DNA of 55,563 nucleotides from Stenotrophomonas maltophilia (GTDB lineage: Bacteria; Pseudomonadota; Gammaproteobacteria; Xanthomonadales; Xanthomonadaceae), in contig NZ_RAVT01000022.1 of NCBI RefSeq assembly GCF_013464915.1, positions 24,480 to 80,042 of the forward strand, in the 5' to 3' direction. Below the pieces are notes generated by a model that saw only the letters and a program-made list of their open reading frames with translations, was not told where the DNA came from and searched no databases. Shown here in pieces: positions 1 to 55,563 of this stretch. The first letter of the stretch is position 1; each line of letters starts with the position of its first letter. The position numbers and the translations under genes were made by a program.

Positions 1-330
1 GCGGCCGGCACTACCGCCATTCACCACCTGCGACCATCCCGGGTTTGGTAGAGCCGGCCGCTGGCCGGCTGCAGCCGTGCGCGATCCCGGGATTGCCGGC
101 CAGCGGCCGGCACGACCGCCATTCACCACCTGCGACCATCTCGGGTTTGGTAGAGCCGGCCGCTGGCCGGCTGCAGCCGTGTGCGATCCGAGATTGCCGG
201 CCAGCGGCCGGCACTACCGCCATTCACCACCTGCGACCATTCCGGGTTTGGTAGAGCCGGCCGCTGGCCGGCTGCAGCCGTGCGCGATCCCGGGATTGCC
301 GGCCAGCGGCCGGCACTACCATCCTCCGCC
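1..330. repeat. SMAG/REP tandem array (about 3.3 copies of a 101-102 bp unit)
   Basis: GTAG heads occur at about 48, 150 and 251, so the period is 101-102 bp. Each unit holds a GTAGAGCCGGCC...GGCCGGCT palindrome and its inverted partner ending in GGCCGGCACTAC, separated by a short spacer and followed by a conserved tail of about 30 bp. This is the head-to-head pairing known for S. maltophilia GTAG elements, here amplified in tandem. The array runs off the left edge and ends about 75 bp before the AtoE gene. It covers the gene-free stretch 1-406, and I see no coding potential in it. Confidence 0.9.
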
Positions 331-406
331 ACCTACGACCAATAGGTGGCAGACAGCTCGCACCCCACCGCCCAGAATCGGGCCATCGAACCTGGGAGGG
401 TAGGCG

Positions 407-1831
407 ATGGCCTCGACGGCAGCAGTACAGGATGGCTGGATGGCGCGCGCAGCGCTGCGCTCGGCCGCCTGGGCGGAAAAGTGGTTCCCCGATGCGTACG
501 TGTTCGCGGTGCTGGGCGTGGTCATCGTCGCGCTGGCGGCGATGGGCTTCGGCTCGACTCCGCAGGCCACCGCCAGCGCCTTCGGTGACGGCTTCTGGAG
601 CCTGATCCCCTTCACCATGCAGATGGCCTTCGTGGTCATCGGTGGCTACGCCGTGGCGACCGCACCGGTGGTCGCGCGCTTCATCGACTTCCTGGCCCGG
701 GTGCCGCGCACCGGCCGCGGTGCAGTGGTGTACGTGGGCCTGGTCAGCATGCTCGCCTCGCTGCTCAGCTGGGGCTTCTCGCTGGTGTTCGGCGGCCTGC
801 TGGTGCGCGCGCTGGCCCGCCGCACCGAGCTGCGCATGGACTACCGCGCGGCCGGTGCTTCGGCCTATCTGGGGCTGGGCGCGGTGTGGGCGATGGGCCT
901 GAGTTCGTCGGCCGCGCAGCTGCAGGCCAACCCCGCCAGCATGCCGCCGGGGCTGGTCGAGATCACCGGCGTACTGCCGTTCACCGAAACCATTTTCCTG
1001 TGGCAGTCGATCGCGCTGACCGCGGTGCTGATCCTGGTCTCGCTGCTGATCGCCTGGCTGACCGCGCCGGCCGCCGCTAGTGCGCGTACTGCCGAGGATT
1101 TCCCGGGCGCCGCGCAGGCCGAGCCGGAGCCGCTGCAGCGCCGCACGCGCCCGGGCGAGTGGCTGGAATACAGCCCGCTGCTGACCGTGCTGCTTTCGCT
1201 GCTGGCGTTCGGTTGGCTGTTCAACGAGTTCGCCAACAAGCCGGTGGTCACCGCCATCGCCAACCTCAACACCTACAACTTCCTGTTCATTTCGCTGGGC
1301 CTGCTGTTGCACTGGCGCCCGCGCAGCTTCCTCAACGCGGTGGCCAAGGCGGTGCCCAGTACCACCGGCGTGCTGATCCAGTTCCCGCTGTACGGGGGCA
1401 TCGCGATGATCCTCACCCATGCTGCCGGCGGTGATGGGCAGACGCTGGCGCACCGGCTGTCGAGCCTGTTCGTGCACGTGGCCAGCACCGATACCTTCGC
1501 GCTGGTGATGGGTGTTTATTCGGCGGTACTGGGCTTCTTCGTGCCCTCTGGTGGTGGCAAGTGGATCATCGAGGCACCGTACGTGATGCAGGCCGCCAAC
1601 GAACTGAAGGCGCACCTGGGCTGGGCGGTGCAGGTCTACAACGCCGCCGAAGCGCTGCCGAACCTGATCAATCCGTTCTGGATGCTGCCGCTGCTGGGCG
1701 TGCTGGGCCTGAAGGCACGCGACATCGTCGGCTTCACCTTCATCCAGCTGCTGGTGCACATTCCGCTGGTGCTGGGCCTGCTGTGGCTGCTGGGCATGAC
1801 CCTGGCCTATGTGCCACCGGTGATGCCCTGA
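407..1831 (+). CDS. atoE: AtoE-family short-chain fatty acid transporter
   Basis: This 474-residue inner-membrane protein is hydrophobic throughout, with roughly a dozen predicted transmembrane segments. It begins with the aromatic-rich amphipathic stretch ahead of the first helix that is typical of AtoE/TIGR00366 transporters. A Gly-rich loop FVPSGGGKW near residue 380, followed by APYVMQAA, is a family hallmark. Members import short-chain fatty acids such as acetoacetate or butyrate. The start is supported by a GGGAGGG ribosome site 5-11 bases upstream. No acetoacetate-degradation genes flank it, so the real substrate here is inferred only from the family. Confidence 0.85.
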   Translation: MASTAAVQDGWMARAALRSAAWAEKWFPDAYVFAVLGVVIVALAAMGFGSTPQATASAFGDGFWSLIPFTMQMAFVVIGGYAVATAPVVARFIDFLARVPRTGRGAVVYVGLVSMLASLLSWGFSLVFGGLLVRALARRTELRMDYRAAGASAYLGLGAVWAMGLSSSAAQLQANPASMPPGLVEITGVLPFTETIFLWQSIALTAVLILVSLLIAWLTAPAAASARTAEDFPGAAQAEPEPLQRRTRPGEWLEYSPLLTVLLSLLAFGWLFNEFANKPVVTAIANLNTYNFLFISLGLLLHWRPRSFLNAVAKAVPSTTGVLIQFPLYGGIAMILTHAAGGDGQTLAHRLSSLFVHVASTDTFALVMGVYSAVLGFFVPSGGGKWIIEAPYVMQAANELKAHLGWAVQVYNAAEALPNLINPFWMLPLLGVLGLKARDIVGFTFIQLLVHIPLVLGLLWLLGMTLAYVPPVMP

Positions 1832-2105
1832 ATGCAGGGCTGGTTTTCCTGCGCGGGCAGCCAAGCCAGCCACGTTCAGCGCGTGTTTCCACCAGCGGAT
1901 GCCATGAATGCGCGCCTCACTGACCATGGCATGAGCACATGCCGAACCCACATGAATCCTTCAGAGGCTTGTGCCGCAAGGGGCCGGGCGCGTTCATTCA
2001 CAGCCGTACACACGAATGTAGCCGCCTACCCACGCGTGATTAACCAATTGCTGCAGACGATGTCCGCGTCCACCGCATTCCGCGAGTGGCTTTCGGAGAA
2101 CGGAC

Positions 2106-2264
2106 ATGGCACAGCAGAACCAGAACCCGAACCAGAAGCAGCCGGGCCAGCAGAACCAGCAGGATCAGCAGCAGGGACGCCGTGACCAGCAGCAGCAACA
2201 GCAGCAGGACCAGCAGCGCAAGGAACGCAACCAGCAGCAGGGCGGCCACGACGAAGAAGAATGA
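2106..2264 (+). CDS. 52-residue Gln-rich, highly charged small protein
   Basis: The start ATG follows a GGAGAA site by about 7 bases, and the frame ends in TGA just before a strong intrinsic terminator. The product is 52 residues: nearly half Gln, with Asn, Arg, Asp and Lys, and an acidic end DEEE. It has no signal peptide, cysteine or hydrophobic core, so it should be soluble and probably disordered. Codons are almost all CAG, as expected in this genome. It looks like an independent transcript: the upstream gene stops about 275 bases earlier and the next gene is convergent. Function unknown. Gene-like features are the ribosome site, the terminator and the clean frame. Confidence 0.7.
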   Translation: MAQQNQNPNQKQPGQQNQQDQQQGRRDQQQQQQQDQQRKERNQQQGGHDEEE

Positions 2265-2290
2265 TCCCGCCGCACGCGCGGTGTGACCGG

Positions 2291-2313
2291 TGAAGCCCCG
2301 CCTTGTGCGGGGC
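2291..2313. terminator. Intrinsic terminator, usable from both sides
   Basis: A 9-bp perfect stem AAGCCCCGC / GCGGGGCTT with a 5-base loop is followed by CTCTTATT on the plus strand. It lies between the Gln-rich gene and the convergent YiiX-like gene and could end both transcripts. Confidence 0.8.
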
Positions 2314-2318
2314 TTCTC

Positions 2319-2945
2319 TTATTGCAGCACGCCGATGCGCTGCAGTACCGGTGCCGACGACATGTCGTTGGGATTGGTGCCAGGCTGGTCCTGCGGCACG
2401 TCCATGCCCATCCCACGGTACAGGTCTACCCAGTGCTGGGCGATCTCTCCAGTCTGTGGGTTGCGGAAGTTCATCGGCTGCAGTGCGAACACGTGATGCG
2501 CGCGGAACGCGCGTTCGATGAAGTCCGAGCAGTAGTAGCTGTCCTCGTTCAACACATACGACGTGTTGTACGGCTTGCCCAGCATCGTGCGCGCGGTGGC
2601 GACCGCATCCTTGATCGCATCCTGCTGCGGCGCGCGCAGGCGATAGACCACGACCTGCCGCTGCTTGGCACGCGCGTCCTGGCGGAACTCGGCCAGCGAC
2701 TGCCGGCGCGATCCCTTCTCGTCCGCGTGCAGCACCTCCCAGCCCTTCGGCGCCGAGGCCACCAGGGCCACGTGATCGAAGCTGGTCGCCCCCTGCCTGC
2801 CGGTGGCATCGTCGATGGCCGCGCTCAGGCCGCTGCGGCCGGCGGTGACGAACAGCAGATCGCCTTCGTGGACATCGACGGCCAACGCCACGGCAGGCCA
2901 CAGCGCGGGCAGCAGCAGGCCGATCAGGAGCAGGACACGATGCAT
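2319..2945 (-). CDS. YiiX/YebB-type permuted papain-like (NlpC/P60 superfamily) enzyme, exported
   Basis: The start chosen gives 208 residues, beginning with a clear signal peptide (MHRVLLLIGLLLPALWPAVALA). Longer upstream starts would bury that signal. After it come VHEGDLLFV and SFDHVALV, which carry the conserved His of the circularly permuted papain-like fold, and later YYCSDFIERAF with the probable nucleophilic Cys. Members of this group (YiiX, YaeF, family C92) are predicted periplasmic amidases or peptidases. The exact substrate is unknown. The gene stands alone, converging on the Gln-rich gene and divergent from the following lipoprotein gene. Confidence 0.75.
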   Translation of the reverse strand: MHRVLLLIGLLLPALWPAVALAVDVHEGDLLFVTAGRSGLSAAIDDATGRQGATSFDHVALVASAPKGWEVLHADEKGSRRQSLAEFRQDARAKQRQVVVYRLRAPQQDAIKDAVATARTMLGKPYNTSYVLNEDSYYCSDFIERAFRAHHVFALQPMNFRNPQTGEIAQHWVDLYRGMGMDVPQDQPGTNPNDMSSAPVLQRIGVLQ

Positions 2946-3027
2946 GGACAGTCTCGGACAGGCGGAATGCCGGAATTGTAGGATGAGCAGTAGCATGGAG
3001 CGACCGGACCGGATTCAGGATGAGCCC

Positions 3028-3540
3028 ATGTTTCGTTACCGTTCTGCCGCACTGCTGATGCTCGCCAGTGGCGTGGTGCTGGTTGCCTGCACGCCAGCGC
3101 CGCAGGCACCGCGGACAGCGGCCGAGGCCGCGCCTGCTCCGGCCGCGCCGGCGACCACCGCCGCCGAGCCCACGCCTGTGGCTGCACCCAGTGAATGCCC
3201 CTACCCGGAGTTCGATGTCTTCCTGAAGCACTTCGGCAACGAGATCACGCTGCAGGAAAAGGCCACCGCCGACCCACTGCTGGACAGCTACATCGATGCC
3301 GAGGCCGAGCCGGAACCGCGCAAGGTGGAAAGCCGGCTGGCGCTGACCGACGTCGAGTGGCCGGTGATGCCCGATCCCGCTGCCTTGGCCGGTCAGGGGC
3401 GCGAGTTGCAGGTCAGCACGCTGGCCGATGGACAGCGCCAGGTGCAGATCCGCAGGCCGGACAGCAGCGACCAGCAGACCTACACCTTCGCGCAGGCGCC
3501 GTGCTGGATGCTGGTCAAGCGCGAGGATGAGTCGATCTGA
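3028..3540 (+). CDS. Ala/Pro-rich lipoprotein of unknown function
   Basis: This 170-residue protein has a lipoprotein signal: MFRYRSAALLMLASG followed by the lipobox LVAC with Cys near residue 23. An Ala/Pro/Thr-rich linker of about 35 residues follows, then a compact C-terminal domain with two cysteines (SECPYPEFDVFLKHFG and APCWMLVKR). The residue after the lipid Cys is Thr, not Asp, which would favour outer-membrane sorting. I chose the ATG at 3028 because AGGA lies 8-11 bases upstream and the signal begins there. The FDVFLKHF...Q...P segment resembles small uncharacterised secreted domains. I cannot name a function. Confidence 0.75.
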   Translation: MFRYRSAALLMLASGVVLVACTPAPQAPRTAAEAAPAPAAPATTAAEPTPVAAPSECPYPEFDVFLKHFGNEITLQEKATADPLLDSYIDAEAEPEPRKVESRLALTDVEWPVMPDPAALAGQGRELQVSTLADGQRQVQIRRPDSSDQQTYTFAQAPCWMLVKREDESI

Positions 3541-3613
3541 GGCCTGACTCGGCACAGGCGGGCCGGGCGGCTTGCTGCTAGGCTCGAAGCCTGGTGCAGG
3601 CAGGGAGACGCCG

Positions 3614-5452
3614 ATGCAGGCTCGCAGGATGCACATCATCACCGCCGCCATTGTCGCCGTGCTGGCGATGGTCGCCGTCAGCGGCGTCCAGGCGCAGTCG
3701 GTGCATGCCGATGACCGCGCCTATTTCGCCAGCGCGGCCGCCGAACAGGCCGCGCGTGTCACGCTGGACAGGCAGCTGGAGACACTGCTGCACGCTGCAG
3801 GCATCGCACCCGAGGAACGCTTCCGGCAGGCCGAGATACTGGAGGCGCAATGCCTGCGCCATCACGGCTACCTGCACCTGCAGGCCGCCCGCAACGCGCG
3901 TGATCATCGTCCGGCGCAGGCGCTGGATCAGGTGATGGGGCTGTGCAGCCGCATCGCCAGCAACGGTCGTGCTGCGCTGCGCGAGGCGCCCGCAGATGCG
4001 GCGTGGACAGCACCGTATGCCTTCCTGCGCGTACGTGCGTTGAAGGAAGCCGCCGCTCCGGCCAACGCTGAACTGGACAAAGCCGTGGAGGCACTGGCCG
4101 ATCCGGCGCTGGACAGCTTCGCGCGCCTGCGTGGGCAGATCCTGCGCAGCGCCGTGTACCCGCAGATCGAGCACGGCGGTCGGCACTGGGACACGGGGCG
4201 CGACAGGCAGGCACTGGCCCGGCAGCCTGACCGCGCCTTGCGCGAGGCCGGCTGGAAGGGCTACTGGCAGGGCCTGCACTCGCGCCGCGAGCCGATGGCG
4301 TCGGTGCTGCTGGGGCTGGTGCAGGTGAATGATGCCGCCGCACGCCTGCAGGGCGATGGCTCGGCGCCTGAACATGGCTACCAGCGCATGGGGCTGGATA
4401 CAGCGGCAGTGGATGCGACGCTGCAGGCGATCGAACGCCATGCAGGGGATCGTCGCGCCTACCAGGACATGCTGCTGCGCCGCGCTGCGCGCTCCGGCAT
4501 CGATGCGCCGCAGCTTTGGGACACCACGCTGCCCGATGCCGGCTACACGCCGCCGGTACTGACGCTGGCGCAGCTGCGCGACAATGCCGCCGATGCCATG
4601 CAGCACCTGGGCCCGGCGTATGTCGCCGAGCTGCGCGCGCTGCTCGATCCGGCCAACCAGCGTATGGATCTGGCCACCGAACGCGGTGACCGCAGCCAGG
4701 ATGCGTTCCCGGTGAGCGCTCCCGGTGTGCCGGCAATGCTGTTCGTTGGTGTGCGCAGCGGGGATCTGGAAAGCGATGTCGAGATCGCGCACGAAGCCGG
4801 TCATGCCCTGCACGGCGAGTGGATGCAGCGCGGCCATGCGTCGCCGCTGCAGCGCAATGGCAGCCCGTGGCTGACCGAGGCGTTCGCGATCTACAACGAG
4901 CTGCGCTTCCGCGACCAGCTGTACCAGCAGGCACAGGACCCGCGTGCCAAGGCCTATTACCTGAAGTCGCTGCTGGACGACATGGTGCTGCAGCTGTTCA
5001 CCTCTTCCGAGGAGGCGCAGCTGGAGCAGTCGATCTACCGGGGCGTTGCCGCCGGCACGTTGGGCACCGCCGACGACCTGGACGCGCTGACCGGCCAGGT
5101 GCTGGCGCGTTTCGGCCAGCAACCGGAGCGCTACCCGCAGCTGCGCAACAGCTGGATCAGCAAGCGCCTGATGTATGAAGACCCGAACTATCTGGTGAAT
5201 TATCTCTATGCGGGGCTGCTGGCGGTGCAGCTGTACGTGCAGGACCAGCGCGACCCGGAAGGGTTCCGTGAGCGCTATCTTGCCGTGCTTGGCGAGGGCT
5301 TCGACCGCGCACCGGACGAACAGGTGGCGCAGCTGCTGGGGCACACGCCCGACTGGACGGCCCTGGTGGATGCCGATCTGCAGGTGTTCAACCAGGCGGT
5401 CGCGCAGTTGCAGGTGCTGCATGCGCGGATCGAGGCGGGGCAGGGCACATGA
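3614..5452 (+). CDS. Exported M3-family (oligoendopeptidase F-like) zinc metallopeptidase
   Basis: The 612-residue product begins with a signal peptide ending ...SGVQAQS, so it acts in the periplasm or outside, unlike classical cytoplasmic M3 enzymes. The zinc site HEAGH is at about residues 393-397, with the third ligand in WLTEAFAIYNE near residue 422. M3 members usually have a bulkier residue at the third motif position; Ala is unusual but tolerated. The helical N-terminal half matches the domain that closes the M3 channel. The ribosome site AGGGAGA precedes the ATG at 3614, and the frame's earlier ATG would destroy the signal. Its stop overlaps the next gene's start by 4 bases (ATGA), implying co-translation. 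Confidence 0.8.
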   Translation: MQARRMHIITAAIVAVLAMVAVSGVQAQSVHADDRAYFASAAAEQAARVTLDRQLETLLHAAGIAPEERFRQAEILEAQCLRHHGYLHLQAARNARDHRPAQALDQVMGLCSRIASNGRAALREAPADAAWTAPYAFLRVRALKEAAAPANAELDKAVEALADPALDSFARLRGQILRSAVYPQIEHGGRHWDTGRDRQALARQPDRALREAGWKGYWQGLHSRREPMASVLLGLVQVNDAAARLQGDGSAPEHGYQRMGLDTAAVDATLQAIERHAGDRRAYQDMLLRRAARSGIDAPQLWDTTLPDAGYTPPVLTLAQLRDNAADAMQHLGPAYVAELRALLDPANQRMDLATERGDRSQDAFPVSAPGVPAMLFVGVRSGDLESDVEIAHEAGHALHGEWMQRGHASPLQRNGSPWLTEAFAIYNELRFRDQLYQQAQDPRAKAYYLKSLLDDMVLQLFTSSEEAQLEQSIYRGVAAGTLGTADDLDALTGQVLARFGQQPERYPQLRNSWISKRLMYEDPNYLVNYLYAGLLAVQLYVQDQRDPEGFRERYLAVLGEGFDRAPDEQVAQLLGHTPDWTALVDADLQVFNQAVAQLQVLHARIEAGQGT

Positions 5453-6855
5453 GGATGCCGCGCAGGGTGATGCGCACATGGGCCATGGCCTGGCTGCTGG
5501 TGTCGCTGTGCCTGTTGCCGAGGATGGTGATGGCCGCAGCCGCAGTACCCGCACTGGATGATCCGGTGGTGGATACCGCCAATGCACTGTCGGCGGATAC
5601 CCGCGACATACTGCGCACGCAGGCACTTCAGTTGCAGGCGCGCACCGGCGCGCAGCTGCAGGTGCTGGTGGTCGACCATGTTGGCGACGAGGGCATCGAG
5701 GCCTACGCCCAGCGGGTGTTCGACCAGTGGCAGCTGGGCCGCGAAGGCGTTGACGATGGCGTGTTGCTGCTTGTGGCCGTGCAGGACCGCCGCGTGCGCA
5801 TCCAGACCGGTTACGGCCTGGAGGGCGCGATTCCCGATGCCTATGCCGCCCGCATCATCGACAAGGCGATCGTGCCACGTTTCCGCGATGGCGACCTTGA
5901 TCAGGGCCTGCTGGATGGAACGAAGATCGTGGTCGCGCTGATCAATGGCGAGGATCTGCCGGCATGGGAAGAGCCATCGATGCGCAACGTGCTGCCGGCC
6001 GATTGGCGCAGCGCGGACTCGGTGGTTGCACTGACGCTGCTGGCCGGCTTCCTTGCGGGCCTGTGGCGCTCGCCGCCCTCGCGGCCGGCGACCAGGACGC
6101 CGGACGACTTCGCACGCAGGCATCGCGAGCGCCGGCGTGGAGCGCCGCGCGAGGTCACCACGCCGCAGGCGCGCCCGAAGCGATTGCCGGCCTGGGCCCG
6201 CCCGCTGCTGGTGACGGCTGTGGTGGCCGCGGGCCTGCTGGCGACGGCCATGTGGGCGCCACGCCAGGCACTGGCAGCGCTCTGCATCGTGTTGGCGTTG
6301 TGCGTGCCGGTGGCGAGCCTGCTCGGCTGGTGCTGGCGCCGCAGCCGAGGTGTGCGCGTGGTGCTGCTGGGCATGCTCGCGGCCAGTTCGGGGTTCTTCG
6401 TGGTGATGGTGCTGCGTGGCCAGCTACCGCCCAGTCTGGCCCTGCACACGTTGCTGGACCTGGCGGTGGGTATCGTGGCCATGCTGGTGTTCTTCCTCCT
6501 ACAGGCGTCTCGCGCGCGCTGGCACAAGGACCGCAGCAGCTTCGGGGTGAGGTTCTCCGTGCTGTTGCTGCTGACCGCGGGCTACGCGATCTTCGCACTG
6601 CTGGCCATTGATCGGGCCGACCCGGTTGCGCGCCTTGCGGCGACGATCGGGTGGAGTGCCGGCACGTTGGTGCTGTACTTCGCCTGGATCTTCACCATGC
6701 TGCCAGGTGAGAAGGCACGCGGCAGCCGCAGTTCATCCGGTGGCCACCGCAGCGCGTCCAGCACCTCGTCGTCGAGTTCATCCTCGAGCAGTTCCAGCAG
6801 CTGGTCCGGGGGCGGTGGCCGCAGCGGCGGAGGCGGTGCATCGGGCAGCTGGTAG
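5449..6855 (+). CDS. TPM-domain (YgcG-type) membrane protein with Ser/Gly-rich tail
   Basis: The 468-residue product has a signal peptide, then a TPM domain at about residues 35-160. Typical TPM features are the VVDTANALS start, TGAQLQVLVVD, DDGVLLLVAVQDRRVRIQTGYGLEGAIPDA and a C-terminal helix. Five or six transmembrane helices follow (about 190-430), then a low-complexity cytoplasmic tail of nearly pure Ser and Gly ending GASGSW. YgcG-family proteins typically end in a similar Gly-rich tail. TPM domains are linked to membrane-protein quality control and repair. Overlap with the M3 peptidase suggests the two work together in envelope protein turnover, which is inference. Confidence 0.8.
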   Translation: MRMPRRVMRTWAMAWLLVSLCLLPRMVMAAAAVPALDDPVVDTANALSADTRDILRTQALQLQARTGAQLQVLVVDHVGDEGIEAYAQRVFDQWQLGREGVDDGVLLLVAVQDRRVRIQTGYGLEGAIPDAYAARIIDKAIVPRFRDGDLDQGLLDGTKIVVALINGEDLPAWEEPSMRNVLPADWRSADSVVALTLLAGFLAGLWRSPPSRPATRTPDDFARRHRERRRGAPREVTTPQARPKRLPAWARPLLVTAVVAAGLLATAMWAPRQALAALCIVLALCVPVASLLGWCWRRSRGVRVVLLGMLAASSGFFVVMVLRGQLPPSLALHTLLDLAVGIVAMLVFFLLQASRARWHKDRSSFGVRFSVLLLLTAGYAIFALLAIDRADPVARLAATIGWSAGTLVLYFAWIFTMLPGEKARGSRSSSGGHRSASSTSSSSSSSSSSSSWSGGGGRSGGGGASGSW

Positions 6856-6856
6856 T

Positions 6857-7528
6857 TCAGACTGCCTGTACCCGCCAGCCGAGCCCAACGTCCTCCACAA
6901 CACCCGGGCCGGCTACGTCGCCGACCTGCACCTGCAGTCCCTGCGCATTGGGCAGGTCCTTCTGCTCGGGGAACCAGCGTCGATCCGCCGCCACCACGAT
7001 CAGCAGGCCTTCGTCGTCGCCCATCGGCGCGAACTGCGGCGAAGGCGGGCTGATCGGCTGCAGGCCGAACCTTTGGGTGGACTGTTCGCGCACCGCGTCG
7101 ACATCGTGGCTGGGCAGGCCGACTTCGCTCAGGCAGGCCAGCTCGCTGCCATGGAACACGCCTTCGCGCGCGCTGGCCGGCAAGCGGCGACGACCGATCA
7201 GTTCCAGGATCAGGCCATCGGGGCCGGTGAAGTACACCGACTGCGACTGCCAGCTGCTTTCCAGCGCGAAGTAGTCCAGCCCGGCAGGATTACGCTGCAA
7301 CGGTGTACGTTCGCGCAACCAGGTCATCGCCTCGTCGAAGCGGTTGTCCGGCACGTTGAACGCCAGGTGCACACCACCGACCGGACGCCCTTCAGCGGGC
7401 CGCAGTTCGATCGTGCTCCAGCCGACGTGCACATGGTTGCCGACCACGCGTTGCTGCAGCACATCGTGGAAGTATGCGGCGACGGCACTGACATCGGACA
7501 CCGGCAGGGTGAGGTGCAGCAGGCGCAT
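6857..7528 (-). CDS. VOC (glyoxalase/dioxygenase superfamily) protein
   Basis: The 223 residues contain two vicinal-oxygen-chelate half-domains. The first opens with LLHLTLPVSDVSAVAAYF and VGGVHLAFNVPD, and ends SQSVYFTGPDGLILELIGR, the usual metal-ligand Glu region. The second half (about 125-223) is more degenerate. A GGAGGAACG ribosome site precedes the ATG. Candidate ligands are His5 or His-75-region and the Glu of LILELI. The stop lies one base from the stop of the convergent TPM gene, so the two transcripts overlap. The substrate cannot be told from sequence. Confidence 0.75.
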   Translation of the reverse strand: MRLLHLTLPVSDVSAVAAYFHDVLQQRVVGNHVHVGWSTIELRPAEGRPVGGVHLAFNVPDNRFDEAMTWLRERTPLQRNPAGLDYFALESSWQSQSVYFTGPDGLILELIGRRRLPASAREGVFHGSELACLSEVGLPSHDVDAVREQSTQRFGLQPISPPSPQFAPMGDDEGLLIVVAADRRWFPEQKDLPNAQGLQVQVGDVAGPGVVEDVGLGWRVQAV

Positions 7529-7582
7529 GATCGTTCCTCCGTGGACGCGGCCACTGTAGCGCCGGGCCGTGCCCGGCGGCCA

Positions 7583-8662
7583 CTAGCGCAATGCGTCTGC
7601 GAAGAACCGCATTGCTGCATCCACCGCTTCCCGGTGGGTTTCTGCCCTGGGGATCGACGTGTTGCATAGCTCGGGCAGCCTCTGCACGCCGGCAGCGGTA
7701 CAGGCTGCCAGGAAGTCGTAGTGACCCACGTCCGGCAGGCGTTGCAGCGTTGCGTGCGGAATCAGTGCCTGTGCAGCCTCGCCATTGCTCTGCGGTGGCG
7801 CAACCGTATCAGCCTCGCCCAGCATCATCGACACCGGCTGCCTCAGCGAGGACAGCTGTTCCGGCGCAAATGCCTGCACGATTGCTGGCGCCAGCAGGAA
7901 TACCGCGCGCACGCCGGGGATCGCGCGCGAGTCGTTGGCGTGGGAGATCCAGGGGGAAAGCGCGGGTGAGCTCGCAGCGGCAACACGCGCCTCCATCGTG
8001 TGCGTGGCGGTTTCCTGTTGTGGCCGGCAGACGCCGTCATCGGGGTGCGCGGTACAGAAGGCCAGCAGCCGCTGCAGGTTGGGCCGCGCTCCGGCGGCCA
8101 GCAGTGCGGTGTAACCACCGGCCGAGAAGCCGACCACGCCCAGCCGTGCAGGATCGACGTGCGGGCCCAGCATCGGATCGGCCTGCACGGCGGCCAGCGC
8201 AGCGCGCAGGTCATCCGCGCGCAGCCAGCTCAGCATGCTGCCGGGCAAGGTCATTTCGTCGGCACCATTGTTGCCGGGATGATCGACCGCGATCACCAGA
8301 TAACCGTCCCGCGCCAGCGCCGTGCCCAACCAGCCCATCATGCGTGCACTGCCGCCGTTGCCGTGCGACAGCAGCAATACCGGCAGGCGAGCGCCCGCGA
8401 GCGGCGCATCCAACGCCGAACGACCGACATCGAACAGGGGCGCCCCAGGCGGACCGATGGCCAGCGCGACTTCGCTGCTGTCGGCCGGCGCCGGATACCA
8501 CACCGTGTAGCGCAGGGTGTCGCGGTGCTGTGCATCGCGCACGGAGGCACTGGCCACCGTCGTAGTGCCATGGCGCTCGCCGGCAGTCCAGGCGCCATCT
8601 GCGTGGGCGGAGAGCGCTGATGCCATCAGCAGCAGCCCGACGACCGCGGTGTTCATGCGCAT
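7583..8662 (-). CDS. Exported alpha/beta hydrolase (dienelactone hydrolase/PAF-AH-like)
   Basis: The 359-residue protein has a signal peptide (MRMNTAVVGLLLMASALSAHA). It contains LPVLLLSHGNGG as oxyanion-hole region, DPARLGVVGFSAGGYTAL as nucleophile elbow (Ser in GFSAGG), a late Asp in SMMLGEADTVAPP and a His in PDVGHYDFL as the remaining triad members. The domain order fits predicted esterases of the dienelactone hydrolase type. Two ATGs lie upstream; I prefer 8662 because GGAG stands 6 bases before it, while 8674 immediately follows the AraC stop. One base separates the AraC gene from the first possible start, so the two form an operon. Confidence 0.8.
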   Translation of the reverse strand: MRMNTAVVGLLLMASALSAHADGAWTAGERHGTTTVASASVRDAQHRDTLRYTVWYPAPADSSEVALAIGPPGAPLFDVGRSALDAPLAGARLPVLLLSHGNGGSARMMGWLGTALARDGYLVIAVDHPGNNGADEMTLPGSMLSWLRADDLRAALAAVQADPMLGPHVDPARLGVVGFSAGGYTALLAAGARPNLQRLLAFCTAHPDDGVCRPQQETATHTMEARVAAASSPALSPWISHANDSRAIPGVRAVFLLAPAIVQAFAPEQLSSLRQPVSMMLGEADTVAPPQSNGEAAQALIPHATLQRLPDVGHYDFLAACTAAGVQRLPELCNTSIPRAETHREAVDAAMRFFADALR

Positions 8663-8675
8663 CTTCAACTCCATG

Positions 8676-9503
8676 TCAGCAGGGACGCCCGTCCACCGGC
8701 AGCCAGATCTCCACGCCGCCGCTGCCGGTGTGCTCATCGAAGCGGGCGTCATAGCGTTCCAGGTCCGGTGCATCGGCCAGGCTGAGGCCGGAGCCGGGCA
8801 GGTAGTGGTCCAGCAGCCAGAACCAGGTCGAGCGGATGGTCGAGATGTGCCCGCCGTGCCAGGCCACCAGATAGCGGCGCGCGGGCACATCGATCCGCTG
8901 CCAATGCGCGGGCACGGTGGGCAGCGCGCTGGCGGGCAGCGCTGCGACGTAGTCGAAGCCACCGTCGTCATCGCTGTTGCAGCACACGCCGAAACTGATC
9001 GGTGCCGGCGTCGGCCATTCGCGGTTGAGCTGCGCCCATTGGCCGGGAATCGCGCCGCCACTGTCGCGGGTATGCCGCATGCCGATGCCCGCCACCTGGA
9101 AAGCGGGCGTGTCGAGCAGTCGCGGCGCTTCAGCGCAGGGCGCCGGTGCTTCATCCACGCGGATCGCCTGTACCAGCGCCAGTCCATCGGTGCCCTGTTC
9201 GCGTACGCGCTCCGGTGTCTGCCCGAACTGTTCGCTGAAGGCGCGGGTGAACGCCGCATGGGTGGTATAGCCGGCTGCCAGCGCGACCTGCAGGATATCC
9301 CCCGCCCCGTTGGCCAATCGCTGCGCGGCAGCGGTCAGGCGCCGTCCCCGCAGATAGCGCACCACCGAGGTGCCAGTGCGGGCCTGGAACAGGCGTGACA
9401 GGTGGAACGGTGAAAGCCCCGCTGCGGCGGCAATATCGGCCAGTGCCAATGGCTGGTCCGCATGGGTTTCGATGTACCACAAGGCCTTGCCTGCCGCGCT
9501 CAT
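8676..9503 (-). CDS. AraC-family regulator with GyrI-like effector domain
   Basis: This 275-residue protein starts with two helix-turn-helix motifs (residues about 5-105). LALADIAAAAGLSPFHLSRLFQA and ILQVALAAGYTTHAAFTRAFSEQFGQTPERVR are classic AraC sequences, but located at the N-terminus as in Rob/SoxS-like proteins. The C-terminal half (about 120-275) matches the GyrI/BmrR effector-binding fold, ending with GGVEIWLPV. Such proteins sense small hydrophobic or cationic compounds. It is the first gene of a two-gene operon with the exported hydrolase, which is therefore the likely target. A frame open upstream of 9503 lacks family similarity. Confidence 0.85.
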   Translation of the reverse strand: MSAAGKALWYIETHADQPLALADIAAAAGLSPFHLSRLFQARTGTSVVRYLRGRRLTAAAQRLANGAGDILQVALAAGYTTHAAFTRAFSEQFGQTPERVREQGTDGLALVQAIRVDEAPAPCAEAPRLLDTPAFQVAGIGMRHTRDSGGAIPGQWAQLNREWPTPAPISFGVCCNSDDDGGFDYVAALPASALPTVPAHWQRIDVPARRYLVAWHGGHISTIRSTWFWLLDHYLPGSGLSLADAPDLERYDARFDEHTGSGGVEIWLPVDGRPC

Positions 9504-9689
9504 CCTGCCGTTCCCCGAATCCGATGCCGGCACAGTAGCGGATCGGCAGGTGCCGCGTTTAGCAGTTCTTGCGCTGCCCGAGCTGTGCGTCTTCCCGCAT
9601 GCCGGCAACAATGTGCGCTTCATGGACGAGATCAGGAGCAGGAAGATGCGAACGACGACGTGGGATGCCCGGCCAGCGGAGCCCGGCCG

Positions 9690-10090
9690 ATGATCGAGAT
9701 GATCGAAATGCTGCTTGCCCTCTGGGTAGTGCCCAGTCTGTTGACCCTGGCGCTGCTGCTGCTGATGGTGTCCGGCGCGCCACGGTGGCGCGGCAATCCC
9801 TGGTGTACCGCGTCGGATTCGCGTTGCTGGGCGGGTTTCTGACACCGACGTTGCTTGGGGCCGGTCACGGTGGGGTGCCGTGCGCGACCATCGGTGGGCT
9901 GGTGATGATACTGACGCAGCTGCAGTGGATCGGCGATCTGCAGGCCGATTTCATGGGGATCGGGATTCGCAACAGGGGCATCTGGATCATGTCCACCCCT
10001 GCCCTGGTGGTATTCACCGCCATGATGTTCGTTCCGCTGCGAACGGCACGGCCGGCCCGTTTCGGCTGTGGCGACGACGGCAACGGCTAG
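9690..10090 (+). pseudogene. Small membrane protein gene broken by a frameshift
   Basis: Reading from the ATG at 9690 gives a hydrophobic start (MIEMIEMLLALWVVPSLL...) for about 36 residues, then runs out of frame and stops near 9842. From about 9785 a different frame resumes a membrane-protein pattern (SLVYRVGFALLGGFLTP, then GGLVMILTQLQWIGDL and TPALVVFTAMMFVPL) and runs to 10090. Joining the two near 9790 restores one protein of about 130 residues with three or four membrane helices. One missing base (or two extra) explains it. A GTG at 9785 could alternatively start the second part as a coupled gene. No known family recognised. Confidence 0.55.
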
Positions 10091-10130
10091 CCCGGCGTGC
10101 GCGGGGATGGGGCGTGGGGCGGCGTTGCCC

Positions 10131-10195
10131 ATCCACGCATGGCGTGGATCTACGGGTGGGCCCTGGCAGCGCTCAACCTTGGTTGGCGCATCAAG
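10131..10195. repeat. Two short hairpin repeats (GTAG-type) before the TonB receptor gene
   Basis: ATCCACGC / GCGTGGAT forms a hairpin whose right side is followed by CTAC (10131-10153), the inverted GTAG head. A second palindrome, AACCTTGGTT, lies just after, near 10179-10188. Both recur elsewhere in the window (22.7, 25.5 and 43.5 kb). They lie in the gap upstream of the receptor gene. Confidence 0.6.
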
Positions 10196-10309
10196 TTGTC
10201 GCACTGACGTCATGGCTCCTTCACAGATCGCGCCGAGACTGCGCGCCTTGTCCAGACCTGTTGTGTCCGCACAGGTACTGGCCCTGTCGTGTCCTCCCGG
10301 AGCCCTGCC

Positions 10310-12712
10310 GTGCATCGTTCGAAGCTTTCGCGTTCCATCCTCCTTGCCCTTTCCATGGCCAGCGCAGGAGGCGCGATCGCAGCGGAGGCCGATGCGGTCG
10401 ATGCCAGCAGTGTCAGCCGCGCCGTGCCCACCCAGCTTGACGCGATGCTGGTCACCGGCACCCGCGCGTCCAACCGCACCCAGTTCGAAACGCTGGCGCC
10501 GGTGGACGTGTTCACCAAGGAGGACATCAGGTCGGTGGAATCCACCGACCTGAAGGACGTGCTGGCGCAGCTGGTGCCGTCGTTCGTGGTGCAGCGCCTG
10601 CCGATGGCGGACGGCCAGGTGTTCGTGCGCCCGGCCACGCTGCGTGGCCTGTCGCCGGACCAGACCCTGGTGCTGGTCAACGGTCGTCGCTTCCATCGCA
10701 GTGCGCTGCTCGGCAACCGCGGCGCGCAGGCGGCCGATCTGGCACAGATTCCGACCAGTGCGATCAAGCGCATTGAAGTGCTGCGCGATGGTGCCTCTGC
10801 GCAGTACGGCTCGGACGCCATCGCCGGTGTCATCAACATCATTCTCGAGGATGGCCCCGGTACCGAGATCACCGCCGGCTATTCGCAGTACGCACAGGGC
10901 GATGGCGCGTCGCGTGATTTCAGCGCACGTACCGGCTGGTCGCTGGGTGACTACGGCAGCCTGGTGCTGTTCGCCGAATCGTCCAACTCCGACGCCACCT
11001 CGCGCACCCGCCAGCGCCCGGATGCGATCGCCTTCCAGGCCGCGCATCCGGATCTGGACGTGTCCAATCCGGTACAGCGCTGGGGTCAGCCGGAACTGGA
11101 AAGCCGCCGAGTCGGCTTCAACGTAAAGGCCAATGCCAGCGACGCGCTGGAGCTGTATGCGTTCGGCCTGTACAGCCACAGCGATGGCGTCAGCGATTTC
11201 AACTGGCGCAACCCGGACACCACCACCGGTGCCTACCGCACCACAGCGATCTTCCCCGGCTGGAACCTGCGTTCGATCTATCCGGTGGGCTTCAGCCCGC
11301 AGTACGGCAACGTCCAGAACGACCTGCAGCTGGTTGGTGGCCTGCGTGGCGAGATCACTCCGAAGCTGCGCTGGGATGTCAGTGCGTCGTATGGCCGCAA
11401 CGCCATCGACTACAGCCTGAAGAACTCGATCAACGCCTCGCTCGGCCCGGCCAGCCCGACCGCGTTCGATCTCGGCCGTCTGACCCAGACCGAGAAGAAC
11501 GCCAACGCCGACTTCAACTACGAGTGGGACGTGGCCGCGCTGGCCAAGCCGATCAACGTCGCCTTCGGTGGTGAGTTCCGCCAGGAGACCTACCAGGTGC
11601 GCGCCGGTGATCCGGCCTCGTACGCGGTAGGCCCGGGCGCGGCCGCGGGCCTGGAGGCCAACTCCAACGGCGCACCGGGCTTCTCGGCCAGCCAGGCCGG
11701 GCAGTGGAGCCAGCGCAGCAAGGCGGCCTACGTGGATATGGAAGTGCCGCTGGGCGAGCGCTGGAGCATCGGTGCAGCCAGCCGTTACGAGGACTTCTCC
11801 AGCTTCGGCAGCACCCTGGACGGCAAGCTGTCGGCACGCTTTGCGATCACCCCGGACGTGGCCCTGCGCGGCACCGTGTCGACCGGCTTCCGCGCACCGA
11901 CCCCGGCGCAGCTCAACACCACCAGCACCACCCAGGGCCTGGATACGCGCACCCTGCAGATCTTCACCAGTGGCCGCCTGTCGCCGAACGACCCGCTGGC
12001 GCAGATGCTCGGTGCCAGGCCACTGAAGCCGGAAGAATCGCGTACCGCGTCGCTGGGCCTGACCTGGCGCACCGACCTGGGCCTGTCCGGCTCGGTGGAT
12101 GTCTACCAGATCAAGCTCACCGACCGCTTCAGCCAGTCGGCCAGCTTTGCCATTCCGGCAGGCACGCCGAATCCGCTGGGCTATACCTCGGTGAACTACT
12201 TCACCAACGATTTCGATACCACCACCACCGGCGTGGACGTGGTCGGCAACTACCTGCGCGATCTCGGCGCCGGCCGCATGACGCTGACCTTGGCCTACAA
12301 CTACAACCGCACTCGCGTGGACAACGGCAGCACCTCGGTGGCCACCAACGAAACCCAGCGCGTGCTGTTTGAAGACCGCCTGCCCGAGCACAAGGGCAGC
12401 CTGACCGGCAGCTGGGACATCGGTGCCTGGTCGCTGATGGCGCGCATGCGCTACTACGGTGCCTGGACCGACTCCAGTGGCAATGCAGTGGGCGATATCT
12501 ACCAGCGTTTCGGTGCGATGAGCTTCCTCGACCTGGCCGTCGGCTATCGCATCAACGAACACCACAGCCTGCGCGTGGGCGCGGACAACGTGTTCGACCG
12601 CTATCCGGACGAAGCGACCTTCCAGGCCAGCCGTGGCCTGGTCTACTCGCGCAACGCGCCGTATGACACCGACGGCGCCAATCTGTACGCACAGTACCGG
12701 CTGAGCTTCTGA
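10310..12712 (+). CDS. TonB-dependent outer-membrane receptor
   Basis: The 800-residue receptor has a signal peptide (ILLALSMASAGGAIAAEA) and a TonB-box-like LDAMLVTGTRA. The plug domain (about 60-180) contains LRGLSPDQTLVLVNGRR and IKRIEVLRDGASAQYGSDAIAGVINIIL. The beta-barrel ends in an aromatic final strand (LYAQYRLSF). I use the GTG at 10310, preceded by CGGAG, since an upstream GTG would lengthen the signal region. The gene overlaps the following Tat-exported PLP enzyme by one base, so the pair is translationally coupled. Import of an amine- or peptide-containing ligand acted on by that enzyme is inferred. No obvious Fur box was seen. Confidence 0.85.
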   Translation: MHRSKLSRSILLALSMASAGGAIAAEADAVDASSVSRAVPTQLDAMLVTGTRASNRTQFETLAPVDVFTKEDIRSVESTDLKDVLAQLVPSFVVQRLPMADGQVFVRPATLRGLSPDQTLVLVNGRRFHRSALLGNRGAQAADLAQIPTSAIKRIEVLRDGASAQYGSDAIAGVINIILEDGPGTEITAGYSQYAQGDGASRDFSARTGWSLGDYGSLVLFAESSNSDATSRTRQRPDAIAFQAAHPDLDVSNPVQRWGQPELESRRVGFNVKANASDALELYAFGLYSHSDGVSDFNWRNPDTTTGAYRTTAIFPGWNLRSIYPVGFSPQYGNVQNDLQLVGGLRGEITPKLRWDVSASYGRNAIDYSLKNSINASLGPASPTAFDLGRLTQTEKNANADFNYEWDVAALAKPINVAFGGEFRQETYQVRAGDPASYAVGPGAAAGLEANSNGAPGFSASQAGQWSQRSKAAYVDMEVPLGERWSIGAASRYEDFSSFGSTLDGKLSARFAITPDVALRGTVSTGFRAPTPAQLNTTSTTQGLDTRTLQIFTSGRLSPNDPLAQMLGARPLKPEESRTASLGLTWRTDLGLSGSVDVYQIKLTDRFSQSASFAIPAGTPNPLGYTSVNYFTNDFDTTTTGVDVVGNYLRDLGAGRMTLTLAYNYNRTRVDNGSTSVATNETQRVLFEDRLPEHKGSLTGSWDIGAWSLMARMRYYGAWTDSSGNAVGDIYQRFGAMSFLDLAVGYRINEHHSLRVGADNVFDRYPDEATFQASRGLVYSRNAPYDTDGANLYAQYRLSF

Positions 12713-14013
12713 TGGACCGCAACCGCCGCTCCCTGCTGCGTGCCGGTGCACTGCTGCCGGCTACGGCCGCGCTGTCTTCACTGCCCGCCGTGGCTGCCGC
12801 GGGTTACGCTGCGCCCATGCAGATTCCCGCAACGACCGTGGCGCCGGACGTGCTGGCCCGCGATGAAGGCTACTGGACCGCCGTGGCCAGCCACTTCGAC
12901 ATCACCGATGAAGTGAACCATCTGGAGAACGGCTACTGGGGCGCGATGGGCCGCGAGACGCTGGCCAGCTACCAGCGCCACACCGCCGAGGTGAACCGTG
13001 GCAACGCGTGGTATGGCCGTCGCGAGTTTCCGGCGCAGTACATCGCGGTGCAGCGGCAGGTGGCCGAGCTGCTGGGCGTGGGTGCCGACGAGATCGCACT
13101 GACCCGTGGCGCCACCGAGGCGATGCTGGTGCTGATCGGTGGCTACAACCGCCTGCAGCCCGGCGACCAGGTGCTCTACGCCGACATCGACTACGACAGC
13201 ATGATCGGCGCGATGCGCTGGCTGCAGCAGCGTCGCGGCGCGCAGGTCGAGCGCATCGCGCTGCCGGCAGTGCCCGACCACGCGCAGATCCTGCAGGCCT
13301 ACGAGGCCGCATTCGCGCGGTTGCCGCACCTGAAACTGGTGCTGCTGACCCAGGTCAGCCATCGCCATGGGCTGGTGCTGCCGGTGGCGGAGATCGCCGA
13401 GCGTGCGCGAGCACGCGGTATCGATGTGATCGTTGATGCGGCCCATGGGTTTGGCCAGATCGACTACGCGGTGCCGCAGCTGAACGCCGACTTCGTCGGC
13501 ATCAACCTGCACAAGTGGATCGGTGCGCCGGTCGGTGTCGGCGCGATGTACGTGCGCAAGGGGCGCGTGACCGACCTGGACCCCTACATGGGCGAGACCG
13601 ACGATGGCCGTGTGAGCAGCCGCGTGCACACCGGTACGGTCAACTTCGCCGCCTACCTGGCACTGCCGGACGCCATTGCCCTGCATCAGCGCATCGGCGT
13701 GGCCAACAAGCAGGCGCGCCTGCGCTACCTGCGTGAGCGCTGGACCGTGCCGGCGCGGCAGATGGCACATATCGAAGTGCTGTCCTCGCCGGACCCGGCG
13801 CTGGCCAGTGCGCTGGCCAGCTTCCGCCTTCGCGGGCGCACCAGCCTGGCTGACAACATCGCGCTGCAGAAGCGCCTGCTGAATGAGCATCGCGTGTTTA
13901 CTACCCACCGTGACGGCTTGGACTCCGGCGCCTGCGTGCGGGTGACGCCGTCGGTATTCACCCGGCCGGAGCAGATGGATGCCCTCGTGCAGGCGCTCGT
14001 GGCATTGGGGTAG
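12712..14013 (+). CDS. Tat-exported class-V aminotransferase-fold PLP enzyme (isopenicillin-N-epimerase/PvdN-like)
   Basis: The 433-residue protein opens with a twin-arginine-type signal (MDRNRRSLLRAGALLP...PAVAAAG), so it should be folded with cofactor and sent to the periplasm. The PLP-binding Lys is in GINLHKWIGAP (about residue 268). VIVDAAHGFGQID gives the Asp contacting the pyridine nitrogen, and DEIALTRGATEAM the phosphate site. The best-known Tat-exported member of this fold is PvdN, which modifies the glutamate of pyoverdine in Pseudomonas; EgtE-type C-S lyases share the fold. It overlaps the TonB receptor gene and faces a MocR regulator. Substrate unknown; S. maltophilia is not known to make pyoverdine. 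Confidence 0.85.
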   Translation: MDRNRRSLLRAGALLPATAALSSLPAVAAAGYAAPMQIPATTVAPDVLARDEGYWTAVASHFDITDEVNHLENGYWGAMGRETLASYQRHTAEVNRGNAWYGRREFPAQYIAVQRQVAELLGVGADEIALTRGATEAMLVLIGGYNRLQPGDQVLYADIDYDSMIGAMRWLQQRRGAQVERIALPAVPDHAQILQAYEAAFARLPHLKLVLLTQVSHRHGLVLPVAEIAERARARGIDVIVDAAHGFGQIDYAVPQLNADFVGINLHKWIGAPVGVGAMYVRKGRVTDLDPYMGETDDGRVSSRVHTGTVNFAAYLALPDAIALHQRIGVANKQARLRYLRERWTVPARQMAHIEVLSSPDPALASALASFRLRGRTSLADNIALQKRLLNEHRVFTTHRDGLDSGACVRVTPSVFTRPEQMDALVQALVALG

Positions 14014-15387
14014 TGCCGGCAACGCATCCGACAACAACAACCGGTCAATCCGCCGCAGCGCACTTTCCAGCTGCCTGCGGTCCGCTGCCAGCCCCAGCGA
14101 CAGCCGCACGCCATTCGGGTGCGACACGCCGGGCGGACAGAATGCCGATGACGGTGCGATCGCCAGTCCCTGCAGCTGCGCGGTACGCACCAGGGTCGCA
14201 TCGGTCCACGGCGCCGGTATCCGGCACCAGGCATGCAGGCCTTCGGCACGCTGCAGCAGCGACGGTGCCAGCAGGTACCGCGCCATCCGCATGCGCTCAC
14301 CTGCTTCACTGCGTACCTGCGCCAGCAACGACTGTGCCGAGCCATCCAGCAGCAGCTGGCTGGCCAGCGCCGACACCAGCGGATGGCCCATCAACCGCGT
14401 TGCCCGCAGCGCGGCTGTCATCGCCTCGGCGTGTGCGGCACCCGGGCAGTGCACGAAGGCGGTGCGCAGGCCGGGGCTGATCACCTTCGACAGCGTCGCC
14501 ACGTAGAACACGTGGCGCGGCGCCAGTGTCGCCAGCGGTGTTGGCGCGTCTTCAGCAAGGTGCCAGTACGGATCGTCTTCGATCGCCAGCAGGCCTTCGC
14601 GTTCCAGCACGCGCGCCAACGCTTCGCGCCGCTGCAGGGACAGGGTCAGGGCGGTCGGGTTCTGGCAGGTGGGATTGAGATAGACCAGCCGTGCACCGCT
14701 GTCACGCGCCTGCCGCACCAGCGCTTCAGGGCACATGCCGTGTTCGTCGCCGTCCACCGGCAGCAGCCGACGCCCAAGCGCCGCTGCGGCCTGCAGCAGG
14801 CCCGGATAGACCAGCGCATCGCACAGGATCGCATCGCCATCGCGGCCCTGGCTGACCAGGATCGCGGCCAGCGCCACCTGCGCGCCTTCGGTCAGCAGCA
14901 GGCAGTTGTCATCCACGGCGCCCAGCATCGGCTGCAGCCAGCGCGCTGCTGCATGGCGATCAGTGGGGTTGCCGCCGCCCAGGTGATAGGTCATCAGGTT
15001 CGGTGCGTTGCTGCGTGCAAGCACGGCGGCGGCACCGCGGCGCAGCGTCTCCGCCAGCGCGTCGGCATCAGGCACCGGCGGCACGTTCATGCTCAGGTCC
15101 ACCACCTGGTCGAAGCCAGCCTTGGGCGGCGCGATGAAACTGCCTTGTGGCCCGCGCGCTTCGATCAGGCCGCGCTTGCGTGCTTCATCGAAGGCGCGGG
15201 TGACCGTGGTCAGGTCGATGCCCAGCTGCTGCGCCAGCGCGCGCTGCGAGGGCAGGCGCTGGCCGGGTGCGAGGCCGCCCCGACGCACCGTGCGTTCCAG
15301 TGAGTTGACGATGCGCAGGTAGATCGGCCCGCTGTGTGCAAGCACGTCCTGCACCCACTCGCGCGCTGCGACATCCGGTCGCGGCAT
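12778..15387 (-). CDS. MocR-type (GntR-HTH plus aminotransferase domain) regulator, frame continuing antisense through its neighbour
   Basis: The recognisable protein spans about 15387 to 13990. The winged helix is LAPGQRLPSQRALAQQLGIDLTTVTRAFDEARKRGLI. A PLP aminotransferase-like domain follows, with NPTCQNPTALTLS and the Lys in FYVATLSKVISPGLRTAF, ending at ...ALRRIDRLLLSDALPAL. No stop occurs there: the frame stays open for about 400 more codons, exactly antisense and codon-aligned to the PLP-enzyme gene, until 12778. The tail is Arg/His/Gln-rich and not protein-like. Start 15387 aligns with the second MocR (17873); an earlier ATG at 15516 would cover the palindrome at 15432-15463. Convergence on the TonB/PLP operon suggests it controls it. 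Confidence 0.65.
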   Translation of the reverse strand: MPRPDVAAREWVQDVLAHSGPIYLRIVNSLERTVRRGGLAPGQRLPSQRALAQQLGIDLTTVTRAFDEARKRGLIEARGPQGSFIAPPKAGFDQVVDLSMNVPPVPDADALAETLRRGAAAVLARSNAPNLMTYHLGGGNPTDRHAAARWLQPMLGAVDDNCLLLTEGAQVALAAILVSQGRDGDAILCDALVYPGLLQAAAALGRRLLPVDGDEHGMCPEALVRQARDSGARLVYLNPTCQNPTALTLSLQRREALARVLEREGLLAIEDDPYWHLAEDAPTPLATLAPRHVFYVATLSKVISPGLRTAFVHCPGAAHAEAMTAALRATRLMGHPLVSALASQLLLDGSAQSLLAQVRSEAGERMRMARYLLAPSLLQRAEGLHAWCRIPAPWTDATLVRTAQLQGLAIAPSSAFCPPGVSHPNGVRLSLGLAADRRQLESALRRIDRLLLSDALPALPQCHERLHEGIHLLRPGEYRRRHPHAGAGVQAVTVGSKHAMLIQQALLQRDVVSQAGAPAKAEAGQRTGQRRVRRGQHFDMCHLPRRHGPALTQVAQARLLVGHADALMQGNGVRQCQVGGEVDRTGVHAAAHTAIVGLAHVGVQVGHAPLAHVHRADTDRRTDPLVQVDADEVGVQLRHRVVDLAKPMGRINDHIDTACSRTLGDLRHRQHQPMAMADLGQQHQFQVRQPRECGLVGLQDLRVVGHCRQRDALDLRAATLLQPAHRADHAVVVDVGVEHLVAGLQAVVATDQHQHRLGGATGQCDLVGTHAQQLGHLPLHRDVLRRKLATAIPRVATVHLGGVALVAGQRLAAHRAPVAVLQMVHFIGDVEVAGHGGPVAFIAGQHVRRHGRCGNLHGRSVTRGSHGGQ

Positions 15388-15431
15388 GTACGGAGCATGT
15401 CGGGGCGTATCGTTGCTTCCAACGGCGGGAG

Positions 15432-15463
15432 CCTGTCCATAACCATCGGTCGGTTCGGACAGG
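15432..15463. promoter_or_regulatory. Nested palindrome upstream of the first MocR gene (candidate autoregulatory operator)
   Basis: CCTGTCC (15432-15438) and GGACAGG (15457-15463) are perfect inverted repeats. Inside them AACC and GGTT add further symmetry. The site lies 45 bp upstream of the chosen MocR start. MocR proteins usually bind paired half-sites near their own promoter. A shorter CCTGT-N9-ACAGG occurs at 10257-10275, ahead of the TonB/PLP operon. Confidence 0.45.
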
Positions 15464-15525
15464 TGACCGCCGTTGTTGTTTGCGGCGGCCGCGCCGGCCA
15501 GCGTCAGTGATGTCATTGCGCGTCC

Positions 15526-16125
15526 TCAGCGCTTGGCCTGCCACGGGCAGTAGCAGCCCACGGCAAGCAGTCCCTTGGGGCGCACGGTTTCGCCGCGCAC
15601 CAGTCTGTCCAGCAGCGGTTCGACGAAGCTGTTGGCCGAATTGCAGACCATGCCGATGCTGTATGGCCCGGCATAGGCGAGGTGGCCCTGGCGGTCCCAG
15701 ATGGCTACGGCGGGGCTGGCCGGAATGTGTTCGATGCCGTCGATGGTCGGAAGGTTGATCACCTTGTTGCGCAGCGGCTCGGGCAGTTCGCCCTGCGTAC
15801 CCGGGCGGCGGATCGCATAGAAGTCGATGCCGGCGCGGCGGTACATGCTGATCAGGTAGCTCAGGTGCGCACCGGTTTCGCGGTTGCACACGCCGCAGGC
15901 CGGGTCCCAGAAATGCACCACGCGGATGCGGCCGGTATCACCGGCCAGATCGGCTGGCAGGCGCAGTTGCGAGTCGTCGAAGACGATCGCCTGCTCGGTG
16001 AAGGTGGATTGCGCGCTGTAGCCGAAGTACTGCCACAGGGCTGCTGCAACGCCGGCCATGAACAGGCAGGCGAGGGCGATCATCGTCGGCAGCAGCCAGC
16101 GGCGACGCGGCGCGGCTGCGCCCAT
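15526..16125 (-). CDS. Membrane-anchored thioredoxin-like protein (DUF6436-type)
   Basis: The 199-residue protein has one N-terminal transmembrane anchor (about residues 10-33) and a periplasmic thioredoxin-like domain. IRVVHFWDPACGVCNRETGAHL contains a CxxC (Cys-Gly-Val-Cys) at the usual first-helix position. The cis-Pro region is probably IPASPAVAIWDRQGHLAYAGPY. A second Cys cluster near the end (GCYCPW) is unusual. It overlaps the small membrane gene before it by one base (TGATG) and is followed by the MocR gene. Likely a thiol-disulphide or metal-handling protein. Its link to the MocR regulator is by position only. Confidence 0.7.
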   Translation of the reverse strand: MGAAAPRRRWLLPTMIALACLFMAGVAAALWQYFGYSAQSTFTEQAIVFDDSQLRLPADLAGDTGRIRVVHFWDPACGVCNRETGAHLSYLISMYRRAGIDFYAIRRPGTQGELPEPLRNKVINLPTIDGIEHIPASPAVAIWDRQGHLAYAGPYSIGMVCNSANSFVEPLLDRLVRGETVRPKGLLAVGCYCPWQAKR

Positions 16126-16385
16126 CAGGAATCTTCCCGGCCGAACTTGTGCACGTACTGCTTGCGCATCTCGCGGCAGGAATCGGCCTGCGCGCGGCGC
16201 TGGATCTCGCTACGCGACGGATCCTCGCTGCGCTGCACGCACTGCTCGATGGCATGGCGCTCGGCGGCCTGCACGTCCACGGTCTGCGGCTGCAGGCAGA
16301 CCCAGGCCAGCGCGGCCAGCATCAGCACGACAAAGCCGCCGCAACCGGCCATCACCAGGTGGAACTTCAGTTTCTCGGCGCGCAT
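16125..16385 (-). CDS. Small single-pass membrane protein
   Basis: The 86-residue product has a basic start (MRAEKLKFH), one transmembrane helix (about 10-32, including GCGGFVVLMLAALAWVCL) and a charged C-terminal domain outside. That domain has two cysteines (EQCVQRSED and DSCREMRKQY) that could pair. A longer frame begins inside the operator at 16403-16436, so I use the ATG at 16385. It is translationally coupled to the thioredoxin-like gene, which could act on its cysteines. The family is not recognised. Confidence 0.65.
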   Translation of the reverse strand: MRAEKLKFHLVMAGCGGFVVLMLAALAWVCLQPQTVDVQAAERHAIEQCVQRSEDPSRSEIQRRAQADSCREMRKQYVHKFGREDS

Positions 16386-16402
16386 CGATGCACGTCCTTC
16401 AT

Positions 16403-16436
16403 CCATACATTGCATACAAAATATCATCTTGTATGG
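16403..16436. promoter_or_regulatory. MocR-type operator, copy 1 (CATACAA-N8-CTTGTATGG)
   Basis: A CCATACA half-site at 16403-16409 is followed by CATACAA (16413-16419), an 8-base spacer, and the inverted CTTGTATGG (16428-16436). The same CATACAA-N8-CTTGTATGG arrangement occurs upstream of the second MocR gene at 17909-17933, with unrelated spacer bases. It lies between that MocR gene's end and the small membrane protein's start, so it probably controls the membrane protein/thioredoxin-like/MocR operon. Confidence 0.6.
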
Positions 16437-16457
16437 ATGAAGCGCCATGCGCCCGAT

Positions 16458-17873
16458 TCAGACGATGGCGCTGTGCCGGGCCTCGGGGGCTTCAGACAGG
16501 ATCTCGTTCAGCTTGGCCAGCGCCCCGGCCAGCGCGCCCTGGTCGACTGCGCCGCCCAGCGACAGGCGGATCGCGTTGCCCGGTGGCGGCTCCTCCACGC
16601 TGAAGGCGTCGGAGCTGGCGATGCCCAGCCCCTGCTCCTGGGCGGCCTGGATCAGCCGGTACTGGTCCAGCCGTGGCGGCAGCGGCAGCCACACGTGCAG
16701 GCCGGCCGGATGCGCCTGGGCACGGGCCGGCAGGTAGCGGGCAGCAATGGCCTGGCGCTCGCGCAGCTCCTGCTGGAAGCGCTGCACCATGTCCCGGGCC
16801 TGGCCACTGCGGATCCACTGCGAGGCCACCGCCACCATCGACTGGGTCGGCATCAGCGCGATCGCACGCAGGGCGTCCAGCACCGGTTCCATCGGCTCGC
16901 CGGCCGGCACCACCAGGTAGGCGGTGCGCAGGCCCGGGGCCAGGCACTTGGACAGGGTGGAGATGTAGTAGACCGGGCAGCCGGCGTCGCGATGGGCGGC
17001 CAGCGGCGGCGCGGCGTCACCGGCCAGCAACCAGTAGGGATCGTCTTCGATCACGGTCAGATCGTGGCGCTTGGCGACGTCCAGCAGAGCCTGCCGGCGT
17101 TGCGCCGACATCGTTGCCGTGGTCGGGTTCTGGATGGTCGGCACCAGGTACAGCAGGCGCGGGCGCCGCAGCTGGCAGGCCTCTTCCAAGGCATCGGGCA
17201 GCATGCCTTCGGCGTCCATCGCCACCGGCACCACGCCCCGCTGCAGCACGCGCGCGGCGGCCAGCAGGCCCGGGTAGGTCAGCTGTTCGGCGGCAATCAG
17301 CTCGCCCGGCTGGGTGCGGGCCAGGATCAGCGCACACAGCGCGGTCTGCGCGCCGGGGCAGATCACCACCTGGTCGGCACCCACCGTGCCCAGCATCGGC
17401 GCCAGCCACTGCACCGCGGCGGCGCGATCCTCGCGGGTGCCGGCGCCGACGTGGTAGCTCATCAGTTCACCCTGGCCCAGCTGCTGCCCTACGTGCTGGA
17501 AGCCGGCTTCCATGCCCTGCGCGAACGGCGCGCTGCCCAGCAGCGGCGGGATGTTCATGCTCAGGTCCACCGAGGTGCTGCGGTTGCCGGCCGACAGCGC
17601 GATGAAGGTGCCACCGGCGCCCTGCGCATCAAGCAGGCCGGCCTGGCGCAGCTCGGCGAAGGCGCGGGTGACCGTGGTCAGGTCCACGCCCACCTGTTGG
17701 GCCAGGTCGCGTTGTGGCGGCAGGCGGTCGCCCGGGCGCAGCACGCCGTCATCCACCGCTTCGCGCACCTGCTGGGCAATCTGCAGGTACAGCGGGCCGG
17801 CGCCCTCGCGGAACGGGCGAACCCAGGTGCGATTGGGGTGTTTCAGGCGGCGGCCGGCGGCAGGTGGCGTCAT
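16458..17873 (-). CDS. MocR-type transcriptional regulator (GntR-HTH plus aminotransferase domain)
   Basis: The 471 residues are of normal MocR length. The N-terminal winged helix (about 25-95) reads VLRPGDRLPPQRDLAQQVGVDLTTVTRAFAELRQAGLL. The fold-I aminotransferase-like domain (about 120-460) includes LVPTIQNPTTATM, VIEDDPYWLL and the PLP Lys in YYISTLSKCLAPGLRTAYLV. Such proteins sense PLP or an amino-acid-type ligand. It is about 40% identical by eye to the other MocR here. An operator-like site sits directly upstream of its start, with a sister site between its end and the next same-strand gene, suggesting autoregulation plus control of that operon. Confidence 0.85.
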   Translation of the reverse strand: MTPPAAGRRLKHPNRTWVRPFREGAGPLYLQIAQQVREAVDDGVLRPGDRLPPQRDLAQQVGVDLTTVTRAFAELRQAGLLDAQGAGGTFIALSAGNRSTSVDLSMNIPPLLGSAPFAQGMEAGFQHVGQQLGQGELMSYHVGAGTREDRAAAVQWLAPMLGTVGADQVVICPGAQTALCALILARTQPGELIAAEQLTYPGLLAAARVLQRGVVPVAMDAEGMLPDALEEACQLRRPRLLYLVPTIQNPTTATMSAQRRQALLDVAKRHDLTVIEDDPYWLLAGDAAPPLAAHRDAGCPVYYISTLSKCLAPGLRTAYLVVPAGEPMEPVLDALRAIALMPTQSMVAVASQWIRSGQARDMVQRFQQELRERQAIAARYLPARAQAHPAGLHVWLPLPPRLDQYRLIQAAQEQGLGIASSDAFSVEEPPPGNAIRLSLGGAVDQGALAGALAKLNEILSEAPEARHSAIV

Positions 17874-17886
17874 CGGTCAGTTTTTT

Positions 17887-17933
17887 CCATACGTGCAGAT
17901 GCACAAGTCCATACAATGATGTATCTTGTATGG
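17887..17933. promoter_or_regulatory. MocR-type operator, copy 2, between the MocR gene and cyoA
   Basis: CCATACG (17887-17893) and CCATACAA (17909-17916) are direct half-sites 22 bp apart. After 8 bases comes the inverted CTTGTATGG (17925-17933). Copy 1 has the same core. The site starts 14 bases before the MocR start codon and about 125 bases before cyoA, so it could act on either divergent gene. MocR autoregulation is the simpler reading. Confidence 0.6.
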
Positions 17934-18056
17934 GCTTGATTGGAGTGGATCGCCCGCTTGTAGGCGACCTCGTACCCACAGTGTAGCCGCTCCACGCCCG
18001 GGCGCTGCGCGCAGGCGAGCCGGTCAAGCGCGCTTCTTCAACAGGGTTGACCTCCA

Positions 18057-18962
18057 ATGAATATCTGCTGGAACCGCATCCGCCTGGCGCTGGTCGCCCT
18101 GGCCTGCGTCGGCCTGTCGGGCTGTGACTGGGTGCTGCTGGATTCGAAGGGCATGGTCGGGCTCGCCCAGCGCGACCTGATCCTGATCTGCATCGGCCTG
18201 ATGCTGATCGTGGTGATACCGGCCATCGTGCTGACCTTCGTGTTCGCCTGGCGCTACCGCGCCGGCAACACCAAAGCGAAATACACGCCGGACTGGTCGC
18301 ACTCCACCAAGGTGGAGATTGTGGTCTGGGGTGTGCCGCTGATCATCATCGCGGTGCTGGCGGTGATCGTGTGGAAGTCGACCCACGAACTCGACCCGTA
18401 CAAGCCGCTGGACGTGGCCGGAGAGCCGCTGCACGTGGACGTGATCGCCACCGACTGGAAATGGGTGTTCGTCTACCCGGACCTGGGCATCGCCACGGTC
18501 AACCAGCTCAACTTCCCGGCCAACCGCCCGCTGGCGTTCAACATCACCTCCAACTCGACGATGAACACCTTCTTCATCCCGCAGCTGGGTGGGCAGATCT
18601 ACGCGATGGCCGGCATGCGCACGCAGCTGCACCTGATCGCCAACGAGCCCGGCCAGTTCCGCGGCATGTCCGGCAACTACAGCGGGCATGGCTTCTCGAA
18701 CATGAAGTTCATCGCAACCGCCAGCAGCAACGAAGACTTCGAGCGCTGGGTGGCCGAGGTGCGCAGCGCGCCCGAAGCACTCAGCTTCACGCAGTTCAAG
18801 GCGCTGGCCGCGCCGTCGAAGAACGCACCGGTGCAGCACTTCTCCAGTGTTGAACCGCTGCTGTTCAAGAAGGTCATCGACCAGTTCATCGGCGTGGGTG
18901 AAAACACCGCCGCCGCCACCCCGGCGGGCGCTGCCGGTGGTGCCCAGGTTTCCCAGGAGTAA
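18057..18962 (+). CDS. cyoA: Cytochrome bo3 ubiquinol oxidase subunit II
   Basis: The 301-residue lipoprotein has a lipobox (LSGC), two transmembrane helices (about 40-65 and 85-108) and a periplasmic cupredoxin-like domain. That domain contains [19 protein letters not shown] and [19 protein letters not shown]. It lacks the CuA-binding Cys pair, as quinol oxidases do. A C-terminal COX-aromatic-rich region (about 230-280) precedes a low-complexity Ala/Gly end. It is the first gene of cyoABCD, with 5 bases to cyoB. The divergent upstream gene is a MocR regulator, with an operator-like site between them. Confidence 0.95.
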
Positions 18963-18967
18963 CGAAC

Positions 18968-20944
18968 ATGTTGGGTAAATTGACGTGGGAGGCCGTGCCG
19001 CTGCACGAGCCGATCGTCGTGGTCACATTGGCGGCCATGGTGCTGGGTGGCCTCGCGCTGCTCGGCGCGGTGACGTACTTCAAGCTGTGGGGCCCGTTGT
19101 GGCGCGACTGGTTCACCACCGTGGACCACAAGAAGATCGGCATCATGTACGTGGTGGTGGCGCTGGTCATGCTGGTGCGTGGCTTCGCCGATGCGCTGAT
19201 GATGCGCGCGCAGCTGGCCGCGGCTGGCCCGGGCAGTGACGGCTTCCTGCCACCGGAGCACTACGACCAGATCTTCACCGCGCATGGCGTGATCATGATC
19301 TTCTTCGTGGCCACCCCGTTCGTGGTCGGCCTGATGAACATCATCGTGCCGCTGCAGATCGGCGCGCGCGACATGGCGTTCCCGTTCCTCAACGCCTTCA
19401 GCTTCTGGATCTTCGTGGTCGGCGCCGCGCTGATGATGATCTCGCTGGGTGTCGGCGAATTCGCCATGACCGGCTGGGTGGCCTATCCGCCGCTGTCGGG
19501 CATCGAGTTCAGTCCAGGGGTCGGTGTCGATTACTACATCTGGGCGTTGCAGGCTTCGGGCATCGGCACATTGCTGACCGGCGTCAACCTGTTCATCACC
19601 ATCCTGCGCATGCGTGCGCCGGGCATGACCCTGATGAAGATGCCGGTGTTCACCTGGACCGTGCTGGTCACCAGCGTGATCATCATCGCCGCCTTCCCGA
19701 TCCTGACCGTGGCACTGGGTGCGCTCACCCTGGACCGCTACCTGGACTTCAACTTCTACACCAACACGTTGGGTGGCAACCCGATGATGTACGTGAACCT
19801 GGTGTGGGCCTGGGGCCATCCGGAGGTGTACATCCTGGTGCTGCCGGCGTTCGGCATCTTCTCTGAAGTGACCGCCACGTTCGCGCGCAAGAAGCTGTTC
19901 GGCTACAAGTCGATGGTGGGCGCTACGCTGGCGATCGGCATCCTGTCGTTCATCGTCTGGCTGCACCACTTCTTCACCATGGGCTCCGGTGCCAGCGTCA
20001 ATGCCTTCTTCGGCATCATGACGATGATCATCGCCATCCCCACCGGCGTGAAGATCTTCACCTGGCTGTTCACCATGTACGGCGGCCGCGTCGAGTTCAG
20101 CGTGCCGATGCTGTGGACCATCGCCTTCCTGGTCACCTTCACCATCGGTGGCATGACCGGCGTGCTGCTGGCCATCCCGGGCGCGGACTTCCTGCTGCAC
20201 AACAGCCTGTTCCTGGTCGCGCACTTCCACAACACCATCATCGGCGGCGCGCTGTTCGGCTATCTGGCCGGCTTCGCCTACTGGTTCCCGAAGGTGTTCG
20301 GCTTCACCCTCAACGAGCGCCTGGGCAAGTGGTCGTTCGCCTGCTGGGTGATCGGCTTCTACCTGGCCTTCATGCCGCTGTACATGCTCGGCTTCATGGG
20401 CATGACCCGCCGCATGAACCAGTACGACAACCCGGCATGGACGCCGTACCTGATCGCCGCCTTCATCGGCGCGCTGTTCGTGTTCGCGGGCATCATCCTG
20501 ATGCTGGTGCAGATCTACGTGAGCGTGCGCGACCGCAAGCGCAACCTGGACCTGACCGGCGACCCGTGGAACGCACGCACGCTGGAATGGGCCACGCCGT
20601 CGCCGCCGCCGTTCTACAACTTCGCCGTGGTGCCCAAGGCCGATGAGCTGGATGCCTTCCATGAAGCGAAGAAGCGCGGCCTGCCGCCGCCGCCGAAGAA
20701 GTACGCACCGATCCACATGCCGAAGAACACCGGCGTGCCGCTGATCCTCAACATCTGGATCCTGGTGCTGTGCTTCGCCCTGGTCTGGCACATCTGGTGG
20801 ATGGCCGCGGCCAGCTTCATCGCGATGATCGTGACCCTGATCGTGCGGTCCTATGACGAGGACGTGGACTACTACGTCAGTTCCGAAGAGGTGGCGCGCA
20901 CCGAAGCGGCCAGCCTTGCCAAGCTGAAGGAGGTACGCGCATGA
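18968..20944 (+). CDS. cyoB: Cytochrome bo3 ubiquinol oxidase subunit I
   Basis: This 658-residue heme-copper oxidase core subunit has about 15 transmembrane helices. Ligand motifs are visible: [16 protein letters not shown] for the low-spin heme His, [17 protein letters not shown] for the His-Tyr cross-link at Cu[12 protein letters not shown] for the two CuB histidines, and [14 protein letters not shown] for the heme ligands in helix X. The tail [13 protein letters not shown] is typical of CyoB. It couples ubiquinol oxidation to oxygen reduction and proton pumping. A CAGGAG site precedes the ATG. It overlaps cyoC by 4 bases. Confidence 0.96.
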
Positions 20945-21576
20945 ACCTGTTGACCCGCCCGGAGCTGGCCAGCGATACGCAGGCGCACCAGGACCACCAC
21001 GATCACGACCATGGCCACGAGCAGGGCGGCATGAAGGTGTTCGGCATGTGGGTCTACCTCATGTCCGACCTGGTGCTGTTCGGTTCGCTGTTCGCCTCGT
21101 ATGCGGTGCTCAGCACCGCATACGCCGGCGGCCCCACCGGCAAGGACCTGTTCTCGCTGCCGTTCGTGATGGCCGAGACCTTCCTGCTGCTGGTGTCCAG
21201 CATCACCTACGGCCAGGCCGTGCTGGCGATGCATCGCCACGATGCCTCGGCAGTGCTGCGCTGGCTGGGCGTGACCTTCGTGCTCGGTGCTTCGTTCATC
21301 GGCATGGAGATCTACGAGTTCTCGCACCTGATCCACGAAGGCGCCGGCCCGAGCACCAGTGCCTACCTGTCGGCGTTCTTCGCCCTGGTTGCCACCCACG
21401 GCCTGCACGTGGCCAGCGGCCTGATCTGGATGGCCGTGGTCATGCACCAAGTCTACAGCCGTGGCCTGACCCCGACCAACATCACCCGGGTGTCGTGCCT
21501 GAGCCTGTTCTGGCACTTCCTGGACCTGGTGTGGATCTGCGTCTTCACCTTCGTCTACCTGATCGGAGCCTTCTGA
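20941..21576 (+). CDS. cyoC: Cytochrome bo3 ubiquinol oxidase subunit III
   Basis: This 211-residue integral membrane protein has a His/Asp-rich N-terminal stretch ([12 protein letters not shown], about 17-28) and five predicted helices. Family features include [32 protein letters not shown] and [14 protein letters not shown]. The His cluster at the start is longer than usual and could bind metal. It overlaps cyoB by ATGA and is one base from cyoD, so the four subunits are tightly coupled. Confidence 0.95.
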
Positions 21577-21577
21577 C

Positions 21578-21910
21578 ATGGCCCACGTCGAAACCTCGCG
21601 CGCCGGCAATGCGCACGGCTCCACCAAGTCCTACCTGATCGGCTTCGTGCTGTGCGCGCTGCTGACCGTGGTGCCGTTCGCGCTGGTGATGAACCCGGTG
21701 CTGTCACGGCCGCTCACGCTGTTCCTGCTGGTCGGCTTCGCGGTGGCGCAGATCCTGGTGCAGCTGGTCTATTTCCTGCACATGGACCGCAAGTCCGAGG
21801 GTGGCTGGAACCTGGCCAGCTTCGTGTTCACCCTGGTGATCCTGTTCATCATCGTCGCGCTGTCGGTGTGGATCATCTGGAGCATGCACTACCACATGAT
21901 GATCAACTGA
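21578..21910 (+). CDS. cyoD: Cytochrome bo3 ubiquinol oxidase subunit IV
   Basis: The 110-residue protein has three helices, with the family motif VQLVYFLHMDRKSEGGWNL and an ending WIIWSMHYHMM. It helps assemble and stabilise the bo3 complex. The gene ends the oxidase operon proper; a strong hairpin follows at 21917-21952. No cyoE (heme O synthase) is present in the window, so heme O supply must be encoded elsewhere. Confidence 0.95.
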   Translation: MAHVETSRAGNAHGSTKSYLIGFVLCALLTVVPFALVMNPVLSRPLTLFLLVGFAVAQILVQLVYFLHMDRKSEGGWNLASFVFTLVILFIIVALSVWIIWSMHYHMMIN

Positions 21911-21916
21911 CCGTGG

Positions 21917-21952
21917 CCGGGGTGATCGGCATGGACCGCACGATCACCCCGG
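21917..21952. terminator. Strong hairpin after cyoD
   Basis: A perfect 12-bp stem CCGGGGTGATCG / CGATCACCCCGG with a 12-base loop sits 7 bases after the cyoD stop. No T-run follows, so it may attenuate transcription into the SCO gene or stabilise the cyo mRNA rather than end it fully. Confidence 0.6.
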
Positions 21953-22024
21953 CACCTCCGTCCTCTTTCCCCCCAAGGGCAGGCCCGACCGAGACCCCGC
22001 CCGCACCTGCGTTGGTGGTACCCC

Positions 22025-22726
22025 GTGAAGCGTCCTGCTGCTGTTGTTCGTTCGTTGTTCTCTCCCCGTTTCCGCCTGCCGCTGCTGGCAGGCCTGGCCA
22101 TCGGCCTGCTGGCCGCCTGCAGCGCGCAGTCGCGCATGGACTTCTATTCCAGGGACATCGCCTGCGAAGAGCTCGGCCAGCACTGGTCGATGCCTGACAG
22201 CCACGGCACCGTGCGTGGCCCGAAGGACCTGCAGGGGCAGGTGACTTACCTGTTCTTCGGCTTCACCAGCTGCCCGGACGTGTGCCCGACCACGATGGTC
22301 GAGCTGAGCCAGGTGAAGCACCTGATGGGCAAGGATGCCGATCAGCTGCAGGTGGTGTTCGTCAGCGTCGATCCGGCCCGCGACACGCCGGAGGTGGCGC
22401 GCACCTATGTGGAAGCGTTCGACCCCAAGGCCATCGCGCTGGTTGGCAACGAAGCACAACTGGCTGCGATGGCCAGTGACTTCAAGGCGTTCTACGAGAA
22501 AGAGCCCGGCCAGGTACCGGACACCTACACCATGAGCCACATTGCCGGTGGCTACGTGTTCGACCGCCAAGGCCGCCTGCGCCTGTTCGCGCCCTACGGC
22601 ATGCCGGTGGACAAGCTGTTCTCCGACGTGCAGCGCCTGCTGCTCGAGCCCGGCCACCCGGCCGCCGGCAATGGTCCACTGGCCAGCTGCAGCCCAAGGC
22701 ACAGCGACACACTCGCCGCGCGCTGA
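22025..22726 (+). CDS. SCO1/SenC/PrrC-type copper chaperone
   Basis: The 233-residue product starts at a GTG, with a lipoprotein-like signal (LLAGLAIGLLAACSAQ, lipobox LAAC). The thioredoxin-like SCO domain carries the copper-binding CxxxC in GFTSCPDVCPTTMVEL and the later His in YTMSHIAGGYVFD. LQVVFVSVDPARDTPEVARTY is a family signature. SCO proteins deliver copper to oxidase CuA sites, yet bo3 lacks CuA; here it may serve CuB or thiol redox. It lies 114 bases after cyoD in the same direction, with a hairpin between. The C-terminal 25 residues are unusual Pro/Ser-rich sequence. Confidence 0.88.
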   Translation: MKRPAAVVRSLFSPRFRLPLLAGLAIGLLAACSAQSRMDFYSRDIACEELGQHWSMPDSHGTVRGPKDLQGQVTYLFFGFTSCPDVCPTTMVELSQVKHLMGKDADQLQVVFVSVDPARDTPEVARTYVEAFDPKAIALVGNEAQLAAMASDFKAFYEKEPGQVPDTYTMSHIAGGYVFDRQGRLRLFAPYGMPVDKLFSDVQRLLLEPGHPAAGNGPLASCSPRHSDTLAAR

Positions 22727-22729
22727 CGG

Positions 22730-22848
22730 TGGTGGGTGCCGACCACTGCTCCTGGTGGGTGCCAACCTTGGTTGGCACACCTGTAGAGCCGAGCCCATGC
22801 TCGGCTCCGTGCCTAACGCACAGCAGCCGAGCATAGGCTCGGCTCTAC
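22730..22848. repeat. GTAG-type hairpin pair
   Basis: The block 22783-22848 is a SMAG pair: GTAGAGCCGAGC...GCTCGGCT, a spacer of about 20 bases, then the inverse AGCCGAGC...GCTCGGCTCTAC. Before it, GTGCCAACC / GGTTGGCAC forms a hairpin near 22760-22778. Together they fill the gap between the convergent SCO and prodomain-like genes. Confidence 0.8.
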
Positions 22849-22917
22849 ATGCTTGCCGCCCGGTAGCGGCAGATTCGATCCGGTGGGTGCCGACCGTTGG
22901 TCGCCCACCACTTCAAT

Positions 22918-22952
22918 CCCCCGGCCGGCCAGGAGAGCCAACCGGCCGGGGG
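22918..22952. terminator. GC-rich hairpin after the prodomain-like gene
   Basis: An 11-bp stem CCCCCGGCCGG / CCGGCCGGGGG with a 13-base loop lies 15 bases beyond the stop of the minus-strand gene at 22967. It probably ends the subtilase operon. A second GTGGGTGCC...-type hairpin lies at 22882-22909. There is no clear T-run. Confidence 0.55.
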
Positions 22953-22966
22953 CACCACTCAACGCC

Positions 22967-23560
22967 TTACTTCGTTTCTTCCCACTGCACCACGTCCGGT
23001 TCGGCCGCCTTGATGCCGGCGGTCGACAGAAGCTTGGTGGTCGCATCCAGCGCCGCGTTCACCGAGGGGTACTCCACAATCGCGCGGCCCGACGCCTTGG
23101 ACACCTTCACCACGGTGCCGCCGGTGGCGGTGGCTGCACGCTGGGCCGAGGCCGCATCGGTGAAGAACACCTTGACCCGCGAGGTCGCCACTACCGGTGC
23201 GCCATCGTTGGAGACGGCGGCGGCGAACTTGCTGGCTCCGGCATCCAGGCGTGCGGCCGCGCCCGACGCGGCATCGGTAGAGCGCTTGCTGCGGGTACCC
23301 GCTGCAGGTGCGCTGGCAGTGCTGCCCTGGGTGATCTTGAACTGACCCCCGCTGGCCTGCTGCACGGTCGCCGAAGGCGCCAGCTGGAAGCGGGAGCCGC
23401 CCACATCGAACGAACGGCCGGTGGCTGCCGCTTTCAGCGCCTGTGCATCCACGGTCGAAAGGGTCTTGTCTGGCGGCGTCTGGCCCGAACTCTGGGCCCA
23501 GGTGGTGGTGGTCATCGCCGCGAGGGCGAGGGTGCTCAACAGAATGGTCGTCTTCATCAT
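22967..23560 (-). CDS. Secreted prodomain/I9-like protein encoded next to the subtilase
   Basis: The 197-residue product has a signal peptide (...LALAAMTTTTWAQ), an Ala/Thr/Ser-rich middle, and a compact C-terminal domain (about 125-195). In that domain VKVFFTDAASAQRAA..GGTVVKVS....AIVEYPSVNAALDATTKLL..AGIKAAEPDVV follows the beta-alpha-beta-beta-alpha-beta order and the ending pattern (V..VEpD) of subtilisin prodomains and I9 inhibitors. It overlaps the subtilase stop by one base. The neighbouring enzyme has no prodomain of its own, so I infer a separate folding chaperone or inhibitor. The similarity is by eye and weak at residue level. Confidence 0.6.
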   Translation of the reverse strand: MMKTTILLSTLALAAMTTTTWAQSSGQTPPDKTLSTVDAQALKAAATGRSFDVGGSRFQLAPSATVQQASGGQFKITQGSTASAPAAGTRSKRSTDAASGAAARLDAGASKFAAAVSNDGAPVVATSRVKVFFTDAASAQRAATATGGTVVKVSKASGRAIVEYPSVNAALDATTKLLSTAGIKAAEPDVVQWEETK

Positions 23561-25326
23561 CAGTGCCCCAGAACGCGGATCTTGAAGAATTCGAGGTTGC
23601 CACGCGATGCAGCGTTCGCGGCCTGCCCCAGGTCGGTCACTTCCAGTGTCCAGGTGCCGCTGGCGTTTTCATCCAGGAAGGCATTGCTGGACAGCAGGTC
23701 CCAGCTGGTGAAGTTGCGCTGCACGCCACCGGTACCCGAGCCGATCGCGGTGAACGCCGGCTGCACTACGCTGCGGGTGCCACTGGGCGAGATCAGCACG
23801 AACTGCAGCTGGCGGGTGTTGGTGTGGTTGACGCGGAAGCCCAGCTGCACGCTTTCGATGTTGCGCGCGCCGTTCGCCAGCTGGAAGGTGAGGCGTGCGG
23901 CGGCCGCCGAGGTATTGCCGATGGCCACGGTGCGCGTCGTATTGCGCCAGCCGCTGTCTACCAGCGCACCCAGCGACTGGAAGTTCTCCGCCACCTGCAC
24001 TGCACGCGCGGCATTGACCACGCCGAAGCCGTACCAGTTGCTGTAGGCGCGGCCGGCGGCGTTCACTGTCCACCCGGGCACCAGCACGCGGCCGTCGGAA
24101 TGGGTCACTGCCGCCTGGTTCGGGTCGTTGCGGGTGGCCGTGGTGGCCAGGATGTACTTCACATCGCGGTAGGACAGGTTCGGGTTGGTTTCCAGCACCA
24201 GTGCCGCGACACCCGACACCATCGGCGTGGCGGCCGAGGTGCCGTTCATCTTGCCGGTGTAGTTGCAGGTGCTGTCGATGGCCGACTGGTCGCCGTCCAA
24301 CGTGTTCCGCAGGCTGCTGTTCTTGTTGCTGCCTTGAGCGCAGCCGGTGACGTCGGTGGTGAGGATGGCGGGATCGTAGCGGATCGCCAGCTGCCCCGGC
24401 ACCACCTGCCGCTGCCAGCCGTTCTCACCGCCGAAGCCGGACACCCACAATGCCGAGCCGGTGGACGAGTACGAGGAGCGGACACCGTCGGCACGCACCG
24501 CAGCCACGGTGATCACGTTGAACAGGTTGTTGCGTGGATCGCGGCCAGCCGGAACACAGCCGGTCCTGCGGTTCTTGGTGTCGTTGGTGCAGACGTCCTG
24601 GAACTGGTTGATCGCAGCATTGTCGAAGTTGTTGCCCGCTGCCTTCACATAGATGCCGCCGCGGCCACCGCGGGTGCCTGACAAGGCCTGCTCGTAGGCG
24701 GTGATGTCATTCTGGCTGTATGCGAACGGCAGGTTTGGATTGCCAGGGCCTGCGCCCCAGCTGTTGTTGAAGACCTGTACATCCGCCGATTCGGCACCGT
24801 CCCACCAGGCATACTCGATGTTGCTCTGCTGGTTGCCCTGGGCAGCCCTCGAAATCGGGTTGAACCCTTTCAGTGTCGCTGCCGGAGCCACGCCGCGCAC
24901 GCCGAGATTGTTGGCCCCGACCGCGCCGGCGATGCCGCCGACCATGGTGCCGTGGTTGTCGACGTCGGGATCAGGCGGCGTCGGATTGTTGGAGCCGTTG
25001 GCGAAGTTCTTGCCTGCGACTGCCGCGATGTTGGCAGCCAGGTCCGGGTGTGCGATCTGCAGGCCATCATCGACGATGGCGATGGTGACGCCCTGGCCGC
25101 GGATGCCGTTGCGGAACAGCCCGTCCACGTTCAGATCGTTGCCGGCCACAGGCCGGGTATCGCCCAGCACGGCTTGTCCGGTGTTGAGCAGGTGCCACTG
25201 GCGACCGGCCAGCGGGTCAGCCTGCTGGGCCTGGGCGGTGACGGCCAGGCTGCCCAGCACCAGGGCAGTGGCAAGGGCCAGGCGCGCGGAGCGCGGTGGC
25301 GCGGAGCGTTGCGTGTGTCGCTTCAT
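23560..25326 (-). CDS. Secreted S8 subtilase, kexin/proprotein-convertase type with P domain
   Basis: The 588-residue product has a signal peptide ending AVTAQAQ, and the catalytic domain follows at once with DPLAGRQWHLLNTGQ, as in kexin catalytic domains. The triad is Asp86 (IAIVDDG), His125 (DNHGTMVGG) and Ser364 (MNGTSAATPMVSG), with the oxyanion Asn in FNNSWG or AAGNN. A P/homo-B domain (about 465-588) has jelly-roll features such as LQFVLISPSGTRSVV and GTWTLEVTDLGQ. No room is left for a prodomain of about 80 residues. Four cysteines (around 246, 257, 329 and 354) may form disulphides. An AAGGAT site supports 25326. Confidence 0.88.
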   Translation of the reverse strand: MKRHTQRSAPPRSARLALATALVLGSLAVTAQAQQADPLAGRQWHLLNTGQAVLGDTRPVAGNDLNVDGLFRNGIRGQGVTIAIVDDGLQIAHPDLAANIAAVAGKNFANGSNNPTPPDPDVDNHGTMVGGIAGAVGANNLGVRGVAPAATLKGFNPISRAAQGNQQSNIEYAWWDGAESADVQVFNNSWGAGPGNPNLPFAYSQNDITAYEQALSGTRGGRGGIYVKAAGNNFDNAAINQFQDVCTNDTKNRRTGCVPAGRDPRNNLFNVITVAAVRADGVRSSYSSTGSALWVSGFGGENGWQRQVVPGQLAIRYDPAILTTDVTGCAQGSNKNSSLRNTLDGDQSAIDSTCNYTGKMNGTSAATPMVSGVAALVLETNPNLSYRDVKYILATTATRNDPNQAAVTHSDGRVLVPGWTVNAAGRAYSNWYGFGVVNAARAVQVAENFQSLGALVDSGWRNTTRTVAIGNTSAAAARLTFQLANGARNIESVQLGFRVNHTNTRQLQFVLISPSGTRSVVQPAFTAIGSGTGGVQRNFTSWDLLSSNAFLDENASGTWTLEVTDLGQAANAASRGNLEFFKIRVLGH

Positions 25327-25538
25327 ACACGAATCCTTCTGTTGTGAATCGGCATGGCAGGACGGCGGGGCGGAACTGCCCCATCGCAACGAGCCAAACG
25401 CGACACAACGAAGAACCCCCTACCTCTTCACACAAGCAATCTGCAGATGTGCCAATTGCGTCACAAACACTTATGCCGCGGGGTAATTACGACAGCGGTG
25501 CCCTGCATCTGGTGGATGTCGATCTTGGCTGGCCCCGC

Positions 25539-25651
25539 ATCCACGCATGGCGTGGATCTACTGGCGCGATGTAATGACGTATGCAGTGACCTTCATCTGG
25601 TAGATGCCAACCCTGGTTGGCATGCGTATCCACGCATGGGGTGGATCTGCC
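25539..25651. repeat. Cluster of GTAG/CTAC hairpins upstream of the DUF2231 gene
   Basis: ATCCACGC / GCGTGGAT ending in CTAC lies at 25539-25561. GTAGATGCCAACC / GGTTGGCAT is at 25600-25623, and a second ATCCACGC hairpin follows to 25651. These fill most of the gene-free stretch 25327-25724. The remainder, next to the subtilase start, holds that gene's promoter region with no clear box. Confidence 0.7.
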
Positions 25652-25724
25652 AGGCGTCATCGCGTTCCCTCACATCCCGCTGTGCTACTACAGCCCGTGC
25701 ACCCTTCCGCATCGGAGCACGATG

Positions 25725-26165
25725 ATGGTCAACCCTCTGGCCCAGGCGCATCGCGGCCTTGGCACCACGCTGTTCAGCCTGTTGAACCCGATACCCTTCG
25801 GCTTCTTCGTCGGCGCACTGATCTTCGACGCGATCTATCTCAACAGCGCCGAGGTGATGTGGGGCAAGGCCGCCGCCTGGCTGATCACCTTCGGCCTGCT
25901 GATCGCCATCATTCCGCGGCTGATCAACCTGTTCACGGTCTGGCGCCGCAACGGCACCGCCACGCGCATCGACCGCATCGACTTCTTCCTCAACCTGGTC
26001 GCAGTGGTGCTGGCGATCTGGAATGCCTTCGTGCACAGCCGCGATGCCTATGCCGTTGCGGTGCCGGGCACGATCCTGTCGGCGCTGACCGTGGCCCTGA
26101 TCGCCCTGGGCCTGATCCTGCTGTCATTGCAGCCGCCGGTGCTGCAGGGAGGCCGTCATGGCTAA
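25725..26165 (+). CDS. DUF2231-family membrane protein
   Basis: The product of about 146 residues has four transmembrane helices (FGFFVGALIFDAIYLN, AAAWLITFGLLIAIIPRLINLF, IDFFLNLVAVVLAIWNAFVHSRD and TVALIALGLILLSL). The FVGALIFDAIYL and Asp/Arg pattern matches DUF2231. Two adjacent ATGs exist; GGAG stands 7 bases before the second. It overlaps the following PQQ-type dehydrogenase gene by 8 bases. In other bacteria DUF2231 proteins accompany PQQ sugar dehydrogenase-like proteins, and may act as membrane electron-transfer partners; this is inference. Confidence 0.8.
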   Translation: MVNPLAQAHRGLGTTLFSLLNPIPFGFFVGALIFDAIYLNSAEVMWGKAAAWLITFGLLIAIIPRLINLFTVWRRNGTATRIDRIDFFLNLVAVVLAIWNAFVHSRDAYAVAVPGTILSALTVALIALGLILLSLQPPVLQGGRHG

Positions 26166-27468
26166 GCACATCCTGCCCACCATCGGCGCCTTGGCGCTGG
26201 CTGTGATGCTGTCGGCCTGTGCCGGCAAGGCCGAATACCATCCCGCCGACCAGTCCGGTGCGCAGCCGCCGCTGCCGGCACCGAAGAACTTCCTGATGCC
26301 GCCGATGCAGGTGCCCACGGGTGTCGGCTGGGCCGAGGGGCAGTCTCCCACCGTGGCCGAAGGCCTGAAGATCGAGCGCATCGCCGCCAACCTGCTGCAT
26401 CCGCGGCGGCTGCTGACCCTGCCCAATGGCGATGTGTTGGTGGTGGAGGGCAATGGCCCCGGCGAAGAACCGGTCACCACGCCCAAGCAGTGGATCGCCG
26501 GCAAGGTGAAGGCGCGCTCGGGCAAGGCCGGCAAGGGCGGCAACCGGGTCACCCTGCTGCGCCACACGCCGGGAACGAACACCTGGACCCAGCACGTCTA
26601 CATCGAAGGCCTGCATTCGCCGTTCGGCATCCAGCTGATCGGCGACACGCTGTACGTGGCCAACACCGGCAACATCGTGCAGTACCACTACGTGCCCGGT
26701 GAAACCCGCATGTCCGACAAGGGCCGCGAGTTCACCGACCTGCCCAGCACCATCAACCACCACTGGACCAAGGAACTGCTGGCCAGCCGCGATGGCCGCA
26801 AGCTGTACGTGGGCGTGGGCTCCAACAGCAACATCACCGAGAACGGCCTGGCGGTCGAGTACCGCCGCGCGGTGGTGCTGGAAGTGGACGTGGCCACGCG
26901 TGGCAGCCGCATCTACGCCTCGGGCATCCGCAATCCGACCGGGCTGGACTGGGAGCCGAGTACCGGGAAGCTGTGGGCGGTGGCGAACGAGCGCGATGAG
27001 ATCGGTGCCGACCTGGTGCCGGACTACCTCACCTCGGTGAAGGAGGATGGCTTCTACGGTTGGCCCTACAGCTACTACGGCCAGCACGTGGACGAGCGCG
27101 TGCAGCCGCAGCGGCCGGACCTGGTGGCCAAGGCGATCGTGCCGGACTATGCCATCGGCTCGCATGTGGCACCGCTGGGCCTGTTGTTCTACACCGGCCA
27201 GGCATTGCCGGCGCAGTACCACGGCGGCGCCTTCATCGGCGAACACGGCAGCTGGGACCGCTCGCCGTTGAGCGGCTACGAAGTGGTCTACGTACCGTTC
27301 AAGGACGGCAAGCCGACCGGGCGGCCGCAGACCGTGGTCAGCGGTTTCGCCTCGAAGGACGAGAAGACCCTGATGGGCGCACCGGTGGGCATGGCGATGG
27401 ATGCCGAGGGCGCACTGCTGGTGGCCGACGACGTGGGCGACGTGGTGTGGCGGGTGTCGGCGAAGTAG
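26158..27468 (+). CDS. Lipoprotein of the sorbosone/PQQ-dependent sugar dehydrogenase family
   Basis: The 436-residue protein has a lipobox (MLSACAG, Cys near 21) and a six-bladed beta-propeller. Propeller features are RRLLTLPNGDVLVVEGN, LYVGVGSNSNITENG, IYASGIRNPTGLDWEPSTGKLWAVANERDEIGADL, GAFIGEHGSWDRSPLSGYEVVYVPF and ALLVADDVGDVVWRVS. These are signatures of the L-sorbosone dehydrogenase-like (GDH-B) group, which oxidises sugars with PQQ in the periplasm. The gene is coupled to DUF2231 by an 8-base overlap. Whether it truly binds PQQ is unproven from sequence. Confidence 0.85.
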   Translation: MAKHILPTIGALALAVMLSACAGKAEYHPADQSGAQPPLPAPKNFLMPPMQVPTGVGWAEGQSPTVAEGLKIERIAANLLHPRRLLTLPNGDVLVVEGNGPGEEPVTTPKQWIAGKVKARSGKAGKGGNRVTLLRHTPGTNTWTQHVYIEGLHSPFGIQLIGDTLYVANTGNIVQYHYVPGETRMSDKGREFTDLPSTINHHWTKELLASRDGRKLYVGVGSNSNITENGLAVEYRRAVVLEVDVATRGSRIYASGIRNPTGLDWEPSTGKLWAVANERDEIGADLVPDYLTSVKEDGFYGWPYSYYGQHVDERVQPQRPDLVAKAIVPDYAIGSHVAPLGLLFYTGQALPAQYHGGAFIGEHGSWDRSPLSGYEVVYVPFKDGKPTGRPQTVVSGFASKDEKTLMGAPVGMAMDAEGALLVADDVGDVVWRVSAK

Positions 27469-27503
27469 CGCTGTAGAGTGGAGCCATGACCCCAGGACAA
27501 CCG

Positions 27504-27676
27504 GTAGAGTCGACTGTCAGTCGACTCACGCGCGCAGCGCGTGCTTCTCGGGGGGGCAGCGGAGAGCAGTCGACTAACAGTCGACTCTACCAGTCGACTC
27601 ACGCGCGCAGCGCGTGCTTCTCGGGGGGCAGCGGAGAGCAGTCGACTAACAGTCGACTCTACCAGTCGACTCTCGC
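27504..27676. repeat. SMAG repeat tandem (72-bp unit, two copies plus partial)
   Basis: GTAGAGTCGACTGTCAGTCGACT begins at 27504. Two tandem units of about 72 bp follow, each with the inverse pair ending AGTCGACTCTACC and an internal GCGCGCAGCGCGTGC hairpin. A third partial copy runs into the end of the ExoD gene, whose stop codon it supplies. Confidence 0.85.
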
Positions 27677-28318
27677 GCGCAGCCCGCTGAACACCGATTC
27701 GGCGGCAAACCCGACGCCACCCAGCAGCACGCCGAAATACACCATCGTGGCCACCACGAACGCGTAGCCCGCTGCTACCGCCGCGCCATCGCGCTGGATG
27801 AAGCCAATGGCGAAGGACATCAGCGCCAGGGCCGGCAGCGTGTTGCTGAAGGGAATCGGCCCGGCCGGCGCCATCAGCAGCAGGGTGGCCACGACCAGCG
27901 CCAGGTTGTTCAGGCGCATCATCTTCTTCGAGCGCACCATCACCGCCAGCCGCATCGGCCGAGACAGCCGCTCCATGCGGTGCACCCACTTCAGCGCACG
28001 GCCCAGGTTGGCCTTCAGCTTGTCGGTGGCGATCTCGCGGCGGGCGAGCTTCTGCGGCACCCATAGCGGGCGGTTGCGCACCCGGCTCAGGCCGATCAGC
28101 AGGATCGAGGCACCAAACACCGTACTCAGCCCGGGAATCGACACCGGAATGATGAAGATGGCCGAGAGCAGGATCACGATCAGCAGCAGGCCTTCATCGC
28201 CCAGCGCACTGAGCAGGGTGCCGATGCTGACCTGTTCGCCGGGCAGCTCGTCGATCATCTGCTCGATCTGCTGGGCCAGGGGTGCGCTGTCATTGGTTTC
28301 GGGGGCACGGTAGGTCAT
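27659..28318 (-). CDS. ExoD-family exopolysaccharide-synthesis membrane protein
   Basis: The 219-residue product starts at 28318 (MTYRAPETND); the frame's upstream extension reads as non-protein. ExoD hallmarks are a helical N-terminus (LAQQIEQMIDELP...VSIGTLLSALGDEGLLLIVILLSAIFIIPVSIPGLSTVFGA), an amphipathic basic middle, and four hydrophobic helices. In Rhizobium ExoD affects exopolysaccharide production; elsewhere its role is unknown. The last residues RARVDW and the TAG stop lie inside a SMAG element. An upstream spacer of 149 bases separates it from the divergent HAD gene. Confidence 0.85.
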   Translation of the reverse strand: MTYRAPETNDSAPLAQQIEQMIDELPGEQVSIGTLLSALGDEGLLLIVILLSAIFIIPVSIPGLSTVFGASILLIGLSRVRNRPLWVPQKLARREIATDKLKANLGRALKWVHRMERLSRPMRLAVMVRSKKMMRLNNLALVVATLLLMAPAGPIPFSNTLPALALMSFAIGFIQRDGAAVAAGYAFVVATMVYFGVLLGGVGFAAESVFSGLRARVDW

Positions 28319-28467
28319 GCGTCGCAAGGTTCTCCAGGGAAGGGCGGTCAGTGGGCCGTCCTGCGGTGGGGGACGCACAGGCTCCCGCAGTATCCCGGCC
28401 AGCGTGGGCAAAGAGGTGAACCGGGCATGAGGGGGTAAACTGGCGTGCCCCGCACGAGTTGAACGCA

Positions 28468-29301
28468 ATGGACATGGGCCGCAGGCAATCGACCATCGAA
28501 CTGGTCGCCATCGACATGGATGGCACCCTGCTGGACCCTACCCACACGCTCACCGCGCGGGCCAAGAAGGCCATCGCGCAGGCGCGCGCGCTGGGTGTGC
28601 ACATCGTGCTGACCAGTGGCCGCCCGGTTCCCGGCCTGGCACCGTTCCTGCACGAGCTGGGCATCACCGGCAACGATGATTACTGCATCGCCTGCAATGG
28701 CGGCCTGGTGCAGCGCATCGGCACGCGCGAAACCGTGGTCGAGTACCCGCTCAGCTTCGACGACTTCCTGTTCTGCGAGCAGGTGGCCCGCGACCTGGGC
28801 GTGCACTTCCAGGCGCTGGACAGCCAGCGCATGTACACGCCCAACCAGGACATCAGCTACTACACCGTGGCCGACTCGCATCTCTCGCGGATGCCGCTGT
28901 CCTACCGTCGCGTGGCCGACATGGACCCGTCCATGTCCTTCATCAAGCTGATGATGATCGACGCGCCCGACGTGCTGGATGCCGCCATCGCACGCCTGCC
29001 CGCCGAGCTGACCGAGCGCTTCGCGGTGCTGAAGAGCGCGCCATTCTTCCTGGAAGTATTCGACCGCCGTGCCGGCAAGGGCCCGAGCCTGCAGACGCTG
29101 GCCGAGCACCTGGGCATCGGCCGCGCCAACGTCATGGCCATCGGCGACCAGGAGAACGACCTGACCATGCTGCAGTACGCCGGTACCAGCGTGGCGATGG
29201 GTAACGCCATCGATGCGGTGAAGTCGGTGGCGCGGTTTGAAACCACCAGCAATGCCGATGACGGCGTGGCGCGCGCGATCGAGCGCCTCGTGCTGCAATG
29301 A
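28468..29301 (+). CDS. Cof-type HAD hydrolase (YidA-like sugar phosphatase)
   Basis: The 277-residue product has motif I DMDGTLLD near residue 17, motif II IVLTSGRP, motif III Lys in ..RRAGKGPSLQTLA and motif IV AIGDQENDLTML, with a C2-type cap (about 90-195). This is the Cof/YidA layout, acting on sugar phosphates such as erythronate-4-phosphate or glucose-1-phosphate. Starts at 28468 and 28474 are both possible; an upstream TTG is less likely. It is transcribed away from ExoD and stands alone. Confidence 0.85.
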   Translation: MDMGRRQSTIELVAIDMDGTLLDPTHTLTARAKKAIAQARALGVHIVLTSGRPVPGLAPFLHELGITGNDDYCIACNGGLVQRIGTRETVVEYPLSFDDFLFCEQVARDLGVHFQALDSQRMYTPNQDISYYTVADSHLSRMPLSYRRVADMDPSMSFIKLMMIDAPDVLDAAIARLPAELTERFAVLKSAPFFLEVFDRRAGKGPSLQTLAEHLGIGRANVMAIGDQENDLTMLQYAGTSVAMGNAIDAVKSVARFETTSNADDGVARAIERLVLQ

Positions 29302-29314
29302 GCCGGAGCGCATC

Positions 29315-29602
29315 ATGAGCTGGACGTTGATGATGTTTGCCCAGTCCTTTGCCAACGAGCGGATGTCGGCGCTGGTTTTCTCCGAGTCCTACATTGAGCT
29401 GTGGAAGATCGAGCGGGATCTTGACGTGCTGGCTTTGGATGACGCAGCGCTTTCAACGTGCCTGTCCAACATCTTCTGTGCTGCCGACATGTATTGCGGC
29501 GAAGAGATGGATCGCCATGCGTATGAGCTTGATGCCGCCCAGCTGCATGCTGCCGTTGTGGCTTTGGTCGATGAGTGGAAGCAGTCCACGACTGCTCGCT
29601 AG
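29315..29602 (+). CDS. Colicin-D-type immunity-like protein (orphan)
   Basis: The 95-residue product starts at an ATG 8 bases after CGGAG and 13 bases after the HAD stop. Its pattern FAQSFANERMSALVFSESYIELW...LSNIFCAADMYCGEEMDRHAYELDAAQLHAAV parallels the self-protective colicin D immunity family (F....S...FSE...LF.AAd.....DR..YEiD...L). Such proteins neutralise tRNase toxins. No toxin gene is adjacent, so it may be an orphan or scavenged immunity gene, or work in another role. Its codon use is less GC-biased than its neighbours, hinting at transfer. Confidence 0.55.
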   Translation: MSWTLMMFAQSFANERMSALVFSESYIELWKIERDLDVLALDDAALSTCLSNIFCAADMYCGEEMDRHAYELDAAQLHAAVVALVDEWKQSTTAR

Positions 29603-29887
29603 CCTGGCTTGGATCTATACCTGCGTATAGCCCATACATCCCCATCGCCATCGGCGCTGTACCACGGCGCGATGGCGAATGCGGCAAACCGATGCAAGAC
29701 TTTCGCACGTCGAAATCACGCCATCGAATCCCACGGCAGATGATCGTCCTCGTCTGCCACTGACCGGCGCGCACCGCGCGGTCATCCCCTCAACGCAATC
29801 GCATCGCCAGCCAGGGCGCCGACACCGGCGCTGCAACGCGCTGGGCGTGTGCCTGCGCCGCTCTCTCCCTGCACCCTGGATCTGCCC

Positions 29888-32206
29888 ATGAACACCCCAC
29901 CCACGACGCGCCTCGCCCTGGCCATCATCACGGCCATCACCGCACCTGCGTACGCCGCCGAGACTCACGACGCAGCACATGACACCCCCACCACCCTGAA
30001 CGCCCTGCAGGTCATCGCCACGCCGCGCGGTGCGGCCGTTGCACCCACCCAGGTGGTCGGTCCCAACCGCTACGTCATCAAGGCCGAAGACCTCGACGCG
30101 ATGGTCACCGGCAACAACGGCCTGGCCATGCTCAAGCAGGTGCCGGGCGCCAGCTACACCGCCACCGATGGGCTGGGCCTGGACATCTCCGCCACCAGCC
30201 TGTTCGTGCGCGGCTTCCGCATGAACGAAATGGGCATCACCTTCGAAGGCGTGCCGCTGAACGACAACGGCTTCCTCTCGCTCACCGGCACCAGCGTGGT
30301 GAACGTGGGCGTGCCCGATGGCATCGGCGCGATCACGGTCAGCCCCGGTGGCGCACCGGTCAGCGTGTTCTCCAGCAGCGTCAACGGCGGCAGTCTGGAA
30401 TACCGCCTGCGCGAGCTGCAGGACACACCCAGCCTGCGGGTGAAGCAGGGCGTGGGCAGCAACAGCACGCTGGTCACCACCGTGTCCGGGCAGAGCGGCC
30501 AGCTGGGTGAGCACGGCCCGAAGGTGCTGGTCGACCTGCAGCGCGTGTCTGCCGACAAGTACCAGGGCGAGGGCACCCAGAACTTCCTGCGCGGCGACCT
30601 GAAGCTGCAGCAGGACGTGGCCTGGGGTGACTTTACCGTGTTCCTGTCCGACAGCAAGGCCAAGGTCTGGGGTTACAACAACATCTCCTTCGACATGATC
30701 CGCAAGCTGGGCTGGAAGGCCGACATCTTCTATCCGGACTACGCCTGGGTCTGGTACGTGGCTTCACCGGAGAACGCAGATAAATCCTGCGGCGCCTATA
30801 CCTGTGGCGAGCTGTCCGAACTGATTCCGTACGACACCGGCCAGATCACCCGCGACCGCGTGTCCTCGATCAACCACCGCTTCCAGATCAGCCCGGCGCT
30901 GAGTGGCAACGTGCAGCTGTACAACGCCAACAGCCACACCCAGGCCACGCTGACCGACCCGACCGTACCGTCACCCAACGGCGCACCGTTCTCCGAACAG
31001 GTGCAGACGCCGCGCGTGAATCGCCTGGGCGGCATGCTCAACCTGCAGTTCGAGACCGGCGCGCACACCTTCACCGCCGGCTTCTGGCAGGAGAAGAGCA
31101 AGGCCGCGGCCAAGACCGAGTGGTACCAGCAGCCGCTGCTGGGCGAGGGCCCACCGCTGAAGGCCACGGGTCCGTTCGATGTGTACGGCCCCGCGTTCCA
31201 GACCGACAATGCATCGAGCTGGGCGACCCGCTCGCGCCAGTTCTATCTGCAGGACGACATCGTGTTGAACGACACGCTGAAGCTGGGTGTCGGCTTCAAG
31301 GCCGTGGACTTCCGCACCAGCGGTGGCGGCCTGGGTGATGCCAAGGACCGGCCGGTAAACGGCACGCTGCGCGCGAAGAGCAACTTCCTGCCGCACGTCT
31401 CGCTGTTCTGGAGCCCGACCGAATCCACCGATGCGTTCATCGACCTGGCCAATACCATGAACGGCTACCGCGTGGCCCAGCGCGGCAACATCGGCTACAC
31501 CGCCTCGGCGTGGACCATCACCGACCAGGACGAGTTCGACCGCGTGGCCGGCACGCTGCGCCCGGAGAAGAACTGGAACCTGACCGTCGGCGCATCGCAT
31601 CGTTTCGACAGGCTGACGATCACCGGCGACGTGTTCTACAACGACATCCGCAACCGCCTGCTGTCGGCCGCCATCGGTACCCAGTTCGCGCAGATCAACA
31701 CCGTGCGGCTGATGCCGAAGATGCACGTGATCGGCGCCGACCTTGGCATCACCGCCGACCTGACCGACCACCTGCAGTTCTACCAGGGCGTGGCCGTGGC
31801 CCGTTCGTACTACGACAGCGATTTCGTGGTGGGTGACACGGTGTACCCGATCAAGGGCAACGCGCAGCCGGGCTACCCGCAGATCTCGCTGGTCAGCGAC
31901 CTGTCCGCCCACTTCGGTGACTGGCGCTTCGGTGCCACCAGCACTTCCTACCTGCGCCAGCCGTTCACCTACGAGAACGACATCCGCGTGCCGACCTTCT
32001 GGCAGGTCAACACCTATGCGGCCTACCGCTTCGGTGCGGACAGCGCCATGCCCGGCCTGGAGCTGCGGCTGGACGTGAGCAACCTGTTCAACCGCCACAA
32101 CATCGGCACCGCCACCATCGCAGGCTCGTCGTTCTCGGGGGATTACCAGACCCTGCAGCGCAGCGCGCCCCGGCAATTGATGTTCAGTACCTCGATGGCG
32201 TTCTGA
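29888..32206 (+). CDS. TonB-dependent outer-membrane receptor
   Basis: The 772-residue protein has a signal peptide (LALAIITAITAPAYAAE), a TonB-box-like NALQVIATPRG near residue 38, a plug (about 55-170) with TSLFVRGFRMNEMGITFEGVPLND and the plug end SVNGGSLEYRLRELQD, and a beta-barrel ending LMFSTSMAF with terminal Phe. A Cys pair in DKSCGAYTCGEL probably closes an extracellular loop. It differs strongly from the receptor at 10310. The gene has no transporter partner here. The 285-base upstream gap shows no Fur box I could recognise. Ligand unknown. Confidence 0.85.
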   Translation: MNTPPTTRLALAIITAITAPAYAAETHDAAHDTPTTLNALQVIATPRGAAVAPTQVVGPNRYVIKAEDLDAMVTGNNGLAMLKQVPGASYTATDGLGLDISATSLFVRGFRMNEMGITFEGVPLNDNGFLSLTGTSVVNVGVPDGIGAITVSPGGAPVSVFSSSVNGGSLEYRLRELQDTPSLRVKQGVGSNSTLVTTVSGQSGQLGEHGPKVLVDLQRVSADKYQGEGTQNFLRGDLKLQQDVAWGDFTVFLSDSKAKVWGYNNISFDMIRKLGWKADIFYPDYAWVWYVASPENADKSCGAYTCGELSELIPYDTGQITRDRVSSINHRFQISPALSGNVQLYNANSHTQATLTDPTVPSPNGAPFSEQVQTPRVNRLGGMLNLQFETGAHTFTAGFWQEKSKAAAKTEWYQQPLLGEGPPLKATGPFDVYGPAFQTDNASSWATRSRQFYLQDDIVLNDTLKLGVGFKAVDFRTSGGGLGDAKDRPVNGTLRAKSNFLPHVSLFWSPTESTDAFIDLANTMNGYRVAQRGNIGYTASAWTITDQDEFDRVAGTLRPEKNWNLTVGASHRFDRLTITGDVFYNDIRNRLLSAAIGTQFAQINTVRLMPKMHVIGADLGITADLTDHLQFYQGVAVARSYYDSDFVVGDTVYPIKGNAQPGYPQISLVSDLSAHFGDWRFGATSTSYLRQPFTYENDIRVPTFWQVNTYAAYRFGADSAMPGLELRLDVSNLFNRHNIGTATIAGSSFSGDYQTLQRSAPRQLMFSTSMAF

Positions 32207-32219
32207 GGCAAGTAGTGGC

Positions 32220-32314
32220 GGGGTCAGAGCCCTTTGCTGCGCAAAGGGATCCGACCCCGCAGCCATCCCGTGATCGGGGTCAGATCCCTTTGCGCAGCAA
32301 AGGGCTCTGACCCC
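32220..32314. repeat. 31-bp perfect inverted repeat after the TonB receptor gene
   Basis: The left arm, starting GGGTCAGAGCCCTTTGC (32221-32251), pairs perfectly with 32283-32313. Each arm is itself built around CCCTTTGC...GCAAAGGG. The stems total 31 bp with a 31-base loop. The GGGGTCAGATCC word also occurs at the window's right edge (55541), so this is a dispersed repeat family distinct from SMAG. It may also act as a terminator for the receptor gene. Confidence 0.75.
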
Positions 32315-32408
32315 CAAAACCCGCCTACAAACCTGCCTTGCGCAATCAACAGGGATTTTCTGGCGGCGACGCAAGGTTCCCACAATGTTGCTGGGTCATC
32401 CTGTAGGC

Positions 32409-32771
32409 ATGGCTCAGTACAACCCGCGATCACCGTTGTTCGACATCCGGGGCCCAGGATGGCCCCGGCAGGCGCCGTCCGTGACGCCTGTGATCGACCT
32501 GCAGGCCGAGTACCAGTTCTGGCACGTGTACGAGCGCGTGGTCCGTCCGTTGCCCGGCGGGGGGCTGCGGCTGGCCTGGCTGGTGTGCCAGAAGGTGTAC
32601 CGGGACCGGTGGCAGCACCCGCACGACAGCGACGAGGCGGCGTTGTCGCGGGTGCTGTTTGGCGGGAACATGACGGCTGACCGGGCGTCGGAGCTGGCGG
32701 AGCTGCACGCGCTGGTCAGCCGTCGGGTGGCGTTGCTGGCGAGACGTGGGCGGGTGGATTCCGCGGCGTGA
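32409..32771 (+). CDS. Hypothetical 120-residue protein
   Basis: The chosen start (MAQYNPRSPLFDIRGPGW) lies 24 bases inside a longer frame. The product is 120 residues, with an Arg/Trp-rich middle (YQFWHVYERVVRPLPGGGLRLAWLVCQKVYRDRW) and a helical C-terminus. There is no signal peptide and no motif I recognise. It is bounded by repeats on both sides, which leave it as an isolated gene; the ribosome site is weak. Confidence 0.5.
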   Translation: MAQYNPRSPLFDIRGPGWPRQAPSVTPVIDLQAEYQFWHVYERVVRPLPGGGLRLAWLVCQKVYRDRWQHPHDSDEAALSRVLFGGNMTADRASELAELHALVSRRVALLARRGRVDSAA

Positions 32772-32805
32772 TGCGCGGGGATGACCCTGGCGTCGCCCGG
32801 CGGCC

Positions 32806-32915
32806 ATGACCTGCTCTGGCATTGACCCATCCGCTGCCGTGACCTGCTCTGGCATTGACCCATCCGCTGCCGTGACCTGCTCTGGCATTGACCTATCCGC
32901 TGCCGTGACCTGCTC
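32806..32915. repeat. 33-bp tandem repeat, three copies and a partial
   Basis: Units start at 32806, 32839 and 32872 with a fourth partial at 32905. They match apart from one or two substitutions (first base A/G; CCC/CCT). The unit has no inner symmetry. A codon-length period of 33 keeps reading frames open, giving a repeated MPEQVTAADGS peptide on the minus strand, but no ribosome site supports it. The array ends directly at a SMAG pair. Confidence 0.85.
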
Positions 32916-32918
32916 TTG

Positions 32919-33004
32919 GTAGAGTCGACTGTTAGTCGACTGCTCTACTCATCGGCTCCGCAGAAATCCGCGCTTCGCGCGAGTCGACTAACAGTCGACT
33001 CTAC
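32919..33004. repeat. SMAG inverted pair
   Basis: GTAGAGTCGACTG at 32919 and its inverse ending AGTCGACTCTAC at 33004 are joined by a spacer of about 45 bases. The pair lies between the 33-bp array and the end of comM. Confidence 0.85.
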
Positions 33005-33028
33005 CAACGTCCTCTCCAGCTGGTGCTG

Positions 33029-34528
33029 CTAAGGCTTTCCCCGGTCCAGCTGCCGATAGCCAATCGCCTCAGCCAGATGCGCCGTCTGGATCACCTCGCA
33101 ACCGGCCAGATCCGCAATCGTGCGCGCCACCCGCAGAATCCGGTGCATCGCCCGCGCAGAAAGCTGCAGGCGCTCAATCGCCTGCTCCAGCAGATCCTGA
33201 TCGGCCTCGCTCAGTTTCGTGCAGGCACGCAGCGCCGCTGGTGGCAGATGTGCATTCAGCCCGCCACGCGCCTGCTGCCGGGCGTGGGCGGCTTCCACCC
33301 GTGCACGTACCGCAGCACTGGGCTCACCCAGCGGCGTGCTTTCTCGCAGCTCCACCGCGTCCATCCGCGTTACGCCGATATGCAGGTCGATGCGGTCCAG
33401 CAACGGGCCGGACACCCGCGCGCGATAGCGGTTGATACGTTCGTCACTGCACAGGCAGCGGTTGCTGCGGTCACCGGCCCAGCCACACGGGCAGGGATTC
33501 ATCGCCGCCACCAGCTGGAAGCGCGCCGGATACTGCACGCTGCGCGCCGCGCGGGCGATGCGGATGTGGCCGGATTCCAGCGGCTCGCGCAGGGTCTCCA
33601 ACGCACTTCGATTCCACTCCGGGAGCTCGTCCAGGAACAGCACGCCATGATGGGCCAGCGAGATTTCGCCGGGGCAGGGCGGATTGCCGCCACCCACCAG
33701 CGCCGCCGCGCTCGCACTGTGGTGCGGTGCCCGGAAGGGACGCTGCCGCCAGCGGCGCGGGTCCAGCCCCTCACCGCTCACGGAGGCAATCGCGGCCAGC
33801 TGCAACGCCTCGGCTTCCTCGGTATCCGGCAGCAGGCTGGGCAGGCGCGAAGCCAATAGCGTCTTGCCGCAGCCAGGGCTACCGATCAGCAATAGATGGT
33901 GCCCACCCGCTGCGGCGACCTCCAATGCACGCCGTGCATGCGCCTGCCCGCGCACGTCGGCCAGATCCGGCAGTGGCAATGGCGTTGTGTCCACACGCTC
34001 TACTGGCGGCAGCAGGCGTGGGTTCCCCAACCCAGCGCAGCACTCCAGCAACGTTCGCGCTACCCGCACATCAGCGTGCTCGGCCAACGCAGCCTCGGCG
34101 GCATTGCCCGGCGGCACCACCAGGATGCGCCCGGCGTCGGCCGCCGCAATCGCCGCCGGCAGCGCGCCGGCCACCGGGCGCAGTTCACCGGTCAGGCCAA
34201 GCTCGCCCAGGAACTCGTACTGCAGCAGCGACTGCGGATCGACCTGGCCGCTGGCCGCCAGAATGCCCAGTGCGATCGCCAGGTCGTAACGCCCACCTTC
34301 TTTGGGCAGGTCGGCGGGCGCGAGGTTCAGGGTGATGCGCCGCTGCGGGAAGTCGAAGCGCGCGCAGAGCAGGGCGGCACGCACGCGCTCGCGGGACTCG
34401 CGCACGCTGGCTTCGGCCAAGCCCACGATCTGGGTGACAGGTAGGCCGCCAGAAAGATGCACTTCCACCCGCACCAGCGGGGCATCGACCCCGGCGCGGG
34501 CACGGCTGTGGACCAGCGCCAGGCTCAT
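33029..34528 (-). CDS. comM: ComM/YifB-type AAA+ ATPase (Mg-chelatase-like) for DNA transformation
   Basis: This 499-residue protein has the N-terminal Lon-protease-like domain (RITLNLAPADLPKEGGRYDLAIALGIL), then Walker A GSPGCGKT at 216-223, Walker B GVLFLDELPEW and the C-terminal lid with a zinc-type CPCGWAGDRSNRCLC cluster. ComM is a hexameric branch-migration helicase that integrates DNA during natural transformation. Length is normal (about 500-510). In Pseudomonas-like gene orders comM lies next to ubiK and glnK; here these are about 5 kb away across an inserted stretch. Confidence 0.93.
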   Translation of the reverse strand: MSLALVHSRARAGVDAPLVRVEVHLSGGLPVTQIVGLAEASVRESRERVRAALLCARFDFPQRRITLNLAPADLPKEGGRYDLAIALGILAASGQVDPQSLLQYEFLGELGLTGELRPVAGALPAAIAAADAGRILVVPPGNAAEAALAEHADVRVARTLLECCAGLGNPRLLPPVERVDTTPLPLPDLADVRGQAHARRALEVAAAGGHHLLLIGSPGCGKTLLASRLPSLLPDTEEAEALQLAAIASVSGEGLDPRRWRQRPFRAPHHSASAAALVGGGNPPCPGEISLAHHGVLFLDELPEWNRSALETLREPLESGHIRIARAARSVQYPARFQLVAAMNPCPCGWAGDRSNRCLCSDERINRYRARVSGPLLDRIDLHIGVTRMDAVELRESTPLGEPSAAVRARVEAAHARQQARGGLNAHLPPAALRACTKLSEADQDLLEQAIERLQLSARAMHRILRVARTIADLAGCEVIQTAHLAEAIGYRQLDRGKP

Positions 34529-34751
34529 GTGTGGTTTCCTGCAGAAAGACGCTTGATGGTGCGGCAGGTAATCTGCGTGGGACTATCGGGAATTGCCGGC
34601 AATGCGTCTCGGGGTATTTCTGCCTGCAAAGGGTGCAGCATTCGGATCAAGGGCAGATGATCTGTGCAGCGCGGCTCTTCGATGGCGGTCTCGGAGGTCT
34701 TGCGTCAGACAAGGCGTACAACAGGGCGGTAAAGGAAAGGAGCGAGCTGAA

Positions 34752-35093
34752 ATGCAGAGCATTCGAGTACTGATGGCCCTCTCGCTCGCCATGGGCCTGC
34801 CGGGCTGCGGGGACGAGGTGGAGAGTTCAACCTATCCCGTTGGTCAGACAGGGGAGACGTGCACAGCCTACAAGGGCTTCGACCGCCAGCCTCCTGAAGT
34901 AGTTGTGGCCGAGCTTGCCAAGCGAGGGATGGATGGTCGCCGGTTGGTTCATAGGACAGTCTGCGGCTCGATCACCAGCTGGGACATTCTTCCTGCAGGT
35001 GCGTCGATCAATCGGATACCTCCGCCAGATGCATATGTAAACGTCCGCATGCGGCAGGATGGCTCGGTTTCCGTCAGCACAGACCATCCATGA
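34752..35093 (+). CDS. Hypothetical lipoprotein
   Basis: The 113-residue product has a lipoprotein signal MQSIRVLMALSLAMGLPGCGDE (lipobox LPGC, Cys near 19; Gly at +2 suggests outer membrane). Two later cysteines (GETCTAY and RTVCGSI) may pair. No known family. The ATG follows an AAAGGAG-like purine run about 13 bases upstream. It stands alone in a region of mixed composition after comM; the 220-base upstream gap contains no other gene I can see. Confidence 0.6.
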   Translation: MQSIRVLMALSLAMGLPGCGDEVESSTYPVGQTGETCTAYKGFDRQPPEVVVAELAKRGMDGRRLVHRTVCGSITSWDILPAGASINRIPPPDAYVNVRMRQDGSVSVSTDHP

Positions 35094-35170
35094 TGTTGGC
35101 GTCGCCCCTGATGATCGAGCATCGGGTTGCCCCTTGCGGTGCAGACGCAGCGCCCACCATAGGCGTCAGC

Positions 35171-35701
35171 CTACGAAGGCACTTCAGCGCGGACATGGTT
35201 GGTGGGATTGGCCTGGCGGTGGCCTGGGGCCCCAAGCAGACACCGCTGCTCTTCAGGCACCAGCCCAGTGAAGCGCCCAAACCGCGCCTCAACCCACGAA
35301 GGTCCCGCACTTTCCAGCAACAACCGACCCTGACTCTGGTGCAGATCCAGCCACCGCTCGAAGCTGATGCGCAGCCGTTCGATATCCGGCGCACGCCACA
35401 CGGCATCGGCAGGCATGCGGATCAGCACGCGCGAGGGCGCGTTCTCCACGTCCATCACCAGAACGCCCTTGCACCGGATCTCGAAGGACGTCGCCCCGAC
35501 ATGGCGCGCGTGCAGTTCAAAGCCCTCGTGCGCCTTCGCAGTGACGAAGCCCAGCGCATCACTGTGCAGCAGGCGGTAATCGGCCGGCCGCAGCTTCTGG
35601 TAGGCCCACACCTGATCGCCCGCGGGCTCGGGCCACGCCATCCACACCGTGCCGATCACCATGACGCACGCCGCCATAGCGGCAAGGCCGTGCTTCTTCA
35701 T
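35171..35701 (-). CDS. Hypothetical membrane-anchored protein
   Basis: The 176-residue protein has an N-terminal hydrophobic anchor or signal (MKKHGLAAMAACVMVIGTVWMAW) followed by a periplasmic domain. That domain has no recognised motif; alternating hydrophobic strands such as FEIRCKGVLVMDVE and RVLIRMPADAVW suggest a beta-rich fold. It is probably co-transcribed with the preceding 118-residue gene, 45 bases upstream on the same strand. Confidence 0.6.
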   Translation of the reverse strand: MKKHGLAAMAACVMVIGTVWMAWPEPAGDQVWAYQKLRPADYRLLHSDALGFVTAKAHEGFELHARHVGATSFEIRCKGVLVMDVENAPSRVLIRMPADAVWRAPDIERLRISFERWLDLHQSQGRLLLESAGPSWVEARFGRFTGLVPEEQRCLLGAPGHRQANPTNHVRAEVPS

Positions 35702-35746
35702 TCGTCACCCCGCACACAGGTGGAAAACTCCGCGCCATAAGCGCGC

Positions 35747-36103
35747 TCAGTCCTTGGGTCGCATCCGCTCGTGGATGAAGGCGGTCAGTGCCAGATCGGC
35801 CATCACCAGCCCCTCCATCACCCGGTCGCCCACGTACTGCTCGGGCTCGCCGTTCTGGCGCGTGCGCTCGGCCGCCAGCAGGATCTCCTGCACGATGCGT
35901 TGGCCGGTGAGTGCGCAGTCGGCGTCGGACAACTGCATCTGCCGGCTGCGCAGGTGATGCCGCTCGGGCCAGGGCTGGCCATCGGCCGCAGCGCCCGCGC
36001 CGATGGCGTGCAGGATGGCGATGAGGCTGTTGGGGTCCGGGGCCGGAGCGGCCGAGGGCGCTTCCTGGATCGGGCGCGGGGGCGGGGAGTGCGGCGTGGT
36101 CAT
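35747..36103 (-). CDS. Hypothetical 118-residue Pro-rich-start protein preceded by a structured leader
   Basis: The start at 36103 has CGGAG 8 bases upstream. The first 25 residues are Pro/Ser/Ala-rich and probably disordered (MTTPHSPPPRPIQEA). The rest is helical and ends in VGDRVMEGLVMADLALTAFIHERM. It resembles small repeated helical families of unknown function known in pseudomonads, but I cannot place it. Its 5' side is the roughly 200-base cloverleaf-like element at 36131-36332, so the leader is likely regulatory or the gene belongs to a mobile unit. Confidence 0.6.
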   Translation of the reverse strand: MTTPHSPPPRPIQEAPSAAPAPDPNSLIAILHAIGAGAAADGQPWPERHHLRSRQMQLSDADCALTGQRIVQEILLAAERTRQNGEPEQYVGDRVMEGLVMADLALTAFIHERMRPKD

Positions 36104-36130
36104 GGCGGGCTCCGTGCATGCAGGCGGACG

Positions 36131-36332
36131 CCGCCACCGATAAAGGTGGCGGGCAGAGCGTGGCTCGAAAACCGGATGTTGGGAACCGGCGGGTACAAGA
36201 CCCCCACGCCCCGCCCGCCATAGCCGGCAGACGGATTGCCAGCCGGCACCACGCGCGGTGGTGCCGGCTGGCAAGCGCAAACTACTTCCCAACAAAACGG
36301 GCTTTCGAGTCCCGACCACCGATGCACGGTGG
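36131..36332 (-). ncRNA. Cloverleaf-like structured element in the leader of the 118-residue gene
   Basis: Nested inverted repeats can be read directly. An 8-bp hairpin CCGCCACC-GATAAA-GGTGGCGG lies at 36131-36152. An outer stem CTCGAAA/TTTCGAG (36164-36170 with 36303-36309) continues through CCG/CGG and GTTGGGAA/TTCCCAAC (36178-36185 with 36286-36293). Inside are hairpin CCGGCGGG-type (36186-36227) and a perfect 17-bp hairpin with 5-base loop (36236-36274). A last hairpin CCACCG-ATGCA-CGGTGG is at 36316-36332. This is a flanked three-way junction. It could be a leader RNA, a small RNA, or a folded mobile-DNA end. Strand set by the adjacent gene. Confidence 0.5.
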
Positions 36333-36746
36333 CGCAGTAACGATTACCTGCTGTTGTTCGGAATGCCAACGGGTAGGGGTCAATGCCGCCAAAACCCGAG
36401 ACGCTTTTGGCATTGTCGCACAGCGTGGAAAGGGGCGAGAGCATTGGCGTGCTAGGCGGAACGGCACTTCTGGAACGGAGTCGTCAGAACCTTCCGCAAG
36501 AGACGCAGGGAACGGCAAATGCGACAACATCGGGCCGACGGCAATGTGTGATCGCTCGTGTAACCGAACCGCTGCGACACCCGCTGGATGGTTTAAATGA
36601 CTTCTTGCCTATTGAACCTACCGAGTGCCGCGCGCAATCTGACTACTGCTGTAGTCACTCAAGATCGTCCTGCCCGCAGTAGGAAGGTTCTGCAGCGTTC
36701 GACTGGATTCCACCCACTGGCGCAGGCCAAACAAGGACCACCCTAC
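36333..36746. other. Gene-free stretch with no convincing coding frame
   Basis: Between the structured element and the DUF998 gene lie about 410 bases of lower GC than the neighbours. All frames I followed are short or broken and lack ribosome sites. An AAGGA site at its right end serves the DUF998 gene. I see no repeat or recognisable RNA. Confidence 0.5.
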
Positions 36747-37349
36747 GTGTCACGCCGCAGCCGACTGCTTCTCTGCGCGGGTCTGGTCCCGCTTCCGTGG
36801 TTCCTGTTCTGGACCAGCGTTGCCGCCGTGTTCGCGCCGGGCTACAACCCGCTTGCACAGCACGCCAGCGAGCTGCTGCAGGCGCCAACGATCGCAAGCG
36901 TTTGCGGCAGGGCTGCCGCCATCGGCTCCGGCGTGGGCTTCGTGGCGTTCTCCATCGGGGTATGGCGGGAGTCCGGTCGCCGGATTGCCGTAGGCGCGAT
37001 CTGCTGGATGATCTTTGGCGTCTCCATGCTGACCAACGGGCTCTGGCCCATGGGCCATCCGATGCACGGCTTCTACACCATTGGTATCGCAAACATCATT
37101 GCACCGGCGATGTCGCACATCGAATTGAGCGCGTGGTCGGCCAACCGAAGGGCGTACGCCGTGACCGCGTTGGTGAGCATCGCGAGCATCGTCTATCTCT
37201 GGTTGAACGTGGTGGGCGCGGACCCGGAAGGTTACCGGGGGCTGACCCAGCGGTTGTTCTCGTCGATCAACTCGCTGTGGCCATTCCTGGTGGCGCTGTA
37301 TCTGTTGCGCAGGGATTCAAGTCCACTGAAGGCGCGGCCGGTGCATTGA
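36747..37349 (+). CDS. DUF998-like membrane protein
   Basis: This 200-residue integral membrane protein has six predicted helices. It starts SRRSRLLLCAGLVPLPWFLFWTSVAAVFAPGYNPLAQHASEL; the PLAQHASEL and WPMGHPMHGFYTIG patterns are those of DUF998 (related to the bacterial frpC/YpjA-type 7-TM group). The GTG at 36747 has AAGGA 11-15 bases upstream; a longer frame from 36597 reads as non-protein sequence. It is alone on its strand in the accessory stretch. Confidence 0.7.
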   Translation: MSRRSRLLLCAGLVPLPWFLFWTSVAAVFAPGYNPLAQHASELLQAPTIASVCGRAAAIGSGVGFVAFSIGVWRESGRRIAVGAICWMIFGVSMLTNGLWPMGHPMHGFYTIGIANIIAPAMSHIELSAWSANRRAYAVTALVSIASIVYLWLNVVGADPEGYRGLTQRLFSSINSLWPFLVALYLLRRDSSPLKARPVH

Positions 37350-37562
37350 TGGGGGCGTACGACAGGAGGAGGCGGGTCCAGCCAGGAACTTCTCGATTCT
37401 CCGGCCCCAGCCCAAGGTTATCTTCTCGGGGCTCATGCTGCGGTTCTCACTGTTCAGGCCGTGGGCGCTCACCACGGGTGGCAAGAGGGGAATGGTCGCG
37501 CGCGCCTTCTGCTATAAGTAGCGCAATCGCGCCCTGAGGGCCTTCGGGAAGATTGTGGACTC

Positions 37563-37892
37563 ATGGAGTTGTACTGGCGCTTGTTCACCAATTGCACATC
37601 GCAACAGGCCGCTCTCAAGGTGGCGGCGCGAACTTTTGAACAAGCTGGTCTTGGCGTCAGCAATCTCCACGTCGAGCCATATCACAAGGGCGGCTTCATG
37701 GTCAGTACCCGCTCCAGTCATGCAGCTCAGTCGTGGCCTGAATTTGTGGTTCTTGCCCTGGCTTCGGCTCAATCCACCGGCCGCGGATGGCTCTTGACTG
37801 GCTCAATTGCAGAAGAGCTGGATGCTTGGTCCAGTCATTCCCTGGTTTCCGGTGTTTCGTCTATCCATATTCAAGCGGAAAGGCAGGAATGA
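37563..37892 (+). CDS. Hypothetical 109-residue cytoplasmic protein
   Basis: The frame starts MELYWRLFTNCTSQQAALKVAARTF and ends SSIHIQAERQE. It has alternating helix and strand segments suggesting a small alpha/beta fold, with no signal peptide. A TATAAG box-like sequence lies about 50 bases upstream. It sits beside a CPCC-domain gene and looks like a cargo or immunity-type gene of unknown partner. GC content is lower than that of core genes here. Confidence 0.5.
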   Translation: MELYWRLFTNCTSQQAALKVAARTFEQAGLGVSNLHVEPYHKGGFMVSTRSSHAAQSWPEFVVLALASAQSTGRGWLLTGSIAEELDAWSSHSLVSGVSSIHIQAERQE

Positions 37893-38239
37893 CGAATCGC
37901 CGGAGCAGACGCCTGGTTCCGACATGGAGCTGCTCCAGAGCCCAAGGTCGCTAACCGGCAATCACCTTGCTGTAGCGTGGCAAGGGTCGAGCTTGAGAAT
38001 CGCGCATCGCGTATCCAGCCGGCCTTATGGAACTCAGACTCGCGCGCGCGGTGTTCCGCGATAAGGAAGGCTCTTGCGATTGATGTCCGCTCCTGGCTGA
38101 GAGAAAACGAGCCGGCGCCAGGCAACGCGACCAGGAATGCTAGAGTCCGCTCTCGATCCGAAGCGGACGTTCGTCCCCTTCAACTCTACGCGACACCTGC
38201 TGGTCCAATGGTTCGTCCACCCAAGGTTCTTGGTTCTCA
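37893..38239. other. Gene-free stretch with a GTCCGC-type inverted repeat
   Basis: No frame with protein character was found. At about 38149-38170 GTCCGCT and AGCGGAC form a short inverted repeat around CTCGATCCGA. The sequence may be a decayed gene, but I could identify no parent. Confidence 0.45.
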
Positions 38240-38581
38240 ATGATCGATCTGCCTTGTCCATCGTGTGGCTTCCTGACCCTGGAAGACTTCTACGGGTCCT
38301 ATGCGATATGTCCGCTCTGTAACTGGGAGGATGACGGAGTACAACTTGCCAACCCCACATCCGCCGGCGGAGCCAACGGCGAGTCTCTGGCGCAAGCGCA
38401 GCAGAATGCTCTTTCCAGTTTCCCTCCTGGTGTCGAGGTCGCAAGCGGCTTTCGCCGAGGATCCAGCTGGCACCCTTTGTCCAGCACGGAGATCGGGCAC
38501 TACGAAGCTTTAAGGGGCGTCAATCACTGGCACAGCAAGGGTGTCTTGCACGAGAGGGAGGCTTACTGGCGGGGCTCCTGA
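38240..38581 (+). CDS. CPCC-type cysteine-rich zinc-binding small protein
   Basis: The 113-residue product begins MIDLPCPSCGFLTLEDFYGSYAICPLCNWEDDGVQ. That is the CPxC...CPxC...WEDD arrangement of the CPCC domain: two Cys pairs in the first 27 residues that would bind one zinc. The C-terminal half is helical. CPCC proteins occur next to polymorphic toxins and are proposed immunity or accessory proteins; no toxin is seen here. The start ATG is the only one upstream of the motif; its ribosome site is weak (GGTTCTTGGTTCTCA before it). Confidence 0.75.
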   Translation: MIDLPCPSCGFLTLEDFYGSYAICPLCNWEDDGVQLANPTSAGGANGESLAQAQQNALSSFPPGVEVASGFRRGSSWHPLSSTEIGHYEALRGVNHWHSKGVLHEREAYWRGS

Positions 38582-38683
38582 TCCCATGCGTGGGTCCGGC
38601 CATGCGCCGGCTTGATGGCTGAACTTGGCCGCCCTAGGATCGCGCTGTATCAGGGGAGCCGCCCAGACATGTGGGGATGCAGG

Positions 38684-39136
38684 ATGAACGCTTGTGTGAG
38701 ACTGGTCTTGTTCACGAGCATGGCGCTATGCCTTCTGGCTTGCACCAATCCCGGTGGCACCGCCAGCAATGTGATCGCAGGGAGCAGAAGCGGAAGCTAC
38801 GGCCCCGAGTCCGCCGCGCAGATGGAAGCCAGGGCCCGCTCTGGCGACGGGCACGCTCAAGGGTTGGTCGAGAATCACTATCGCGAGATAGGCAATGCAG
38901 CGCTGTACAGGCAGTGGATGGAGGAAGGAGTTTCGAGAGGAGACCCCGCAGCGATGCAGCGCCTCGCTTCCCATCTCATCTCGTTGGGCGGGACCGAGAA
39001 TTGCCACCGGGCTGAAGTAATGCTGGTGCGTGCGCGCACGCTTGTGACGGACGGCGATGCGTCGTTCCTTGGAGCCCTCGACTCCACGATGCGGCGGCTT
39101 AAGGGCGAGCTACCGGGTAGCTCACCCTGCAAATGA
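38684..39136 (+). CDS. Hypothetical lipoprotein
   Basis: The 150-residue product begins MNACVRLVLFTSMALCLLACTNPGG, a lipoprotein signal with lipobox LLAC (Cys near 20). The rest is helical with GDGHAQGLVENHY, GDPAAMQRLASHLI and NCHRAEVMLVRA; spacing loosely resembles Sel1/TPR helical pairs. A Cys near the end could pair with the one in NCHRA. Family not recognised. It is co-directional with the CPCC gene, about 100 bases upstream, and converges on arr. Confidence 0.65.
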   Translation: MNACVRLVLFTSMALCLLACTNPGGTASNVIAGSRSGSYGPESAAQMEARARSGDGHAQGLVENHYREIGNAALYRQWMEEGVSRGDPAAMQRLASHLISLGGTENCHRAEVMLVRARTLVTDGDASFLGALDSTMRRLKGELPGSSPCK

Positions 39137-39168
39137 GGGCTACGTGGCCGTGCCGATCTTCCACTTCT

Positions 39169-39603
39169 TCAGTTGATGATCTCGCCGCTACCGGACGCAA
39201 CAAACGCCTTCAACTGCCGAACGAACTCCGCGTCGTAGAGCTCCCACTCCAGAATCTCATCAATCACCCGCAACGGCTGCGCACTCCGATACGACCGCGT
39301 CGGGTTCCCCGGAAACTTCTTGTTGGTCACGTTCGGGTCGTCCTCGAACGGCCCGGTCGGCGCCACCACATACACGCGCGGCCGCCCCTCACCGCGGGCC
39401 ATCTCCGCAGCCAACCCGGCGCCCTTGGCAATCGTGGTGAAGTAGATGTGGTTCATCACCACACTATCGCGATAGTTGGAGCGAAAGCCCGCGCTCAGCA
39501 GCTCACCCACCGCGAGGTCAGCGCGGGTGCCGTGGTAGAACGGCCCGGCAACCTGGCCGCAGGTGTCATGCGAAACGGGTGTCCATTCGGTGTCCTGCGC
39601 CAT
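39169..39603 (-). CDS. arr: Rifampin ADP-ribosyltransferase (Arr)
   Basis: The product is about 144 residues, the normal Arr length. GPFYHGTRADLAVGELLSAGF, NHIYFTTIAKGAGLAAEMA, RVYVVAPTGPFEDDPNVTNKKFPGNPTRSYRSAQPLRVIDEI and the Glu/Asp-rich end are the family sequence almost throughout. Arr transfers ADP-ribose from NAD+ to a hydroxyl of rifamycins, inactivating them. A GTG start two codons earlier is possible; AGGGG precedes 39603. It is chromosomal with no integron or IS nearby, so it is probably intrinsic to the lineage. Whether it confers resistance cannot be told. Confidence 0.9.
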   Translation of the reverse strand: MAQDTEWTPVSHDTCGQVAGPFYHGTRADLAVGELLSAGFRSNYRDSVVMNHIYFTTIAKGAGLAAEMARGEGRPRVYVVAPTGPFEDDPNVTNKKFPGNPTRSYRSAQPLRVIDEILEWELYDAEFVRQLKAFVASGSGEIIN

Positions 39604-39729
39604 CGGCACTGCCCCTGCGTGTCCTGCCGGATCGACAGGCCGGCGAGTCTAGGGCGCCCGGTGGGCCTTGCTGCAAGGCCCCATCCGGGAAATACTCTGT
39701 AAACGGGAGGCGCGGTGCGCCTGCTTTTT

Positions 39730-39981
39730 TCATTCTGTGGCGCCGCGCCCTTCCAGCTCGCGCACGGCGGTTTCCAGTGCGTCCAGCTTCTGGCGGGTCT
39801 TCAACAACACCGCGCGCTGCACTTCGAACTCCTCGCGGGTGACCAGGTCGAGCTTGGCCAGGCCCGCCTGCAACGCGCTCTTGAAGGTGGCCTGCAGTTC
39901 CTCGCGCGATTCGCGCAGGCCCGGCGGAACCAGGTCGCTGAGGCGACGGGCGAGGTCATCGATTTGGTTCAGGTCGATCAT
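39730..39981 (-). CDS. ubiK: UbiK (BMFP-family) ubiquinone biosynthesis accessory factor
   Basis: The 83-residue product starts MIDLNQIDDLARRLSDLVPPGLRESREELQATFKSALQ. It continues as a coiled-coil helix to LDALETAVRELEGR with a Glu/Gly-Thr-Glu end, matching UbiK/YqiC in size and pattern. UbiK is a trimeric factor helping the Ubi complex. The longer frame start would add 10 non-family residues. It is divergent from the PII gene across 155 bases. Confidence 0.85.
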   Translation of the reverse strand: MIDLNQIDDLARRLSDLVPPGLRESREELQATFKSALQAGLAKLDLVTREEFEVQRAVLLKTRQKLDALETAVRELEGRGATE

Positions 39982-40133
39982 GGGGTGCTCCGTGGGGTAG
40001 GGCCCGTGCATCCGGCGCGGGCAGGCCGATCGGGCACAAGGATACTGCTGGCACCCACTGCCCGGACAGGCCGCAGCGGCTTCGCACGGGCCGCGTTCAG
40101 GCGCTATCCTCCACGCCGGAAGACAGGAGATAG

Positions 40134-40475
<342 letters not shown>

Positions 40476-40493
40476 CCCGTTTGGCGGGATGTT

Positions 40494-40603
40494 GTAGAGC
40501 CGAGCCGATGCTCGGCTGCATTTCGCGCGATGCAGGAACAGCAGCCGAGCGTGGGCTCGGCTCTACAATGAGCGGTAAAGCGGTCGAGCAAGCTCGACTC
40601 TAC
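40494..40603. repeat. SMAG inverted pair plus a third element
   Basis: GTAGAGCCGAGC...GCTCGGCT (from 40494) is paired with its inverse ending GCTCGGCTCTAC (40566). A separate short GTCGAGC...GCTCGAC-CTAC element follows to about 40603. They fill the gap after the PII gene. Confidence 0.8.
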
Positions 40604-40659
40604 GACCGGAATCGGGCGGCGCGAACACCCGTGTTCGACGAAGTGCCCTCCCAGTGTGA

Positions 40660-41307
40660 TCAGCCCGGCGGAATGAGGGGGGACGACCGCCACTCCGGCA
40701 GACCGAGCGCACGGCGGGTGCGCGTCACGGTGGCGGCGATCTCTGCCTCGAAGCCGCCATCACGTTGCAGCAGCGGCATGAGTTCGGCACAGCGTTGCTT
40801 CAGCACATCGACCCATGGCGCTGGGTGGGTCTCCGTAGCGGCCAGTGCCAAGTGCCTGCGACCCTCGTCGTAAGCGCCCGCCAGCCCGGCAGTGATGCCC
40901 GCATGTATGTGTTCGCGGATGCCCGGTTTGGGGTGATGACTCATCAATGTACGCACGTGCCCCGGGGTGGGAAAGCGGTCACGCAGGGCCAGTACCTCGG
41001 CGGCGGCCTGCGTGGCCAGTACCTGTGCGGCCGAGGCAAACTCGGTGGTTTCGGTGAAGCGTTCGAATCCGGCGACGCGGCCGCCCACGTCGAAGGACAG
41101 GTAGTCCTTTTCTTCCCAGAGCCAGCAGGCGCCGACATTGAGGTAGCTGCCCCTGTCCCATGCCGAAGGCTGGAATTCGACCACCCCGACCCACCAGCCC
41201 TGGTCGTCAAGCCAGGTGCGCGAACGGCCCTTTTGCACGCAGCCCAAGGGGCGCAGTATGGATCTTGCGGCTGAAGTCAGCAGGCGGGTGTGTTCAGGTG
41301 TCGGCAT
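40660..41307 (-). CDS. DUF4304-like hypothetical protein
   Basis: The 215-residue product has LLTSAARSILRPLGCVQKGRSRTWLDDQGWWVGVVEFQPSAWDRGSYLNVGACWLW near its start. The order LrplGF..kGR.rtW......vvefQ.S.w..g...NvG is that of DUF4304-type proteins. The following half is helical with YDEGRRHLALAATE. There is no signal peptide. Start 41307 is chosen because upstream codons lack family character. It is transcribed toward the SMAG pair and is probably monocistronic. Function unknown. Confidence 0.6.
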   Translation of the reverse strand: MPTPEHTRLLTSAARSILRPLGCVQKGRSRTWLDDQGWWVGVVEFQPSAWDRGSYLNVGACWLWEEKDYLSFDVGGRVAGFERFTETTEFASAAQVLATQAAAEVLALRDRFPTPGHVRTLMSHHPKPGIREHIHAGITAGLAGAYDEGRRHLALAATETHPAPWVDVLKQRCAELMPLLQRDGGFEAEIAATVTRTRRALGLPEWRSSPLIPPG

Positions 41308-41425
41308 CCCCAGCGTCCTTGCGAGTGGCGTGCCGACGAGTATCGCAGAGCAAATCGGGCGTGTGACCCCGGGCAAATGCAGGGGCAAACGGCAGTCGCG
41401 CAAGCAATGCAGGGGCGAACAGCGC

Positions 41426-42085
41426 TTAACGGCGCTTCGCCCACTTGTAGAACTGCTTCCAGCCCTGCCGCACGGCAGCAACCCAGCCCGGGTCGGCCAC
41501 CAGTGCGGCCTGTGCGGCACTCGGCGCCTGGCCGGTTACGCGCTGGCGGATCTTCAGCAGGTTCTTCATGTCGCTGCGGCGCATCTGCCGGCTCAGCGGG
41601 CCGCGGCGCAGCCAGCGGGGTACGCGCCATGCGGAGGTGAAGTCCAGCAGCACCGGCACGCCGCCACTGACCACCACGTTGGTGCCATGCAGGTCGTTGT
41701 GGGTGATGCCGGCGGCATGCAGGCGGCTGAGCGCGTGCTGCAGCTGCTCGAACACGTCGTTGCCAACGGCCTGCGCGGTGCTGAGGGTCTGGCCGGGAAT
41801 GAACTCCATGCCCAGCGCCAGGCCGCCCAGGGTGCCGAGCAGTGCGGGGGCATGCTTCCAGCCGCCGAGGCGCTGCAGCATGCGGGCTTCACGGCGCACC
41901 ATCAGCCGTGCAATCAGCGAAACGGGGGTGCCGCGGTAGCGGGAGTAATCCTTGATGACCGCCTCGCGCCCGTCCAGGCAGGTGCGGTAGACGTCGGGGG
42001 CCAGGAAACGCTCGCCGCGCTTGAGCAGCAGCGGGGAGGCGGCGTCATTGCCGCAGGAGGAGGGGGGGAGAGCAGGAAGATACAT
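41426..42085 (-). CDS. Kinase-like protein (RIO/lipopolysaccharide-kinase fold)
   Basis: The 219 residues have a small N-lobe with the Lys in REAVIKDYS, an Arg/Glu-rich aC, hinge LALGMEFIPG and the catalytic loop GITHNDLHGTNVVV (His-x-Asp...Asn). The Mg-binding Asp is in VLLDFTSAW. This is the short APH/RIO-like kinase fold, seen in KdkA/WaaP-type LPS kinases and in a Xanthomonadaceae family. It is divergent from lpxO, so a role in LPS modification is suggested. No transmembrane segment. Start at 42085 avoids a non-family extension. Confidence 0.7.
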   Translation of the reverse strand: MYLPALPPSSCGNDAASPLLLKRGERFLAPDVYRTCLDGREAVIKDYSRYRGTPVSLIARLMVRREARMLQRLGGWKHAPALLGTLGGLALGMEFIPGQTLSTAQAVGNDVFEQLQHALSRLHAAGITHNDLHGTNVVVSGGVPVLLDFTSAWRVPRWLRRGPLSRQMRRSDMKNLLKIRQRVTGQAPSAAQAALVADPGWVAAVRQGWKQFYKWAKRR

Positions 42086-42518
42086 GTCGGGGTCTCGGAC
42101 GACCCGGTGGGTGGCGCAAAGCGTCAAGCGAACCGGTGCTACAGGGAGTTACTAAGTTTTCGTTAATTTTAGTACTCGCCAGTTCGCTATTCCACGATTT
42201 GTCGGAGAAATGTCGGGGCCGTGGCTGGAACAGTTCGTCACGCAGAATCGGACAATTCCGTCTCACTTATGAGGCTCGCCCTGCTGGATCAAGGAGTTGG
42301 GCGCGCTTCCGGCCCATTCATCGGCGCCGCGCTGAACGCCACGCACGTCCGGCTTGACCCCGGCGCACGCCCTGCCGACCATAAGCTGTTAACCCGCGAC
42401 ATCGGCGGCCGCCCCCCTCCGGCACGTCCCCGTCCCCTGCCGCGTTCCCAACCGGTGCTGGCCGCCAGGCCGTGCATCGCCCCGTTTCCCGTTCCGGCTG
42501 CGGCTGGAGGAAAGTGCT
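42086..42518. promoter_or_regulatory. Long divergent control region between the kinase-like gene and lpxO
   Basis: A 433-base gap contains an AT-rich island at about 42147-42180, rare in this GC-rich window, with the inverted repeat TACTAA...TTAGTA. CTGTTAAC occurs near 42385. No open frame with protein features is present. A GGAGG site directly precedes the TTG of lpxO. The AT island probably holds one or both promoters. Confidence 0.45.
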
Positions 42519-43427
42519 TTGATCATCAAAATTGTCATTGCAGCGCTGTTCGTGGCCTGCGTGCTGTACATCCACTTCCGTGGCAAGGTGCGCGCGCGCT
42601 GGTCGCGCCAGCTGCTGGACCACTCCAGTTTCATGGCCCCGATCAACGTGGTCATGTACATGTTCTCGAAGGTGCCGACCACCCCGTTCCTGGACCCGGC
42701 CAAGGAGTTCCCGCAGCTGGAGCCGCTGCGCCAGAACTGGCAGATGATCCGCGACGAGGCGCTGGCGCTGCGCGATGCACAGAAGATCGCTGCCTCCAGC
42801 ACGTTCAACGATGCCGGCTTCAATTCGTTCTTCCGCCGTGGCTGGAAGCGCTTCTACCTGAAGTGGTACGGCCCGTCGCACCCGTCGGCGAAGGCGATGT
42901 GCCCGAAGACCACGGCGCTGTTGGAATCGCTGCCGGACGTGCGTGCGGCGATGTTCGCGCAGCTGCCGTCGGGCAGTGAACTGCGCCCGCACCGCGACCC
43001 GTTCGCCGGTTCGCTGCGCCTGCACCTGGGCCTGGCCACGCCCAACAACGACGGCTGCTACATCGAAGTGGACGGCATCAAGAAGAGCTGGCGCGACGGC
43101 GAGTGGATGATGTTCGACGAGACCTACATCCACCACGCGCACAACGAGACGCCGGATGATCGCGTGATCCTGTTCTGCGACATCGCCCGCCCGCTGCGCT
43201 TCGGCTTGCCGGGCCTGTTCAACCGCGCGGTGGCGGCCACGCTGCTGGCCGGTGGTGCCTCGCCGAACCTGCCGGGTGACCCGACCGGTGGCGTCAACAA
43301 GGCCTTTGGCAGCGTCTACAAGGTGCGCCTGAAGGCCAAGGCGCTGCGCGAGCGCAGCGTGGTGGCCTACCAGCTGATCAAGTGGGGCCTGGTGGTGGCG
43401 GTGATCGCCGGTATCTGGGCGCTTTGA
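42519..43427 (+). CDS. lpxO: Lipid A hydroxylase LpxO (Fe2+/2-oxoglutarate dioxygenase)
   Basis: The 302-residue protein has an N-terminal transmembrane helix (IIKIVIAALFVACVLYIHF), a catalytic jelly roll with ELRPHRDPFAGSLRLHLGLATP and IHHAHNETPDDRVILF, and a C-terminal hydrophobic segment. The His-Arg-Asp (HRD) and distal His (HHAHNE) are the iron-binding triad, and the Arg of DDRV binds 2-oxoglutarate. LpxO 2-hydroxylates the lipid A acyl chain at the inner membrane. The start is TTG, backed by an exact GGAGG eight bases upstream. The kinase-like gene diverges from it. Confidence 0.85.
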   Translation: MIIKIVIAALFVACVLYIHFRGKVRARWSRQLLDHSSFMAPINVVMYMFSKVPTTPFLDPAKEFPQLEPLRQNWQMIRDEALALRDAQKIAASSTFNDAGFNSFFRRGWKRFYLKWYGPSHPSAKAMCPKTTALLESLPDVRAAMFAQLPSGSELRPHRDPFAGSLRLHLGLATPNNDGCYIEVDGIKKSWRDGEWMMFDETYIHHAHNETPDDRVILFCDIARPLRFGLPGLFNRAVAATLLAGGASPNLPGDPTGGVNKAFGSVYKVRLKAKALRERSVVAYQLIKWGLVVAVIAGIWAL

Positions 43428-43440
43428 TCGTTACATGCGG

Positions 43441-43466
43441 TTGCCGGCCAGCGGCCGGCACTACCG
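43441..43466. repeat. SMAG half element after lpxO
   Basis: TTGCCGGCCAGCGGCCGGCACTACC is a single GTAG-type hairpin in reverse orientation, lying 13 bases after the lpxO stop. Confidence 0.75.
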
Positions 43467-43474
43467 GAACATGA

Positions 43475-43506
43475 AAAAACCCGTGCTGTCGCCAGCGCGG
43501 GTTTTT
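43475..43506. terminator. Intrinsic terminator between lpxO and speE
   Basis: AAAAACCCG...CGGGTTTTT makes a stem flanked by A and T runs with a 14-base loop. The T-run continues as TTTTTCTTTT on the plus strand. It ends lpxO and may serve speE from the other side. Confidence 0.85.
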
Positions 43507-43554
43507 CTTTTGCATGGATGGGTGCCGACCGTTGGCCGGCACGCCTCAACCCCG

Positions 43555-43578
43555 GTAGGTGCCAACCTTGGTTGGCAC
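43555..43578. repeat. GTAG hairpin repeat after speE
   Basis: GTAGGTGCCAACC / GGTTGGCAC forms a hairpin just past the end of speE. The same sequence type occurs at 22.7 and 25.6 kb. Confidence 0.7.
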
Positions 43579-43587
43579 GCTTTCCGA

Positions 43588-44442
43588 TCAGCCCTTCAGC
43601 GCCGCCTGCACGAACGGCGGGGTCACCAGCACGCCGGTGTGCAGCGCGGCGGTGTAGTACAGGGTGTTGAAGGTCTTGGCGGCCGAGTCGGCCTGGCGGA
43701 AGTCGAAGCTGCTGTCGCCCTTGCGCGCCATGGTCACGCTCCACCAGCCGGTGGGGTAGCACGGCTGCGGGAACGGCAGGGTCTTGAACGAACCGAAGCC
43801 GGCCTTGCCCATCTCGGTGCGCATTTCGTTGATCAGGTCCAGCTGCATCAGCGGCGATTCGGACTGCTGCACCAGGATGCCGTCGTCCTTCAGGGCCTTG
43901 AAGCAGCTCTCGTAGAAGGCCTTGTTGAACAGGCCTTCGCCGGGGCCGACCGGGTCGGTCGAATCGACGATCACCACGTCCACGCTGCCCGCCGGGCAGT
44001 TGGCCATGTAGGCCACGCCGTCGTCGAACAGCAGCTCGGCGCGGGCATCGTCGTTGGAGTCGCACAGTTCCGGGAAGTGCTTGCGCGCCATCACGGTGAC
44101 CTGCTCGTCGATATCGCACTGGGTCACGCTCTCCACGCCGGTGTGCTTGAGCACTTCGCGCAGGGTGCCGCAGTCGCCGCCACCGATGATCACCACGCGC
44201 TTGGGCGCGGCGTGGGTGAACAGCACCGGGTGGCTGATCATCTCGTGGTAGAAGAAGTTGTCCTTGCTGGTCAGCATGATGGCCCCGTCGATGGTCATCA
44301 GGTTGCCCCAGTCGGTGGTCTGGAAGATCTCGATCTTCTGGAACGGCGACTGCACCTCGTCCAGCTTGCCGGTGATGCGGTAGCCGATGGCCGAGCCGGT
44401 GCGCTCGAAGTGTTCGATGTACCAGTTATTGCTGTCAGTCAT
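43588..44442 (-). CDS. speE: Spermidine synthase
   Basis: The 284 residues carry the N-terminal beta domain (EVQSPFQKIEIFQTTDWGNLMTIDGAIMLTSKDNFFYHEMISHP), the SAM-binding VVIIGGGDCGTLREVLKH and CDIDEQVTVMARKHFPEL, and the catalytic Asp in DVVIVDSTDPVGPGEGLFNKAFY. This is bacterial SpeE from end to end, making spermidine from putrescine and decarboxylated SAM. Its ATG is chosen at 44442 because the family begins MTDSNNWYIE. It diverges from the arginine decarboxylase gene across a palindrome-rich 191-base region. Confidence 0.95.
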   Translation of the reverse strand: MTDSNNWYIEHFERTGSAIGYRITGKLDEVQSPFQKIEIFQTTDWGNLMTIDGAIMLTSKDNFFYHEMISHPVLFTHAAPKRVVIIGGGDCGTLREVLKHTGVESVTQCDIDEQVTVMARKHFPELCDSNDDARAELLFDDGVAYMANCPAGSVDVVIVDSTDPVGPGEGLFNKAFYESCFKALKDDGILVQQSESPLMQLDLINEMRTEMGKAGFGSFKTLPFPQPCYPTGWWSVTMARKGDSSFDFRQADSAAKTFNTLYYTAALHTGVLVTPPFVQAALKG

Positions 44443-44531
44443 TGGAAAACAGTCCTGTTCGGAGGGGTGGAGCCGGGCTGGCGGGCGGGGCCGCGTGGCA
44501 CAGATGCCACATCCGGACGGATCGGCCCGTT

Positions 44532-44600
44532 CAGGTTGGAACCTGTCACGGGCGCGGGCGCGCATGATAACGAACCTGTGGGCATATAGGCGTTATCATG
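44532..44600. promoter_or_regulatory. Palindromic control region shared by speE and speA
   Basis: CAGGTT-GG-AACCTG (44532-44545) is a 14-bp palindrome. CATGATAACG (44563-44572) and CGTTATCATG (44591-44600) are perfect 10-bp inverted repeats 18 bases apart. AACCTGT recurs at 44540 and 44573. CATATAGG lies between the arms as a possible -10. The second arm ends 33 bases before the speA ATG, and the first palindrome lies 90 bases from the speE start. Confidence 0.55.
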
Positions 44601-44633
44601 CCCCCCCTTTTATTGCCAACAAGGCCGACTGAA

Positions 44634-46523
44634 ATGACCGATTGGTCCCTCGACCAAGCCCGCAAGACCTACTCGATCCCGCATTGGGCGGACGGTTACT
44701 TCGACGTGGATCAGGCCGGGCACATGGTGGTGAGACCGACCGGGGCGGACGGCCCGGTGGTGTCGCTGCCCAAGGTGGTGGACGCGGCCCGTGCGGCCGG
44801 CGCCAAGCTGCCGCTGCTGGTGCGCTTCCCGGACATCCTCGGCCAGCGCCTAGGCAAGCTGCAGGCGGCCTTCGGCCAGGCCCAGCAGGACTGGGAATAC
44901 AGTGGCGGCTACACCGCCGTATACCCGATCAAGGTCAACCAGACCCGCGGCGTGGCCGGCACCCTGGCCAGCCACCACGGCGAGGGCTTCGGCCTGGAAG
45001 CGGGCAGCAAGCCAGAGCTGATGGCCGTGCTGGCGCTGTCGCGCCCGGGTGGCCTGATCGTCTGCAACGGCTACAAGGACCGCGAGTACATCCGCCTGGC
45101 CCTGATCGGCCGCAAGCTGGGCCTGCAGACCTTCATCGTCATCGAGAAGCCGTCCGAGCTGAAGCTGGTGCTGGAAGAGTCCAAGGCGCTGGACGTGAAG
45201 CCGGGCCTGGGCGTGCGCATGCGCCTGGCCTCGCTGGGCGCCGGCAAGTGGCAGAACAGCGGTGGCGACAAGGCCAAGTTCGGCCTGTCCCCGCGCCAGC
45301 TGCTGGACCTGTGGAAGTCGCTGCGTGACACCGAGTACGCCGACTGCCTGAACCTGCTGCACTTCCACATGGGTTCGCAGATCTCCAACGTGCGCGACAT
45401 CGCCAACGGCATGCGCGAAGCCACCCGCTACTTCGTGGAGCTGTCGCGCCTGGGCGCGAAGATCACCCACGTCGACGTGGGCGGTGGCCTGGGCGTGGAT
45501 TACGAAGGCACCCGTTCGCGCAGCTTCTGCTCGATCAACTACGGCCTGCACTCCTATGCCAGCAACATCGTGCAGCCGCTGGCCAATGCCTGCGAAGAAT
45601 TCGGCCTGACCCCGCCGCGCATCGTCACCGAGTGCGGCCGCGCGATGACTGCGCACCACGCGGTGCTGATCGCCAACGTGTCGGAAGTGGAAGAGGCGCA
45701 GGAAGGCCGCGTGCCGGACCAGCACGACGACGAGCCGGCGGCGATCCGCCACCTGCGCGAGATCCACGACGAGCTGGACGTGCGCCCGGCGGTGGAGCTG
45801 TTCCAGGAAGCGCAGCATTTCCACGCCGAAGGCCTGGCCAGCTACGCGCTGGGCCAGATTGACCTGCCGCAGCGTGCGCGCATCGACGATCTGTTCTACG
45901 CCATCGCCCACGGCGTGCGTGCGCGCCTGAGCTACGACGAGAAGAGCCATCGCCCGGTGCTGGACGAACTGAACGAGCGCCTGGTCGACAAGTACTTCGT
46001 CAACTTCAGCGTGTTCGAATCGATCCCGGACGTGTGGGCGATCGACCAGGTGTTCCCGATCGTGCCGATCGAGCGCCTGGACGAAACCCCGGACCGTCGC
46101 GGCATCATCGCCGACATGACCTGCGACTCGGACGGCATGGTGGAAACCTATGTCGAGAACGAGAGCCTGGACAGCTCGCTGCCGCTGCACAAGATGAAGC
46201 CGGGCGAGAGCTACCGCATCGGCTTCTTCATGGTGGGCGCCTACCAGGAAATCCTGGGCGACATCCACAACCTGTTCGGCGATACCGACGCGGTGGAAGT
46301 GCTGGCTGACGCCGATGGCTATGCCATCACCCAGCAGCGCCGTGGCGATACCACCGACGTGATGCTGGACTACGTGGGTTACCGCCTGGACGAACTGCGT
46401 GCGACCTATGCGCAGCGTGTGGCCGAGGCACAGCTGTCGCCGGAACGCGCGCAGGAGCTGTCCGAAGCGCTGGAAGCCGGCCTGACCGGCTACACCTACC
46501 TGTCCGACGAACCGTTGGTGTGA
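44634..46523 (+). CDS. speA: Biosynthetic arginine decarboxylase
   Basis: The 629-residue product is of usual SpeA length. PLP Lys100 lies in GGYTAVYPIKVNQ, LNLLHFHMGSQISNVRDI is the PLP-phosphate neighbourhood, THVDVGGGLGVDYEGTRS the glycine loop, and DLFYAIAHG plus DVWAIDQVFPIVPIERLDE the C-terminal lobe with MTCDSDGMV carrying the active Cys-Asp. It converts arginine to agmatine, feeding putrescine and, with SpeE, spermidine. The start is placed at the family MTDWSLD. The divergent speE and shared palindromes suggest co-regulation. Confidence 0.95.
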   Translation: MTDWSLDQARKTYSIPHWADGYFDVDQAGHMVVRPTGADGPVVSLPKVVDAARAAGAKLPLLVRFPDILGQRLGKLQAAFGQAQQDWEYSGGYTAVYPIKVNQTRGVAGTLASHHGEGFGLEAGSKPELMAVLALSRPGGLIVCNGYKDREYIRLALIGRKLGLQTFIVIEKPSELKLVLEESKALDVKPGLGVRMRLASLGAGKWQNSGGDKAKFGLSPRQLLDLWKSLRDTEYADCLNLLHFHMGSQISNVRDIANGMREATRYFVELSRLGAKITHVDVGGGLGVDYEGTRSRSFCSINYGLHSYASNIVQPLANACEEFGLTPPRIVTECGRAMTAHHAVLIANVSEVEEAQEGRVPDQHDDEPAAIRHLREIHDELDVRPAVELFQEAQHFHAEGLASYALGQIDLPQRARIDDLFYAIAHGVRARLSYDEKSHRPVLDELNERLVDKYFVNFSVFESIPDVWAIDQVFPIVPIERLDETPDRRGIIADMTCDSDGMVETYVENESLDSSLPLHKMKPGESYRIGFFMVGAYQEILGDIHNLFGDTDAVEVLADADGYAITQQRRGDTTDVMLDYVGYRLDELRATYAQRVAEAQLSPERAQELSEALEAGLTGYTYLSDEPLV

Positions 46524-46566
46524 GGCCAACGGGAACGCCGGGCATGGCCCGGCGCTACCGGTCCCG

Positions 46567-46887
46567 ATGAGCGCACGCGCGATCTTCCATCTGTTCCTGC
46601 ATGCCGCCGTGCCAGCCCTGCTGGCATGGCTGTTCTGGCGCAAGCGCTTCGCCTCGGCGTGGTTGCTGCTGCTGCTGGGTTGGATCATCGATCTGGACCA
46701 CCTGCTGGCCGATCCGATCTACGCGCCGAACCGTTGCAGCATCGGTTTCCATCCGCTGCACACCGCACCGGCGATTGCGGTCTATGCGGGGTTGTGCGTG
46801 CCGAAGAAAACGCGGTTGTTCGGCATCGGTTTGATCATCCACATCGTGCTGGACGCGATTGACTGCTGGTGGATGCATCACCGCTGA
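46567..46887 (+). CDS. Small DUF6122-type membrane protein
   Basis: The 106-residue product has three to four hydrophobic helices with the pattern FLHAAVPALLAWLFW, GWIIDLDHLLADPIYAPNRCSIGFHPLHTAPAI and LIIHIVLDAIDCWWMHH. The conserved His-Asp cluster (DLDHLLADP...HPLHT...HIVLDAIDCWW) resembles the metal-binding pattern of small bacterial membrane hydrolases such as YdjM. It follows speA by 43 bases, with a GCCGGGC...GCCCGGC hairpin between. Function unknown. Confidence 0.65.
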   Translation: MSARAIFHLFLHAAVPALLAWLFWRKRFASAWLLLLLGWIIDLDHLLADPIYAPNRCSIGFHPLHTAPAIAVYAGLCVPKKTRLFGIGLIIHIVLDAIDCWWMHHR

Positions 46888-46916
46888 TGCGGAACTGGAA
46901 TGACCGGCGAAGGCGG

Positions 46917-47004
46917 GTAGAGTCGACTGTTAGTCGACTGCTCTTGGCTGCGGTGCCGGGAAATCCCGCGCTGCGCGCGAAAGTCGACTGACAGTCGACT
47001 CTAC
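46917..47004. repeat. SMAG inverted pair
   Basis: GTAGAGTCGACTG (46917) is mirrored by its inverse ending AGTCGACTCTAC (47004), with a 44-base spacer containing the CGCGCTGCGCGCG hairpin. It separates the DUF6122-like and histidine kinase genes, which converge here. Confidence 0.85.
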
Positions 47005-47030
47005 CGGCCTGGCGTTCCAGCGTTGACGAG

Positions 47031-48350
47031 TCACCCCGCTGGCAACCACACCGTCGCCCGCAACCCTGGCTGCGCATTCTCCAACGCCAACCGCCCGCCG
47101 TAGCTGGCGGCGATATCGCCCACGATCGCCAGGCCCAGCCCGCTGCTGCCTTCGCGCTCATCCAGCCGCACGCCACGCTGCACCACCTGCGCCAGCGCCT
47201 CTGCCGCAAGACCGGGGCCGTCGTCACGCACGTCGATGCGCAGCTGCCCTTCGTGGATGTCAGCGCCGACGCTGACCTGCTGCCGTGCCCATCGCCCCGC
47301 GTTGTCCAACAGGTTGCCCAGCATCTCTTCCAGATCCGCACTGGCACCGGCGAACTGCAGCGCCGGATCGATGCCTTCCGCCGTGAACGCAATGCCGCGC
47401 TCGCCATGCACGCGTGCCATCAACCGGCACAGCGCCTGTGCGACAGTCGCCACGTCGGTGCGTTGGCGATGGTCGGCGGCCAGTCCGGCAGCCAAGTAAC
47501 GGTCGACGCTGGCCTGCATGCGCGCACTTTGTTCGCGCACAGTGCCACGCCAATGCGCACCTTCGCCGTCGGCCTCGGTAGCCAGCACGCTCAGCGGAGT
47601 CTTCAGCGCATGCGCCAGATCCTGTGCGCTGGTGCGTGCCCGCGCGACCATGCGCTGCTGGTGCTCCAGCAGTGCGTTGAGTTCTTCACCCAGCGGCGCG
47701 ACCTCCGCGCCCAATCCGCGCGTCTCGATGTGCTGCGCATCACCGCGCCGCACCCGTTCCAGCTGCGCACCGAGGCGATGCAGCGGACGCAGGCCGAAGT
47801 GCACCTGGCTGGCCAGCACCGCCAGCCACGCTGCGACCAGCACGCCCAGGGCGATGGCGGTGCGCTGCCGGAATGCGGCGACATCGGCATCCAGCGCGCT
47901 GCGGTCGGTGGCGACCACGGCCACGAACGATTCACTGGCGCGCGGCAGGCGCACCTGCTGCACGCGTGCGCGCAGCGATTGCTGCAGGGGGCCGGTCAGG
48001 TTGCGGGTGGCCGCTCCAGTGGCCGTAGCCGGCAGCGTTTCATCCCACAACGAGCGTGACTGCAGCAGCACGCGGCCATCGGCACCGGCGATCTGCCAGT
48101 ACGCACCGGAGAACACCCGCTGGAAGCGGGCGTCATTGGGTTCCTGGCGCAGGCGCAGCTGTCCTTCCGGGTCCACTTCGGCCTGCGCCAGCAGGGTCAG
48201 CATGTCCTGCTGCAGCTCGTGGTCCAGCCGATCACGCGCGCTGCGCTTGAACAGTTCGCCCAGCAGCGCACTGGCCAGCAACGAGACCAGCAGCAGGCCA
48301 GCGCCGCCGGCCAGCAGCAGGCGCCGCCGCAGCGAGGGCTGCCGCGTCAC
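47031..48350 (-). CDS. Sensor histidine kinase, PhoQ-like
   Basis: The 439-residue protein has two transmembrane helices (about 10-31 and 164-182) framing a periplasmic domain of about 130 residues. A HAMP-like stretch follows, then the H-box with His247 in AQDLAHALKTPLSVLA, the N-box DLEEMLGNLLDNAGRWA, and G boxes DDGPGLAAE and GSSGLGLAIVGDIA. HALKTPL is the PhoQ-subfamily H-box. Start: GTG at 48350 overlaps the regulator's TGA by GTGA. It is co-transcribed after a PepSY gene and its regulator, so it probably senses divalent metal or an acyl/peptide signal as PhoQ does. Confidence 0.88.
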   Translation of the reverse strand: MTRQPSLRRRLLLAGGAGLLLVSLLASALLGELFKRSARDRLDHELQQDMLTLLAQAEVDPEGQLRLRQEPNDARFQRVFSGAYWQIAGADGRVLLQSRSLWDETLPATATGAATRNLTGPLQQSLRARVQQVRLPRASESFVAVVATDRSALDADVAAFRQRTAIALGVLVAAWLAVLASQVHFGLRPLHRLGAQLERVRRGDAQHIETRGLGAEVAPLGEELNALLEHQQRMVARARTSAQDLAHALKTPLSVLATEADGEGAHWRGTVREQSARMQASVDRYLAAGLAADHRQRTDVATVAQALCRLMARVHGERGIAFTAEGIDPALQFAGASADLEEMLGNLLDNAGRWARQQVSVGADIHEGQLRIDVRDDGPGLAAEALAQVVQRGVRLDEREGSSGLGLAIVGDIAASYGGRLALENAQPGLRATVWLPAG

Positions 48351-49006
48351 GGCGCCGCCAGCCGCCAACCCTGGCCGCGCACGGTCTGGATCAGCTCGGT
48401 GCCGAGCTTGCGGCGCACACGCCCCAGCAGCACATCCAGCGCGTTGGAGTCGGGATCCAACCCGCCCTCGAACACCTGTTCACCCAGCCGGTCGCGGCCG
48501 ATCACCTGGCCGCTGTGATGGATGAAGTAGCTGAGCAGGCGGAACTCCTGCGGGCTCAGCGACAGCGCCTGCCCATCCAGCTCGAAGCGGCCTGCATTGA
48601 CGTCCAGCTGCAGCGGGCCGCAGTGCAGGCGCGGGCTGGCGTGGCCATGGCTGCGGCGGATCAGGGCGCGCAGGCGCAGCACCAGTTCGTCGGCCTGGAA
48701 CGGTTTGGTCAGGTAGTCGTCGGCACCGGCATCGAACCCGGCCAGCTTGTCGTGCCAGCGCCCGCGCGCGGTCAGCACCAGCACCGGGAAGCTGCGGCCA
48801 TTGCCGCGCCAGCGCTCGATCACGCTCAGTCCGTCCAGCCCGGGCAGGCCGAGGTCGACGATGGCCGCCTGCAGCTCTTCGATCTGGCCGATCTCCTCGG
48901 CCTCGCGCCCGTCGGCAACCTGGTGCACCACGTAGCCGGCCTGCTCCAGCAGGGGCACCAGGCGCTGCGCCAGCGCGGCGTCGTCTTCGGCCAACAGGAT
49001 GCGCAT
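48347..49006 (-). CDS. OmpR-family response regulator, PhoP-like
   Basis: The 219-residue protein has the receiver domain with the acidic pair DD near 8-9, phospho-acceptor Asp51 (IVDLGLPG), Thr79 and Lys101 (YLTKPF). A winged-helix DNA-binding domain (about 130-218) includes LSPQEFRLLSYFIHHSGQVIGRDRL and LDVLLGRVRRKL. A stop overlap of 4 bases with the kinase and 1 base with the PepSY gene shows a tight operon. Likely targets are the divergent PepSY gene and itself, from the operator cluster at 49344-49386. Confidence 0.9.
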   Translation of the reverse strand: MRILLAEDDAALAQRLVPLLEQAGYVVHQVADGREAEEIGQIEELQAAIVDLGLPGLDGLSVIERWRGNGRSFPVLVLTARGRWHDKLAGFDAGADDYLTKPFQADELVLRLRALIRRSHGHASPRLHCGPLQLDVNAGRFELDGQALSLSPQEFRLLSYFIHHSGQVIGRDRLGEQVFEGGLDPDSNALDVLLGRVRRKLGTELIQTVRGQGWRLAAP

Positions 49007-49296
49007 CAGTCGTCGAGCTCCGTCTTCAGCAGCTTTCCGCTGCGCGCATCATAGTCCAGCTCCACCACCACGCCGTCACCGCGCAGGATCTCCACTTCGT
49101 AGACGCCGTCGTCCAGCTCCACTTCCAGCAGCTGCCCCGGGTAACGCTTGAGTGCATCACGCACCACGCTTTCCAGCGGCACGTAACGGCCCTGCTGCAC
49201 AGCACGACGCGCCACCTGCTGCGCCGGATCCTGCACGGGCGCGGCGGCGGTCGGGGCGCTGGCCAGGGCCAGCAGCAGGGGCAGGGTGGAGAGCAT
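49006..49296 (-). CDS. Small exported PepSY-domain protein, first gene of the two-component operon
   Basis: The 96-residue product has a signal peptide (LSTLPLLLALASAPTAAAP) and one PepSY domain (RRAVQQGRYVPLESVVRDALKRYPGQLLEVELDDGVYEVEILRGDGVVVELDYDARSGKLL) with the usual E.E...G...YEV and D..G.LL ends. PepSY proteins in the periplasm often modulate peptidases or sensor kinases. It overlaps the regulator by one base. The related protein at 49448 is the divergent partner, so two PepSY proteins bracket the same operator. Confidence 0.85.
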   Translation of the reverse strand: MLSTLPLLLALASAPTAAAPVQDPAQQVARRAVQQGRYVPLESVVRDALKRYPGQLLEVELDDGVYEVEILRGDGVVVELDYDARSGKLLKTELDD

Positions 49297-49343
49297 CGGG
49301 GTGCAGGGCGGGCTGTAGGAACAGGCGTGAGTGTGGCGGGGGT

Positions 49344-49386
49344 GACTAACAACGGGCTAACAGCTTCGGCTAAGGCGCTGTTAACC
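49344..49386. promoter_or_regulatory. CTAAC-box cluster between the two PepSY genes (candidate regulator-binding site)
   Basis: GACTAAC (49344), GGCTAAC (49355) and GGCTAAG (49368) are direct repeats spaced 11 and 13 bases, one helical turn apart, as OmpR-family regulators bind. TAACAGC (49358-49364) and GCTGTTA (49377-49383) are inverted around the last one. The cluster sits 48 bases from the minus-strand start and 62 bases from the plus-strand start, so it can control both PepSY transcripts. Confidence 0.55.
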
Positions 49387-49447
49387 GGAGCATGCATCGT
49401 GGCGTTGCCGGGATGGTCCGGCCACGAACACGAACAGGAGAACCCCC

Positions 49448-49882
49448 ATGTTGAAGTCGCTCACCCTCGCCACCGTTGCCCTGCTGGCCATCGCGCCGGC
49501 CGCACAGGCCGCGCCGCTGGGCATGGCCCAGGTTGAACAGACCCTGCGCAAGGCCGGCTACACCCAGATCCACGAGATCGAACGCGATGATGGCCTGTGG
49601 GAGGCCGACGTGAGCCGCGCCGATGGCCGCTTCAGCGAGGTCTACGTTGACCCGAAGACCGGCGAGATCTTCGACGAGCACAGCAGCCGCACGCTGTTGA
49701 CCACCGAGCAGGTGCTGGCACGGGCACAGGCGCATGGGCTGCGCGACATCCATTCGCTGGAACGCGATGGTGCGACCTGGTCGCTGGAAGCGCGCAATGC
49801 CCGCAACCAGAAGGTGGACGTGCGCCTGAGCGGTTATGACGGCCGCATCCTGCACAGCGAGCGCGATGGCTGGCTGGATTGA
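49448..49882 (+). CDS. Exported protein with two PepSY-like domains
   Basis: The 144 residues begin with a signal peptide (MLKSLTLATVALLAIAPAAQAA). The first PepSY-like segment (about 27-72) reads VEQTLRKAGYTQIHEIERDDGLWEADVSRADGRFSEVYVDPKTGEI. The second (about 85-140) reads LARAQAHGLRDIHSLERDGATWSLEARNARNQKVDVRLSGYDGRIL. An AGGAGAA site precedes the ATG. It is divergent from the two-component operon and shares its operator cluster; it may be its main target and a feedback partner of the kinase. Confidence 0.85.
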   Translation: MLKSLTLATVALLAIAPAAQAAPLGMAQVEQTLRKAGYTQIHEIERDDGLWEADVSRADGRFSEVYVDPKTGEIFDEHSSRTLLTTEQVLARAQAHGLRDIHSLERDGATWSLEARNARNQKVDVRLSGYDGRILHSERDGWLD

Positions 49883-49889
49883 CCTGATG

Positions 49890-49963
49890 GTAGTGCCGGC
49901 CGCTGGCCGGCAACCCATGATCGTTTCCAACCCCGCGAGTCGCCGGCCAGCGGCCGGCGCTAC
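49890..49963. repeat. SMAG inverted pair
   Basis: GTAGTGCCGGCCGCTGGCCGGC (from 49890) and the inverse GCCGGCCAGCGGCCGGCGCTAC (to 49963) flank a 30-base spacer. A third hairpin element follows to about 50000. They separate the PepSY gene from the secreted gene on the other strand. Confidence 0.85.
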
Positions 49964-50009
49964 CGTGCGACTACCAGCCGAGCAAGGGCTCGGCTCAACA
50001 GGAGCTGGC

Positions 50010-50492
50010 TTACCAGCCGAACGGCGGCGGGTAGTCCCAGTAGCCCGGCCCGCGTCCGTAATAGCCGCCATACGGGCCGAAGAAGCCCGGGCCCTTGCCC
50101 TCGCTCACGTGGATGTTGACGTTGACCCCATGGGTCTTGCCCTCATCGGTGGTGTAGTTCTTGCTCAGGTTCAGCGTGGCGGCGTTGTAGTGGCTGTTGC
50201 CGCCGTTCTTGGAATAGCCGATGCCGGTGGTGAAGCTGCCGGACACCTTGACCTTGTCGTCGGTCACGTCGGCGATCTTCGCGTCGTCGTGCACGCGCGG
50301 ACCGCTCTTGTCACCGTAGTACGTGCCCGGCGGATCCTGTTTCAGGCTCGCATCGTTGAGGTAGCGCATCGGCGCCTGCGGCAGCGTCAGGTCCAGGCCG
50401 GCGGCCTGCGGCGCGGTGGCGCCGGCGGCAGACTGGGCCAGTACGGTTCCCGGCAGGGCCAGGCACAGCAGCAGGGTCAGGGGGCGGATCAT
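50010..50492 (-). CDS. Secreted protein with Gly/Tyr/Pro-rich end
   Basis: The 160-residue product has a signal peptide (MIRPLTLLLCLALPGTVLAQ). A beta-rich middle has a repeating polar pattern (KVKVSGSFTTGIGYSKNGGNSHYNAATLNLSKNY..THGVNVNIHVSE). The tail GPGFFGPYGGYYGRGPGYWDYPPPFGW is Gly/Tyr/Pro rich. The middle pattern resembles strands of small outer-membrane or amyloid-like secreted proteins; no family is recognised. The ribosome site is not strong. Confidence 0.6.
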   Translation of the reverse strand: MIRPLTLLLCLALPGTVLAQSAAGATAPQAAGLDLTLPQAPMRYLNDASLKQDPPGTYYGDKSGPRVHDDAKIADVTDDKVKVSGSFTTGIGYSKNGGNSHYNAATLNLSKNYTTDEGKTHGVNVNIHVSEGKGPGFFGPYGGYYGRGPGYWDYPPPFGW

Positions 50493-50618
50493 GACGGCGC
50501 TCCAGCGGACAGGTGGCCACGCAACACGCGGCGGTACAGGCCGACGCTAGCAGGGGCTGCTTGAATGATGCCTGTCGGCGCCGGATTGGGGTAGAGCCAG
50601 GCCATGCCTGGCTGCAGG

Positions 50619-51833
50619 TCACAACCGCCCGAACCCGAACAGCCCTTCCAGCGCATGCCTGCGCCGCTCGATCCGGGCCCGCAGCAGCTGCGCGCCGATC
50701 ATCGAGTAGGTGATGCCGTTGCCGCCGTAGGCCATGGCGAAATGCACCCGCGGGCCCCACTGATCGTGCGGGCCGAAGAACGGCAGGCCGTCCGCCGTCT
50801 CGGCGAAGGTGCCGGCCCAGGAGAAGGCGGGTACCGGGTCCAGCCGCGGGAACCAGTGCTGCAGCTGTTTCATCAGCTGGTCGGCCTTGCGCTGCACGCG
50901 CCGGTCGCGCCGCGCCGGGATGTCGATGGCGTCGTCCAGCCCACCGACCAGCAGGCGCCGGTCGCCGGTGGCGCGCAGGTACAGGTACGGGCGGGCGCTC
51001 TCCCACACCATCGTGTTGCGCAGCCGGCCCAGTACGTCCGCATCGATGGGGTCGGTGATGAAGGCATAGCTGCTGCGGTTGCGCGCGACACGCTGGTCGA
51101 GCCAGCGCTGGTTGGCATAGCCCATGGCCAGCACGACATGGCGTGCGCGGACCGCGGCACCGGCTTCGGTACGGGCGGTCACCCCGCGCGCGGTGGCGTC
51201 GAGGCTGTGCAGCACCGCGCGGTCATGCACGTGGCCGCCGCGCCGGCGCACGCGCTGCAGCAGCGCATAGGTCAGCCGATACGGATCGACCCGGGCTGCC
51301 TGCCGGGTCAGCAGGGCGCCGCCGGCCTCAACCTCGAAACGTTCCTGCAGTTCCCCGGGGCCCAGCCAGCGGGCATCCAGGCCAATACTGCGACGGGCAA
51401 CGCCCTCGGCCATCAGGCGCGGCGCGTCGCGATGGCGGCTGGCCAGGTACAGGCTGTCCATCCGCTGGAAATCCAGGTCCTTCAGACCGCGCGCCACCTC
51501 GGCCAGTGCCGGGATTGCCTCTGCACAGGCGAGGTAGGCCGACGCCGCCGCGTCCTGGCCGTAGCGCTCGGTCAGTTCCAGCAGATGGGTATCGATCTCG
51601 TACTGCAGCAGCGCGGTGCTGGCGGCGGTGCTGCCCCAGCCGATGTCGCGCTGCTCGATGACCGCCACCTCGTGGCCGTGGGCGGACAGTTCGTCGGCGA
51701 TCAGTGCACCGGTGATGCCACCGCCGACCACCAGCACGTCGCAGCGCAGGTCCCTTTCCAGCGGTGGGAAGGCGTGGATCAGGCCGTTGCGCACCGCCCA
51801 CCACGGATAGCCACTCTTCAGGTCCATGGGCAT
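50619..51833 (-). CDS. FAD-dependent oxidoreductase (DAO/D-amino-acid dehydrogenase family)
   Basis: The 404-residue product has an N-terminal Rossmann FAD site DVLVVGGGITGALIADELSAHGHEVAVIEQRDIGWGSTAASTALLQYE, a mid-domain including ARHVVLAMGYANQ and a C-terminal FAD contact TADGLPFFGPHDQWGPRVHFAMAYGGNGITYS. This is the DAO/GlcD-like layout used for amino acid, sarcosine or glycerol phosphate oxidation. It lacks a signal or membrane anchor. It is 7 bases downstream of the lipocalin gene; an in-frame ATG at 51827 is equally possible. Substrate not decided. Confidence 0.82.
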   Translation of the reverse strand: MPMDLKSGYPWWAVRNGLIHAFPPLERDLRCDVLVVGGGITGALIADELSAHGHEVAVIEQRDIGWGSTAASTALLQYEIDTHLLELTERYGQDAAASAYLACAEAIPALAEVARGLKDLDFQRMDSLYLASRHRDAPRLMAEGVARRSIGLDARWLGPGELQERFEVEAGGALLTRQAARVDPYRLTYALLQRVRRRGGHVHDRAVLHSLDATARGVTARTEAGAAVRARHVVLAMGYANQRWLDQRVARNRSSYAFITDPIDADVLGRLRNTMVWESARPYLYLRATGDRRLLVGGLDDAIDIPARRDRRVQRKADQLMKQLQHWFPRLDPVPAFSWAGTFAETADGLPFFGPHDQWGPRVHFAMAYGGNGITYSMIGAQLLRARIERRRHALEGLFGFGRL

Positions 51834-51840
51834 GCGCGGT

Positions 51841-52335
51841 TCAGGCCGTGGGGCGACCGGTGTGCGGGGTCTGGATCAGTTCGGACAGATCGAAGCCCTG
51901 CAGGCGAGCGGTCGCCAGATAATGGTCCTGCACGGTGGCGTCCAGACGCGGCTCGCGCGCCAGCAGCCACAGGTACTTGCGGTCCGGGCTGCCGACCAGC
52001 GACACGCTGTAGTCCGGGGCGATCTGGATCACCCAGTAGTCGCCCTTGGCAAACGGCAGCCAGCGCAGGCCCTTGGGCAGGAAGCTGACCTCCAGGCGCG
52101 CGCTGTCGTTGTCCACGGCGCAGGCCTCGCCGTTGGCCTCCTCGACCTCGCCGTCCATGCGGCAACGGTTGGTGACGCCGACGTTGCCGCTGTCTAGCAG
52201 GGCGTAGTGCGCCGACACGTCGGTGCAGCCTTCCGGTTCGTGGCGCATCGGCAGGCGCGCGATCTCGTACCAGGTGCCCAGGTAGCGGGGCAGCTTGAGG
52301 TCGGCGACGGTCTTCAGCGGCGGGTGGTCGGTCAT
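51841..52335 (-). CDS. blc: Bacterial lipocalin (Blc-type) without signal peptide
   Basis: The 164-residue product begins with the lipocalin signature LPRYLGTWYEIARLP and has the later SFLPKGLRWLPFAKGDYWVIQIAPDYSVSLVGSPDRKYLWLLAREP barrel strands typical of Blc. Unlike E. coli Blc it shows no lipoprotein or other signal, starting MTDHPPLKTVADL; upstream codons in frame do not provide one. It thus may be cytoplasmic. It is the first gene of a pair with the FAD oxidoreductase. Confidence 0.88.
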   Translation of the reverse strand: MTDHPPLKTVADLKLPRYLGTWYEIARLPMRHEPEGCTDVSAHYALLDSGNVGVTNRCRMDGEVEEANGEACAVDNDSARLEVSFLPKGLRWLPFAKGDYWVIQIAPDYSVSLVGSPDRKYLWLLAREPRLDATVQDHYLATARLQGFDLSELIQTPHTGRPTA

Positions 52336-52519
52336 CGGCGGTCGTGGCAGGGGGGGGAGCCTCCACGATGCCGATGGCCTTGCCATGGGCGGGTGAAGCC
52401 GGGGCGATGGCCGTGTCCAGAACGTTCCGTCGCTGCTGCGGCGTGCCCGTTGTCACCGGTGCGGCGGTATGCTGCCGCCAGCGCCGTGTTTTCCTGATCC
52501 AACCGAGGTGGAGGTGCCG

Positions 52520-52768
52520 ATGTACCAGGTGATCCTGTTGAAGAGTGAATCCGCGTTCGCGCGCGAGCAGTGGCCGCAGGTTGATGACCTGGTCGACTAC
52601 GAGGGCGTCAGCTACAGCCTGCGTGCCGGCCCGCGCCAGCCGCTGCCGACCGACCACGACTGGCACCCGGTGGCGGTGTATGCGCCCGATGAGATCACCG
52701 AGGAAGAGTTCCAGGACTGGTACGCGCTGCAGCAGCCAGCCGTGGAAGAGCTGCGGCTGAAGTACTGA
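52520..52768 (+). CDS. Small conserved protein (82 residues)
   Basis: The product starts MYQVILLKSESAFAREQWPQVDDLVDYEGVSYSLRAG and ends QQPAVEELRLKY, an alpha/beta small domain with many aromatic and acidic residues. GGTGGAGGTG lies just before the ATG. There is no signal peptide. It is divergent from the lipocalin operon. No known family name comes to mind. Confidence 0.6.
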   Translation: MYQVILLKSESAFAREQWPQVDDLVDYEGVSYSLRAGPRQPLPTDHDWHPVAVYAPDEITEEEFQDWYALQQPAVEELRLKY

Positions 52769-52864
52769 CACTCGACGCTGCCGGGGCTGCCCACCCGCCC
52801 TTTATCGGCGGTGCCGTATAGTCGCGCGCAGGCGCGGTGGTCCGCGCGAAACGGTGTGGCTGGC

Positions 52865-55285
52865 GTGTCTTCTTTCCTGCGATCGATCCGTGCACGGGGG
52901 CCCTGGCTGGTCCTGCTGCTGTGCACTGCCTTCCTGCTGTCCGCACCGGTGCTGGCACAGGATGAGGACCCCACGCCGAAGCAGCAGCTGGCGGATATCG
53001 ATGCGAAGCTGAAGGAAGTCGACCGCAAGCGTGGTGATGCCTCGGCCATCGAAACACTGGCCATGCTGTCCGAGGATGCTTCGAAGGCACGGCGTGACGC
53101 CGAGGCGCTGGAGAAGGCGCTGCAGCCGCAGCTGGACCGCCTCGACGAACAGCTGGCGCAGCTGGGCACTCCTGCCGAAGGCGCCACAGAGCCGCCGGAA
53201 CTGGCAGCGCAACGGCGCACCCTCAACAAGCAGCGCGACGGACTGGCCGCATCGGTGGCCCAGGCCAAGACCAGTGCGGTGCGTGCGCAGCAGCTGGCGA
53301 CCGACATCGACCAGCAACGCGCCGCGCAACGCACCGAAGAGCTGGGGCAGAAGGTGGCCTCGCCGCTGTCGCCTGCGCTGTGGAGCAAGGTGGCCGAGCG
53401 TCTGCCGATCGATATCACACGCGTTGTGCCATTGGCCGGGCAGGGGCGTGACGCGCTGATCGCCGGCATCCGCACCAATGGCTGGGGCACGCCCTTGCTG
53501 GGCCTGGTGGCCGCGCTGGTGATGATGTTCCCGCTGCGGTTGTGGCTGCGCCGCCTGGGGCGGCAGTTCGCCGCATCCGAGCGTGCGCCCGATGGCCGCC
53601 TGCGCCGTTCCGGCCTGGCCATGTGGCTGCTGCTGGTGGGTACGCTGCTGCCCGGCTATGCCGTAGTGGTGCTGATGGCAGCGCTGGATGCCGTTGATGC
53701 GATCGCGCCGCGCCTGCAGGTGGTGGCTGACGGGTTGGAAACCGCGACCTTCCGCGCTGCCTTCATCGCTGCGCTCAGCGCCTGCCTGCTGGTGCCCAAG
53801 CGCCCGTCATGGCGACTGTTGAACCTGGACGACACCGCTGCACTCAAGTTGCGCAAGTACGCCTGGGGCGCGGCCGCACTGGCCTGGCTGAGCACGGTGC
53901 TGGTCGCCCTCGACCAGGCCACGCGCACCAGCGATGTCACCACGGTGGCGCTGGATGGCCTGATTGCCCTGACCTACCTCGGCCTGATCATGGCCATGCT
54001 GGTGACGCTGGCGCGACTGCACCGCCGGCAGACCGCCGATGCTGAAGCCAAGCTGGAAGCGCAGGCCGACGGGCAGGGCCCGAGTACGCCGGTGCGCCGC
54101 AGCAGCTGGCTGGTGCTGGCGCGCGTGGCAGGCAACATCGCGGTGGTGGCAGCGATCATCGCCACGCTGCTGGGCTATCTGAACTTCGCCAAATTCGTGA
54201 ACCAGCAGCTGATCGGCGGCAGCATCGTGGTGCTGGCGGCGACCCTGCTGTTCAAGTTCGTCGATGACCTGAGCACCTGGATGCTCAACGCCGACAGCAA
54301 GGTTGGCCAGACCATCCTGCTCAGCACCGGCCTGAGCGTGTCGCGGCTGGAGCAGGCCGGCGTGCTGTTGTCGGCAGCGCTGCGCACCATCGTCGTGCTG
54401 ATCGCGCTGCTGGCCCTGGTGGCGCCGTTCGGCAACATCGGCGCAGTGGTGGAGCGGTTCTCGTCGCTGTTCACTTCCGGATTCGATATCGGCGGAACCA
54501 AGCTGGAGCCGGTGCGCATCGTGCTGGCCGTGCTGGTGCTGCTGGCCGGCCTGGCGGTCACCCAGCTGGTGCAGCGCTGGCTGACCGACACCTACCTGCC
54601 CAAGACCGAACTGGACCTGGGCGCACGCAATTCAGTCAGTACGGTTGCCCGCTACGTCGGCATCATCATCGCGGTGATCTGGGCGCTGAGCGCGATGGGC
54701 CTGCAGCTGAGCAAGCTGGCATTGCTGGTCAGCGCGCTGTCGGTCGGTATTGGTTTCGGCCTGCAGGTGATCACCCAGAACTTTGTTTCTGGCCTGATCC
54801 TGCTGGCCGAGCGTCCGGTGAAGATCGGCGACTGGGTGAAGCTGGGCGACCAGGAAGGCGACATCCGCCGCATCAGCCTGCGCTCGACCGAGATCCAGGT
54901 GGGCGACAAGTCGACGCTGATCGTGCCCAACTCCGAGCTGGTCACCAAGACCGTGCGCAACATGACGATGGGCAACAACCAGGGGCGCATCCAGATCCAG
55001 TTCGCGGTGCCGCCCAGCACCGATGTCGGCAATCTGCGCCAGGCACTGCTGGATGCGTACACCGCGCACACCAACGTGCTGAAGCAGCCGGCACCGACGG
55101 TCTACATCGACAGCATTGCCGGTGGCCAGATCACCATCAACAGCTTTGCGTACGTGGCCAGCCCGCGGCAGGTGTACGCCACCCGCAGCGATCTGTACTT
55201 CAGCCTGCTGCAGATCCTGGCGGAGCGGAACATTCCGCTGTCGACCCCGACCGACATCCACATCACCCGCGATCCGCAGGAGTAG
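52865..55285 (+). CDS. MscS-family mechanosensitive channel with N-terminal DUF3772-like domain
   Basis: The 806-residue product has a signal peptide (...LLLCTAFLLSAPVLAQ) and a periplasmic coiled-coil region rich in Gln/Asp (about 35-190), as in DUF3772/MscK-like proteins. At least ten transmembrane helices follow. The MscS pore helix is VSALSVGIGFGLQVITQNFVSGLILLAERPVKIGDWVKLGDQEGDIRRISLRSTEI, and the C-terminal vestibule ends near DIHITRDPQE. A TATAGT box at 52817-52822 lies upstream of the GTG at 52865, so I use that start. It releases solutes on hypo-osmotic shock. Monocistronic. Confidence 0.88.
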   Translation: MSSFLRSIRARGPWLVLLLCTAFLLSAPVLAQDEDPTPKQQLADIDAKLKEVDRKRGDASAIETLAMLSEDASKARRDAEALEKALQPQLDRLDEQLAQLGTPAEGATEPPELAAQRRTLNKQRDGLAASVAQAKTSAVRAQQLATDIDQQRAAQRTEELGQKVASPLSPALWSKVAERLPIDITRVVPLAGQGRDALIAGIRTNGWGTPLLGLVAALVMMFPLRLWLRRLGRQFAASERAPDGRLRRSGLAMWLLLVGTLLPGYAVVVLMAALDAVDAIAPRLQVVADGLETATFRAAFIAALSACLLVPKRPSWRLLNLDDTAALKLRKYAWGAAALAWLSTVLVALDQATRTSDVTTVALDGLIALTYLGLIMAMLVTLARLHRRQTADAEAKLEAQADGQGPSTPVRRSSWLVLARVAGNIAVVAAIIATLLGYLNFAKFVNQQLIGGSIVVLAATLLFKFVDDLSTWMLNADSKVGQTILLSTGLSVSRLEQAGVLLSAALRTIVVLIALLALVAPFGNIGAVVERFSSLFTSGFDIGGTKLEPVRIVLAVLVLLAGLAVTQLVQRWLTDTYLPKTELDLGARNSVSTVARYVGIIIAVIWALSAMGLQLSKLALLVSALSVGIGFGLQVITQNFVSGLILLAERPVKIGDWVKLGDQEGDIRRISLRSTEIQVGDKSTLIVPNSELVTKTVRNMTMGNNQGRIQIQFAVPPSTDVGNLRQALLDAYTAHTNVLKQPAPTVYIDSIAGGQITINSFAYVASPRQVYATRSDLYFSLLQILAERNIPLSTPTDIHITRDPQE

Positions 55286-55365
55286 GGAGTGTTCTGCAGG
55301 GCTGCGCCCTGCACCCGCTACAGGCCGGAGCAACGGCAACGGCAACAGCGTGCATTCCGTGGTTT

Positions 55366-55467
55366 GGTGGGGCGGTGTCGGAGTGCGGGGACGCCGTAAA
55401 TCCGTCCATGGAGGCTTGGCAGCCGCATCCATGCGGCTGACACCCCGCACTCCGACACCGCCCCACC
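55366..55467. repeat. 25-bp perfect inverted repeat around a conserved loop
   Basis: GGTGGGGCGGTGTCGG... (55366-55390) pairs perfectly with 55443-55467 and encloses a 52-base loop that carries a GCCGCAT...ATGCGGC hairpin. It lies 80 bases after the channel gene stop. It probably belongs to a dispersed family in this genus and could also end transcription. Confidence 0.75.
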
Positions 55468-55491
55468 TCTGACAGTTTCCCGCGGCTTTGG

Positions 55492-55515
55492 GTAGGTGTC
55501 GACCTTGGTCGACAC
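55492..55515. repeat. GTAG hairpin repeat
   Basis: GTAGGTGTCGACC / GGTCGACAC forms a single GTAG-headed hairpin. It is followed at 55541 by GGGGTCAGATCC, the word also seen in the 32.2-kb repeat. Both lie in the right-edge intergenic sequence. Confidence 0.7.
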
Positions 55516-55563
55516 ATCTGTCAGATATCGAAATCAATCTGGGGTCAGATCCGTTTTCCTACG

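Follow-up and report, generated by a model that had tools for sequence, protein, structure and literature searches.

Why does a gene for a TonB-dependent receptor share a base with the gene for a PLP enzyme that carries a twin-arginine leader, and do the two products act on the same compound? The question arises from a locus in a 55,563-nucleotide stretch of Stenotrophomonas maltophilia DNA, which as a whole is referred to here as the window. On the forward strand, positions 10310..12712 hold the receptor ORF, with plug and barrel domains of a subfamily of its own. Its start candidates are GTG codons at 10289, in frame, and at 10310, of which the spacing to CGGAG favours the latter, and its TGA stop occupies 12710–12712. 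The enzyme ORF follows on the same strand (12712..14013), running from ATG 12712–12714 to TAG 14011–14013, and encodes 433 residues with a class-V fold that belong to a family of their own, with PvdN as the closest solved structure. Stop and start overlap in TGATG (12710..12714, forward strand) by a single common base, so that the receptor/enzyme coupling described in an earlier note on this DNA was seen directly.

The N-terminus of the enzyme, MDRNRRSLLRAGALLPATAALSSLPAVAAAG, contains a putative Tat-type leader (12712..12810, forward strand), in which NRRSLLRAG is followed by a hydrophobic stretch. The twin-arginine signal reported earlier can accordingly be recognised in the enzyme sequence, and the protein would be exported via Tat. 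Across 18 aligned homologues, R5 and R6 reach at least 90% conservation, the remaining leader being variable, and the AlphaFold2 model has pLDDT values below 50 at residues 3–8 and 10–31. Aminotran_5 matches the enzyme with 124 bits (Pfam), and a class-V fold with a PLP lysine is supported by the predicted model together with alignments. As already proposed in the earlier note, the class-V lysine motif is present: K268 (codon 13513..13515, forward strand) lies in NLHKW, is predicted by alignment to form the Schiff base, is kept in 76 of 76 aligned family members and lines up with the PvdN and SufS lysine. R410 (codon 13939..13941, forward strand) is kept equally in 76/76 and aligns with an arginine of each of these two proteins; its predicted role in binding the alpha-carboxylate is one that we assume by transfer from SufS.

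Comparison with PvdN, SufS/CsdA and EgtE sets the family apart. PvdN shares 25% identity with the enzyme, which scores 114.7 bits on the PvdN model NF051467 (112.8 in a whole-genome search), against an equivalog cut-off of 650. In a quick tree with long branches and an unresolved clade order, the two families form separate clades, each with an SH-aLRT of 100, the four PvdN-like rows themselves scoring below 650 bits on this model. In contrast to PvdN, the family has its own R103, R400 and HTGTxN motif, and the enzyme here is paired with a receptor gene. Of the PvdN-like identity suggested earlier, the kinship stands, PvdN being the nearest solved relative, but the profile score and the separate clade place the enzyme outside PvdN proper. 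SufS and CsdA have the class-V fold in common with it at about 16–24% identity, but their catalytic-cysteine loop, which the SufS-type homologue from the same genome possesses, is missing in 11 of 11 aligned family members, and the Tat-type leader is a further difference. The SufS model TIGR01979 gives 98.8 bits for the enzyme and 124.6 for its relative on plasmid pMEGA, both below the cut-off of 475.1, and the EgtE model TIGR04343 gives 94.5 bits (cut-off 400). We know of no receptor link for EgtE or for the L-cysteine/cystine lyase C-DES. The NCBIfam matches of the enzyme include no entry for isopenicillin N epimerase (CefD). Homologues at E <= 1e-10 numbered 4932 among 7998 candidates scored, and some of these 4932 may fall outside the family.

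The arrangement recurs widely. The sample of 91 distinct loci, in which relatives and receptor-less cases are over-represented and starts were picked by script, has a TonB receptor directly 5' of the enzyme in 62, with a spacing of -26 to +18 nt in 61; the two genes overlap in 43 of these 62 linked loci, by one base in 30 and by four bases in 10. In the genus set, the receptor is found at no less than 58% identity in 52 of 91 genomes and is adjoined by the enzyme in all 52, and in the family set of 297 genomes it is found at 62% identity or more in 15, with the enzyme alongside in 15/15; among the best three receptor candidates scored per genome, the next receptors listed reach at most 44%. 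The enzyme itself was found in 66/91 genus and 20/297 family genomes, 10 of the latter 20 belonging to both sets. Since the adjacency recurs in 62/91 loci and in 52/52 receptor-bearing genus genomes, it is not due to chance. Pairing spans 15 genera in three classes of Pseudomonadota (NCBI ranks), so that the pair, whose recurrence in Xanthomonadaceae the earlier note had asked about, is found there and beyond. Receptor and enzyme distances correlate with r 0.948 over 47 pairs (0/2000 permutations), and, as far as sequence comparison can tell, the two evolve as a pair with correlated divergence. As to its class, the window receptor exceeds the Pfam gathering scores for the TonB barrel (137.3 bits) and Plug (80.2 bits), and remains below the cut-offs both of TIGR01783 for TonB-dependent siderophore receptors (71 bits, cut-off 223.5) and of the BtuB model TIGR01779 (133.6 bits, cut-off 599.7). 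In the genus set, the receptor is split in two pieces in one genome (G036) and partial in another (G067).

Plasmids of Asticcacaulis, Blastomonas, Novosphingobium and Pseudoalteromonas carry the pair as well. Eight of 13 matching plasmid records were examined, and five of them have the receptor upstream at a spacing of -1 to about 70 nt, each with an RR leader on the enzyme (5/5). On Pseudoalteromonas pMEGA the pair stands isolated among plasmid genes, with 2 nt between receptor and enzyme. Both pMEGA genes appear in Table 4 of published expression data (PMC11858219); since 25 of 27 changed plasmid genes shifted in one direction, this co-expression was set aside as weak support for the pair.

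Leader and receptor tend to be present or absent together. Across the 91 loci, 62 have both, 16 neither, 13 the leader only and none the receptor only, so that receptor-linked enzymes without a leader amount to 0/62. Homologues that lack both a Tat signal and a linked receptor, which the earlier note had named as speaking against its reading, do occur, but within a clade of Xanthomonadaceae and Oxalobacteraceae the two features are missing jointly, with L058 (leader, no receptor) as the exception. We counted L049 as leader-less, although a looser rule scored it as Tat, because no hydrophobic core follows its RR. A leader without a neighbouring receptor is seen in ten alpha- and betaproteobacterial loci and in two more distant Xanthomonadaceae (L146, L148), where the contig ends 881 nt upstream of the enzyme in L109 and about 2.1 kb upstream in L148; the enzyme is therefore not always dependent on this receptor as partner. 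Leader-less enzymes retain K268, D242, T135 and R410 in 15/15 cases and Y161, invariant in receptor-linked rows, in 11/15, and their dN/dS lies at 0.11–0.20 (seven hand-picked pairs). Judged from these substitution rates, purifying selection still acts on the enzyme at loci without the receptor, and the persistence of leader-less forms implies that its chemistry is not bound to the periplasm. Because the receptor gene borders on the DNA that encodes the leader, a single deletion could take both; in L085, the enzyme lies directly 3' of a gene that in L062 sits upstream of the receptor. A phylogenetic test over 75 rows yielded five independent pairs on supported branches, three concordant and two without difference (p 0.25), and is, taken alone, weak evidence for joint absence. 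The joint absences offer natural variants for testing the site of enzyme action.

We propose that receptor and enzyme probably form one functional unit, in which TonB-dependent import is joined to periplasmic processing of an amino-acid-bearing ligand. Such uptake with processing in the periplasm, already put forward in the earlier note, is the likeliest reading because of the coupling, the Tat-type leader, the kinship with PvdN and the recurrence. What the receptor would bring into the periplasm is a scarce ligand bearing an alpha-amino-acid head group; the enzyme would bind PLP and fold in the cytoplasm, be exported folded by Tat, and act on the head group by PLP chemistry that dispenses with a desulfurase-type cysteine, with PvdN-like tailoring, elimination or transamination as candidate reactions. 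The ligand of the receptor would be the substrate of the enzyme and presumably bears an amino acid, and the benefit may be a nutrient other than siderophore iron; a cysteine-containing substrate, as suggested earlier, found no particular support. A bolder version, which we hold only tentatively and rather doubt, is a self-contained, horizontally mobile two-gene cassette with a ligand class new to TonB import and a new class-V reaction, whose enzyme is kept in the cytoplasm where the receptor is lost. Across classes and on plasmids, many members of a large PLP enzyme family are linked to a single receptor family, and receptor specificity and enzyme chemistry could therefore be solved jointly. 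Among open-licence papers, judged by title and opening of the abstract, we found none on the pair.

The pair would bring PLP chemistry into known uptake systems composed of a receptor and a periplasmic enzyme. PfeE of Pseudomonas aeruginosa is a periplasmic esterase encoded beside the receptor gene pfeA that acts on imported ferri-enterobactin (PMC8001512); the gene arrangement is alike, but PfeE is no PLP enzyme, is enterobactin-induced and has an established ligand. Few PLP enzymes are known from the periplasm: the relevant part of a pyoverdine review names two, PvdN and PtaA, the former being the Tat-exported tailoring enzyme that modifies the Glu residue of this siderophore (PMC6206403). 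It is conceivable, if unlikely, that a foreign peptide siderophore enters through the receptor and that the enzyme, as PLP counterpart of PfeE, alters an amino-acid residue of this siderophore to aid iron release. Both precedents favour this, as do the label 'siderophore transport' given by PLSDB to two plasmid receptors and Fur-like sites with 3–4 mismatches 5' of the receptor in eight of 56 upstream regions, all in sister-lineage Stenotrophomonas, followed by L059 with 6. However, the other 47 regions have at least 7 mismatches, and the best site before the window receptor has 9 of 19, the same as shuffled sequences. The sister-lineage site, moreover, adjoins a divergent receptor gene, whose siderophore type was established in L081 (306.3 bits against the TIGR01783 cut-off of 223.5), and may serve that gene. 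With the window receptor below this cut-off and without a Fur-box-like site, the foreign siderophore suggested earlier has lost ground, and in simple gene calls no cluster besides the receptor recurs across genera beside the enzyme as a possible shared reductase or inner-membrane transporter.

PvdN finishing and FpvA re-import (PMC6206403) are also the precedent for a metabolite made by the cell itself, completed by the enzyme in the periplasm after export and then taken up again; no recurrent biosynthetic gene cluster adjoins the pair, and none is annotated around it on pMEGA or the Blastomonas plasmid, which makes this improbable. Still less credit is due to detoxification, in which an amino-acid-like antimetabolite abuses the receptor as a gate and is destroyed by the enzyme: patchy distribution (66/91 and 20/297 genomes) and plasmid carriage suit an adaptive trait, but purifying selection on the enzyme persists after receptor loss. 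Translational overlaps are common in bacteria, and two unrelated genes could be held together by chance or by a common promoter, but recurrence in 15 genera and on plasmids with correlated divergence contradicts this and leaves it hardly any probability.

The adjacent MocR regulator, which had been counted as a component of the system, turned out to be a local neighbour. A relative occurs at 17 of 80 genomic loci, all from Stenotrophomonas maltophilia and close kin (enzyme identity at least 83%), and at 0/63 others; it still adjoins the enzyme in L049, where receptor and leader are missing, and is absent from two maltophilia-type loci, L041 and L048. An Rfam scan of the window gave no riboswitch, its sole match being a C4 antisense RNA far off. 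No conserved third gene was accepted from neighbour clusters, which derive from simple gene calls that missed the enzyme at 17 loci; Tat and receptor counts are independent of this caller. Twenty neighbours scanned with Pfam had no function in common. Two clusters, c7 and c8, were considered as third gene and rejected: they occur in several genera, but in Stenotrophomonas lie several genes distant, and seem to be different members of large families, by our own reading of their sequences aldehyde-dehydrogenase-like and aminotransferase-III-like, respectively. Cluster c7 occurs also in L054 and L060.

The receptor gene, whose product carries Plug and TonB-barrel domains (domain search), ends in a TGA at 12710-12712 (+), and the gene of the class-V PLP enzyme, an Aminotran_5 protein by the same kind of search, starts with an ATG at 12712 (+). 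ORF reading of the window thus bears out the coupling claimed in the earlier note, with a single base common to both codons. The twin-arginine-type signal also stands as a sequence reading: the leader has RR followed by a hydrophobic stretch, with R5/R6 kept in at least 90% of 18 aligned homologues and the remainder variable. The predicted fold and the active-site residues are further observed features of the enzyme. Uptake followed by processing in the periplasm, as the note had suggested, is the likeliest reading of the pairing and the leader sequence: the receptor would import a ligand into the periplasm, where the Tat-exported enzyme would then act by PLP chemistry on the amino-acid portion of that ligand. 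We infer that the receptor ligand is the enzyme substrate and that it is of amino-acid nature. Precedents for such import and periplasmic processing are PvdN, for which PLP binding is required prior to Tat export (PMC6206403), and PfeA/PfeE, where a receptor and an enzyme that processes its ligand in the periplasm are encoded side by side (PMC8001512). No earlier description of the receptor–enzyme pair was found in the papers searched.

The pair is genuine and conserved. Among 91 genus genomes, the enzyme occurs in 66 (57-100% identity) and the receptor in 52 (58-100%), adjoining the enzyme by coordinates in 52/52, while 14 genomes have the enzyme without the receptor. In the family set, scored on the few best candidates of each genome, the enzyme was present at E <= 1e-40 in 20 of 297 genomes, 10 of these also belonging to the genus set, and the receptor (>= 62% identity) in 15, always beside the enzyme. 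Recurrence in Xanthomonadaceae, raised as a question by the note, is therefore found. The remaining five enzyme-bearing family genomes are G006, G057, G560, G654 and G716, the last with a different TonB receptor 173 nt upstream of the enzyme. As side observations, the receptor match is split in two in G036 and contains one in-frame TGA in G066, with no stop reported within either enzyme match.

A wide scan of 84,980 species genomes, seeded by two peptide patterns, contributed 80 loci (the best of 160); 20 were later added by choice (14 enzyme-only genus genomes, 3 distant relatives, 2 with broken or partial receptors, 1 further pair), giving 101 with the window and, after removal of 10 repeats, 91 distinct loci. 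These comprise 62 with receptor and leader, 13 with leader only, 16 classed as having neither (among them, provisionally, L077, whose contig begins 90 nt upstream) and none with receptor only, proportions which are not natural frequencies, since the set was partly chosen. When the 80 loci were searched by tblastn with the receptor as query, the identical receptor-less set came back. Homologues lacking both leader and receptor, named beforehand as evidence against the proposal, thus do occur (16/91), but a receptor-linked enzyme without leader does not (0/91). Gaps in the 62 linked loci range from -26 to +18 nt with a single outlier of 173 nt (L147), and the genes overlap in 43, by one base in 30 and by four in 10. 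Linked pairs were observed in Stenotrophomonas, Xanthomonas, Lysobacter, Luteimonas, Massilia, Janthinobacterium, Rugamonas, Duganella, Pseudoduganella, Undibacterium, Phenylobacterium and four plasmid-bearing genera. Two records (L039, L088) that bear the titles of a Rickettsia endosymbiont MAG and of Bacillus subtilis carry Stenotrophomonas-type loci, probably through contamination or mislabelling.

The pair is also carried on plasmids. Of 13 plasmid records matched by tblastn, 8 were inspected; with starts placed by eye, a TonB receptor lies about 70 nt upstream of the enzyme in Asticcacaulis AND118 and DW145, about 15 nt in Blastomonas RAC04 and 2 nt in Pseudoalteromonas TAC125 pMEGA, and overlaps it by 1 base in Novosphingobium PP1Y, the enzyme having an RR leader in 5/5. 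The Gluconobacter and N. resinovorum enzymes have an RR leader and no upstream receptor, the latter with a partial receptor-like stretch downstream; that of Caballeronia lacks both. On pMEGA the neighbours of the pair are a HipA-type module as well as plasmid genes and hypothetical ones; the available parts of PMC6848147 and PMC11858219 name a TonB receptor and an aminotransferase and do not link the two. Genes of a cyo-type terminal oxidase lie a few kb downstream in the window (18057-21573) and on the AND118 plasmid (L188, 15046-19179), probably by coincidence, since none is annotated beside the DW145 pair. Receptor and enzyme distances correlate over 47 linked pairs (r 0.948, reached by 0/2000 permutations). 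This set had first been cleared of maltophilia loci that were nearly identical, of receptors that were broken, partial or scored below 700 bits, and of L147; shared ancestry by itself also pushes such a value up. Of the two partners, the receptor is better conserved (51% against 47% identity between window and Pseudoalteromonas, 69% against 60% between window and L061).

On a tree of 75 rows, omitting L058 and L146, the receptor changed at least 8 times and the leader at least 5. Within the Xanthomonadaceae/Oxalobacteraceae clade (60 rows; at least 5 changes each), both states agree in 60/60 rows, 45 with both and 15 with neither, the sole exception in this clade being the omitted L058 (Rugamonas), with leader and no receptor. 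The other 15 rows, alpha-proteobacterial or distant and including L111 (Polaromonas), L147 and L148, show the leader alone in 11. The tree test by itself proves little, because only 5 independent pairs lie on supported branches over all rows, 3 changing the same way and 2 without difference (p 0.25; 3/3 the same way within the clade), and a single deletion can take out both leader and receptor, these being contiguous. Leader-less enzymes retain K268 (the predicted PLP lysine), D242, T135 and R410 in 15/15 and Y161 in 11/15, with dN/dS of 0.11-0.20 against 0.04-0.23 for receptor-linked ones (7 hand-picked pairs each), and so seem to be functional in the cytoplasm, which argues against any ligand wholly unable to enter that compartment. 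Seven inspected gammaproteobacterial loci (L176, L177, L179-L183) hold RR-leader class-V PLP proteins, PvdN-like in L181-L183, with no neighbour resembling the window receptor.

The role of the pair is probably nutritional rather than one in iron-siderophore uptake. The window receptor has no Fur-like site before it (best 9 of 19 mismatches vs a shuffle mean of 9.5) and scores 71 bits against the siderophore receptor profile TIGR01783, under the cut-off of 223.5, which speaks against the siderophore role that the note had entertained. A Fur-like site with 3-4 mismatches occurs in 8 of 56 upstream regions, all of the sister lineage, and one with 6 mismatches at L059; the former may belong to other genes, since in L081 of that lineage the immediate neighbours encode a PepSY_TM protein and a divergent siderophore receptor of FhuE/FauA-like type. 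L081, L084 and L091, all receptor-less, carry a Fur-box-like ATGATAGTCATTATC some 100 nt upstream of the probable enzyme start.

The adjoining MocR regulator, which the note had included in the system, drops out of it: it is near 17 of 80 genome_contigs loci, all of them from S. maltophilia or its close relatives, and persists in L049, where receptor and leader are both absent. The window MocR gene (12778-15516, -) seems to have lost its usual terminus: the last residues that it shares with its relatives fall no more than about 30 nt from the enzyme stop, and the frame continues antisense through the enzyme gene to give 912 aa, the stop being retained in L036, L013, L015, L016, L019 and L021. 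A DUF6436 gene lies between two EhuR-like MocR paralogues at 13979-17873 (-). Elsewhere in the window, an Rfam search placed a C4 antisense RNA (RF01695, 67 bits) at 36142-36225 (-), which hints at a prophage or an element of the P4 type.
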